Positions 1 to 42,149 of a stretch of DNA of 42,149 nt are shown one piece after another. Every line of letters starts with the position of its first letter. Within the stretch, counting starts at the first letter, position 1. Position numbers and translations under genes: made by a program. The notes below the pieces were generated by a model. The model saw nothing but the letters and a program-made list of their open reading frames with translations, was not told where the DNA came from and made no database searches. Source of the stretch: Phycisphaerae bacterium (GTDB taxonomy: Bacteria > Planctomycetota > Phycisphaerae > Phycisphaerales > UBA1924); the NCBI GenBank assembly GCA_016793195.1, contig JAEUJA010000001.1:1-42149 (forward strand), in the 5' to 3' direction.

Positions 1-993
1 GGGAAAGGCGGTGGTGCGCGACATGCTGGTGGCGCGGCTGTGGTGGTGGTAGGTGTCGAAAAGGTCCCAGGTGACGCGGGTGCGGCGGTTGTTTTTCATG
101 CCGTCGACGATGACGCGCATCACGGTGACGTCTTCTTCGCCGGGCTGGAAGGTCCAGAGCGGGAACATGAGCTTGGCGAGGAGATCGCGCGGGGCGACCA
201 TGACGCCGCCTACGTCGATGGGATCGGTGGAGAAGAGCCCGGTGGCGCGGAGGACGCGCATGAGTTCGATGTGTCCGGGGTAGCGGAGGGTTTTTTCCTT
301 CATGAAAGGGACGTTGAAGGTGCGTGCGAGGGAGCGCAGGCCGTCGGTGTTGAAGGCTTCGAGCGTGCCGACGCCGGGGAAGTTCATGAGCTCGGGCTCG
401 GAGAGGGCCTCGCGGATGACGACCTTGCCGTGTTCGACGAGGCGCGAGGGGCGGGTGTATTCCTCGATGACATCGCCGGGGGAGAAGGGGGCTTTGTATT
501 GGAAGGGCCAGCGGCGTTCGCGGGGCAGTCCGCCGACGTAGATCTCGATGTTGTCGCAGGAGTCCATGGCGGAGGCTTCGGCGCCGGAGATCATGTGGGA
601 CATGCCGGGGGCGACGCCGCAATCGACGACGGCGGTGACGTTGTGCTTCCTGGCGAGGTCGTCGAGGTCGATGGCGTCCTCGGCCATGAAGGTGATGTCG
701 CAGTAGTTCTTTCCGGCCTCGATGACGGCGCGGAGGGTTTGCAGGCCGATGGAGCTGGCGATCGCGCCCAGAACGAGGTCGTAATCGGCGACGAGCTTCT
801 TGACCTCGGCGGCGCTGGCGAGGTCGGCTTGCACGGTTTTGAGACGGCCGGCGGCGCGGTCCTTGGCGGCGGCGAGATTGGCGGGGCGGAGATCGGCGAC
901 GGTGACGTCGAAGGCGGGGTCGGAGGCGAGGTCGGCGGCCATGACCGAGCCGACCATGCCGGCACCGAGGACGATGGCGCGGGTGGGGGGCAT
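1..993 (-). CDS. Saccharopine dehydrogenase family oxidoreductase, 3' end cut by window edge
   Basis: The gene reads leftward out of the window: 331 codons are visible with no stop, so the C-terminus is missing. The N-terminus has a Rossmann dinucleotide site, VLGAGMVGSVMA, at residues 8-19 (GxGxxG) followed by an acidic strand end (VTVADL). The core then shows VVDCGVAPGMSHM and the strand IEIYVGGLP, as in the saccharopine dehydrogenase / lysine 6-dehydrogenase superfamily, which handles amino acids with NAD(P). The ATG at 993 has AGGAG six bases upstream. The exact substrate cannot be assigned; carboxynorspermidine synthase, lysine 6-dehydrogenase and homospermidine synthase-like enzymes share this fold. 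It lies downstream of the sppA-like gene on the same strand, separated by a repeat-filled gap of 136 bases. Confidence 0.85.
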   Translation of the reverse strand, partial: MPPTRAIVLGAGMVGSVMAADLASDPAFDVTVADLRPANLAAAKDRAAGRLKTVQADLASAAEVKKLVADYDLVLGAIASSIGLQTLRAVIEAGKNYCDITFMAEDAIDLDDLARKHNVTAVVDCGVAPGMSHMISGAEASAMDSCDNIEIYVGGLPRERRWPFQYKAPFSPGDVIEEYTRPSRLVEHGKVVIREALSEPELMNFPGVGTLEAFNTDGLRSLARTFNVPFMKEKTLRYPGHIELMRVLRATGLFSTDPIDVGGVMVAPRDLLAKLMFPLWTFQPGEEDVTVMRVIVDGMKNNRRTRVTWDLFDTYHHHSRATSMSRTTAFP

Positions 994-1010
994 GGGAACT
1001 CCTGGGAAAG

Positions 1011-1042
1011 AGACGGAGAGACAAAGAGACGAAGAGACGAAG
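1011..1042. repeat. Octamer tandem repeat, about 4 units (AGACGAAG)
   Basis: Four consecutive 8-base units match AGACGAAG with one or two changes (AGACGGAG, AGACAAAG, AGACGAAG, AGACGAAG). The array sits directly upstream of the oxidoreductase start on the coding-strand side, in a purine-only run. It is followed 24 bases later by the heptamer array. Confidence 0.8.
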
Positions 1043-1066
1043 TGGAAGAGAGGCGGAGAAACAGAA

Positions 1067-1096
1067 GGCACTGGGCACTAGGCACTGGGCACTAGG
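1067..1096. repeat. Heptamer tandem array A (GGCACTG/GGCACTA)
   Basis: Four perfect 7-base units alternate GGCACTG and GGCACTA (1067-1094), followed by a decayed GG start. The array lies between two minus-strand genes. It belongs with the arrays at 7003 and 9053, which use different heptamers but the same unit length and G-rich start. CAAGCGAG follows at 1114-1121. Confidence 0.85.
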
Positions 1097-1129
1097 AAAG
1101 ACAGAAGAGCGGACAAGCGAGGAGAAGGA

Positions 1130-2158
1130 TTACGGCAGAGTCGGGAGCCAGAGGAAGTAGAAGCCGGAGGTTTCGGCGGCGGCGGAGAGGGCGCCCGGGC
1201 CGCCGGAGAGGTCGAGCTTGAGGAGGTTGGTGTCGCCGGAGGATGCGCCGGGCCAGGCGGGCGCGACGGGCTCGCTGGAGGCGTAGGCGGTGCGCGGCTC
1301 GTAGTCGCCGACGGCGTACTTGACGAGGGTGGCGCTGGTCAGGCCGGCGCGAGACTTGGCGGCGGCGAAGGCCTCGCGGATGCCGCCCAGTTCGTCGACG
1401 AGCCCGAGTTCCTTGGCGCGAGCGCCGGTGACGACGCGGCCGTCGGTGGCTTCGTCGAGGTTGCTGGCGGCGAGGTTGGGGCGTCGCGCGACGACGAGGC
1501 CTCGGAAGCGTGCGTAGTAGTCGTTGACCATCGATTGGAGGACCTGGTACTGCTCGTCCTTCATGGGCGAGTAGGGCCAGGCGGTGTCTTTGTTTTTGCC
1601 GGAGACGACGTTGCGGGCGACGACGCCGATCTTGGCGAGTCCCTCGCTGAAGTTCATGGTGGGGACGATGACGCCGATGGAGGCGGTGACGCTGGTGGGC
1701 TGGGCGATGATGTGGTCGGCGGCGAGGGAGAGGTAGTACCCGCCGCTGGCGGCGACCTCGCCCATGCAGGCGATGACGGGCTTGTGGGATGTGTCGGCGA
1801 AGTGGCGGACCTCGTGGTACATGGTGTCGCTGCCGGTGACGGTGCCGCCGGGCGAGTTGACGCGGAGGATGACGGCCTTGATGGAAGGGTCCTTGGCGGC
1901 CAGGTCGAGGCGAGCGACGAGGTCATCGACGGGGTTGGAGCCGGAGCCGAGAAGGCCGGGGCGGCGGGCGTCCATGATGAGGCCGCGGACGTCGATCATG
2001 GCGATTTTGGCGTCACCCGAGTGGTCGTCGCTGAGGACGACGCGCTGGGTGAGGGAGCCGTCGGAGCCGGCGCCGAGGTTGACGGTGACTTTGGGAGTGC
2101 AGGCGGGGAGGAGGGTGAGGGCGAGGAGGAGGAGGAGCTTGGAGAGGGATGAGGGCAT
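1130..2158 (-). CDS. sppA: SppA-like signal peptide peptidase (S49), predicted lipoprotein
   Basis: S49 serine protease that, in this family, degrades cleaved signal peptides or membrane proteins at the cytoplasmic membrane. The product is 342 residues. It begins with a lipoprotein signal: a Leu-rich stretch at 5-17 and lipobox LPAC with Cys20. The protease domain has the nucleophile Ser138 in EVAASGGYY and the general base Lys190 in SGKNKD, the Ser/Lys dyad spacing of short (Bacillus-type) SppA. The conserved NSPGG is at 101-105. The ATG at 2158 was chosen because it starts the signal peptide; upstream in-frame codons would run into the hairpin repeats. Lipidation of an SppA is uncommon; most have an N-terminal transmembrane anchor. 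It diverges from rsmH across the repeat region. Confidence 0.9.
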   Translation of the reverse strand: MPSSLSKLLLLLALTLLPACTPKVTVNLGAGSDGSLTQRVVLSDDHSGDAKIAMIDVRGLIMDARRPGLLGSGSNPVDDLVARLDLAAKDPSIKAVILRVNSPGGTVTGSDTMYHEVRHFADTSHKPVIACMGEVAASGGYYLSLAADHIIAQPTSVTASIGVIVPTMNFSEGLAKIGVVARNVVSGKNKDTAWPYSPMKDEQYQVLQSMVNDYYARFRGLVVARRPNLAASNLDEATDGRVVTGARAKELGLVDELGGIREAFAAAKSRAGLTSATLVKYAVGDYEPRTAYASSEPVAPAWPGASSGDTNLLKLDLSGGPGALSAAAETSGFYFLWLPTLP

Positions 2159-2188
2159 GGCGGGTCTCTGCAGAGTGATGTCACAACG

Positions 2189-2306
2189 AAGAGCACCGAT
2201 GTCGCCGAGCCGACATCGGTGGCACGCGAAAGAGCACCGACCGCGGGGCGCAGTCGATGGCACGGAAGCAGCACCGATGTCTCAAAGCCGACATCGGTGG
2301 CACGAA
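2189..2306. repeat. Three tandem ~39-bp hairpin repeats
   Basis: Two near-identical units contain the perfect inverted repeat CACCGATGTC-N8-GACATCGGTG (arms 2194-2203/2212-2221 and 2272-2281/2290-2299). A degenerate third unit lies between them at about 2232-2267. Each unit ends with GGCACG and A-rich bases. They fill the gap between the divergent sppA and rsmH genes, so they could be operators for a dimeric regulator or a mobile palindromic repeat family. Confidence 0.8.
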
Positions 2307-2353
2307 GATTGAGGACGCAAGTCTACGACGCGGGGGCGGCGTACGCTCCGCGC

Positions 2354-3307
2354 GTGGGTGATGGCCTTGGCCATATTCCGGTGCTTCCCCGCGAGGTGAT
2401 GGGGGTGCTGTCGCCGCATGAGGGCGAGACGTACGTCGATTGCACCGCGGGGCTGGGCGGGCACGCGACGCTGATCGCGCCGCTCGTGGGGGCGAGCGGG
2501 CGGATTGTGCTGAATGACGTGGACGACGGCAACCTGGGCAAGGCGGCTGAGGCGGTGAGGCGGGCGGGGAGTGGGGTGGGCGGGGATCGGTGCCCGGAGG
2601 TCGTGACGATTCGCGGGAACTTTGCGGAGCTGCCGCGGGCGTTGGGGGAGCGGGGGATTCGGGCGGACATGGTGCTGGCGGATTTGGGATTCTCGTCGAA
2701 CCAGGTGGACGATCCGGCGCGGGGGCTGAGCTTCCGGCTGGACGGGCCCTTGGACATGCGGCTGGACGCGAGCCTAAAGCTGTCGGCGGCGGACCTTGTG
2801 AACGGCCTGTCGGAGGGGGAGCTGGCGCGAATTCTGCGTGATTATGGGGAGGAGCGGCACGCGGGATTGGTAGCCCGAAAACTTGTCCAAGCTCGGAAGG
2901 AATCGCCGATCTTGACGACGGCGCGGCTTGCGGAGGTCGTGCGCTCGGTGCTGTCTGGCCGGAGCGGTCCATCGCAGATCGATCCGGCGACGAGGTCGTT
3001 TCAGGCCCTGCGGATTGGCGTCAACGACGAGCTTGGGAGCCTGGAGGCGCTCTTGGCGGCGGTTTTGCGAGGGGTGGGGACTTCGGGTTCGTGGCTCTCG
3101 GGAGGGGCGCGGGTGGCGATCATCTCGTTCCACTCGCTGGAGGATCGGCTGGTGAAGCGGGCGTTTGAGGAGGTCGAATCTCGGGGCGTGGGCGGGGTGC
3201 TCACGCGGTCGCCCGTGATGGCCGACGAACCTGAGCAGCGGGCGAATCCGAGGTCCCGGTCGGCGAAACTTCGCGCGGTTCGAATGGGCGGGGCGCTTGG
3301 CGGCTAG
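2354..3307 (+). CDS. rsmH: 16S rRNA (cytosine(1402)-N4)-methyltransferase RsmH
   Basis: SAM-dependent N4-methylation of C1402 in 16S rRNA, in the cytoplasm. The 317-residue product has the family opening HIPVLPREV (residues 7-15), the SAM site VDCTAGLGGHA, the LADLGFSSNQVDDPARGLSF segment from residue 108, and the C-terminal block VAIISFHSLEDRLVK. The GTG at 2354 was chosen because the family starts a few residues before HIPVL and a G-rich stretch precedes it; in-frame starts further upstream fall inside the hairpin repeats. This is the first gene of a reduced division cluster (rsmH, LysM protein, ftsL-like, ftsI), which supports the assignment. Confidence 0.93.
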   Translation: MGDGLGHIPVLPREVMGVLSPHEGETYVDCTAGLGGHATLIAPLVGASGRIVLNDVDDGNLGKAAEAVRRAGSGVGGDRCPEVVTIRGNFAELPRALGERGIRADMVLADLGFSSNQVDDPARGLSFRLDGPLDMRLDASLKLSAADLVNGLSEGELARILRDYGEERHAGLVARKLVQARKESPILTTARLAEVVRSVLSGRSGPSQIDPATRSFQALRIGVNDELGSLEALLAAVLRGVGTSGSWLSGGARVAIISFHSLEDRLVKRAFEEVESRGVGGVLTRSPVMADEPEQRANPRSRSAKLRAVRMGGALGG

Positions 3308-3324
3308 CGGTGGTTGGTTATGAT
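3297..3324 (+). promoter_or_regulatory. Candidate sigma-70 promoter for LysM-ftsL-ftsI
   Basis: TTGGCG (3297-3302), a 16-base spacer and TATGAT (3319-3324), overlapping the rsmH stop codon. This would allow the LysM-ftsL-ftsI block to be transcribed separately from rsmH. Confidence 0.45.
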
Positions 3325-3460
3325 GCTCGCGTCGGGGTAAGACCCGGCGGGGGAGTTTGAGGAACACGGCGTGGAGCGGCGACACGGACGGGCGTCGCGG
3401 CCGTGAGGCAGGGGAAGGCTTGGTGCGGCCCAAGGTGGGGTCGAAACCGAGGTGCACATC

Positions 3461-4474
3461 GTGAATCGCGAACTGAAGCTGGCGCTCATCATCGGTTTTT
3501 CGCTGGTCCTGCTGGTGACGGTGCTCATCAGCGACCACCTGTCGAAGGCGCGTGGCGTGAAGCTGGCGTCGCCGGACGTGACGCCGAATCTGGTGAAGGC
3601 GTCGGAGCCGGTGGAGCCGATCTCGGGGCTGCCGGGGATGCCGGTGAACAAGACGGCGACGGCGGAGCCGAGTGCGGCGCCGGCGGACGGGCGTGACCGC
3701 GTGGCGCTTGGGAACGAGGGCCCCGCGGCGGTGCCGCAGTTCCCAATCCAGGAAATGGACCAGGGGAAGCACGGCGGGCGGCTTCAGGACGTCGATCTGA
3801 GCGGGCCGAAGGCGAGCAACTCGGACGAGCGATTGATGGAGGCTGCGAAGAACGAGGGCGTGATCCTGACGCCGCCGCTGACGCCGCCGCCGGAGTCGAT
3901 CGATGTCACGCCGGGCGAGCCGAAGCTGGTTGGGAACAACGAAGCCCCGACGATGCGTGAGTACACAGTGGTCGAGGGCGATTCGATGGTGAAGATCGCC
4001 AAGAAGATGTTTGGCGATGGAAACAAGTGGAACCTGATCGCGCAGGCGAATCCCAAGGCCGTGGGCAAGAAGGGCGAGGTTCGGCTGGGCGCGAAGCTTC
4101 GGATTCCGGTGGTTGACATGCCGCTGGCGAAGGACGGGGGCGTGAGGATCATCGATCCGCTCCAGCAGTCGCCGGTCGACTTTGGGGCGTCGGGAAAGGT
4201 CGCGACCAACGCGCCCGTGAAGAAGACGACCAAGCCGGCGACGAAGCCGACGGCCGGCCCCGATGCCAAGGGCAACAAGTCGCCCGCGAAGGCGGAAGCG
4301 AAGAAGGCCGCGCCGTCGACGTACACGGTGAAGCCCGGCGACACGCTGAACACGATCGCCAAGCGTTTGCTGGGCTCGGCGTCGCGGACGGAGGACCTGA
4401 TCCGTGCGAATCCTGACCTGGAGAGCGAGGACGCGATTCGGGCGGGCGACGTGATCAAGCTGCCGATGTCGTGA
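3461..4474 (+). CDS. Membrane-anchored protein with two LysM domains
   Basis: Predicted to bind peptidoglycan from the periplasmic face of the inner membrane. The 337-residue product has one N-terminal transmembrane segment (about residues 7-26, LALIIGFSLVLLVTVLI), a Pro/Gly/Ala-rich linker, a first LysM domain at about 167-217 (YTVVEGDSMVKIAKKMFG...), a Lys/Ala/Pro-rich spacer, and a second LysM at about 287-336 (YTVKPGDTLNTIAKRLLG...). The GTG at 3461 is preferred because GAGG lies eight bases upstream; a GTG at 3452 is the alternative. It sits between rsmH and an ftsL-like gene, where no LysM protein occurs in the standard dcw cluster, so a role in septal or cell-wall attachment is inferred. 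Confidence 0.85.
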   Translation: MNRELKLALIIGFSLVLLVTVLISDHLSKARGVKLASPDVTPNLVKASEPVEPISGLPGMPVNKTATAEPSAAPADGRDRVALGNEGPAAVPQFPIQEMDQGKHGGRLQDVDLSGPKASNSDERLMEAAKNEGVILTPPLTPPPESIDVTPGEPKLVGNNEAPTMREYTVVEGDSMVKIAKKMFGDGNKWNLIAQANPKAVGKKGEVRLGAKLRIPVVDMPLAKDGGVRIIDPLQQSPVDFGASGKVATNAPVKKTTKPATKPTAGPDAKGNKSPAKAEAKKAAPSTYTVKPGDTLNTIAKRLLGSASRTEDLIRANPDLESEDAIRAGDVIKLPMS

Positions 4475-4511
4475 TTGGCGCGGGTGGGCGGGCGAGTGGA
4501 CGGAGCCGGAC

Positions 4512-4892
4512 GTGTTCGCGAAGCTGGCGGCGATCATCTTGGCGCTGGGGATTCTGGGGTGCACGCTCTTGGCGATGCGGCAGCAGCGCTTGCAGGCCGC
4601 GCACGAATTGGCCGAGGCGCAGCTGAGGATTCGCAAGAGCGACGAGCACTTGTGGCTTTTGCGGACGCAGATCGCGCGTCGATTGAACCCCGAGAGCATC
4701 CGGGGGATGGCGACGGGGGCGGGTCCGCTGCGTCCGATCGCGTCGCCGGCGCCGATGATCGTGCCTGAGATCATGGGTCCGCCGGCGCCGCCGAAGCGTG
4801 CGGACGGGGGCGAACGGCGCGGGCCCGGTGGCGGGATTCCGGGGGAGCGGCTGGCGCACGAACCCGAGGGCGTGGAACCGGGGGGACGCTGA
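4512..4892 (+). CDS. FtsL-like small bitopic membrane protein
   Basis: A 126-residue protein with one N-terminal transmembrane segment (about residues 4-21, LAAIILALGILGCTLLA), a short helical, coiled-coil-prone stretch (QQRLQAAHELAEAQLRIRKS), and a Pro/Gly-rich tail from about residue 65. Its position directly before ftsI, its size and its topology match FtsL. FtsL sequences are poorly conserved, so the call rests on topology and synteny. The stop codon overlaps the ftsI start (TGATG), so the two are probably translationally coupled. The Pro-rich tail is not typical of FtsL. Confidence 0.6.
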   Translation: MFAKLAAIILALGILGCTLLAMRQQRLQAAHELAEAQLRIRKSDEHLWLLRTQIARRLNPESIRGMATGAGPLRPIASPAPMIVPEIMGPPAPPKRADGGERRGPGGGIPGERLAHEPEGVEPGGR

Positions 4893-6994
4893 TGTCGGAA
4901 CATGCATCGCACCGGCGTTCGTCGAGGGTGGGGTTCTATAGCGTGTCGGTGATGACGCTGCTGTTGTGCGGCTTGCTGGCGCGGGTGGTGCAGTTGCAGG
5001 TGCGCCCGAGCGAGGAGCTTCGGGAGTATCTGAGGCCGCGGGTCGGCGTGCGAAGCGAGCTGCCGCAGCGGGGCGACATCCTGGATCGTCGCGGGCGGGT
5101 GCTGTCGGCGACGCGGTTTGGGTGGCGGGTGTATGTCGATCCGGTGGAGCTGCCGAAGGAACCTTCGGCGGTGATCGTGGGCTTGGCGGGGGCGCTGGGC
5201 TTGCCAGAAGAGCAGGTGGGCGAGCGGATTCTGTCGCGGATGTCGGAGAACGCGCGGCGGACGCCCGAAGCGCCGGCGACGGTGCAGCCGACGCCCGGGC
5301 AGGTGGTCGCGGAGCTGATCGGGTGGGATGACGCGAGGGTTGATCCGACGCTGGCGGCGGGCGCGGTGGAAGAGGTTGACGAGAACGCCAAGAAGCCGAT
5401 CCGGTACTTGCCGATCGGCGGCGTGATCGAGGACGAGGTCGCGGAGAAGGTGCGGGCGCTGAAGCTCGCGGGCGTGCACATGGAGCGCCGGCCGATCCGC
5501 GAGTATCCGGGCGGGAGCGAGGTCGCGTCGATCCTGGGCAAGGTTGGGTTCGACGGGCAGGGGCTGATCGGCTCGGAGCGGGTGCTGGACCGGCGGCTGA
5601 CGGGCGAGGCGGGCAAGGTGAGCTATGTCCGTGATTCGGCGGGGCGGCCCCTGTGGATCGAGCCCGAGCAGATCAGGCCCGCGACGCCGGGGCATGACGT
5701 GGCGATCTCGATCGATCTAGAGCTTCAGCGGATCGCGTGCGAGGAGCTGATGCGCGGCGTGGAGGAATACAACGCCGCGGGCGGGCGGCTGGTGTGCCTG
5801 GATCCCAACACGGGCGAGATTCTGGCGATGGCGGACATCGTGCGTCCGGTGGCGGAGGCGGTGGGGTATCCGTGGATCGACAAGTCGGTGAGGAAGGGCG
5901 GGCACGAGGCGCCGGTGCCGGCGCCGGCGGTGGGGGGCGTGCGGTTTGTCACGCTGAAGGCGGACCCCGGGCGGGCGATCCATCCGGCGCTGGCGCGGAA
6001 TCGGTGCGTCGAGGACGTGTACGAGCCGGGCTCGACGTTCAAGCCGTTTGTGTGGTCGACGGTGACGGATTTGGGATTGGCCCGGATCGACGAGGTGTTC
6101 GAGACGGGGCACACGACGTGGTTCACGTCGTACGGGCGTCCGATCTCGGACGTGACCAAGCGAGACCAGATGACGTGGGCGGAGGTCCTTGTCAACTCGT
6201 CGAACATCGGCATGGTGAAGGTGGGCGAGCGGCTGTCGTTCAAGCAGTTGCATGACGCGGTGGCGCGGTTCGGCTTTGGGCAGCGGACGAACATCGGGCT
6301 GTCGGGAGAGAGCCCGGGGATCGTGACGCCGATGTCGAGGTGGAGCAAGTACACGCACACGTCGGTGTGCTTCGGGCACGAGGTTTCGGTCACGCCGCTC
6401 CAGATGGTGCGGGCGTTCTCGGCGTTCGCGCGGGAGGGGGACTTGGCGGGGACGCTGCCGACGTTGCGGATGACGGCGGTGACGGATGCGGAGCCGGCGA
6501 ATCGCGTGCTGTACCGCGTGCTGCCGGCGGACGTGGCGGTGCTGACGCGGGAGACGATGCGGGGCGTGACGGGGGCGATGGAGGCCAAGCTCGACGCGCG
6601 CGAGAAGACGACGCACGCGTGGAACTACGAGATCTTCGGGAAGTCGGGGACGGCGGAGATCCCGCTTGGCAAGGCGCCGACGGGCAAGCGGCGGCCGGTG
6701 GGATCGAGCGGGTACTTTGACGGGCAGTACAACTCGAGCTTCATCGCGGGCGGGCCGGTGGAGAGGCCGCGGCTGGTGACGCTGGTGGTGATCGACGATC
6801 CAGGCCCGGAGCTGGCGCGGAAGAAGCTGCACTATGGCGCGTCGACGGCGGGCCCGGTGGTGCGCCGGTTCATGGAGCGAGGGCTGGCGTACCTGGGCGT
6901 GGCACCGGCGCCGAGGGTGGCGCCCGGGGGCGAGGCCAGGCCCGCGTTGACGGGGCCCGCGCGGAGCACGGCGCTCAACAACGCGGGGGAGTGA
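4892..6994 (+). CDS. ftsI: Penicillin-binding protein 2/3-type transpeptidase (FtsI-like)
   Basis: Class B PBP that crosslinks septal peptidoglycan. The 700 residues comprise a transmembrane anchor (about 15-34), the dimerisation domain starting RGDILDRRGRVL (60-71), and the transpeptidase domain with active-site Ser381 in STFK (381-384), the SSN motif at 436-438 and the third motif KSGT at 584-587. Most FtsI proteins have KTG there; Ser for Thr is conservative. A Pro/Ala-rich C-terminal tail follows residue 665. The ATG at 4892 overlaps the upstream stop. The cluster ends here: no murE, mraY or ftsW follows, and the next gene is convergent. Confidence 0.93.
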   Translation: MSEHASHRRSSRVGFYSVSVMTLLLCGLLARVVQLQVRPSEELREYLRPRVGVRSELPQRGDILDRRGRVLSATRFGWRVYVDPVELPKEPSAVIVGLAGALGLPEEQVGERILSRMSENARRTPEAPATVQPTPGQVVAELIGWDDARVDPTLAAGAVEEVDENAKKPIRYLPIGGVIEDEVAEKVRALKLAGVHMERRPIREYPGGSEVASILGKVGFDGQGLIGSERVLDRRLTGEAGKVSYVRDSAGRPLWIEPEQIRPATPGHDVAISIDLELQRIACEELMRGVEEYNAAGGRLVCLDPNTGEILAMADIVRPVAEAVGYPWIDKSVRKGGHEAPVPAPAVGGVRFVTLKADPGRAIHPALARNRCVEDVYEPGSTFKPFVWSTVTDLGLARIDEVFETGHTTWFTSYGRPISDVTKRDQMTWAEVLVNSSNIGMVKVGERLSFKQLHDAVARFGFGQRTNIGLSGESPGIVTPMSRWSKYTHTSVCFGHEVSVTPLQMVRAFSAFAREGDLAGTLPTLRMTAVTDAEPANRVLYRVLPADVAVLTRETMRGVTGAMEAKLDAREKTTHAWNYEIFGKSGTAEIPLGKAPTGKRRPVGSSGYFDGQYNSSFIAGGPVERPRLVTLVVIDDPGPELARKKLHYGASTAGPVVRRFMERGLAYLGVAPAPRVAPGGEARPALTGPARSTALNNAGE

Positions 6995-7002
6995 AGAAGA
7001 GC

Positions 7003-7037
7003 GGGAATGGGGAAACGGGAGTGGGGAGTGGGGAAGT
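7003..7037. repeat. Heptamer tandem array B (GGGAATG/GGGAGTG), 5 units
   Basis: Five consecutive 7-base units: GGGAATG, GGGAAAC, GGGAGTG, GGGAGTG, GGGAAGT. They begin nine bases after the ftsI stop, in the gap between convergent genes. CAAGCGAG follows at 7041-7048. Confidence 0.8.
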
Positions 7038-7053
7038 AGTCAAGCGAGTGCTT

Positions 7054-7180
7054 GGTGAAGCGCCACGATTCGCTCGCGGACTCGCTCATCGTGGGCGTGA
7101 ATACCCCGGCGATTGGTCCGCGTGTGTGCGCGATTGATCGGTGAGGCGCCACGATTCGCTTCGCGCATCGTGGGCGTGAA
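7054..7180. repeat. Pair of direct repeats, each able to fold into a hairpin
   Basis: Copy 1 (7054-7101) and copy 2 (7140-7180) share GGTGARGCGCCACGATTCGC at the left and CATCGTGGGCGTGAA at the right. They differ mainly in the loop, which is longer in copy 1. CCACGAT pairs with ATCGTGG in each. They sit between the convergent ftsI and PGPGW genes. Neither is followed by a T-run on either strand, so they are not classical terminators, although they could block transcription from both sides. Confidence 0.75.
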
Positions 7181-7227
7181 AATCAGTGGCTATTCAGGAT
7201 GGTTGTTGCCCTGAGGGTGCTGGTCGC

Positions 7228-7731
7228 TCACGCGGCGCCGCGGTGGTCGCGCGAATCGCCGGCGTTCTTGTGCGTGCCCGCGGTTGGTTCGCTTGGGCCC
7301 TGGGCGTCGTTGCTCGGCGGTGATTTCGAGTCTGCGGGAGGTGTGCTGGGCGTGAGCCCCATGGCGCGCTCGGCCTTGGCCTTGAGCGCGAGGGCCTCTT
7401 GCTTCAGGCGCTTGAGGATTTTGCGGGCCCAGAGGAACTCGGTGGCCAGGAGCGCGAAACCCAGGAACATGATGGGAATGCCGGGCACGCCGGGGAGGAT
7501 GCCCACGATCAGGCCGAAGAGCACGATCGACATGCCCACGACGAAGATGATCCAGCGGCGGGCGCTCTTCCAGGTCGCCTCGGCGGTCCTGGCCAGGTCG
7601 GCCAGTGCGGTGTCGGCGATGTCGGGCTCCGGCGGGGGCGTGACGGGGCGCGAGGGCACCTCGGCGTCGTGCTCGACGGGCGGGTATTCCGCCGGTGGTT
7701 CCGGCGGGGGCTGGTGTGACGGGTCGCTCAT
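7228..7731 (-). CDS. PGPGW-family small membrane protein
   Basis: A 167-residue protein of unknown function. A Pro-rich N-terminal tail (to about residue 45) precedes two adjacent hydrophobic segments (IIFVVGMSIVLFGLIVGILP and GIPIMFLGFALLATEFLWA) joined by PGVPGIPI, the variant of the PGPGW signature. A basic helix and an Ala/Pro/Ser-rich tail follow. The ATG at 7731 overlaps the stop of the upstream terC gene (ATGA), making it the last, coupled gene of the manganese-type operon. A link to metal or envelope homeostasis is only suggested by that position. Confidence 0.8.
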   Translation of the reverse strand: MSDPSHQPPPEPPAEYPPVEHDAEVPSRPVTPPPEPDIADTALADLARTAEATWKSARRWIIFVVGMSIVLFGLIVGILPGVPGIPIMFLGFALLATEFLWARKILKRLKQEALALKAKAERAMGLTPSTPPADSKSPPSNDAQGPSEPTAGTHKNAGDSRDHRGAA

Positions 7732-8954
7732 CCGTGGGTGCGCTCCGTCATGGGTGACTCCGTGATCGCGGCGTCGGGCTTGATCTCTTGGGCGCGGGCG
7801 AGCGGCGGAGCGGTCGGCGCGTCGGTGGTCTCGACACCGTTCGCGGCCCTCTTGGCGGGGGTGTTCGCGGCTTCGGCGGTGCCATTGGACTGTTCTTGGG
7901 AACCCGAGGTGAAGGATGCCACGAGTCCGACGAGCATGAGCGCGCCGATGGTGGCCAGCGAGGCATAGGGCGACAGGTGGGTGGGCAGGCCGATGGCGCG
8001 GGTGGCCTCGAACTCGTCGAGGATGGGCAGGAGCATCTTGACGCCGATGAAGGCGAGGATCGCGATCATGCTGTACTTGAGGTAGCGGAACTTGGACGTG
8101 AGGGCGGCGACGGCGAAGTAGAGCGAGCGCAGGCCCAGGATCGCGAAGCAGTTTGAGGTGAGGACCAGGAAGGGGTCGAGCGTGGTGCCGAAGATGGCGG
8201 GGATGGAGTCGACGGCGAAGATGACGTCGGCGAACTCCACGCAGAGGAGGACGAGGAGCATGGGCGTGGCGGCCAGCGCGCCGTTGAAGCGGACGAAGAA
8301 GGCCGAGCCGTGGTAGTCCTTGGTGACGTTGAGGAGGCGTCGGGCGGCGCGGACGACGACGTTTTTGTCGAGGTCGGGGGCTTCTTCCTCGCCGGCGCGG
8401 AGGAGTTTGATGGAGGAATAGACGAGGAAGGCGCCGAAGACGTAGAGGATCCAGTCGAAGCGTGAGACGAGGGCGGCGCCGGCGGCGATGAGCAGGCCGC
8501 GGAGGACGACGGCGCCGAGGATGCCCCAGAAGAGGACGCGGTGCTGGAACTGGGCGGGCACGCGGAAGAAGGTCATGATCATGGCGATGACCATCATGTT
8601 GTCGAGGGAGAGCATGAACTCGAGGAGATAGCCCTGGAAGAACATGACGGCGGCTTCGCGGCCGTTCTCGGGGATGAGCGCGTCGTGGGGGCGGGGGTCG
8701 GCGGCGGCGGCGGCGACGACGGGGGGCTGGCCGGGCTCGATGGCGGCGGGGGTTCGGCCGCCGAGGCCCGCGACGTGGTTGTCGTAGAGGAAGAAGACGC
8801 CGACGTTGAAGGCGACGGCGACGCAGAACCACATGGCGGTCTGGCGGAGGGCCTTGGCGACGCCGATGGCGTGGGAGCCGCGGTTGAGGAAAAGGAGATC
8901 GAGGGCCAGGAGCGCGCCCAGCAGGGAGAGGAACGTGATGTAGATGAGTGTCAT
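7728..8954 (-). CDS. TerC family membrane protein (Alx/MeeF-like), copy 1
   Basis: Multi-pass inner-membrane protein of the TerC family; characterised members export Mn2+ or supply it to secreted metalloenzymes. The 408 residues include the family's acidic membrane motifs SLDNMMVIAMIMTFFRVP and EFADVIFAVDSIPAIFGTT, then FAILGLRSLYFAV. About 60 hydrophilic residues (Thr/Ala/Glu-rich) extend the C-terminus beyond the usual end. The ATG at 8954 was chosen because it starts directly at the first membrane segment; an upstream in-frame ATG at 9146 would add 64 unrelated residues and cross the heptamer array. It is the third gene of the operon led by a yybP-ykoY riboswitch, and no second aptamer was found directly upstream of it. 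Confidence 0.9.
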   Translation of the reverse strand: MTLIYITFLSLLGALLALDLLFLNRGSHAIGVAKALRQTAMWFCVAVAFNVGVFFLYDNHVAGLGGRTPAAIEPGQPPVVAAAAADPRPHDALIPENGREAAVMFFQGYLLEFMLSLDNMMVIAMIMTFFRVPAQFQHRVLFWGILGAVVLRGLLIAAGAALVSRFDWILYVFGAFLVYSSIKLLRAGEEEAPDLDKNVVVRAARRLLNVTKDYHGSAFFVRFNGALAATPMLLVLLCVEFADVIFAVDSIPAIFGTTLDPFLVLTSNCFAILGLRSLYFAVAALTSKFRYLKYSMIAILAFIGVKMLLPILDEFEATRAIGLPTHLSPYASLATIGALMLVGLVASFTSGSQEQSNGTAEAANTPAKRAANGVETTDAPTAPPLARAQEIKPDAAITESPMTERTHG

Positions 8955-9052
8955 GGCGAGGGCGTGGGAGGGAGCGTGGGAGTGGCGGGGGGCGTCGCCG
9001 CGACACGGCGCGGCCAAGGAAGCAGATGGTAGGGAGGGGACGGGGAGGGAAA

Positions 9053-9087
9053 GGGCAATGGGGAATGGGGAATGGGCAATGGGAAGA
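9053..9087. repeat. Heptamer tandem array C (GGGGAAT/GGGCAAT), 5 units
   Basis: Units GGGCAAT, GGGGAAT, GGGGAAT, GGGCAAT, GGGAAGA run without a break, preceded by a looser G/A-rich stretch from about 9031. They lie in the gap between the zinc-ribbon gene and terC copy 1, inside a predicted operon, so they would be transcribed. CAAGCGAG occurs at 9144-9151. Confidence 0.85.
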
Positions 9088-9152
9088 GTGGCGCCGGTCG
9101 TCGAAGCGAAGATGTGGGCGTGTGGCAGGTCAGGTTGAGCGAGCAAGCGAGC

Positions 9153-9614
9153 CTATGACGTTGGCGGGGTGTCGACGCCCTTCCAGTAGCGGCGGAGTTG
9201 ATCGAGGGAGAAGGGATGGCCGCACTCGGGGCACTTGCCGGCGTCGCCCAGGCCCCTGAGGTCGTGGAGGCAGTTGCCGCACATTCGGCCTTGGAAGGAG
9301 CGGGCACGTTTCTTCGTGAGAACTTCCGCGATCCAGAACCAGACCGGTGGCACGCTCATCGAGAACACGGCACCGAGGCTGCCCAGGAAGATGATCCGTG
9401 ATTGCTTGATGAATGATTCCATCGATCGGATACTGGTGTCATCAACCGCGATCAATCGATTCTCCACGAAGCGCTGCATGAGCGCGAGCACCCCAAGGCC
9501 CGCAAAGAACACGATGGCCACGGTTCGCATCCGGCGCCATGCGATCGGCGCGACGCGTGAGTTCCAATGTCGATCGATGAGTTGTTCCAGCACGCGGGGG
9601 ATTGTAGTGGCCAT
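9153..9614 (-). CDS. Zinc-ribbon membrane protein of unknown function
   Basis: A 153-residue protein with two predicted transmembrane segments (about 31-46 and 74-98). A cytoplasmic-type zinc ribbon follows at the C-terminus: Cys112-x2-Cys115, twelve residues, Cys128-x2-Cys131 (CGNCLHDLRG...CPECG). Such a C-terminal CxxC...CPECG module after membrane helices is a recurrent planctomycete architecture as I know it, with no established role. It lies one base after the stop of terC copy 2 and upstream of terC copy 1, so it is co-transcribed with two putative Mn transporters. A metal-sensing or accessory role is inference from that location. Confidence 0.75.
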   Translation of the reverse strand: MATTIPRVLEQLIDRHWNSRVAPIAWRRMRTVAIVFFAGLGVLALMQRFVENRLIAVDDTSIRSMESFIKQSRIIFLGSLGAVFSMSVPPVWFWIAEVLTKKRARSFQGRMCGNCLHDLRGLGDAGKCPECGHPFSLDQLRRYWKGVDTPPTS

Positions 9615-9615
9615 G

Positions 9616-10848
9616 TCACGCCACTTTCTTCGGCCACATCACCGACAACACGGTCGCCATCGCGAGCGTGCCGAGCACGGCGAGCAGCGACGCGGTGGTG
9701 CTGATCTTGATTGAGGAAGCGGGCCGCCAGTCCTGGGCGAACCAGTTTCCGATCACGTCGAGATAGGGCGGCACGCTCATGAGGAGGAGTTTCACGCCGA
9801 CGAACGCGAGGATGAGAATGAGGGCGGGCTTGAGGAAGCGGAACTTGGTGATGAGGGCGGCGAGGCAGAAGTAGAGGGCGCGCAGGCCGAGGATCGCGAA
9901 GATGTTGCTGGTGAAGACGATGAAGGGGTCGGGGGTGATGGCGAAGATGGCGGGGATGGAGTCGACGGCGAAGACCAGGTCGGTGATCTCGACGATGAGC
10001 AGGGCCAGGAAGAGGGGCGTGATTGCCCAGGCGGCGCGGAGCGAGCCCGGCGGCGGCGGGTCCTGCACGAGCTTGCCGGTCTTCGGATCGGGCGAGTAGG
10101 TCGGTGGGAGGGTGCGCTTGGTGAAGAACTTCTGCCCGTCGTAGAAATCGACGAAGGGGAGGAATCGCTTGCAGAGGCGGACGGCCCAGTTCTGCGAGGG
10201 ATCGTCGTGGCCCTTGATGAGGGCCATCTTGATCGCGGTCAGCACGAGGAACGCGCCGAAGACGATCAGGATCCACTGGTACTTCATGATGAGTGCGGAG
10301 CCCAGAAAGATCATGCCGCCGCGCATCACGAGAGCGCCGATGATGCCCCAGAAGAGGACGCGGTGCTGGTACTTGGCGGGGACGGCGAAGAAGGCGAAGA
10401 CGAGGGCGATGACGAAGATGTTGTCCATCGCGAGGGATTTCTCGACGATGTAGCCCGTGAGGTATTGCTTGGCGGCGGTCAGGCCGTCGACGGTGCCGGT
10501 GATGATGACGTCGTGGGCGGCGCCAGGGCTTGGGTTGTAGATGGGCGTGGTGAGGCCGAGGTTGAGCCAGTGGCGTTCATAGGCGACGTAGACGAAGCCG
10601 GCGAACGCTATGCCGCAGGTGAGCCAGATGACGGACCAGGTGATGGCTTCCTTCATCGCGACTTCGTGGGCGTCGCGATGGAATACGAAGAGGTCGAGGG
10701 CGAGGAAGGCGAGCACGAGCGCGAGGAAGGCGGAATAGGCCCAGAACTTGGGCGAAAGCTCGAAGCCCAGGAAGGTCGACGGCTCGGCTGCCGCCTGCGC
10801 GAGCGTGTGGAGGGAAAAGAGGTCGAACGACGACGCGAGATCGAGCAT
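9616..10848 (-). CDS. TerC family membrane protein (Alx/MeeF-like), copy 2, riboswitch-controlled
   Basis: Putative Mn2+ exporter, first gene of the operon. The 410 residues carry the TerC motifs SLAMDNIFVIALVFAFFAVP and EITDLVFAVDSIPAIFAIT, then FAILGLRALYF, with about eight or nine hydrophobic helices. A soluble loop of some 50 residues (RLCKRFLPFVDFYDGQKFF...) lies in the middle. The ATG at 10848 was chosen because the in-frame upstream extension to 10926 translates riboswitch sequence. A G-rich stretch (GGGGG) lies a few bases upstream as a possible ribosome site. A yybP-ykoY aptamer with its own promoter lies directly upstream, which matches the regulation of TerC-type Mn transporters elsewhere and strengthens the Mn assignment over the historical tellurium name. 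Confidence 0.92.
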   Translation of the reverse strand: MLDLASSFDLFSLHTLAQAAAEPSTFLGFELSPKFWAYSAFLALVLAFLALDLFVFHRDAHEVAMKEAITWSVIWLTCGIAFAGFVYVAYERHWLNLGLTTPIYNPSPGAAHDVIITGTVDGLTAAKQYLTGYIVEKSLAMDNIFVIALVFAFFAVPAKYQHRVLFWGIIGALVMRGGMIFLGSALIMKYQWILIVFGAFLVLTAIKMALIKGHDDPSQNWAVRLCKRFLPFVDFYDGQKFFTKRTLPPTYSPDPKTGKLVQDPPPPGSLRAAWAITPLFLALLIVEITDLVFAVDSIPAIFAITPDPFIVFTSNIFAILGLRALYFCLAALITKFRFLKPALILILAFVGVKLLLMSVPPYLDVIGNWFAQDWRPASSIKISTTASLLAVLGTLAMATVLSVMWPKKVA

Positions 10849-10890
10849 AAAGACCCCCGAGCGCCCAAGGCGCACGGACCGACGAATAAG

Positions 10891-11036
10891 CCGGTTGGTC
10901 TTGCTCAGCGCGCCGCAGATCGGCACGACGCCGAAGGAGCCGGGCGGGCCGACGGGGCCCCCGTGTTGACGACTCCAACGCCCGGGCGGTCGTTTCGGAT
11001 GAAACAGGCCGCGATCGGGAGGCTACTCCCCAACGG
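10891..11036 (-). promoter_or_regulatory. yybP-ykoY manganese riboswitch
   Basis: Read on the minus strand, the region shows the family's conserved parts in order. These are GGGGAGTAGCC (11031 to 11021), then the loop element GTCGTCAACACGG, a GC-rich arm (CCCGTCGGCCCGCCCGG), and the closing GCAAGACC (10904 to 10897). P1 is formed by CCGTTGG (11036 to 11030) pairing with CCAACCGG (10898 to 10891) with one bulge. The region between the aptamer and the terC ATG contains a hairpin, GCGCC/GGCGC, just before the G-rich ribosome site, so translational control is plausible. Known members sense Mn2+ and switch on Mn exporters. The downstream gene is a TerC protein, as expected. Confidence 0.9.
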
Positions 11037-11047
11037 AGAACGGACAG

Positions 11048-11075
11048 AGGATATTCCCGGAGCGTGACGGATCAA
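11048..11075 (-). promoter_or_regulatory. Promoter of the riboswitch-terC operon
   Basis: TTGATC (11075 to 11070), a 16-base spacer and TATCCT (11053 to 11048) on the minus strand. Transcription would start near 11041, a few bases before P1 of the aptamer at 11036. The promoter begins about 10 bases after the rpoD stop codon, which fits a separate transcription unit. Confidence 0.65.
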
Positions 11076-11085
11076 GCGTCGGGGG

Positions 11086-13127
<2,042 letters not shown>

Positions 13128-13131
<4 letters not shown>

Positions 13132-14954
13132 TTGGGCCTCGGCATGACGCGCCGGTCGGGTCCGAGGTCGCGGTGCTGCTGGCTGAGTCGCGCCACCTTT
13201 GAGAAAGGGTCGTCCTTGCTCGAAGCTTGTGGCCCTGATTCCATCGCCAGGCGCTTCCGGCACTGCTCAAAGGCGGTTTTCAGGCGGTCGGCGTCTGATT
13301 CGGATTCCTGCTCGGCGCGTTGCGAGAGAGCGACGGCGGCCTGGTGGAACTCGGGGGTCTCGCCGACGTTCAGGACCGCGGCCAGCCCGGGGTCGCGGCC
13401 CTGCAGCGCGACCGCGCGGACGGCGAGCGCGACCTGGCCGGTGGCGGCGTCGTTCCAGGGGCCTTCGACGAGTCTTTGCTGTTCCGCCTCGGTGAGCGCG
13501 TGCCACAGCCCGCCGTCGGCGAGGATGCACGCCAGGAGGTGCGCGCCCGTCGAGCGTTCGGAGGTCGTGGCGGGCTTGGGCTCGGCGACGGGGCGAGCGT
13601 CGTAGGCGGGGCGTCGCCCGCCGCGGCCGGCGGGGATCTCGGCCATGATGGTCGCCTCGTCGACGCCCGCGACGGACGCGAGCTGGCGCACGATGAGCCG
13701 GCGCCGGATGGGGGTCTGGTCGGCCAGTCCCAGTTCGACCAGGCGCTTGATCTCATCCATGATCGCGCGGGTGAGGGCCGCGGGCCCGGCGGACTTGGTG
13801 CGCTCGCGCAGCTTGCGGAAGCGGAAATCGAGCAGGTCGATCGCGCCGTCGATGACTTTCCTGAACACCTCCGGGCCACCCTCGCGTTTCAGGAGTTCAT
13901 CGGGGTCCTTGGCGTCGGTCTGGCTGCTCATGATCGCGATCTTGACGTCGAGGGTTTCGGCGAAGAAGACCTCGACGGCGCGTTCGGCGGCCTTCTGGCC
14001 GGCCATGTCGCCGTCGAAGAGCAGCACGACGGTGTCGCACAGGCGGCGGAGGACGGTGGCGTGCTCGCGCGTCAGCGCGGTGCCGAGGGTGGCGACGGCG
14101 CTCGTGAACCCGGCCTGGTGGCAGGCGATGGCGTCGGTGTAGCCCTCGGTGATGATGGCGACGCGCGAGCTCTGGATGGTGCGCTGGGCCTGGGGCAGGG
14201 CGTAGAGCGTGGCGGACTTGTTGAACGCCGCGTGCTCGGAGCTGTTGAGGTATTTGGGCTCGTCGGCCTCGTCGATCTTGCGGGCGCCGAAGGCGACGAC
14301 GCGTCCGGCGGCGTCCTGGATGGGGAACATAAGGCGGTTGCGGAAGGCGTCATACACGCCGTCGCCCGAATCGCGGCGTTTGAAGAGGCCGGCGTCGGTG
14401 AAGGGGCGAAGGTCGAGGGACTTGTTCTGAACAGTGAGGAAGAGGCCGTCCCAGCGCGCGGGGGCCGCGCCCAGGCCGAACAGCTGGACCATGTCGGGCG
14501 AGATGGCGCGGCGGGCGATGACGTCGCGGGCGGCCTGGCCGTGCTCCGGGTGGCGGAGGATGGCGCGGAAGAACTCGGCGGCAAAGGCGCCGGCCTGGAC
14601 GATCTCGGCGCGGGAGGAGCGGGGGGACTCGGACGTCGGCGCTTGGGGGCGGCGGGGCGTGAGCTTGACGCCGGCGCGTTCGGCGAGGAACTCGAGTGCC
14701 TCGCGGAACTCCATCTTGAAGTAGCGTTGGACGAAGGAGAAGACGTCGCCGCCGGCGCCGCAAACGAAGCAGTGAAAGATTTGCTTGCTGGGGACGACGT
14801 TCATGGAGGGGCGGTGGTCGTCGTGGAACGGGCAGAGGCCGGCGTACTCGCGCCCCTTGGGCTTGAGGGCCACGTGCTCGCCGACGAGGCGGACGATGTC
14901 CGACGCAGCGCGCACGCGATCACGGTCGTCGTTGGACTGCCAGAGTTCGGGCAC
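13128..14954 (-). CDS. dnaG: DNA primase DnaG
   Basis: Synthesises RNA primers at the replication fork. The 608-residue product has the N-terminal CHC2 zinc finger (Cys41, His44, Cys62, Cys65 in [10 protein letters not shown]...[10 protein letters not shown]), the RNA polymerase core, and the TOPRIM domain with catalytic Glu270 (IITEGYTDA) and Asp314-x-Asp316 (LLFDGDMAG). A less conserved helicase-binding C-terminal region follows. The GTG at 14954 is supported by a strong AGGAGG nine bases upstream and by the family start (PELW...[10 protein letters not shown]). A longer in-frame reading to 15068 would add residues unlike any primase. The stop overlaps the rpoD start. Confidence 0.95.
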
Positions 14955-15392
14955 GCCTGGCGGCCTCCTGTCCGGGCTCAACCATAAGCCCGGGCGCGAC
15001 ACTTCGCACGATCCCGCACCGGTGGGGATCGCGCGACGAACCCCGGAACGTTCCGGGGATGGGCACACGAAAACTCAGCGTCGGTCGGCTCGGGGAACGG
15101 AGCGCCCGCGACGGCGGGCGAGCATGCACGAATTGTCCGGCCAAAGGGCGCCGGGAGCCGGGACGCTGGCGGGCGGTCGCGATGCTCTCAAAGAGTGGCC
15201 CGGCGATGCGGTCCTGCATCGCCCAAGGGCACGTCGATACACGCGACCATCCCGCTGCCATCAACGCTAGCACAAGACCGAGCGGTCGACCAACAAACGG
15301 GGCGTGCGGGCGGCGCATTCGGCATACTCGGTCCTTGGAGCGGGATTTCGGGGCGTTGTCGGGGCGTATCCTCCGGGCCGGGAGGTGTCGGG
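14955..15392. other. 438-base gene-free region with several hairpins (dnaG/acyP divergent gap)
   Basis: No supported gene. It holds at least four strong inverted repeats: CGATCCC/GGGATCG (15009-15031), a perfect 18-base palindrome (15041-15058), CGCCCGC/GCGGGCG (15103-15120) and GCGATGC/GCATCGC (15203-15222). Possible uses are promoters for dnaG and acyP, operator sites or a structured RNA. None matches a riboswitch or RNA family that I recognise. Confidence 0.5.
15041..15058. promoter_or_regulatory. Perfect 18-bp palindrome, possible operator upstream of dnaG
   Basis: CCCCGGAACGTTCCGGGG is perfectly self-complementary with no spacer. It lies 87 bases upstream of the dnaG start, between dnaG and the divergent acyP. 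The core GAACGTTC resembles a collapsed LexA half-site pair but lacks the four-base spacer of the Gram-positive SOS box, so no regulator is named. Confidence 0.4.
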
Positions 15393-15662
15393 ATGGTCCG
15401 TCGGGGCGTGCGGTTTATCGGGCGTGTGCAGGGCGTGGGCTTCCGGGCGACCGCGAAGTACGTCGCGGACGGGTTCGATGTCTCGGGCTGGGTTCGGAAT
15501 GAGCCCGACCGGAGCGTGGCGATGGAAGTCCAGGGGGGGCAGGACGAGGTCGAGGCATTCCTGAAGGCGCTCAACGATCGGATGGCGGGGTGTATCGATT
15601 CCAGTCAGGCTTTGGACATGCCGCCGGTCGATTGCGAGCGCGGCTTTGTGATCCGGCGGTAG
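15393..15662 (+). CDS. acyP: Acylphosphatase
   Basis: Small cytoplasmic enzyme that hydrolyses acyl phosphates such as acetyl phosphate or 1,3-bisphosphoglycerate. The 89 residues match the whole family length. The phosphate-binding loop and catalytic Arg are in GRVQGVGFR (residues 10-18), and the catalytic Asn is in GWVRNEPD. The ATG at 15393 has GGGAGG seven bases upstream; the in-frame open region extends further upstream but adds nothing acylphosphatase-like. The HAD gene follows after 21 bases, so the two are probably co-transcribed. Confidence 0.92.
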   Translation: MVRRGVRFIGRVQGVGFRATAKYVADGFDVSGWVRNEPDRSVAMEVQGGQDEVEAFLKALNDRMAGCIDSSQALDMPPVDCERGFVIRR

Positions 15663-15683
15663 TTCGGCGGGCGGTGCATCACC

Positions 15684-16391
15684 ATGCTGATCCTGTTCGA
15701 CATTGACCTGACGCTGATCTCGACCTTTGGCTCGGGCATGCACGCGCTCGAGCAGGCGGGGAAAGACCTTTTCGGAGCGTCGTTCACCATCAAGGGCGTG
15801 GAATTCGCCGGGCGGCTCGATCCGCTGATCATCGACGATCTGCTGCGGCTCAACGGGAGGGCGGTGTCGGCGGAGCATCGCGAGGCGATGCGGCGCGGCT
15901 ATGCGACGCACCTTGGGCCGAGATTGGTCCAGCCGGGCGTGAGCAGGCCGCTGCCGGGGGTGATGGCGCTGCTGGATCGCGTGCGGGCGCGGCGGGATGT
16001 GGAGATTGGTGTGCTGACCGGGAATTTTCCCGAAACAGGGGGGATGAAGCTGCGGGCGTGCGGGATCGATCCCGGCTGGTTCAATGTGAACGCGTGGGGC
16101 GACGAGAGCCCGCACGACCCGCCGGACCGCGAGCATCTGCCGCCGGTGGCGATGGCGAGGTATCGGGAGCGGCACGGTCGGGCGATCGAGGCGTCGCGGG
16201 TGGTGGTGATCGGAGACACGCCGCATGACGCTCGCTGCGCGCTGGTGAACGGTTGCCGGGCGCTGGGCGTGGCGACGGGGCTTTCGAGCATCGGGGCGCT
16301 GCGGTCGAGCGGGTTCCACCGGGTTGTGGAGAACCTGTCGGAGACGGACGACATCGAGGCGTGGCTGCTGGATGGCAAGATGGCGCGCTGA
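15684..16391 (+). CDS. HAD-superfamily phosphatase (phosphoglycolate phosphatase-like)
   Basis: Hydrolyses a small phosphomonoester through an aspartyl-phosphate intermediate. The 235 residues show motif I DIDLT with Asp6 (nucleophile) and Asp8, motif II LTGN with Thr112, motif III Lys122, and motif IV IGDTPHD with Asp178 and Asp182. The alpha-helical cap inserted between motifs I and II places it in subfamily I, near Gph/PgmB. The substrate is unknown. Motif I is DIDLT rather than the common DxDGT/DLDGT, a tolerated change. It lies directly after acyP. Confidence 0.85.
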   Translation: MLILFDIDLTLISTFGSGMHALEQAGKDLFGASFTIKGVEFAGRLDPLIIDDLLRLNGRAVSAEHREAMRRGYATHLGPRLVQPGVSRPLPGVMALLDRVRARRDVEIGVLTGNFPETGGMKLRACGIDPGWFNVNAWGDESPHDPPDREHLPPVAMARYRERHGRAIEASRVVVIGDTPHDARCALVNGCRALGVATGLSSIGALRSSGFHRVVENLSETDDIEAWLLDGKMAR

Positions 16392-16458
16392 TTTTCGCGC
16401 TGGCGCGGTTATGCTTTGGGCGCGCCGCACGAGGTGGCGCGACAGGAGTTGGGCGGCG

Positions 16459-17202
16459 ATGTCTGAGAGCCTGAGAGCGTTGTGCTCGGACTTCTATGTG
16501 AACCTGAAGCTCGGGGTGAAGATGGAGCTTCCCCGCGGGCGTGAGACGGTGCTCGAGTTTTTCGAGCGCGTCCGCCGCCAATTCCCCGCGATGAATCATT
16601 TCAGGCGGTATCGGGACGAACTGGCGCTGGAATCGCCGCAGACCGATTCGCCGCACCGGTGGGTGGCGGCCCGGTCGACCAGCGTGCGTTCGGGGACGGT
16701 GAACCCGCCCGACCTTTCGGAGGCGTACCTGCTGCACCGGCTGGTGCTGGAGGTGGCGCCGTACTACATGAGCATCAGCCCGCTGGACGTGGACTTCATC
16801 GAACTCTTGTTCGGGTTCGACCTGATGGCGAGCGGGAATCACGACGCGATCGTGCACGAGGCGCTGCTGGCGGGGTCGCCCTTGGGCAAGCTCGCGGAGT
16901 CGCCCCTGGGGGTGAAGGACTGCCAGCCCTCGCTGGGCTTCACGGTGGGACGCCGGGGGGATATCGAGGCGCAGTTCGAGGTGAAGACGCGGACGGTGAC
17001 GGCGGCGCGCGAGGGCGAGGGCAACCCGGAGCCGATCAGCGTGTACCTGACGCTTCGGAAACTGGGATCGGTGACGGACCTGAAGGAACTGGGCTCGAAC
17101 TTTGACCGGCTGGCGTCGGTGGGGGAGGAGCTGGCGGAGTCGCGGGTGGTGCCGACGTTTCTTGTGCCGCTGCGTGACGCGATCGCGTCCGGGCGTGGGT
17201 GA
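16459..17202 (+). CDS. Conserved protein of unknown function (247 aa)
   Basis: I do not recognise a named domain. The 247 residues are soluble, with no signal peptide or membrane segment. The N-terminal half looks helical (FYVNLKLGVKMELPRGRETV, LEFFERVRRQFPAMNHFRRY), and the middle contains LEVAPYYMSISPLDVDFIEL and FGFDLMASGNHD. The C-terminal part is rich in beta strands (LGFTVGRRGDIEAQFEVKTR). Similar proteins, as I recall them, are restricted to planctomycetes. The ATG at 16459 was chosen because CAGGAG lies about ten bases upstream; an in-frame upstream extension overlaps the HAD gene and looks non-coding. No function can be proposed beyond a conserved cytoplasmic role. Confidence 0.7.
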   Translation: MSESLRALCSDFYVNLKLGVKMELPRGRETVLEFFERVRRQFPAMNHFRRYRDELALESPQTDSPHRWVAARSTSVRSGTVNPPDLSEAYLLHRLVLEVAPYYMSISPLDVDFIELLFGFDLMASGNHDAIVHEALLAGSPLGKLAESPLGVKDCQPSLGFTVGRRGDIEAQFEVKTRTVTAAREGEGNPEPISVYLTLRKLGSVTDLKELGSNFDRLASVGEELAESRVVPTFLVPLRDAIASGRG

Positions 17203-17291
17203 GGGCGTGGTGAAGCTGGGAAGTGTCGGGCGTGGGTCCGATGAATCGCGGGTGAGGGCGGGCGACAGGCCGCCTATCTTCAGTATCGACG

Positions 17292-17612
17292 ATGATCGAC
17301 CCGGGAGTGGCCAAGTTCGGGATGGTGGCGGTGCTGGCGCAGGCGCCGCGAACGTCGCCGAGCCAGATTTTCATGGTGGTGGGGCTGCTGATCGGGGCGG
17401 CGGTCGTACTTGGTTTGGTGATCCTGCTGGTGCGTCGCAAGATGCTTGGCGGGGAATCGGCGAGCGCGCAGCAATCGGGGCTGATGGACCAGTTGAGGCA
17501 GTTGCGGGACTCGGGCGAGTTGACGCCGGAGGAGTATGACGCGGCCAGAAAATCGATGGTGTCGCGGATGACGGGAGCTCCGTCCAAACCGGCGAAGGGG
17601 ACGGACGAATAA
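17292..17612 (+). CDS. Single-span membrane protein with SHOCT-like C-terminus
   Basis: A 106-residue protein with an N-terminal segment ending in Ala/Gln, one strong transmembrane helix (about residues 27-48, IFMVVGLLIGAAVVLGLVIL) and a basic stop-transfer (RRK). The C-terminus reads MDQLRQLRDSGELTPEEYDA, the pattern of the SHOCT short C-terminal domain, a helical oligomerisation module. No clear ribosome site precedes the ATG at 17292; an in-frame ATG at 17322 is possible. Function unknown. It lies between the 247-residue unknown and clpX. Confidence 0.65.
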   Translation: MIDPGVAKFGMVAVLAQAPRTSPSQIFMVVGLLIGAAVVLGLVILLVRRKMLGGESASAQQSGLMDQLRQLRDSGELTPEEYDAARKSMVSRMTGAPSKPAKGTDE

Positions 17613-17684
17613 CCACAAGGGGCGATGGGGTCGCCAGCGCGAAATCTGCCGGGAGTGCGTGCAGATTGGGGCGTGGTTGGCCGA

Positions 17685-17713
17685 TAGACTGAGGCCCGGG
17701 GTCAGGCCCCGGG
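17685..17713 (+). promoter_or_regulatory. Candidate clpX promoter -10 and leader hairpin
   Basis: TAGACT at 17685-17690 could serve as a -10 box, although no good -35 is seen. It is followed at once by a hairpin of CCCGGGG (17695-17701) and CCCCGGG (17707-17713), which would lie at the start of the clpX leader. Confidence 0.3.
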
Positions 17714-17744
17714 ATCGCACCGCCTGTCCAGACGAGAGGGATGC

Positions 17745-19073
17745 ATGGCCAGAAAGACCGACGGCGCCGACGGGAATGGCGGTGGACCGAGCCGCGAGGG
17801 CGAATCGGGGAGCTTCCGGGGTCGGAAGGTCACGACGTGCTCGTTCTGCGGGAAGACGAGCCGCGAGGTCGGCCCCATGGTCGAGGGGCCGAACGAGGTC
17901 TACGTGTGCTCCAACTGCACGGACCTTTGCCAGAACATTTTCCGCCAGGAACGCCGGCGGGTGTCCTCGGTCTCCAGCGCGCTGCGTCAGGTTCCGGCGC
18001 CGCGGGAGATCAAGGAGTACATGGACCAGTATGTGATCGGGCAGGACTTCGCCAAGCGGGCCCTGTCGGTCGCGGTGCACAACCACTACAAGCGGCTGCT
18101 GCACCTTGAGAACGCCGAGCCGGGCTCGGTGGAACTCGACAAGAGCAACATCCTGCTGATCGGCCCGACGGGCTCGGGCAAGACGCTGCTGGCCAAGACG
18201 ATGGCGCGGTTGCTGAAGGTGCCGTTTGCGATCGGCGACGCGACCACGCTGACCGAGGCGGGGTACGTGGGCGAGGACGTGGAGAACCTGCTGCTGAAGC
18301 TGTTGCAGGCCGCGGACTTTGACCTGGAGGCGGCGCAGCGCGGCATTATCTACATTGACGAGATCGACAAGATCGGGAAGACGAGCAACAACGTCTCGAT
18401 CACGCGGGACGTGTCGGGCGAGGGCGTGCAGCAGAGCCTGCTGAAGATGCTGGAGGGGACGACGAGCAACGTGCCGCCGCAGGGCGGGCGGAAGCACCCC
18501 GAGCAGCAGTACATCCAGCTGGACACGACGAACATTCTGTTCATCTGCGGCGGGACGTTCGTGGGCCTGGAAGAGATCATCCGCCGACGGATCGGCAAGA
18601 CGCGGATCGGGTTCGTGGCGGCCGAGTCCCAGGCGCCGGACGCCGAGGCGCAGCGCTCGGAGATTCTGGCCAAGGTGATCGCCGACGACCTGATCGACTA
18701 CGGCATGATCCCCGAGTTCGTGGGGCGATTGCCGGTGCTCGCGCCGCTCATGCCGCTGACGCTGGACGCGATGGTGTCGATCCTGACCGAGCCCAAGAAC
18801 GCGCTGGTGCGTCAGTACCAGCACCTGTTCAGGCTCGAGGGGGCCAAGCTCGAGTTCACCGACGACGCGCTGCGCGAAGTGGCGCGGCGCGCGACCAAGC
18901 GCGAGACGGGCGCCCGCGGCCTGCGTTCGGTCATGGAAGAGATCATGCTGGGGCTGATGTACGAGCTGCCCGACCTCGATGCGCGAGGCTCGGAGTTCAT
19001 CATCGACCAGCGCGCGGTCCAGGAACGGGTCCCGCTGGCGCAGCTGCGCACGGCCCGCAAGGAATCGGCGTAG
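17745..19073 (+). CDS. clpX: ATP-dependent Clp protease ATP-binding subunit ClpX
   Basis: AAA+ unfoldase that feeds substrates to ClpP. The 442 residues include the N-terminal zinc-binding domain (Cys32, Cys35, Cys55, Cys58), Walker A GPTGSGKT at 140-147, pore-1 loop GYVG at 173-176, Walker B IIYIDE at 201-206 and the IGF loop at 288-290, which docks on ClpP. The presence of IGF means this ClpX can partner ClpP, although clpP is not in the window. The first 25 residues form a Gly/Glu-rich tail before the zinc domain. A strong terminator hairpin follows at 19104. Confidence 0.96.
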
Positions 19074-19095
19074 GCCGGGCCTTCGACAGTTTGAG

Positions 19096-20661
19096 CTAAT
19101 TCAACGGGACGCCGGCGATCGGCGTCCCGTCTTTGTTTGCGCACATCGCGTAGACGCGCACGCCGCTGTCGAGCAGACGGCGCGCCTCGCGGGGTTCACC
19201 GGCCAGCAGGTGGCAGGTGGGGGCGGCGACTCTCAGGGCCGCGGCGGCGGCGAGCAGCGGGGCGTTCAGCGTCGCCCACGCGAGCGCGGCGTCGAGCTCG
19301 CACCAGGCCCGCCCGGTCTCGCCGGGAGCACGCGCCGACGCCACCAGGTGCAGCGAACCGGCCGCGTCACGCGCCAGCGCCACGCCCGGCGCGACGGGGC
19401 ACGCCAGCGAAATCGGCGATAGGCCCTCGATGAGGGCGACGAGGGCGCTGGGCGCTGCGAAGGACGGGGAAACTGGCGCGTGCGGCGTGTCCGACCGGAG
19501 CGCGTCGGGAATCGAAACCGGCGTGGGAGTCGGCGCGGCGTCGGACGCCGACTCGGGCGCCATGTCGGGCGTGGTCTGGGTTGCAAGCACGGGGTCGAGC
19601 GGGCGACGCGGCCGGCGCGATTCGAGCGGGCCGACCTGGCCGGCGGGCGACATTACGTCGTGCAACGCGGCCCTGTAGGCGTCGGTGCGGGTCACGTTCC
19701 GAGCGCGAGCGTCGGGAGTCATCGGGGCTTCGGGCGGGGTGGGGGCGGCGTCGCCGGTGGGTGCCGGCTGGCCACGGCATTCCAGGAGCGGCACGAGTGA
19801 GTCGAGCGAGGCTGGCGAGATGCCACGGAACAGCGTGCGCGAATTCCACGCCGTGACTCTGACGGCGCCAGGGACGAGTTCGATCTCGCGCCCCAGGAAG
19901 GTGCGCGACGCGGCGGCGAGCTTGTCGGCGGCGGCCTTGGCCTTGTCGCCCGCGGCGCCCATGATCGCCAGCCGCACGATCTTGTCGCGGGTGTCGTCGC
20001 GGGTGCCGAGGGACTTGAGCGTGCGATAGCAGGCGACGACCGCGGCGTCGTCCGAGCCGCAGAGCAGCGTCAGCGACGTGATGGAGGGGAGCGCCGCCAG
20101 CGCGGGCTCGTCGGTCTCGTCGACCTGGACCAGCCAGCGCCGGGCTTGGGAGTTGGCGGCGCGGACGGCGTCCTCGGGCGAGGCACAAGGCGCGGGTTCG
20201 GCGGAAGCGTTGAAGAGATCGATGCTGGTGGTGCCGGCGCGGACGCGGAGCAGGGCCGTGCAGCCCGCGTCGTCGGCGCTGAGCTTGGTGAACTGCCCGA
20301 CCCAGGCGGAGGCCAGGACGGGGAGATGGCCCAGGATGAGGGCTTCGACACGAGGCTCGGGGAGCGGGCCGAGATCGTCGTGGCGATCATGCTGGCGGAT
20401 CGAGGTATCTTCGACGAACGGCGCGGAAGGGCCGAGGTTGACGCTCGGCGCGGGCGCGACGGGCTCCGCCGGGCGGGGCGGCGACGACTCGAAGGCGCGG
20501 GCGGGCGCCAGCGGCCCGTCGCCCAAGAAAAGGTCCGCCAGCGCGTCGGTCGGCTGGGACCCGGCCCTGCGGAATGGGATCGGCGCGTCGCTCCGCATGG
20601 ACATGCCCGATTCTCCCTCGATGCTCACGCGACGATGACCCGGCGACGATTCAACGCTCAT
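19096..20661 (-). CDS. Partner of the ParA-CBM48 protein; degenerate MinD/FlhG-like fold predicted
   Basis: A 521-residue protein of unrecognised family. Residues 1-100 are disordered and Pro/Ala-rich. Residues 105-270 resemble the second half of a MinD/FlhG-type fold: GHLPVLASAWVGQF (111-124), then WLVQVDETDEPALAALPSIT, LTLLCGSDDAAVVACYRTLK and LAIMGAAGDKAKAAADKLAA ending at TFLGREIELVPGAVRV. No Walker A lysine loop is visible, so it would not hydrolyse ATP. A second disordered stretch (300-400) leads to a compact Ala/Leu-rich C-terminal domain (405-521). The ATG at 20661 overlaps the upstream parA stop (ATGA), so the two are translationally coupled. The last 30 bases carry the clpX terminator hairpin. 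Confidence 0.7.
   Translation of the reverse strand: MSVESSPGHRRVSIEGESGMSMRSDAPIPFRRAGSQPTDALADLFLGDGPLAPARAFESSPPRPAEPVAPAPSVNLGPSAPFVEDTSIRQHDRHDDLGPLPEPRVEALILGHLPVLASAWVGQFTKLSADDAGCTALLRVRAGTTSIDLFNASAEPAPCASPEDAVRAANSQARRWLVQVDETDEPALAALPSITSLTLLCGSDDAAVVACYRTLKSLGTRDDTRDKIVRLAIMGAAGDKAKAAADKLAAASRTFLGREIELVPGAVRVTAWNSRTLFRGISPASLDSLVPLLECRGQPAPTGDAAPTPPEAPMTPDARARNVTRTDAYRAALHDVMSPAGQVGPLESRRPRRPLDPVLATQTTPDMAPESASDAAPTPTPVSIPDALRSDTPHAPVSPSFAAPSALVALIEGLSPISLACPVAPGVALARDAAGSLHLVASARAPGETGRAWCELDAALAWATLNAPLLAAAAALRVAAPTCHLLAGEPREARRLLDSGVRVYAMCANKDGTPIAGVPLN
19104..19140 (+). terminator. Intrinsic terminator of clpX, inside the 3' end of the convergent gene
   Basis: ACGGGACGCCG (19104-19114) and CGGCGTCCCGT (19120-19130) form a perfect 11-base-pair stem with loop GCGAT, followed by CTTTGTTTGC. 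It begins 31 bases after the clpX stop. The same bases encode the last residues of the minus-strand partner gene. Confidence 0.8.
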
Positions 20662-22202
20662 TCGACGTGGACCACGCTGTTGTGCTCGCCGAACGGGTTG
20701 ACCTCGGTGCCCGGGTTGAACGAGTCGGCGCACCAGCGCCCGTCGATGACGAGTCGGTAGGAGTGCCGTCCGGGCGGCATGGGAACGCACAGTTCGAGCA
20801 CGCCGAGCTGGGGGTTCGCGCGAAGCCGGTGCGCATCCGGCGACCAATTGTTGAAGTTTCCCGCGACGCACACGTCCCCGCCGAGGGACATGGGCTGGAC
20901 GAAGAGGACGCCCTGACGCGTCGAGCGGGCGCCGAAGAGGCGGGCGACGACCGGTGGTGTGGCGGCGGGCGGGCGAACCTCCAGGGCATCGGCCATGAGG
21001 GAGACGCGCGCGGGTTCGGGGGAGGCGTGAGTTGTCGGCGGGGGAGCTGCCTGAACGTGGGCAAGAGCGCGGGAATGTGCGACGGCCGCGGGCGTTTCCT
21101 GATCGTGATCGCGCCGCATGAGCTTCTGAGCGCGGCGAGCGACGTCCTGGGCCCGGGAGATGCGGGATTCGCCGAGGGGCTCGAGCGCCGGCGCCGCGGA
21201 CACGGCGGGGCCTGAAACCGGGTGCGGCGGGTGGCTTTGATGGGAAATCGGCGCGTCCGCGGACGTGACGCCGGCGAGGGCGGGCTCGGTGGCGGGGATC
21301 GGCTCGTGCAGGTCCGGGCGCATGGTGTCGCCGGCGCTTGCGACGCGGTGGGCGACCTCGGCGGTGCTGACGGCGTTGGCGACGACGCGGACGGGGCTGA
21401 CGCCGGAGGCCGCGGAGGCCTCGGTCGCAAGCCCGATGACCGCCAGCAGCCAGTCCGAGAGCAAGGCGTAGTCGGTCGAGCCGTGGGACTCGTGGTCGTG
21501 GTCGATGATGGGGCGTCCGAATGCCGCGGCTTCTTTTAGCTTTGGGTCGCGCCGGATGGCGATGGGGGCGACGCGATCGACGAACTGGCGGCGGAGCTCG
21601 TCGAGCAGGGCGGAGGAGTGAACATCGTCGGGGTCGTGGAGCGTGCCAAAGAGGCGGACGGGCGTCTGTACGCCGATGCGTCGGTTCAGGCTCTCGACGG
21701 TCTGCACCTGCTTGGCCGCCCCCTGCAAGGCAAAGTACCCGGTTTCGACGGGGATGAGGACGGTGGTGGCTGCGGTGAGGGCGTTGAAGGTCAGGAGTCC
21801 GATGGAGGGGGGGCAATCGATGATGGTGGCGTCGTAGTCGGCCGAGAAGTGGTTGAGGAGGTTGGCGAGGCGGCGTTCCTTGTCGGGCTTGTCGGCCAGC
21901 CCGCCGCGGGCGGCTTCGAGGCCCGCGAGCTTCATGCGGCTCGGGGCCAGGTCCAGGCCCCGGGCGACGCGCCAGAGGAGACGGCTCTGATCGATCGAGC
22001 GAGGGGGCGCGAGGAGGGCGTCGGCGATGTCAAGGTCGATGCGAGCTTCAGGGATGCCGAGGCCTGCGGCGCAGTGGGCCTGGGGGTCCATGTCGACCAG
22101 GAGGGTGCGGATGCCGCGTTTGGCCCAGACCCCGGCGAGATTGATCGCGCTGGTGGTCTTGCCGCATCCGCCCTTTTGATTGATAATCGCGATGGTCCGC
22201 AT
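20658..22202 (-). CDS. ParA/Soj-type ATPase fused to a C-terminal CBM48 (AMPK-beta-like) domain
   Basis: The 514 residues begin with a complete ParA/Soj ATPase: deviant Walker A KGGCGKTT (10-17), switch VDMDPQAH, Walker B region IIDCPPSIGLLT and ALQGAAKQV. ParA proteins form ATP-dependent dimers that position DNA or cellular cargo. A disordered Ala/Pro/His-rich linker (about 260-410) joins it to an Ig-like glycogen-binding domain at about 414-514 (VCVAGNFNNWSP...YRLVIDGRWCAD...). This domain keeps the carbohydrate-contact residues of AMPK-beta: Trp453 in NNW, Trp490 in GRW and Asn508. The ATG at 22202 directly starts the ATPase. There is no parB, so chromosome partition is unlikely. The coupled next gene is the probable partner. 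Positioning of glycogen or another glucan cargo is an inference. Confidence 0.88.
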   Translation of the reverse strand: MRTIAIINQKGGCGKTTSAINLAGVWAKRGIRTLLVDMDPQAHCAAGLGIPEARIDLDIADALLAPPRSIDQSRLLWRVARGLDLAPSRMKLAGLEAARGGLADKPDKERRLANLLNHFSADYDATIIDCPPSIGLLTFNALTAATTVLIPVETGYFALQGAAKQVQTVESLNRRIGVQTPVRLFGTLHDPDDVHSSALLDELRRQFVDRVAPIAIRRDPKLKEAAAFGRPIIDHDHESHGSTDYALLSDWLLAVIGLATEASAASGVSPVRVVANAVSTAEVAHRVASAGDTMRPDLHEPIPATEPALAGVTSADAPISHQSHPPHPVSGPAVSAAPALEPLGESRISRAQDVARRAQKLMRRDHDQETPAAVAHSRALAHVQAAPPPTTHASPEPARVSLMADALEVRPPAATPPVVARLFGARSTRQGVLFVQPMSLGGDVCVAGNFNNWSPDAHRLRANPQLGVLELCVPMPPGRHSYRLVIDGRWCADSFNPGTEVNPFGEHNSVVHVE

Positions 22203-22421
22203 CGCAGCCCCCGACGTCCATGTCTGGGTGATCGCACGGGATAAGACGCACATGGGGCGCGAGAAACGCAAGGCCCGCGATCGGTTATCGGTTGGGCGTT
22301 GGAATCGCCATGAAGATTGCCCAGAGCGCCCGGCCTGCCACGCGCGATGTGGTGGATCGCCCCACGCGAGCGAACGACGGTCTTGGGCCCGGCGGGCGGT
22401 TCTTGGGCGCGACCGGGGCGC

Positions 22422-23588
22422 TCAGACCCGGATCGAATCGATAGCGCCCAGCACGATCGCGAGGCTGGGGTTGTCTTTGACGATGCACACTCCGCCGTCG
22501 TGGGGAAGGACCAGACGCAACACGCCGCCCTGGACTTTCTTGTCGTGCCCCATGAGTTCGAGCACCCGGTCGCTCGGGGGCAGGCCCCGGACCTTGGTCG
22601 GCAGACCGAGGCGTGAAAGCAGGGAGCCGACGCGATCTCGGAGCGAGGGCGAGGCGACGCGGTACGACACGGCGGTTTCGAGGGCCGCCATGATGCCGAG
22701 GGCGACCGCTTCGCCGTGATGGAGGGGGGCGTCGGTGGGCTGGCCGGTGGGCGAGAGGTTGGGAAGCGTCTCGATCGCGTGCCCGAAGGTGTGCCCGAGG
22801 TTGAGCAGGGCACGCCCGCCCACGATGCTCTCGGCCTCTTCGCGTTCGTCGCCCGCGACGACGCGGGCCTTGATCGCGACGTTGCGGGATACAAGCTCGG
22901 CGAGCGTGCCTGAGTCCCGCGACAGGATCGCCGGGGCGCTCGATTCGATCCATGGCAGCAGCGTCGGATCACCGAACTGGCCCGAGAGCAGGGCGTGCTT
23001 CACGCACTCGGCCATCCCCGCGCGGAGCTGGCGATCGGGGAGGGACGAGAGCAACGAGATGTCGGCGACGACCAGGCGCGGCTGATGGAACGCGCCGACG
23101 AGGTTCTTTTTCAGTGAGCCGTCGGGCGTGCGGAGGTTCACGCCGGTTTTGCCGCCGACGGAGGCGTCGACCATGGAGAGCAGGGTGGTGGGGCACTGGA
23201 TGACGGGCACGCCGCGTCGGTAGGTGGCGGCGGCGAAGCCCGCGACGTCGCCCACGATCCCGCCGCCGAGGGCGATCACCGGGTCGCGGCGCTCGTGCCT
23301 TGATTCCGCGATCGCGACGAGGACACGATCGAGCGTTTCGAGCGACTTGTCGGGCTCGGACGGGCGGATGGTGATGCCGGCGGTTGCGAACTGCCGGCGC
23401 GAGAGGGCCGAGGCGAGGTTCGCGCGGGCGAGCTCGGGTAGGCCGTCGTCGATGACGATGAAAGCGCGTGCGGCGTTGGGGCAGAGTGCGCGCACGCGAT
23501 CGGCGAGCGTGCCGGTGAGCGAGTGGCCGACGAGGACTTCGTAGTCCCGCGTGCCGTCGAGCGAAACTTGAACGCGCGAGAGGGTCAT
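22422..23588 (-). CDS. aroB: 3-dehydroquinate synthase
   Basis: Second step of the shikimate pathway: converts DAHP to 3-dehydroquinate, using NAD+ and a divalent metal. The 388 residues show the NAD-binding signature ALGGGIVGDVAGFAA (about 106-120), CPTTLLSMVDASVGGKTGVN (from 132), and the metal ligands Glu194 (MAECVKH), His266 (NLGHTFGH) and His291 (LHHGEAVA). The ATG at 23588 is 18 bases after the rsfS stop, so rsfS-aroB is a likely two-gene unit. The 219-base gap after it, before parA, contains nothing recognised. Confidence 0.95.
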   Translation of the reverse strand: MTLSRVQVSLDGTRDYEVLVGHSLTGTLADRVRALCPNAARAFIVIDDGLPELARANLASALSRRQFATAGITIRPSEPDKSLETLDRVLVAIAESRHERRDPVIALGGGIVGDVAGFAAATYRRGVPVIQCPTTLLSMVDASVGGKTGVNLRTPDGSLKKNLVGAFHQPRLVVADISLLSSLPDRQLRAGMAECVKHALLSGQFGDPTLLPWIESSAPAILSRDSGTLAELVSRNVAIKARVVAGDEREEAESIVGGRALLNLGHTFGHAIETLPNLSPTGQPTDAPLHHGEAVALGIMAALETAVSYRVASPSLRDRVGSLLSRLGLPTKVRGLPPSDRVLELMGHDKKVQGGVLRLVLPHDGGVCIVKDNPSLAIVLGAIDSIRV

Positions 23589-23605
23589 GTGGAATCCGGG
23601 CGGAT

Positions 23606-24193
23606 TCAGTGATCGAACGAGACTTCGCCCGCGCGGAGGCCGGCGCGGTTTCGGACGACGGCCTCGGGGCGTTCCCACTCGACGCGTTTGGCGTCGCCCC
23701 AGAGCATTTCGAGGTCGTAGTGGGCGCGGATGTTGGGCTCAAAGACGTGCACGATGACGTCGACGAAGTCGGCGAGCAACCAGGTGGACTGGTCGTCGGC
23801 GTCGCTGCGCCAGGCCGCGTGCCCGAGCTTGTCGCCCACCTTGCGGACGTTCTGGACCACGCCGTGCATCTGGCGGTCGGAGGTGCCCGAGCCGATCACG
23901 ACAAAGTCGGTGATGGGGCTCTTGCCGCGCACGTCGAGCACGACGATGTCGGTGCACTTGTCGTCGTGCATGGAGCGGGCGAGCTCGATCGCCAGGGTTT
24001 GTGTGTCGGGGCGAGTGGGGGCCTTTTTCCCGGCGGCGGCGCGAGGCTTGGGCGCGGCTGGGGGTGTCGACCGGGGCGCGTCAGCTTCCGGGCACGTCGG
24101 GGCGCCGTCGGGGTCGACCTTGGGAGTGGATTCTGATCCGGCGGCCTTGGTGCGGCGCGCGGGTGTCTTGCGTGTCGTCTCTCGTTTGGCCAT
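23606..24193 (-). CDS. rsfS: Ribosomal silencing factor RsfS, with a disordered N-terminal extension
   Basis: Binds ribosomal protein uL14 and blocks subunit joining under starvation. The family domain spans about residues 65-185 of 195: AIELARSMHDDKCTDIVVLD, ITDFVVIGSGTSDRQ (the conserved D-x-FVI-x-SG-S-RQ region), and TWLLADFVDVIVHVF. About 60 residues of Lys/Arg/Pro/Ala-rich sequence precede it; most RsfS proteins are 105-130 residues and lack this. The ATG at 24193 is the only good start upstream of the extension. It is divergent from fkbM across 40 bases, so the two genes share a very short control region. Confidence 0.9.
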   Translation of the reverse strand: MAKRETTRKTPARRTKAAGSESTPKVDPDGAPTCPEADAPRSTPPAAPKPRAAAGKKAPTRPDTQTLAIELARSMHDDKCTDIVVLDVRGKSPITDFVVIGSGTSDRQMHGVVQNVRKVGDKLGHAAWRSDADDQSTWLLADFVDVIVHVFEPNIRAHYDLEMLWGDAKRVEWERPEAVVRNRAGLRAGEVSFDH

Positions 24194-24233
24194 GCGAGGC
24201 AAGGATAGGAGGCGTGTGCTAGGCTCGTGGCGG

Positions 24234-25286
24234 ATGTTCGCACCCGCCGCATTCCAGTGTGCTTTGCTCGGGCCAATCACCCCCGCCCCGGCCCTCGCCC
24301 CCGCGCTCGTGGGGGAGTCGGCGCTGGACCCGACCCTTGCCACGCTCCTGATCGTCGCGGTGATACTGGCGCCGACGATCATGTCAATCCTGTTGATCGA
24401 CGCGCGGCGCAAGGCCGCCCGGGCCCTCAAGCGCCAGCGGCGGATCGAGCGCGTGCTCGACCAGACGCGGGTGGAACTCGACCGACTCCGGCGCGGCACC
24501 AGCCGGGCCGAGGCGATGGAACGGGTGGCCGCGATGGCTCGGGCGGGGGCCACTGGGCAGACCAGCGGGCGGGAGGCGCCGGGCCTGCTGTCGCCTGATT
24601 TCCGTTCCGAGTTCGGCGAGGATTCGCTCATCTGGCAGTTGCTCGATCGCCAGACGACCGGCTTTTTTGTCGAGGTCGGGGCGTACGACGGCGTGACGCT
24701 CAGCGTGAGCGCCGCGTTCGAGGCGATCGGCTGGACGGGGCTGCTCATCGAGGCGATCCCAGAGCGGTTCGAGCAGTGCAAATCATCGCGGCCCAAGAGC
24801 CGGGTGGTACACGCCGCCCTCGGCAAGCGGGGGAGTTCGGGCACGACGCGGTTCCACGTCGCGCGGGGCGAGGGGCTGGAGGTGCTGTCGTATCACCACA
24901 CGCCGCCGGAGCAGGAGCGCGAGGTGCGGAAGCGCGGCGCCGCGATGCAGGAAGTCGAGGTGCCGCTGATGTCGATGGACGCGCTGCTCGAGGGGCACAC
25001 GGGTCCGATCGACTTTGCGAGCATCGACGTGGAGGGCGCGGAGCTGGAATTGCTCGATGGGTTTGACTTGAAAAAGTGGAAGCCGCGCCTCATCGTGATC
25101 GAGGACATCTCGGCCGGCAAAAGCCCGGCGCTGAACGCGAAGCTCGACGCGTGCGGGTATGTGCTGGTGGCGTGGCTGGGGTTCAACCAGGTGCGTGTGC
25201 ATCGTGGCGAGGAGGCGATCCTGGCGCGGGCCGCGGTGCTGCCGAAGGGCGCGCCGATGTTCGCCGAGGACGCGGGCGGGGCATGA
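24234..25286 (+). CDS. FkbM-family methyltransferase with N-terminal membrane anchor
   Basis: Probable SAM-dependent O-methyltransferase acting on a surface glycan or glycolipid. The 350 residues start with one transmembrane segment (about 33-58, LATLLIVAVILAPTIMSILLI) and a short basic coiled coil. The FkbM domain follows at about 120-330: FFVEVGAYDGVTLSVSAAFE (SAM-site region), GWTGLLIEAIP, and IDFASIDVEGAELELLDGFD, the last a strong family signature. The ATG at 24234 lacks a good ribosome site; its stop overlaps the start of the following GT2 gene (ATGA). The group of sugar-modifying genes here supports a glycan substrate. Confidence 0.87.
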   Translation: MFAPAAFQCALLGPITPAPALAPALVGESALDPTLATLLIVAVILAPTIMSILLIDARRKAARALKRQRRIERVLDQTRVELDRLRRGTSRAEAMERVAAMARAGATGQTSGREAPGLLSPDFRSEFGEDSLIWQLLDRQTTGFFVEVGAYDGVTLSVSAAFEAIGWTGLLIEAIPERFEQCKSSRPKSRVVHAALGKRGSSGTTRFHVARGEGLEVLSYHHTPPEQEREVRKRGAAMQEVEVPLMSMDALLEGHTGPIDFASIDVEGAELELLDGFDLKKWKPRLIVIEDISAGKSPALNAKLDACGYVLVAWLGFNQVRVHRGEEAILARAAVLPKGAPMFAEDAGGA

Positions 25287-26134
25287 CGCGTTTCGACGTG
25301 GTGATCCCGACGTTCAACGCGCCCTCGGCGCGCTTGGCCGCGGCGGTGGGGTCGGCGCGGGCGTGCGCGGGCGTGTCGCGTGTGATCGTGGTCGACGATG
25401 GCTCGGAGCCCGCGACCAGCGCTCCCGAAGGATGCGAATTGATACGCCAATCCAATACGGGCCCGAGCGCGGCACGCAACCGCGGGATCGAGGTGAGCGA
25501 CGCGGCATGGGTTGTGTTCCTTGACGACGACGATGAGCTGATCCCGGCGGGCGTGGGTGCGATGATCGCGCTAGCGGAGAGACTCGGCGCGATCGGCGCG
25601 GTGGCAGCGCGCTTCGAGCGCCGCGGCGAAGTACCGCGTCTCAAAGGCGTGCCGAGTGAATGGTCGGGAAAGCTCCTGCCGCGGTGGGAGGACGTGCTGC
25701 GGCCGATCGCGATCTTCGGCGCGTCGGGGCTGCTGGTCTCGCGCCGGGCGATCGATGTCGGGATTCGCTTTGATCCTGATCTTCGCGTCGGCGAGGACCG
25801 CGAGTTTCTAGCGCGGGTTGGACAGCGTGGGCCGATCGCGGTGTCGGGTGAGCCGGCGCTGACGGTCGCGCTGCGCGACGAGGGGAACCTGAGTTCGGCG
25901 GCTCATCTGGCGAGGCGGGCTCGCGATCATGCCGTGATCGCGGGGCGCTTTGGCGGGGCGGAATGTGCGGCGCACCTGCGCGAGGCGACGACGTGGCTTG
26001 TGAACGCGGCGGCCAGGGCGGGGGTCGATGACGCATCGTGGCGGGCTTTGGTGGGATTGATGCAATCGCGCGGGTGGCCCGTGCCGCTCAAGGCCCGAGT
26101 GCGAAGGATGTTCCGCCGGGCGAAGGGTGCGTGA
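25283..26134 (+). CDS. Glycosyltransferase family 2 (a)
   Basis: Transfers a sugar from a nucleotide-sugar donor, probably in surface polysaccharide synthesis. The 283 residues begin with the GT-A opening FDVVIPTFNAPSARL and have VIVVDDGSEP, NTGPSAARNRGIEV and the metal-binding DxD region VVFLDDDDELIPAG. The C-terminal helical region is basic. No membrane segment is seen, so it is a soluble or peripheral enzyme. The start overlaps the fkbM stop. Confidence 0.9.
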   Translation: MTRFDVVIPTFNAPSARLAAAVGSARACAGVSRVIVVDDGSEPATSAPEGCELIRQSNTGPSAARNRGIEVSDAAWVVFLDDDDELIPAGVGAMIALAERLGAIGAVAARFERRGEVPRLKGVPSEWSGKLLPRWEDVLRPIAIFGASGLLVSRRAIDVGIRFDPDLRVGEDREFLARVGQRGPIAVSGEPALTVALRDEGNLSSAAHLARRARDHAVIAGRFGGAECAAHLREATTWLVNAAARAGVDDASWRALVGLMQSRGWPVPLKARVRRMFRRAKGA

Positions 26135-26203
26135 GCGGCCGGTCTGAGTTGGCATCGCGAGCGATGCAGAGGTGCCGGTGATCGGCGAGCTGGTGTCAGG
26201 CCA

Positions 26204-27229
26204 ATGAGCGAACGATCCAGCCCATCTTCGACCTCAGCGCCGGACGCGACGGCGGCCGCGAGCGGCGGCGGCCCGCTTGGCCCGCTCGGCTCGCTGGCCA
26301 TCGGCGTCTGTACGTACAACCGAGGCGGGGCGATCACGCGCACGCTGGAGACGCTGGCCGCGATGGATCGCGTGGGCGGGCGGGTGTCGCGATTCATCAT
26401 CATTGACAATCGATCGAGCGACGATACCGCGGGTGTTATCGATCGGTTCATCGCGGCCAATCCGGGCGTGCCGATGGTGCGGTGGCACGAGGCGACATCA
26501 GGCAAGTCGGCGGCTCTCACAAAGCTGTTCACCGAGACGAGAGAAGAATTCGTCGGCGTGATCGATGACGATGTGCTGGCGAGCCCCGGATGGGCCCGCG
26601 GCATGCTCGCGCTGATGGACGACCAGCCGCGTTGCGGCGGCGCGGGCGGGCCGGTCGAGAACGTCTGGGAAGGCGGTATGACGCGGATCGCCGAAATCTA
26701 CCGGCGTTCGCTGGGCGACCAGTTGCTCGGCGAGCGCCGGCTGCGCCTCGACGCGCCGGGCTCGTTCCTCATGGGTGCGTCGATGGTGATGCGCCGCGCG
26801 GCGATCATGCAATCAGGCTGGCTGGACGCGAGATCGATGGACTGCCGGCGCGGCGACGTGCTCGAGGGCGGCGAGGACGCCGAGTTGTGCCTGAAGATCA
26901 GGCGAGCCGGCTGGGAACTGTGGTACGAGCCGACGGCGAGCGCCGGGCACCTGATCCCCGCGTGGCGCACGTCGCACGACTACATCGCCAAGCTCCGGCG
27001 CTCGATCTGCCGAACCGAGCCGATGATCCGCTGGCTGTGGGACGAATCCCTGACGCTTCGCGAAGCGAGAGAGCAGCGCGGGCGAGCATGGCGGAAGTAC
27101 CTCAAGACGCTGCTGTTCGACTGGCGGCCCTCGCGCCGTCGTGTGCGGGTCGCGGAGCGACTTGGGCGCGCCGAGGGCTGGGAGTCGCTGGTGAAGAAGC
27201 TCGAGTCGAGTGAACTCAAGCGAGCGTGA
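26204..27229 (+). CDS. Glycosyltransferase family 2 (b)
   Basis: A second GT-A enzyme of 341 residues, with a Ser/Ala/Gly-rich N-terminal tail of about 30. The domain shows LAIGVCTYNRGGAITRTLET, FIIIDNRSSDDTAGV, VGVIDDDVLASPGWARGML (DxD), a mid-domain PGSFLMGASMVMRRAA, and the acceptor-loop acidic pair GGEDAELCLKIRRAGW (ED). This resembles rhamnosyl- and galactofuranosyl-type GT2 enzymes, but the sugar cannot be told. It follows GT2(a) after 69 bases and is convergent with the next gene, whose stop is only five bases away. Confidence 0.9.
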   Translation: MSERSSPSSTSAPDATAAASGGGPLGPLGSLAIGVCTYNRGGAITRTLETLAAMDRVGGRVSRFIIIDNRSSDDTAGVIDRFIAANPGVPMVRWHEATSGKSAALTKLFTETREEFVGVIDDDVLASPGWARGMLALMDDQPRCGGAGGPVENVWEGGMTRIAEIYRRSLGDQLLGERRLRLDAPGSFLMGASMVMRRAAIMQSGWLDARSMDCRRGDVLEGGEDAELCLKIRRAGWELWYEPTASAGHLIPAWRTSHDYIAKLRRSICRTEPMIRWLWDESLTLREAREQRGRAWRKYLKTLLFDWRPSRRRVRVAERLGRAEGWESLVKKLESSELKRA

Positions 27230-27234
27230 GGCGG

Positions 27235-28089
27235 CTACCTCCCGCCCTTGCGCACGCGGCGGAGCGCGTTCTCGATCGACTTGCCCAGCTTTTTGAGGCC
27301 CTTGTCCGGCGGGCGATAGAGCGCGAATGGCTTGTCGAAGAAGAGTTCAACGCCCTCGCGGGCGCGATACCGATCGCGGAGGGCGAGCAGCTTGCCGCCC
27401 GATTTGTTGAGATGAAAAATGGTCCAGTCGCAAGATTCAGGGCGAGACAGCGTCACCAGCCCGTGGCGATTGCAGTGCGATTGCCACGCCCATTCGATGA
27501 GGGCGCGCCGATACTTCTCTTCGCATCGGATGTGCGATGGAAACTCGCCGCGGAAGTCGGATTCGATAAACGGGCCGATCTCGGCATACATCGCGAGTGT
27601 GAAGCTCTCGCGCTTCATCAGCGAGAAATTGAGGCTGGCAAAGTCGTGGGTGAGATACCCGCCGCGCGTGCCGCTCGAAGGCGCGATCAGGTGCCCGAGG
27701 GTGATGGCGAACACGCGCGGGTCGTCCAGCGATTGCAGGTCTTCTTCGAGCCACGAATCGTCCCCGGAGCGGAACGGGAGCGTGTCGGGCTTGACGAACA
27801 TGACATAGGGCTTGCTTGCCAGCATCCCCGAGCGATACTCCTGGATATAGCAGCGGTGAAAATCGTTCTCGAAGTGCGCGGGGTTCAGCAGTTCGAGGCG
27901 ATCGATCAGGCCCTCATGCACCAGCGCGGCGAGGCGCGACGTCGACGCGAGGTCCGACCCGCCGTCGACGTAGATCACCTCGCCGGGACGCCCGCCCAGG
28001 AACTCGAACCAATCGAGGAGGACGCGCCGGGTGGCGCGGGTCGCGCCGAAGCCCGAGACGGAGAGCGTGACGTGCTCGCGCGGGTTCAC
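27235..28089 (-). CDS. Glycosyltransferase-like (GT-A-type) protein of uncertain family
   Basis: A 284-residue soluble protein. It shows GT-A-like elements: LSVSGFGATRATRRVLLDWF, VIYVDGGSDLASTS, then YVMFVKPDTLPF in place of a clean DxD, and AITLGHLIAPSSGTRGGYLT. The C-terminus is basic (KKLGKSIENALRRVRKG), as in peripheral membrane glycosyltransferases. I cannot assign a CAZy family, and loss of a clear DxD leaves catalytic activity uncertain. The GTG at 28089 overlaps the stop of the upstream methyltransferase (GTGA), so it is the last gene of the lpxA-led minus-strand unit. Confidence 0.65.
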   Translation of the reverse strand: MNPREHVTLSVSGFGATRATRRVLLDWFEFLGGRPGEVIYVDGGSDLASTSRLAALVHEGLIDRLELLNPAHFENDFHRCYIQEYRSGMLASKPYVMFVKPDTLPFRSGDDSWLEEDLQSLDDPRVFAITLGHLIAPSSGTRGGYLTHDFASLNFSLMKRESFTLAMYAEIGPFIESDFRGEFPSHIRCEEKYRRALIEWAWQSHCNRHGLVTLSRPESCDWTIFHLNKSGGKLLALRDRYRAREGVELFFDKPFALYRPPDKGLKKLGKSIENALRRVRKGGR

Positions 28090-28940
28090 GCGATCGCTCC
28101 CGTCGCGGGCGGCTTGCGGACCAGCCACGCGGCGTGCGTGGAGAGCCCGGGGATTGTCCGCGTCTCCTTGGACTCCTCCCCGATCGGCGAGCCGACGATC
28201 GCGCGGGCGAGCAGGTCGCGCGCGTCGATGGCGCCCAATCCCAGGGGCGTTTCGGTCGAGAGCGGCGCCACGACCAGCAGCCAGCCGCCGGGCGCGATCA
28301 GTCTCCACCATTCGCTCACGACGCGCGCCGCGTCCTGCCCCCGCAGCGGCACGCCGCACGCAAAGACGCCCGCGAACGCGCCGTCGGCCTCACCCATCAC
28401 GCTTTCGATCCCGCCGGGCTCGAAGGAGACGTTTCCGAGCGGGTAGCGCAGGCGCGCGTAGCGGATCGATTCGAGGTCGCGGTCGAGGGCGACGATGGCG
28501 CCGCTGGGCCCGACGCGCTCGGCGAGCCACGCCGCACCATAGCCGGTGGCGCAACTGGCGTCGAGCAGTCGCATCCCGGGCCTGATGAGCGGGTCGCACG
28601 CGAGGTACGCGGGATAGAGGAGCGGGCCGGAGAGATCGGCGTAGAGCCGATCGGGTGTGCAGCGGATGCGGGTGCGCTTGCCGTCGGGGAACTCGACGTC
28701 GTATTCCTTGACGCCCGAGCCGCGCGAGGAGAGCGCCCGGCGCAGCGATTCGCGCCCGCGCTCGCGGTAGTGAACGCCCGACACGACGATCGTGGGGGGC
28801 AGGCCCAGGGCGCGCCGAACGCCGCCCGCGAAGCGCGACCACGCGGATGTGCGTGAACGCGAGGCCGAGAGTGCAGACATCGCGCCGGTGGGATCGGCGG
28901 GTGCTCCCGTGGGCAGGGCTGGACTGGCGTTTGGGCCCAT
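28086..28940 (-). CDS. Class I SAM-dependent methyltransferase
   Basis: The 284 residues contain motif I MRLLDASCATGYGAAWLAER with VALDRDLES (motif post-I) and VSEWWRLIAPGGWLLVVAP (motif IV-V), typical of a type-11-like class I enzyme. Cys in the ASCATGYG loop replaces the usual Gly. Substrate unknown; small-molecule or glycan methylation is suggested by the neighbours. The ATG at 28940 overlaps the stop of the preceding hydrolase (TGATG). An in-frame ATG at 28880 is an alternative start that would remove 20 Pro/Ala-rich residues. Confidence 0.82.
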   Translation of the reverse strand: MGPNASPALPTGAPADPTGAMSALSASRSRTSAWSRFAGGVRRALGLPPTIVVSGVHYRERGRESLRRALSSRGSGVKEYDVEFPDGKRTRIRCTPDRLYADLSGPLLYPAYLACDPLIRPGMRLLDASCATGYGAAWLAERVGPSGAIVALDRDLESIRYARLRYPLGNVSFEPGGIESVMGEADGAFAGVFACGVPLRGQDAARVVSEWWRLIAPGGWLLVVAPLSTETPLGLGAIDARDLLARAIVGSPIGEESKETRTIPGLSTHAAWLVRKPPATGAIA

Positions 28941-29749
28941 CACTCGAACAGCGTAGCGGGCACGCGCGAGACGACGCGGGGATGGCAGGGCGGCGCGATC
29001 GGAATCCACGGCGTCGGCTGGTCGTGTCGCGAGATGGTCAGTTGGTACGCCCGCCCGGCGTGCCCGGCGGCGGCGAGCTGGGGCGTGTTGCATTGGCGCG
29101 AAAGATGCAGCAGCACCACGTGCTGACGCGGCGCGATTCTTCGCGCGGCCTCGGCGCTCTCCTGATTGGAGAGGTGCCCCTTGCCGCCCATCACACGCTT
29201 CTTCAGAATCGCGGGGCGGTCCGATTCCAGCTCCATTCTCGGGCAGTAGTTCGACTCGATCGCCAGCACATCGACCGCGGCCAGGTGATTGATGAAGTCC
29301 GCGGAGACGCGCCCAAGGTCGGTCGCATACCCCAGCGTTCCGCCGCACGAAGACTCGAAGCGGAACGAGACCGAGCCCAGCTCATCGTGCGGCACCAGCT
29401 GCGGGTGGACCGTGACGGACCCCAGCGAGATCGTGCCTTCGTAGGGCTCGCTCACGTTGGCGAGCACGTTCTCGCGCCCGCCGCGCCCAAGGTGCCGGCG
29501 GTGCACGAGCTGCGTCATGTGACGCGGGAGTGTGCCGATCCAGCCGGTATGGAAGTGGTCCGAGTCAAAGTGCGTGAAGAGCACGCGGCGCACGCGGGCA
29601 AAGTCGATCCCGATGGCGGCCAGTTCCTTCCGCGTGCGGCGCGGCGAGAGTCCAAGGTCGATCAGCACCACCTCCGCGTTGTCGCCCTCGCCGATGACCA
29701 GCGCCGAGCAGTTGCCGCTCGAGCCGCTGGCGAGCACGCAAAGACGCAT
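28940..29749 (-). CDS. WalJ/YycJ-like metallo-beta-lactamase-fold hydrolase
   Basis: The 269 residues match the YycJ/WalJ group: opening LASGSSGNCSALVIG, LIDLGLSPRR, metal site THFDSDHFHT (the family usually has THEHSDH), then VLAIESNYCPRM, GKGHLSNQES and LLHLSRQCNTP. Characterised relatives are exonucleases linked to DNA replication and cell-wall control. Replacement of EH by FD in the HxHxDH motif leaves one metal ligand changed and may alter activity. No clear ribosome site precedes the ATG. It lies between lpxA and a methyltransferase on the minus strand. Confidence 0.82.
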   Translation of the reverse strand: MRLCVLASGSSGNCSALVIGEGDNAEVVLIDLGLSPRRTRKELAAIGIDFARVRRVLFTHFDSDHFHTGWIGTLPRHMTQLVHRRHLGRGGRENVLANVSEPYEGTISLGSVTVHPQLVPHDELGSVSFRFESSCGGTLGYATDLGRVSADFINHLAAVDVLAIESNYCPRMELESDRPAILKKRVMGGKGHLSNQESAEAARRIAPRQHVVLLHLSRQCNTPQLAAAGHAGRAYQLTISRHDQPTPWIPIAPPCHPRVVSRVPATLFE

Positions 29750-29818
29750 GGGCCCGGAACGTTGCTGTGAAATGGACGTGGACAGGCGATCTCCCTCCGT
29801 GCGAGACTCGCGCCCAGT

Positions 29819-30694
29819 CTACATGGATTCGTCGTCGGATTCATCCAGCACGTTGCTCAGTCCGCTGCGGCGCCGCAGATTGAGCCACGACGCGAGCAAG
29901 CGCGGCGGACGCCCCGGTCCGGGGCAGATGGCGCGTTTGGCCTCGCGGACAAACGCCAGCATCTCGCCGACCGCGGGCGAGGAACGCGAGAGTTCTTCCA
30001 GCTTCGCGATCATGTCGGCCTTGGGCAGGTGGACGCGGAAGACCTGGCGGAACGCGCGGTCGACCGCCGTGATCTCCTCGCGTGCCATGCCGGAGCGGCG
30101 CATGCCCACGCGGTTGATCCCTGCGATCCGTTGGCGATCCGGCGCCATGCAGAAGGGCGGCACGTCCATCGAGATGCCGATCCCGCCGGAGAGGAACGCC
30201 AGGCGACCGATGCGCGTGAACTGGTGGATGCCGCAGTGCCCGCCGATGGTCGAGTTGTCGTGGGCCTCGGAGTGCCCGCCCATCGTGGCGCCGTTGACGA
30301 GGATGACGTTGTTGCCCAGGCGCGCGTCGTGACCGACGTGCGAGCCCACCATCATAAACACGCGGTCGCCCACGATCGTCGGGCGATCGGCCTTGGTCGC
30401 CGAATGGACCGTCGCGTGCTCGCGGATGAGGCACTCGCTCCCGATCACCACGCCCGGCGTCGCCTGCCCGGGCTTGAACTTGTAGTCCTGCGGCTCAAAG
30501 CCGAGGCACGCGAACGGATACACGATCGTCCCCGCGCCGATCGAACACGGGCCCTGAACATACACGCTGCCGATCAGGCGGACGTTGTCGGCGATCGTGA
30601 CGCGCCCGCTGACCACGCAGCCCGGCCCGATCACCACGCCCGAACCTAGCTGCGCCTCTTTGGAGACCATCGCGGTCGGATGAATTTCTGCCAT
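29819..30694 (-). CDS. lpxA: UDP-N-acetylglucosamine acyltransferase LpxA
   Basis: First step of lipid A synthesis: 3-O-acylation of UDP-GlcNAc. The 291 residues begin with hexapeptide repeats of the left-handed beta helix (IHPTAMV, LGSGVVIGPGCVVSG, ...). The catalytic His122 is in GSHVGHD, aligned with His125 of E. coli LpxA, and GGHCGIHQFTRIGRLAFLSG follows. The C-terminal helical domain is longer than in E. coli (262 residues), with an acidic end. The ATG at 30694 starts at the family N-terminus (AEIHPTAMV). This shows that the organism makes lipid A. No other lpx gene is adjacent. Confidence 0.94.
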   Translation of the reverse strand: MAEIHPTAMVSKEAQLGSGVVIGPGCVVSGRVTIADNVRLIGSVYVQGPCSIGAGTIVYPFACLGFEPQDYKFKPGQATPGVVIGSECLIREHATVHSATKADRPTIVGDRVFMMVGSHVGHDARLGNNVILVNGATMGGHSEAHDNSTIGGHCGIHQFTRIGRLAFLSGGIGISMDVPPFCMAPDRQRIAGINRVGMRRSGMAREEITAVDRAFRQVFRVHLPKADMIAKLEELSRSSPAVGEMLAFVREAKRAICPGPGRPPRLLASWLNLRRRSGLSNVLDESDDESM

Positions 30695-30871
30695 GGGCGA
30701 TGATAGCGGTCGGGCATCTGGGTGGCCCGGCGATCCCGGCGTTGTTGGAGTGCGAGGCTGAACGGATCACGCCTCCACGAGGGCAAGAACGTGCGACTGC
30801 TTTTCACGCGCATCGCCTACTCCTTTGGAGGCCGCGCCGGCACGTCGATCGATCGGCATCTAGCATCTCTC

Positions 30872-31696
30872 GTGAGCACCAACCCCTTCTCGCTGGAATT
30901 CACGGATATCGGTCGCCTCGCCTATGCACCCGCGTTTGAGTTGCAGAGGCAGACCGCCGATGGCGTGCTGGCCGCCCGGGAAGTATGCCAGATTGATTCG
31001 TCCATCCCGCCCATGGCCGGGATCGTTTTCCTCGTCGAGCATGATCCGGTGGTGACGGTCAGCAACCGCGCCGGCGCGATGAACCACCTGGTCGCCACGC
31101 CGGAGCTGCTCGAACGCGAAGGTGTCAGCGTTGAACGCACCGACCGCGGCGGCGACATCACCTACCACGGCCCGGGCCAACTGGTCGTCTATCCGATCCT
31201 CGACCTCAACCTGCTCAACCTCGGCCTGCACGACTACATGCGCCTGCTCGAAGAATCCGTCATCCGCACCTGCGCCGCGTTCGGCGTGTCGTGCACGCGA
31301 GATCCCAAGGCGACCGGGGTGTGGACCCAGCGCGAGCGCGATGAAGCCGACGACGCCGACGGCGCGGACGCCTCCACGCTCGACGCGGGCGGGTCGAATT
31401 CCTCGGGCCGGCCATCGCAGGTTCCAGGCGCCAAGATCGCCGCGATGGGCGTGCGCGTCCGCAAGTGGATTTCGATGCACGGCCTGGCGTTGAACGTGAC
31501 GACGAATCTCGATCACTTCCGACTGATCGTGCCGTGCGGCCTGGTGGGCCGCCCCGTTACGAGCCTCAAGGCTGAACTGGGCAAGCGATGCCCGAGCATG
31601 GACGACGTGAAGCAGGCCATCACCGTCACGCTGCGCGAGCTGATTGCCGAGGCGTATGAGCGTGCGGCCAAGGCCCGGGCCCGCGGCGGGCGCTGA
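30872..31696 (+). CDS. lipB: Octanoyltransferase LipB, with an acidic insertion
   Basis: Transfers octanoyl from acyl-carrier protein to lipoyl domains. The 274 residues contain RGGDITYHGPGQ (92-103), the catalytic Lys188 (GAKIAAMGVRVRKW) and the acyl-thioester Cys222 (IVPCGL). Between TGVW and GAKIA lies an acidic, Ser/Gly-rich insertion at about 152-185 (ERDEADDADGADAS...), absent from E. coli LipB. The GTG at 30872 places the family start (LEFTDIGRLAYAPAFELQ) near residue 8. In-frame starts further upstream add about 50 residues with no LipB similarity and overlap the lpxA control region. The stop abuts that of the convergent aspC with no gap. Confidence 0.92.
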   Translation: MSTNPFSLEFTDIGRLAYAPAFELQRQTADGVLAAREVCQIDSSIPPMAGIVFLVEHDPVVTVSNRAGAMNHLVATPELLEREGVSVERTDRGGDITYHGPGQLVVYPILDLNLLNLGLHDYMRLLEESVIRTCAAFGVSCTRDPKATGVWTQRERDEADDADGADASTLDAGGSNSSGRPSQVPGAKIAAMGVRVRKWISMHGLALNVTTNLDHFRLIVPCGLVGRPVTSLKAELGKRCPSMDDVKQAITVTLRELIAEAYERAAKARARGGR

Positions 31697-32950
31697 TTAT
31701 TTCAGCGCCGAGACGAATTCCGCGAGGCGGTCCATGCCCTTGTTGATCTGGTCTTCGGAGCACGCGAACGAGAAACGCAGATGGTTCCCGCCGCAGCCGC
31801 CGAAGTCCTCGCCGGGCACGGCCGCCACGAGTTTCTCAGCAAGGAACGCCTCGGAAAATTCCATCGCGGAGCGCAGCACCTTGCCTCCGGGCGTGGACTT
31901 CCCAAAGAGCCTGGAAACATCCGGGAAGGCGTAGAACGCTCCCGTGGCGGGAATGGGGCGCACGCCGGGGATCGCGGCGAGTCGCTGGTTGATGAGCGTG
32001 CCGCGGACCGCGAAGGCGTCGCGCATCGTCGCGACTTCCGCGGCGCATTCCCTGAGCGCCGTCGGGATGGCGGCATAGACAAACGACGTGATGTTGGTCG
32101 ACATCTGTCCCTGCAGCGTCGCCATGCCCTTGGTGAACTCCAGGCCGAACGCGCCGCTGGCGCCGGTATAGCCGACGCGCCAGCCGGTCATGGCGTAGGC
32201 CTTGGAGAGTCCGTTGAGCGTGATGACGCGCTCGGCGATGTCGGGGATGGAGCCGATCGAGAAGTGGGGGATCCCGCCGTAGACGATTTTTTCGTAGATC
32301 TCGTCGCTCAGGACGGTGAGGTTGGGCGCGATGGTGCGGCTGGCTTCGGCGACGACCTTGCCGATGGCGCGCAGTTCATCGGGCGAGTACATCGTGCCGC
32401 AAGGATTACTTGGCGAGTTGAGGATGAGCAGGCGCGAGTTGGGAGTGATCGCCTTGCGGAGCTGGTCGGGCGTCATCTTGAAGCCCGAGTCGGGCGTGGT
32501 CGGGATTTCGACCACCCTGCCGCCGGCGAGTTCCGCGATCGGTGCGTAGCTGACCCACGCCGGCACCGGGATCAGCACTTCCTGGCGCGCCTCGCCGGGC
32601 TTGGGTTCGTCGAGAAGGACGTGGAGCGCGACAAAGAGCGAATGCTTGCCGCCCGAGCCGATGGCGATGTGCTCGGGCGTGCAGTCTGGAATGGCGTTTT
32701 CTTCGGTGAGTTTGCGGGCGATGGCGGAGCGCGACGCGGGGTCGCCCAGGGTGGGCATGTACTTGGTGTTGCCCGCGCGGAGCGACGCGATCGCCGATTC
32801 CTTGATGGGATTGGGCGTGTCAAAGTCGGGCTCGCCCGCGGCGAACGACAGGACATCCAGGCCCTGGGCCTTCATGGCCTTGGCCCGGTTCATGAATGCG
32901 ACCGTGACCGAGGGTTTGAGGGACTTCACGCGCTGGGAGATGCTGAGCAT
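31697..32950 (-). CDS. aspC: Class I pyridoxal-phosphate aminotransferase (aspartate aminotransferase-like)
   Basis: Transaminates an amino acid, most likely aspartate to oxaloacetate, with 2-oxoglutarate. The 417 residues (somewhat longer than the usual 390-400) show FAAGEPDFDTPNPIKESAIA, LNSPSNPCGTMYS, the PLP-binding Lys in NGLSKAYAMTGWRVGY, and the C-terminal Arg in GGNHLRFSFACS that binds the substrate carboxylate. This is the subgroup I-beta/gamma pattern of bacterial AspB enzymes. GATAAT at 32974 to 32969 (minus strand), 19 bases before the ATG, is a possible -10 box. The start diverges from rpsO. Confidence 0.92.
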   Translation of the reverse strand: MLSISQRVKSLKPSVTVAFMNRAKAMKAQGLDVLSFAAGEPDFDTPNPIKESAIASLRAGNTKYMPTLGDPASRSAIARKLTEENAIPDCTPEHIAIGSGGKHSLFVALHVLLDEPKPGEARQEVLIPVPAWVSYAPIAELAGGRVVEIPTTPDSGFKMTPDQLRKAITPNSRLLILNSPSNPCGTMYSPDELRAIGKVVAEASRTIAPNLTVLSDEIYEKIVYGGIPHFSIGSIPDIAERVITLNGLSKAYAMTGWRVGYTGASGAFGLEFTKGMATLQGQMSTNITSFVYAAIPTALRECAAEVATMRDAFAVRGTLINQRLAAIPGVRPIPATGAFYAFPDVSRLFGKSTPGGKVLRSAMEFSEAFLAEKLVAAVPGEDFGGCGGNHLRFSFACSEDQINKGMDRLAEFVSALK

Positions 32951-33027
32951 GGCCCGAGGGTAGGCGGAATTATCGTGGTGTCCGCGTCCTGTTCGGGGTT
33001 TATCAATATCGGGATGGCCCGCGCGGG

Positions 33028-33056
33028 TTGATCGGGGCGGGGTCGGGGACTAGTCT
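33028..33056 (+). promoter_or_regulatory. Promoter of rpsO
   Basis: TTGATC (33028-33033), a 17-base spacer and TAGTCT (33051-33056). The start would lie about 55 bases before the rpsO ATG. The leader holds a hairpin GGCCCGT/ACGGGCC (33085-33101), where S15 autoregulation could act. Confidence 0.6.
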
Positions 33057-33119
33057 TTATCCGTTCCAAACTTTCAAGTACCACGGCCCGTCGGACGGGC
33101 CAGGAAGCCGGGTTGAGGC

Positions 33120-33389
33120 ATGGCCATCGAACTTGAACGCCGTCAGCAGGTCGTCTCCAGCAACCGCCGTCACGAGAAGGACACGGGCTCGCCCGAGGTC
33201 CAGATCGCGATGCTCACCGAGCGCATCGGCTCGGTCGCGGAGCACCTGAAGTCGCACGAGATGGACAACCACAGCCGTCGCGGCCTGATCATGATGGTCG
33301 GGCGGCGCAACCGCCTCCTTCGCTACCTGGCGCGCACCGATCCGCAGGCCTATCAGGGCCTGATCGCCCGCCTGGGTCTGCGCAAGTAA
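33120..33389 (+). CDS. rpsO: 30S ribosomal protein S15
   Basis: Binds 16S rRNA helix 22 and, in many bacteria, represses its own mRNA. The full-length 89 residues show DTGSPEVQIAMLTERI and HLKSHEMDNHSRRGLIMMVG, then RRNRLLRYLARTDPQAYQGL, all family signatures. It is followed by an intrinsic terminator and then pnp, the conserved rpsO-pnp order. Codon use is strongly C-ending, as expected for a highly expressed gene. Confidence 0.97.
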   Translation: MAIELERRQQVVSSNRRHEKDTGSPEVQIAMLTERIGSVAEHLKSHEMDNHSRRGLIMMVGRRNRLLRYLARTDPQAYQGLIARLGLRK

Positions 33390-33397
33390 GACTCTCA

Positions 33398-33434
33398 CGG
33401 CCCGTTGCCACCCCGGCAGCGGGCCGCTTGTTTT
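33398..33434 (+). terminator. Intrinsic terminator after rpsO
   Basis: GGCCCGTTGCC (33399-33409) pairs with GGCAGCGGGCC (33415-33425) with one G-T pair, loop ACCCC, followed by GCTTGTTTT. It separates rpsO from pnp, so pnp transcription depends on read-through or its own promoter. Confidence 0.8.
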
Positions 33435-33692
33435 CCGGGATGGTCGAAGGGCCTCGTGGCAGCGGGCAAGTTGCACTTCCCGACGTGAATCGGGACGTGC
33501 GCCTTGCCTCTGCCTCCGGGTCCATGACGAGGCCGAGCCGCGCCCACGTTTCTTTGTTGCGGCAAGGTTTCGCCCATTCCTCGATCCATCCCGGTTCGTT
33601 GCCGGCGTGTCCGCCCGCGAAAGTCGCGAGCGCCCGTCGGTGTGCGCACCGCTCGGACCCCATGGTCCGGCATGGTCAGAGGATCGAACCGA
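33435..33692 (+). other. 258-base leader region of pnp
   Basis: No gene is supported here. It contains the hairpins GGTGTGCGCACC within CGAG/CTCG (about 33626-33655) and GGACC/GGTCC just before the ribosome site AGAGGA. A structured pnp leader fits the autoregulation by RNase III cleavage and PNPase known in enterobacteria, but that is inference here. Confidence 0.4.
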
Positions 33693-35903
33693 ATGTCTGA
33701 ATACAAAGTCACCCAGCTCCCGGGCGTGGTCCGCGTGTCGATGGAGCTCGGCGGGCGCGAGCTGATCCTGGAGACGGGCGTGGTAGCCCGCCAGGCCGGC
33801 GCTGCGATCATGGCCAGCTACGCGGGCACCACCGTGCTCGCCACCGCCCTCCGCGCCGCGCCGCGCGAGGGCATCGACTTTTTCCCGCTCACCGTCGACT
33901 ATCGCGAAAAGACCTCCGCCGCGGGCAAGTTCCCGGGCGGCTTCAAGAAGCGTGAGGGCCCGCCGTCGGAGAAGGAAGTCCTGACCATGCGGATGATCGA
34001 TCGCCCGATCCGTCCGCTGTTCCCCGACGGCTTCCTCGACGAGGTGCAGTTGCAGGTGTTCGTGATGAGCCACGACACCGAGAACGACGCCGACGTGCTG
34101 GCGGGCACCGCCGCCGCCGCCGCCCTCGCGCTCTCGGACATTCCGTTCGAGGGCCCGACCGCGACGGTCCGCGTCGGTCGCATCCACACCGAGGCCGGCC
34201 CGCAGTTCGTCATCAACCCCACCGTCAGCCAGCTCGATTACTCCGACCTTGACCTGGTGCTCGCCGGGCACAAGGACGGGATCAACATGATCGAGGTCGG
34301 CGCCGCCGAGGTCGACGAGGCGGGCGTTCACGGCGCCATCGAGTTCGGTTACAAGCACATCCAGCAGCTTCTGGGGTTGATCGACGAGCTGGCGGCCAAG
34401 GTCGCGCGCCCAAAGGTCGCCGGCGAGCTTCACCTGCCCAGCGCCGAGATCACCGCGAAGGTCAAGCAGCTCGCCGAGGCCGGCATGGTCGAGGCCCGCA
34501 AGATCCCCGGCAAGCAGGCCCGCAACGAGCGCGTTGACCAGCTCAAGAAGGAAATGCTCGACGCCCACTTCGCCCTGAAGCTCGACGGCAACTACGGGCA
34601 GTATGTCGAGAGCAACAAGAACCGCACCCAGGCCAAGGAGGCCTTCCGCCGCCTCGAGGAAAAGGTCACGCGCCGCCTCATCGTCGAGCAGAAGCTCCGC
34701 GCCGACGGGCGCAAGCCCCTGGAGATTCGCCCGATCACCGGCGCCGTGGGCGTCTTCGCCCGCACGCACGGCTCGGCCTTCTTCCAGCGCGGCGAGACCC
34801 AGTCGCTCTGCTCCGTCACGCTCGGCACGGGCAAGGACGAGCAGATCGTCGACGGCCTGCTCCCCGAATACTCCAAGAAGTTCCTGCTCCACTACAACTT
34901 CCCCCCGTTCTCCACGGGCGAGGTCAAGCGGATCGCCGCCCCCGGGCGCCGCGAGATCGGGCACGGCGCCCTGGCCGAACGCTCGCTCCTGGGCGTGCTC
35001 CCCAGCCCCGACGAGTTCCCCTACACCGTCCGCGTCGTCTCCGACATCACCGAATCCAACGGCTCTTCGTCGATGGCCTCGGTGTGCGGCGGGTGCCTGG
35101 CGCTGATGGACGCCGGCGTCCCTATCAAGGGCGTCTGCGCCGGCATCTCCGTCGGCCGCTTCGCCGATGACAACGACCAGAACGAACTCTTCGTGACCGA
35201 CATCATCGGCGAGGAAGACTTCTTCGGCGACATGGACTTCAAGGTCGCCGGCACCCGCGAGGGCATCACGGGCATCCAGCTCGACCTCAAGACCCGCGGC
35301 CTGTCGCTCTCGCAGATCGAGCGCATCCTGGCCCAGGCCAAGGAAGGTCGCTTCCAGATCATCTCGACCATGGAGGGCATCATCGCCGCCCCGCGTGCGG
35401 AGATCTCGCCGCTGGCGCCGCGCCTGGTCACCATCCAGATCGACCCGGAAAAGATCGGCAAGCTGATCGGCCCGGGCGGCAAGATGATCCGCGCCCTGCA
35501 GGACAAGCACGGCATCACCATCGACGTCGAGGACGACGGGAGCGTCACGCTCGCCGGACCCAACCACGAGTCGATCGCCGGCGCCCGCCAGGAGATCGAG
35601 GCGATGTGCGCCGAGATCAAGGTCGGCAGCATCTACACCGGCAAGGTCGTCAGCACCAAGGACTTCGGCGCCTTCATCGAACTCGCCCCGGGCACCGACG
35701 GCATGTGCCACATCTCCGAGCTCGCCGACGGCTATGTCAAGAGCGTCGGCGATGTGGTCCGCGTCGGCGACGTGGTGAAGGTCAAGGTCATCCTCGTCGA
35801 CGACCAGGGACGCATCAAGCTCAGCCGCAAGGCCGTGCTGCTCGACGAAGCCAAAAAGACCGGCGGCGGTCAGCCCTCGCAGCCCGCGCCGGCTGGTCGC
35901 TGA
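33693..35903 (+). CDS. pnp: Polyribonucleotide nucleotidyltransferase (PNPase)
   Basis: Phosphorolytic 3'-to-5' exoribonuclease of mRNA decay. The 736 residues comprise a first RNase PH domain, a helical linker, a second RNase PH domain with [16 protein letters not shown] and the catalytic region [18 protein letters not shown], a KH domain with GKLIGPGGK at about 588, and an S1 domain from about 644 ([20 protein letters not shown]). A short Gly/Pro/Gln-rich tail follows. The ATG at 33693 has AGAGGA upstream; an in-frame start at 33642 adds 17 unrelated residues. Codon use is strongly C-ending, unlike plus-strand genes in the first 20 kb. Confidence 0.97.
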
Positions 35904-35950
35904 TCGATCGACGTGTGGTCTGATAAGTTTGTTGTTTGTTCGTAATTTCA

Positions 35951-35990
35951 CCGACCACCGGGGGCGATCCCCGGTGGTCGGCTTGCGATT
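35951..35990 (+). terminator. Intrinsic terminator after pnp
   Basis: A perfect 13-base-pair stem, CCGACCACCGGGG (35951-35963) with CCCCGGTGGTCGG (35969-35981) and loop GCGAT, the same loop as the clpX terminator. The trailing CTTGCGATT is only weakly T-rich. Confidence 0.7.
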
Positions 35991-36198
35991 GGGTTCACGA
36001 ATCGTTACTCTGCTTGTTGATCCCGATCTCGTGGGCGTGGTCGGGTGCGGGAGGGGGCGCGGGCGCGCGTGGCGCTCGCGAATGGAGAGCGAGGTTCCGT
36101 CGCGCTCGCGACGGCACGCCCGTTCCGGGTCGGACGCCGTGTTTCAACCGCGCGGCGAGCGGTCCGCAGTCCGCGGCTCAGTGCAAGAGGATCGCACC

Positions 36199-36486
36199 GT
36201 GAGCGAGCAGACTCCCCAGTTCATCAGCGGCGTCGAGGGCGTGGTCAAATGGTTTGACCCCCGCAAGGGCTTCGGCTTCATCGTCGGGCCCGAGGGCCAG
36301 GATATCTTTGTTCACTTCAGCGTCATCGAGGGCGACGGCTTCCGCGTGCTGAAGGACGGCTCGCACGTCCGCTACGACGCCAACTCCAGCGACAAGGGCT
36401 GGAAGGCGACCAAGGTCGCGCGCGTCGAAACCGCCGAGGTCGTCGTGCCGCCTCGCCGCGCGCACGTCCGCTCTCCGCGGCGCTGA
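36199..36486 (+). CDS. Cold-shock (CspA-family) protein with C-terminal extension
   Basis: Single-stranded nucleic-acid-binding protein. The 95 residues contain the cold-shock domain with VKWFDPRKGFGFI (RNP1 KGFGFI), DIFVHFSVI (RNP2) and GWKATKVARVE, followed by about 18 residues rich in Arg/Pro/Val (VVVPPRRAHVRSPRR), absent from the 67-70-residue CspA. The GTG at 36199 has AGAGG eight bases upstream; the leader AGAGGATCGCACC resembles that of pnp (AGAGGATCGAACC). A gene-free gap of about 210 bases between the pnp terminator and this start is consistent with the long leaders of csp genes. Confidence 0.9.
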   Translation: MSEQTPQFISGVEGVVKWFDPRKGFGFIVGPEGQDIFVHFSVIEGDGFRVLKDGSHVRYDANSSDKGWKATKVARVETAEVVVPPRRAHVRSPRR

Positions 36487-36507
36487 CGCCGCGCGTACCG
36501 TCCACTC

Positions 36508-37401
36508 GTGCATCCCTTGATGTGGTTCTTCCTCGGTCTGCTCGTCGGCTCGCTCGCCGGCACCTACGTGCTGCGCACGCGCTCGCGCCGCCAGCTCGCG
36601 CGGGCCCGCGCCGCGGAGAGACGCGCGCGATCCGCCGAGCGCCTGGCCGAACTCGGCTCCATGACCGGCGGCCTGGCCCACGAGATCAAGAACCCGCTCT
36701 CAACCATCGGCCTCAACGCGCAATTACTCGAAGAGGGGATCGAGGAGCTCTCGGGCGAGCCGGAGGCCAAGTCGCGCTTGGCCCGCCGCGTGGCGTCGCT
36801 GCGGCGTGAGGTCGAGCGGCTCAGGGGCATCCTGTCTGACTTTCTTGAGTACGCCGGCGAACTTCGGATCGAGGCACGCCCCGCGGACCTGAACGCGGTC
36901 GTCGACGAGCTCGTCGATTTCTTCCTGCCCCAGTGCGAGCAGCAGGGCGTGCGTCTTCGCGCCGAGCTGGCGAGCGAGAAGCTGACGGCCGATCTCGATG
37001 TGCCGCACGCCAAGCAGGCGATCCTGAATCTGATGCTCAACGCGGTGCAGGCGATGACGCAGGGCGTGCCGCGCTCGGGCGAGACGGGCGGCGATGCGGC
37101 GACCAGCGCCCCGCCGCGCGAATTGATCTTGCGAACGCGCCGCGTCACCGACGCGGACAAGCTTCCCGCGGTGGCGCTGCACGTGATCGACACCGGCCCG
37201 GGGATCGACGCCGATTCGCGCGAGAAAATATTCCACCCGTACTTCACGACCAAGGCCGGCGGCACGGGCTTGGGACTGCCCACGACCCGCCGCATCGTCG
37301 AGGCCCACCACGGGCGCATCGAGGTCCACTCCGAGCCCGGGCGCGGCTCAGACTTCACGCTGATCTTCCCCGCGTCCGATGGCGCGGCGGCCACGAATTA
37401 G
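36508..37401 (+). CDS. Membrane-bound sensor histidine kinase
   Basis: Autophosphorylating sensor of a two-component system. The 297 residues have one N-terminal transmembrane segment (about 5-20) and no periplasmic sensor domain. The HisKA domain has phospho-acceptor His58 in GGLAHEIKNPLS. The HATPase domain has N-box NLMLNAVQAM, G1 DTGPGID and G2 GGTGLGLPTTRRIVEAH. A non-conserved loop (RSGETGGDAATSAPP) sits before G1. The start is GTG at 36508; an ATG four codons later is possible. No response regulator is adjacent. The stop overlaps that of the convergent gene by three bases (TTAG). Confidence 0.9.
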   Translation: MHPLMWFFLGLLVGSLAGTYVLRTRSRRQLARARAAERRARSAERLAELGSMTGGLAHEIKNPLSTIGLNAQLLEEGIEELSGEPEAKSRLARRVASLRREVERLRGILSDFLEYAGELRIEARPADLNAVVDELVDFFLPQCEQQGVRLRAELASEKLTADLDVPHAKQAILNLMLNAVQAMTQGVPRSGETGGDAATSAPPRELILRTRRVTDADKLPAVALHVIDTGPGIDADSREKIFHPYFTTKAGGTGLGLPTTRRIVEAHHGRIEVHSEPGRGSDFTLIFPASDGAAATN

Positions 37402-37817
37402 GCCGGTGCGCACTCGCGCTGAGCTTCGAGAGCCCGCCGGGCTTTGCGCAGCTGCCAGCATGTCACAGCGCCCATCGCGAACCACGCCAACGACGCGATG
37501 CCGATCCACTCAAACAAACGCAGGAGGCGATTGAGTGGTTCGTGCACGATGTACTCCGCCGCGTTGATCCAGTCGCCCGCGAACGCGCCATTGTCGTAGG
37601 CCGCCAGGGCTTCGGCGTTGATGACGCCGGCCTTGAGCAGCCCCTGAAAGTTGTCGACGCTCCAACTCCATGCAAGTCCAATTCCGGCGGCACCAGCGAT
37701 CGGCGCCCCGAGCATGAGCAGGAACCCAATGACCAGTTGGAACTTGGCCAGCGTGAGCGCCCGAAGGAGTGGATCAAGCACGGGGTCTGGTCGCCGGGAT
37801 TGAGCTTCGTCGTCCAT
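37398..37817 (-). CDS. Small membrane protein of unknown function
   Basis: A 139-residue protein with two predicted transmembrane segments (LVIGFLLMLGAPIAGAAGIG and WIGIASLAWFAMGAVTCW) separated by about 55 hydrophilic residues, and a basic C-terminal tail. The ATG at 37817 was chosen over a GTG at 37877 because no ribosome site supports either and the shorter form starts just before the charged N-terminus. No family was recognised. It overlaps the stop of the convergent kinase. Confidence 0.55.
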   Translation of the reverse strand: MDDEAQSRRPDPVLDPLLRALTLAKFQLVIGFLLMLGAPIAGAAGIGLAWSWSVDNFQGLLKAGVINAEALAAYDNGAFAGDWINAAEYIVHEPLNRLLRLFEWIGIASLAWFAMGAVTCWQLRKARRALEAQRECAPA

Positions 37818-38008
37818 GCGTCGTCCGATCTCTGCTTGATTGGGCAGAACCTCATCAAGACCGGACCCGAGCACCACCGATCATGCGCGGCCGCCTTCGC
37901 GCCGGTCCGCACGCGAGGCCGATCGGGTTGCGGTCGGCCTCGAACCACGACGACACAAGCACCTCGCGGACATCGCGGGAGGGCGGTGGTTCAGGTTTGG
38001 AAGATCAC

Positions 38009-38278
38009 TTACTCCGTCGCCAGGACGGTGGAGTTCGATCCGCGGGCCGGGCGGGATGCGTCGGCCAGCATGGCGTCGGAATCGCGGGCATCGACACGCG
38101 AGGCGATCATGGTGCCGTCGCCGCGAATCGGCTCGACCACGATCTGGCGGATGGCGAAGTACTCATCGTGGGATGTGGTGCTGCAGCCGCCGAGGCACGC
38201 GCCGGCCGCCAGAAGGCAGCCGAGGGCCAGGGGAGCAATCCGCGAGACGCACGAGCGATTATGGGGCGTGGTCGTCAT
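38009..38278 (-). CDS. Small predicted lipoprotein
   Basis: An 89-residue protein with a lipoprotein signal peptide: basic N-terminus, hydrophobic core IAPLALGCLLAAGACLGGC and lipobox LGGC with Cys32. The mature part (about 57 residues) is hydrophilic, with FAIRQIVVEPIRGDGTMIAS. Function unknown. The ATG at 38278 was chosen because it begins the signal peptide. A promoter candidate lies 14 bases upstream. Confidence 0.65.
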   Translation of the reverse strand: MTTTPHNRSCVSRIAPLALGCLLAAGACLGGCSTTSHDEYFAIRQIVVEPIRGDGTMIASRVDARDSDAMLADASRPARGSNSTVLATE

Positions 38279-38291
38279 GGGTTGAGACGGA

Positions 38292-38320
38292 ACAGTATCG
38301 GGGCCGTATCCTCGACGCAA
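38292..38320 (-). promoter_or_regulatory. Candidate promoter of the small lipoprotein gene
   Basis: TTGCGT (38320 to 38315), a 17-base spacer and TACTGT (38297 to 38292) on the minus strand. The start site would be only about 7 bases before the ATG, giving a very short leader. Confidence 0.4.
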
Positions 38321-38563
38321 GTCGCCAAACAGAGGCTCGCTCATAACAGGATCATCGACCGATTCCGGGAGGATCATCAATGTTGGACCCGGGGTGGTTC
38401 CGGGCGTTCCATGCCCGCAGGTTGGGGTGTACATGTAGGGAAAAGTTCGGGTCAATCCTGCGTCGACACGGCTTGGAGACTCCCTCCAGGCTCCGTACCA
38501 TGCCCATCCAGATCGGCGGCTATTCGGACCACGCTCCGATCACTTTTTCAGGAATCTCGCGGC

Positions 38564-39439
38564 ATGAAGCCAGCATTCAGCACCGTGGCATGTCTGGATT
38601 GGACCCTCGAGCGAGTGGCGGCATTCGCCGAATCGGTCGGGGCCTTGGGCGTTGAATTGCGGTCGTTCGGGACCGGCTCGACGCTGGCCGCGTGCGACCC
38701 CACGCTCACCAGCGCCGAGAAGGTGCGTCGCCTGTTCGACCGTGCCGGCTGCGCGATCGCGTGCATCGGAACATCCGTGCGTTTCGACGCGCCGATCAAC
38801 CCGCCGATTCTGGGGCGGGCCCTGTGCGACACGGAGAAATCCGTGCGCGAAGCCAAGAGCGCGATCGACCTGGCGCAGTCGCTGGCCTGCCCGCTGGTGC
38901 GCGTGTTCGCGTTCGAGATTCCCGGGAGCGAATCGCGCCCCTCGGCCGTGGCGCGGATCGCGGAGCGCCTGGGCAAGGCCGCGGACCACGCGCGGAACCG
39001 CGGCGTGCGTCTGGCGCTCGAAAACGCCGGGTCATTCGCCACCTCGGCGGGCGTGATGGAGATTCTCGACGCTGTGGACAGCCCGCACCTGGGCGTGGCG
39101 TATTGCCCGGCGGTGGCGCGGCTTGCGGGCGAGAATCCGGCGGACGGGCTGAACGTGCTGGGCGATCGACTGCTGGCCGTCAAGCTCCGGGACTACCGCC
39201 TGGGAACACCCTGCGCGCTGGGGGATGGCGAGTTTGATGTTCGTGGGACTCTCTCGGCCCTGCGGGCCTCGGACTTCCGGGGCTGGCTGGTGCACGAGTA
39301 CGACCGGGCCTGGCTCCCGGGATCGGGCGGTTCTTCGGATGACGTCGGGCGAGTCGTGGGCGCGTCGGTTCGCGTCATGTACGAGTACCTGGCCAAGGCC
39401 CAGCCCGGCCCGGCGCACCGCCAGCCCGCCAGGGTGTAG
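38564..39439 (+). CDS. Xylose isomerase-like TIM-barrel protein (sugar phosphate isomerase/epimerase family)
   Basis: The 291 residues fit the AP endonuclease family 2 / xylose isomerase-like TIM barrel: GVELRSFG near the N-terminus, LVRVFAFEIPG, VRLALENAGSFATS (catalytic Glu on a strand), LGVAYCPAV, VKLRDYRLGTP and WLVHEYDRAWLP. Members isomerise or epimerise sugars or inositols; the substrate cannot be inferred. The ATG at 38564 has AGGAA ten bases upstream. A longer in-frame reading to 37769 is not supported because it crosses the lipoprotein gene. A weak promoter candidate, TTGGAG-N17-TACCAT (38473-38501), precedes it. Confidence 0.85.
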   Translation: MKPAFSTVACLDWTLERVAAFAESVGALGVELRSFGTGSTLAACDPTLTSAEKVRRLFDRAGCAIACIGTSVRFDAPINPPILGRALCDTEKSVREAKSAIDLAQSLACPLVRVFAFEIPGSESRPSAVARIAERLGKAADHARNRGVRLALENAGSFATSAGVMEILDAVDSPHLGVAYCPAVARLAGENPADGLNVLGDRLLAVKLRDYRLGTPCALGDGEFDVRGTLSALRASDFRGWLVHEYDRAWLPGSGGSSDDVGRVVGASVRVMYEYLAKAQPGPAHRQPARV

Positions 39440-39508
39440 GGTGCCGAGATCGAGCCCAGAGAAAACTGGACGTTGTGGGGGGCGGAGCCTGCCTTGGCCC
39501 GCAATGGT

Positions 39509-39517
39509 TGCTAGACT
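39509..39517 (+). promoter_or_regulatory. Extended -10 promoter candidate
   Basis: TGCTAGACT, an extended -10 box with TG one base before TAGACT (39512-39517), with no strong -35. Transcription would start near 39524, about 80 bases before the 99-residue gene. Confidence 0.35.
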
Positions 39518-39605
39518 CTCCTTTGGACGGGGACGAGGGCGAAAGGAAGCACCGGCCGGTGGGCTTGTGTGTGACGGCCTGCCGCGACCTGACAAGGAGA
39601 AGCCG

Positions 39606-39905
39606 ATGGGCCTCGATTTCGCGATCGACGAGCTGCTCGCCTCCGGTTGGACGACCCTCGATTTGTCTGGATGCGATTGTCGGACGGACGGCACGTTTTA
39701 TCCGAACGTGCCGCGCGTGGGCCGGGAATTCGCGGAGAGCGGCTTTTCATTGAGCGTTCGCCACGTTCAGTTGTTCGACTGCTACCGGGCCGAATGGCGC
39801 GACGGGAGCGGCGCGACGGCCGGGGCGGTGGTCGGCAAGTCGGAGGCCGAGGCGGCCGTGTACGCGCTCGCGCAACTGCGCCGTCAGCTCGCCGCGGCGT
39901 GCTGA
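39606..39905 (+). CDS. Conserved hypothetical protein (99 aa)
   Basis: A 99-residue soluble protein, with no signal peptide or membrane helix. It contains two Cys residues in DLSGCDCRTDGTFYPNVPRV and ends in an Ala-rich amphipathic helix (SEAEAAVYALAQLRRQLAAA). The ATG at 39606 has a good AAGGAGA ribosome site. No family was recognised. Confidence 0.65.
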   Translation: MGLDFAIDELLASGWTTLDLSGCDCRTDGTFYPNVPRVGREFAESGFSLSVRHVQLFDCYRAEWRDGSGATAGAVVGKSEAEAAVYALAQLRRQLAAAC

Positions 39906-39934
39906 GCGTCGACCGCGTGGTGCCGCGAGTCGTG

Positions 39935-39962
39935 TTGACGCGTGCATTCTCGGGCCTATTGT
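39935..39962 (+). promoter_or_regulatory. tRNA-Glu promoter
   Basis: TTGACG (39935-39940), a 16-base spacer and TATTGT (39957-39962), starting transcription near 39969, about 13 bases before the tRNA 5' end. Confidence 0.65.
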
Positions 39963-39981
39963 GTTGGCCCGAATGGGAATT

Positions 39982-40056
39982 GGCCCCATCGTCTAGCCTG
40001 GTCTAGGACACCAGGTTCTCATCCTGGTAACAGGGGTTCAAATCCCCTTGGGGTCA
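39982..40056 (+). tRNA. tRNA-Glu (anticodon CTC)
   Basis: Seventy-five bases fold as a full cloverleaf: acceptor GGCCCCA/TGGGGTC (one G-T pair), anticodon stem CCAGG/CCTGG with loop TTCTCAT (anticodon CTC at 40018-40020), and T-arm GGGG-TTCAAAT-CCCC. The 3' CCA is not encoded. CTC reads GAG (Glu). Confidence 0.95.
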
Positions 40057-40060
40057 TTGA

Positions 40061-40097
40061 AACGCCCGGCGGGCCACCGCGGGGCGTTGTCTTTTTT
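40061..40097 (+). terminator. Intrinsic terminator after tRNA-Glu
   Basis: AACGCCC (40061-40067) pairs with GGGCGTT (40082-40088), followed by GTC and six T (40092-40097). Confidence 0.75.
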
Positions 40098-40296
40098 GAC
40101 CCACGTTACCCCGAGGCCCGGTGGGCGGAAAAGAGAGGCCCGAGAATCAGACCGGCGATTTTCTCGGACGGGGGGAATCCCTCGCCGCGGCGTTGGGCTG
40201 ACTTTGGCGCGGGATGGCGCGATTCGTGGACCGGTGGTAAACCCCCAGTCCGCGTGCGCCGATGACAGGGCAGTCCCGAAGTTCGGAGCACCGCCC

Positions 40297-40635
40297 ATGG
40301 CCAATCAGAACGCCTCGTCGAGAGGGCCGATCCTCAGTGAGTACGCCAACGACGCCGACATGGCGGAGCTGGTGGAGAGCTTCGTGGCCGAGCTGCCCAA
40401 GCGGATCGAATCGATCACCAGCGCCGTGACGGAGAGCCGCGCGACGGACCTGAAGCGGATCGCGCACCAGCTCCGCGGGGCCGCGCCCGGGTACGGCTTC
40501 CCGTCGATCGGTGCCGCCGCCGCCACGCTGGAGGACCTGATGCGTCAGGCGCCGGCGACGGCCGAGCTGGCGACGTTCAAGTCGCAGGTGGACGAGCTGA
40601 TCGACCTGTGTTCCAGGGCGGCATCCAAGCGCTAG
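40297..40635 (+). CDS. Histidine phosphotransfer (HPt) domain protein
   Basis: Relays phosphate between response regulators. The 112 residues form a single HPt four-helix domain: FVAELPKRIESITSAVTE, then the phospho-acceptor His in IAHQLRGAAPGYGFPSIGAA (family pattern HxLKGxxxxxG), and a helix ending in LIDLCSRA. Arg replaces the usual Lys after Leu. The ATG at 40297 has GGAG nine bases upstream. It precedes a REC-GGDEF protein by 60 bases, so phosphotransfer to that receiver is likely. No hybrid kinase is adjacent. Confidence 0.85.
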   Translation: MANQNASSRGPILSEYANDADMAELVESFVAELPKRIESITSAVTESRATDLKRIAHQLRGAAPGYGFPSIGAAAATLEDLMRQAPATAELATFKSQVDELIDLCSRAASKR

Positions 40636-40695
40636 TTTCGACGTCGCTTCATCGTCGCATCGCGGCATTCTCGGCTTCCCGGTTCACATGGACGA

Positions 40696-41652
40696 ATGAC
40701 ACTCGACGCCTCCAAATCCGCCGACGCCAAGCCGATCGTCCTGATCGTGGATGATTCGCCGGACGTGCACCGCCTGCTCAAGGCGCGCCTGCGTGTCGAG
40801 GACCTGGACGTGCACAGCGCCGAGGACGGCGCCGCGGGCGTGGCGCTGGCCAAGAGCCTGCATCCCTCGCTCATCCTGCTCGATCTCGACATGCCGGTGA
40901 TGGATGGCTACGAGGTGCTGCGGACGCTCAAGGACGATCAGTCCACGATGAACATCCCGGTCATCATCCTGTCCGGGTTGCAGAACGCCCAGGACAAGGT
41001 GACGGCGTTCGACCTGGGGGCCGTTGACTATGTCACCAAGCCGTTCGACATCGCGGAACTGAAGGTGCGGGTGCGCTCGGCCCTGCGGATGCAGCAATTG
41101 ATCCAGATGCTGTCGCAGCGGGCCCAGATCGACGGGTTGTCGGGCCTGTGGAACCGGCGCTACTTCGACACGCGCTGGACCGAGGAAGTCTCGCGCTCGT
41201 CACGGCACGCCCGGGCGCTGTCGGTCGCGATCATGGACCTGGACCACTTCAAGAGCATCAACGACACCTACGGGCACCCGGCGGGGGACGCCGCCATCCA
41301 GGGCACCGCCCGGATTCTCCAGGACGCGGTGCGTCAGTCCGACGTGGCGTGCCGCTACGGCGGCGAGGAATTCGTGCTCATCCTGACCGACACGGCGCCC
41401 AAGGACGCGCTGGTCCTGTGCGAGCGCATCCGCGCGGCGGTCGAAGCAACCGCATGGCCCATGCACCCGGATCGCAAGGTGACGATCTCGATCGGCGTGG
41501 CGGGGAGCGCCGGGGCGTGCGACGCGACGCCCGACGCGTGGCTGCACGCCGCCGACCAGAATCTCTACGCCGCCAAGAAGTCCGGGCGCAACCGGATCGT
41601 GAGCTCGGAACTCCCGACGAGCACGACGGGCAAGCTCCGGGCCGCGGGCTGA
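40696..41652 (+). CDS. Response regulator diguanylate cyclase (REC-GGDEF, PleD/WspR-like)
   Basis: Makes cyclic di-GMP when phosphorylated. The 318 residues have a receiver domain (about 10-130) with the acidic pocket VDDSPD, phospho-acceptor Asp in LLDLDMPVMDGYEVL, Thr/Ser in ILSG and Lys in VTKPFD. The GGDEF domain (about 145-305) has DGLSGLWNRRYFD, DLDHFKSINDTYGHPAGD and active-site YGGEEF. The RxxD inhibitory site RQSD lies five residues before GGEEF, so feedback inhibition by c-di-GMP is expected. It lies beside the HPt gene, which probably supplies phosphate. Confidence 0.93.
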   Translation: MTLDASKSADAKPIVLIVDDSPDVHRLLKARLRVEDLDVHSAEDGAAGVALAKSLHPSLILLDLDMPVMDGYEVLRTLKDDQSTMNIPVIILSGLQNAQDKVTAFDLGAVDYVTKPFDIAELKVRVRSALRMQQLIQMLSQRAQIDGLSGLWNRRYFDTRWTEEVSRSSRHARALSVAIMDLDHFKSINDTYGHPAGDAAIQGTARILQDAVRQSDVACRYGGEEFVLILTDTAPKDALVLCERIRAAVEATAWPMHPDRKVTISIGVAGSAGACDATPDAWLHAADQNLYAAKKSGRNRIVSSELPTSTTGKLRAAG

Positions 41653-41661
41653 GACGATCTC

Positions 41662-42149
41662 TCAATCCATCGGGATCGCGAACCCCAGATACAGCGCCAC
41701 GCCGTCGCGTGACGGGTTGTCGCCGTCGCCGGTGATGCGCGCGTTGCTGATGTGGTGCCAGCGCACGCCCAGTTCGAGGCGGGCGCCGCCCTCGCCGATC
41801 GCGCGGGTGAGGCCCGCGCCGGCGCGGGGCATGAGGTTGAAATTGGTGCCGCCGTCGGGCGTTTCGCCGCCGGCGACCATCGCGCCCACGCCCGCGTCGA
41901 GATAGAGCGTCCAATCGCCGCGGTTGATGAAGTGCCAACGCACGATGAGCACAAGGCTGGCGCCCTGGGTGTTGTCGCCCACCTGGCTGAAGTTCCAGCC
42001 CGCCAGTTCGCCGCCCAGCTCCACGTCCTCGGCGATGAACTCCGACAGGCGCGCGTGCAGGTTGATGTCCACCGAATCCTCGAAGTTGTCGGCGGCCAAT
42101 CCGCCGAACTCCAGCCAGCGCGTGCCCTCCGTGCCGAAGGGCTTGCCGG
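41662..42149 (-). CDS. PagL-like outer-membrane lipid A 3-O-deacylase, 5' end cut by window edge
   Basis: The C-terminal 161 residues or so are visible, and the frame stays open to the right edge. The pattern is an outer-membrane beta barrel of alternating strands (SLVLIVRWHFINRGDWTLYL), with ELGVRWHHISNARITGDGDN matching the PagL catalytic region, where His and Ser act on lipid A (H-x-SNA followed by N). The protein ends LYLGFAIPM, with an aromatic residue close to the C-terminus. In PagL the enzyme removes a 3-O acyl chain. The N-terminus and signal peptide are outside the window. It is convergent with the diguanylate cyclase. Confidence 0.7.
   Translation of the reverse strand, partial: GKPFGTEGTRWLEFGGLAADNFEDSVDINLHARLSEFIAEDVELGGELAGWNFSQVGDNTQGASLVLIVRWHFINRGDWTLYLDAGVGAMVAGGETPDGGTNFNLMPRAGAGLTRAIGEGGARLELGVRWHHISNARITGDGDNPSRDGVALYLGFAIPMD

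Follow-up and report, generated by a model that had tools for sequence, protein, structure and literature searches.

The locus described here encodes a ParA-family ATPase that ends in an AMPK-beta-type carbohydrate-binding module (CBM), followed directly by a gene for a degenerate relative of FlhG, and its most likely and most economical reading, which we hold tentatively, is that of an ATP-gated tether or positioner between the nucleoid and a glucan. The locus suggests that Phycisphaerae place their glucan reserves, or pass them to daughter cells, as other bacteria position chromosomes. It is possible, if doubtful, that this is the first system in bacteria for the active positioning and partitioning of glycogen-like storage particles, consisting of a ParA with its own glucan hook and a dead FlhG-like regulator, and ancestral to the class. 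The cargos placed by ParA/MinD ATPases include chromosomes, carboxysomes, chemoreceptors, and others. A review from 2025 on the positioning of bacterial organelles treats carboxysomes, magnetosomes, PHB, and polyphosphate, and leaves glycogen unmentioned (PMC13052382). An earlier note on this DNA knew of no characterised system with this architecture, and we likewise found no characterised system, and no paper describing the architecture, in the open-licence literature. With a class-wide ParA that bears a sugar-binding module, recognition of the cargo would lie in the ATPase itself, and carbon reserves would be linked to cell architecture; the placement and sharing of glycogen in bacteria thereby becomes testable with one expressed protein and two mutated tryptophans.

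The window (the whole stretch of DNA analysed, 42,149 nucleotides) carries the ParA-CBM gene with its ATG at 22202 and its terminal TGA at 20658, and the encoded protein has the N-terminus MRTIAIINQKGGCGKTT. Its features are:

20658..22202 (-): ParA-CBM gene, 514 aa; Soj-type ParA ATPase, linker, and AMPK-beta-type glycogen-binding module
21435..22202 (-): ParA/Soj ATPase domain, residues 1-256; Pfam AAA_31, 3.2e-42
22152..22175 (-): deviant Walker A KGGCGKTT, residues 10-17, intact; K10, G11, G12, G14, K15, and T17 invariant (n=49 homologues)
22059..22094 (-): switch I, DMDPQAHCAAGL, residues 37-48; His43-Cys44 directly after DPQ in 49/49 homologues
21120..21155 (-): linker helix RAxELxxRAxxL, residues ~350-368; AF2 helix pLDDT ~82, surroundings <50
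20661..20933 (-): AMPK-beta-type CBM, residues 424-514; holds Trp453, Arg483, Trp490, and Asn508

The description of the protein in the earlier note as a Soj-type ParA with an intact Walker A is borne out by the AAA_31 match and by KGGCGKTT at residues 10-17. The family profile of the ATPase domain matches Soj structures at 1e-59 to 1e-61 and the ParA structure 8ray at 6.8e-74, and the predicted model has the Soj fold (Foldseek, TMt ~0.9 to Soj/ParA structures). The deviant Walker A (KGGxGKT), Walker B, and the switch residues are invariant among the 49 homologues, as is W77. The His-Cys pair after DPQ is missing from the aligned Soj/ParA structures, and this invariant, family-specific pair is a putative active-site signature. 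In the window's family, an aspartate (D192) stands where the main ParA DNA-contact arginine of the DxRT motif is expected (DNA-contact positions from PMC7229837); most of the class retains Arg192, and the basic residues nearby in the window's family are an Arg217/Arg218 pair and Lys221. Loss of this arginine in the window's family, with Arg217/Arg218 nearby, tells against a nucleoid tether. Models of BcsQ, itself a ParA/MinD-family relative, also match the ATPase domain, and this kinship is the one point in favour of the second idea of the earlier note, a glycan-linked envelope machine as the target, in the manner of BcsQ with cellulose synthase. Such a target is very improbable, given that AMPK-type CBMs bind alpha-1,4 glucans, and that no gene for making envelope glycans is a recurrent feature of the locus, with the exception of a heptose kinase-like gene (named by eye) in one lineage.

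Structure models were predicted with AF2 from two alignments of relatives, one for ParA-CBM and one for the partner. For ParA-CBM, the model has an ATPase domain predicted with confidence, a ~150-residue disordered linker, and a likewise confident C-terminal beta-sandwich; the short helix in the linker is conserved at Ala358 (45/49 homologues) and Leu361 (41/49). Structure prediction of the C-terminal domain had been set beforehand as a test, and it returned an Ig-like beta-sandwich with nine strands in residues 424-513 at pLDDT ~96. The Pfam model AMPK1_CBM (PF16561) matches residues 441-514 above its cut-off (E 3.5e-9; 37.2 bits versus 26.8) while CBM_48 itself (PF02922) gives only 0.26 on the same C-terminus, and "AMPK-beta/CBM48 type" is therefore the right wording for the domain that the earlier note had called AMPK-beta/CBM48-like. 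The single ParA-CBM sequence matches solved AMPK beta-2 CBMs at 3e-7 (phmmer), and a family profile of the CBM matches AMPK CBM structures at 2.4e-12. Trp453, Trp490, and Asn508 lie exactly at the positions that the earlier note gave for the glycogen contacts: W453 is equivalent to AMPK W100, R483 to K126 (a conservative change), W490 to W133, and N508 to N150, all four of which are carbohydrate-holding residues proved by mutation in AMPK (PMC4032982, PMC6274970). Among the 49 homologues, W453, R483, and W490 are each found in 49/49, Y482, D487, G488, and D493 are also invariant, and position 508 has Asn in 45 sequences and Asp in three. Many relatives additionally encode free-standing AMPK1_CBM proteins of 100-170 aa, placed apart from ParA (e.g., L107:4246-4569 (-)).

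These residues bear on a serious rival, in which the CBM-like domain no longer binds sugar and instead docks the partner or another protein. W490 or N508 is lost in some lineages, as docking would allow; that W453, R483, and W490 never vary in 49 divergent sequences, on a domain much of whose other surface is variable, would be hard to account for without ligand stacking, and we regard docking as unlikely.

The window's genome encodes enzymes that act on alpha-glucans, including an alpha-glucan phosphorylase (TIGR02094; 490.8 bits versus a cut-off of 191.7), a synthase-like GT4/GT5 protein that scores below the curated cut-offs, a GH57 protein, and a GH13 protein. The classical GlgC/GlgA pathway was considered and rejected, being found in only 1/61 relatives (G046), and relatives other than this one have the GT4/GT5-like protein instead. 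This synthase-like glycosyltransferase of ~480-500 aa (L285:2256-3695 (+)) is kept in 49/61 Phycisphaerales-type genomes, and is perhaps an unrecognised type of glycogen synthase. In four of the five genera that have no synthase-like protein, GH57, or phosphorylase, N508 is changed to I, H, T, or A, compared with replacement in three of the 39 other CBM-bearing genera (36/39 have N or D; Fisher p 0.0012), an association to be read as a lead because the test is post hoc and takes no account of common descent, and the assemblies used are incomplete. A presence/absence link between the CBM and the glucan synthase was looked for across genera and was not found: the synthase-like gene is present in 6/6 genera whose ParA has no CBM, which excludes a simple link of this kind, and two genera (G009 and G026) have an intact CBM and no synthase. 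Both of these patterns count against a glucan tether, and the lack of a tie between loss of the CBM and loss of glucan enzymes is a point in favour of protein docking.

The gene that follows ParA-CBM starts inside the ParA stop codon, as the earlier note had it, with the sequence across the ParA stop and the partner start reading ...GAATGAGC... and the two genes sharing an ATGA overlap in an operon-like arrangement. The features of the partner are:

19096..20661 (-): partner gene, 521 aa; its ATG shares the ParA TGA
20521..20547 (-): N-terminal helix DALADLFLG, residues 39-47; conserved in nearly all partners
19786..20361 (-): pseudo-FlhG (MinD-family) domain, residues 101-292; AF2 pLDDT >90
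19099..19461 (-): C-terminal alpha/beta domain, residues 401-521; pLDDT mostly >88

A Pfam search gave no match for the partner. Its family profile matches FlhG (4rz2) at 1.2e-10 and FleN at 9e-7, and the model of residues 101-292, predicted with confidence and with an FlhG fold, has a VIA Z of 12.4 to FlhG and of 10.8-11.4 to FleN, with unrelated rows at <10. The proposed MinD/FlhG fold without a Walker loop can thus be given more precisely as a pseudo-FlhG. The P-loop site reads GHLPVLASAW (nucleotides 20302-20331), and because GHLPVxxxxW, common to many partners, stands in place of a P-loop, the partner should not hydrolyse ATP; it is a degenerate FlhG relative, not a member ATPase. The alternative that it is a diverged copy of ParA was rejected (hhalign probability 0.2%). 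In one genome that also carries the partner (G153, L291), a P-loop FlhG-like protein adjoins an FlhF-like gene, and such P-loop FlhG-like proteins are distant relatives of the partner. The N-terminal helix is modelled at residues 37-46 within a disordered region, and the C-terminal domain has no match among PDB sequences at E<=10.

For the distribution of the fusion, ~85,000 bacterial and archaeal species genomes (GTDB) were scanned for the CBM pattern, using a six-sequence CBM alignment as the query, so that fusions with diverged CBMs could be missed. Of 111 confirmed loci, 80 were kept, nearly all from genomes named as planctomycetes and none from a genome named as another phylum. The CBM is fused to ParA in 79/80 of these, the remaining one being cut by a contig end, and a match to the partner profile lies nearby in 44/80. 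In a 294-genome sample of the phylum, ParA-type CBMs at E<1e-25 are confined to the window's class, Phycisphaerae, and to one genome outside it (G117, L274), in which the CBM is also fused to ParA and the ATPase domain sits on a long branch; this case may reflect either shared descent or an independent fusion. That the fusion extends across the class speaks for a single function that has been retained.

ParA is matched in 61/61 relatives and the partner in 56/61 with a single-sequence query (a profile recovers more), and the two genes are adjacent in most loci examined. Conservation of the two genes together, on which the pairing had been staked, holds within the order Phycisphaerales, where the partner follows ParA throughout, and fails across the whole class: ParA-CBM occurs without the partner in other orders, which also tells against a glucan cargo, and an unrelated gene takes the place of the partner in loci from genomes named as Sedimentisphaerales and from some others. 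A diverged partner (2e-19) is found in G116, from a second lineage of the class. Docking of the CBM specifically to the partner is at odds with this distribution, since the CBM occurs without the partner in the Sedimentisphaerales-named genomes and the partner without the CBM in five loci.

In the tree of ATPase domains, in which some long branches are placed with less certainty, ParAs without the CBM branch at four points from within the CBM-bearing family; given this scatter, the CBM looks ancestral and lost several times independently. The partner is kept in 5/6 CBM-less loci, which points to a role of ParA and partner that is independent of the CBM and is a further point against a glucan tether; ParA is the hub, with the CBM and the partner each usual and each separable from it. 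Covariation of the GHLPV motif with the CBM was considered and rejected: G027 and G036, which have lost both, fit, but a G[HN]LPV motif is still present in the CBM-less loci L119, L129, and L130, and L196-type partners without the motif accompany an intact CBM. In G041, the CBM of ParA itself is degenerate, and a separate 191-aa protein carries a ParA-type CBM (L132:7073-7648 (+)), which looks like gene fission, domain transfer being possible.

Persistence of ParA and partner after loss of the CBM is what would be expected if the module were regulatory and not a cargo hook. In this second serious rival, the CBM would sense alpha-glucan as it does in AMPK, the closest relative of the module, and tune the ATPase, and the pair would position a different target, such as division or envelope machinery, in step with the state of the reserves. 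A maf-like gene recurs among the neighbours (by eye) and, in the window, a mraW/PBP cell-wall cluster lies ~15 kb away, both of which fit such a carbon-state switch; the position of the CBM at the end of a disordered linker of ~150 residues would be odd for an allosteric sensor, and we consider the switch rather improbable.

In the window, aroB and rsfS lie upstream of ParA-CBM, and downstream, in convergent orientation, is a gene taken as clpX on its length and sequence, which occupies the same place in relatives. Across loci, the neighbours include aroB, rsfS, clpX, dnaG, maf, dnaJ, and clpB (several named by eye). The earlier note reported no parB, and none was recognised beside ParA at the loci examined, where the adjoining genes are aroB, the partner, clpX, or other non-ParB genes, so that the ParABS arrangement of parB adjoining parA was not found there. 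A glycogen operon nearby was also rejected, as no glucan gene recurs within 6 kb in the 80 loci, which weighs against the tether. Elsewhere in the window, positions 2219-6994 (+) hold a cell-wall cluster (MraW methylase, a LysM-domain protein, and a PBP transpeptidase), and positions 7728-10926 (-) hold two genes for TerC-family membrane proteins, with a small gene (9153-9614) between them.

The preferred reading is thus a nucleoid-based positioning or partitioning ATPase with the cargo hook built into it. ATP-bound ParA dimers would bind the nucleoid, and the C-terminal AMPK-type module would bind cytoplasmic alpha-glucan in a glycogen-like particle, which would thereby be tethered to the nucleoid, distributed along it, and shared at division. 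The catalytically dead partner would bind the ParA dimer, either regulating its ATPase or linking it, as an adaptor, to a second target. We favour a tether because of the sequence and fold of the CBM, its class-wide contact residues matching those of AMPK, the invariant ParA motifs, the fusion across the class, the alpha-glucan enzymes in the window's genome, and (post hoc) the N508 changes in enzyme-less genera. An additional point against it is that, in characterised ParA/MinD systems, it is usually the partner, and not ParA, that binds the cargo.

Compared with Soj/ParA (Thermus thermophilus, Helicobacter pylori, and Bacillus subtilis), ParA-CBM has the fold, Walker A/B, and switches I and II in common, with ~35% identity in the ATPase domain; it differs in the His-Cys after DPQ, the long linker, the C-terminal CBM, the lack of a recognised ParB at the locus, and, in the window's family, the lack of the main DNA-contact arginine. 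McdA/McdB carboxysome positioning likewise pairs a ParA-family ATPase with an adjacent small partner gene and a carbon-related particle (here a proposed one), but McdA is more distant from ParA-CBM than Soj is (20% identity) and has no cargo domain, and in place of an McdB-like protein the present locus has a pseudo-FlhG partner of two domains. PhaM/PhaF are work-alikes that spread the PHB storage granule over the nucleoid (PMC13052382), using no ATPase, a different polymer, and unrelated proteins. The central domain of the partner has the fold of the flagellar-number ATPases FlhG/FleN (Z ~12), but unlike these the partner has no P-loop, lies outside a flagellar operon, and carries an extra C-terminal domain. 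With the CBM of the AMPK beta-subunit (PF16561, of the CBM48 kind), the module has sequence, fold, and W-W-Asn contacts in common, with Arg replacing K126; whereas the AMPK module sits in a kinase complex, the bacterial one sits on a ParA ATPase.
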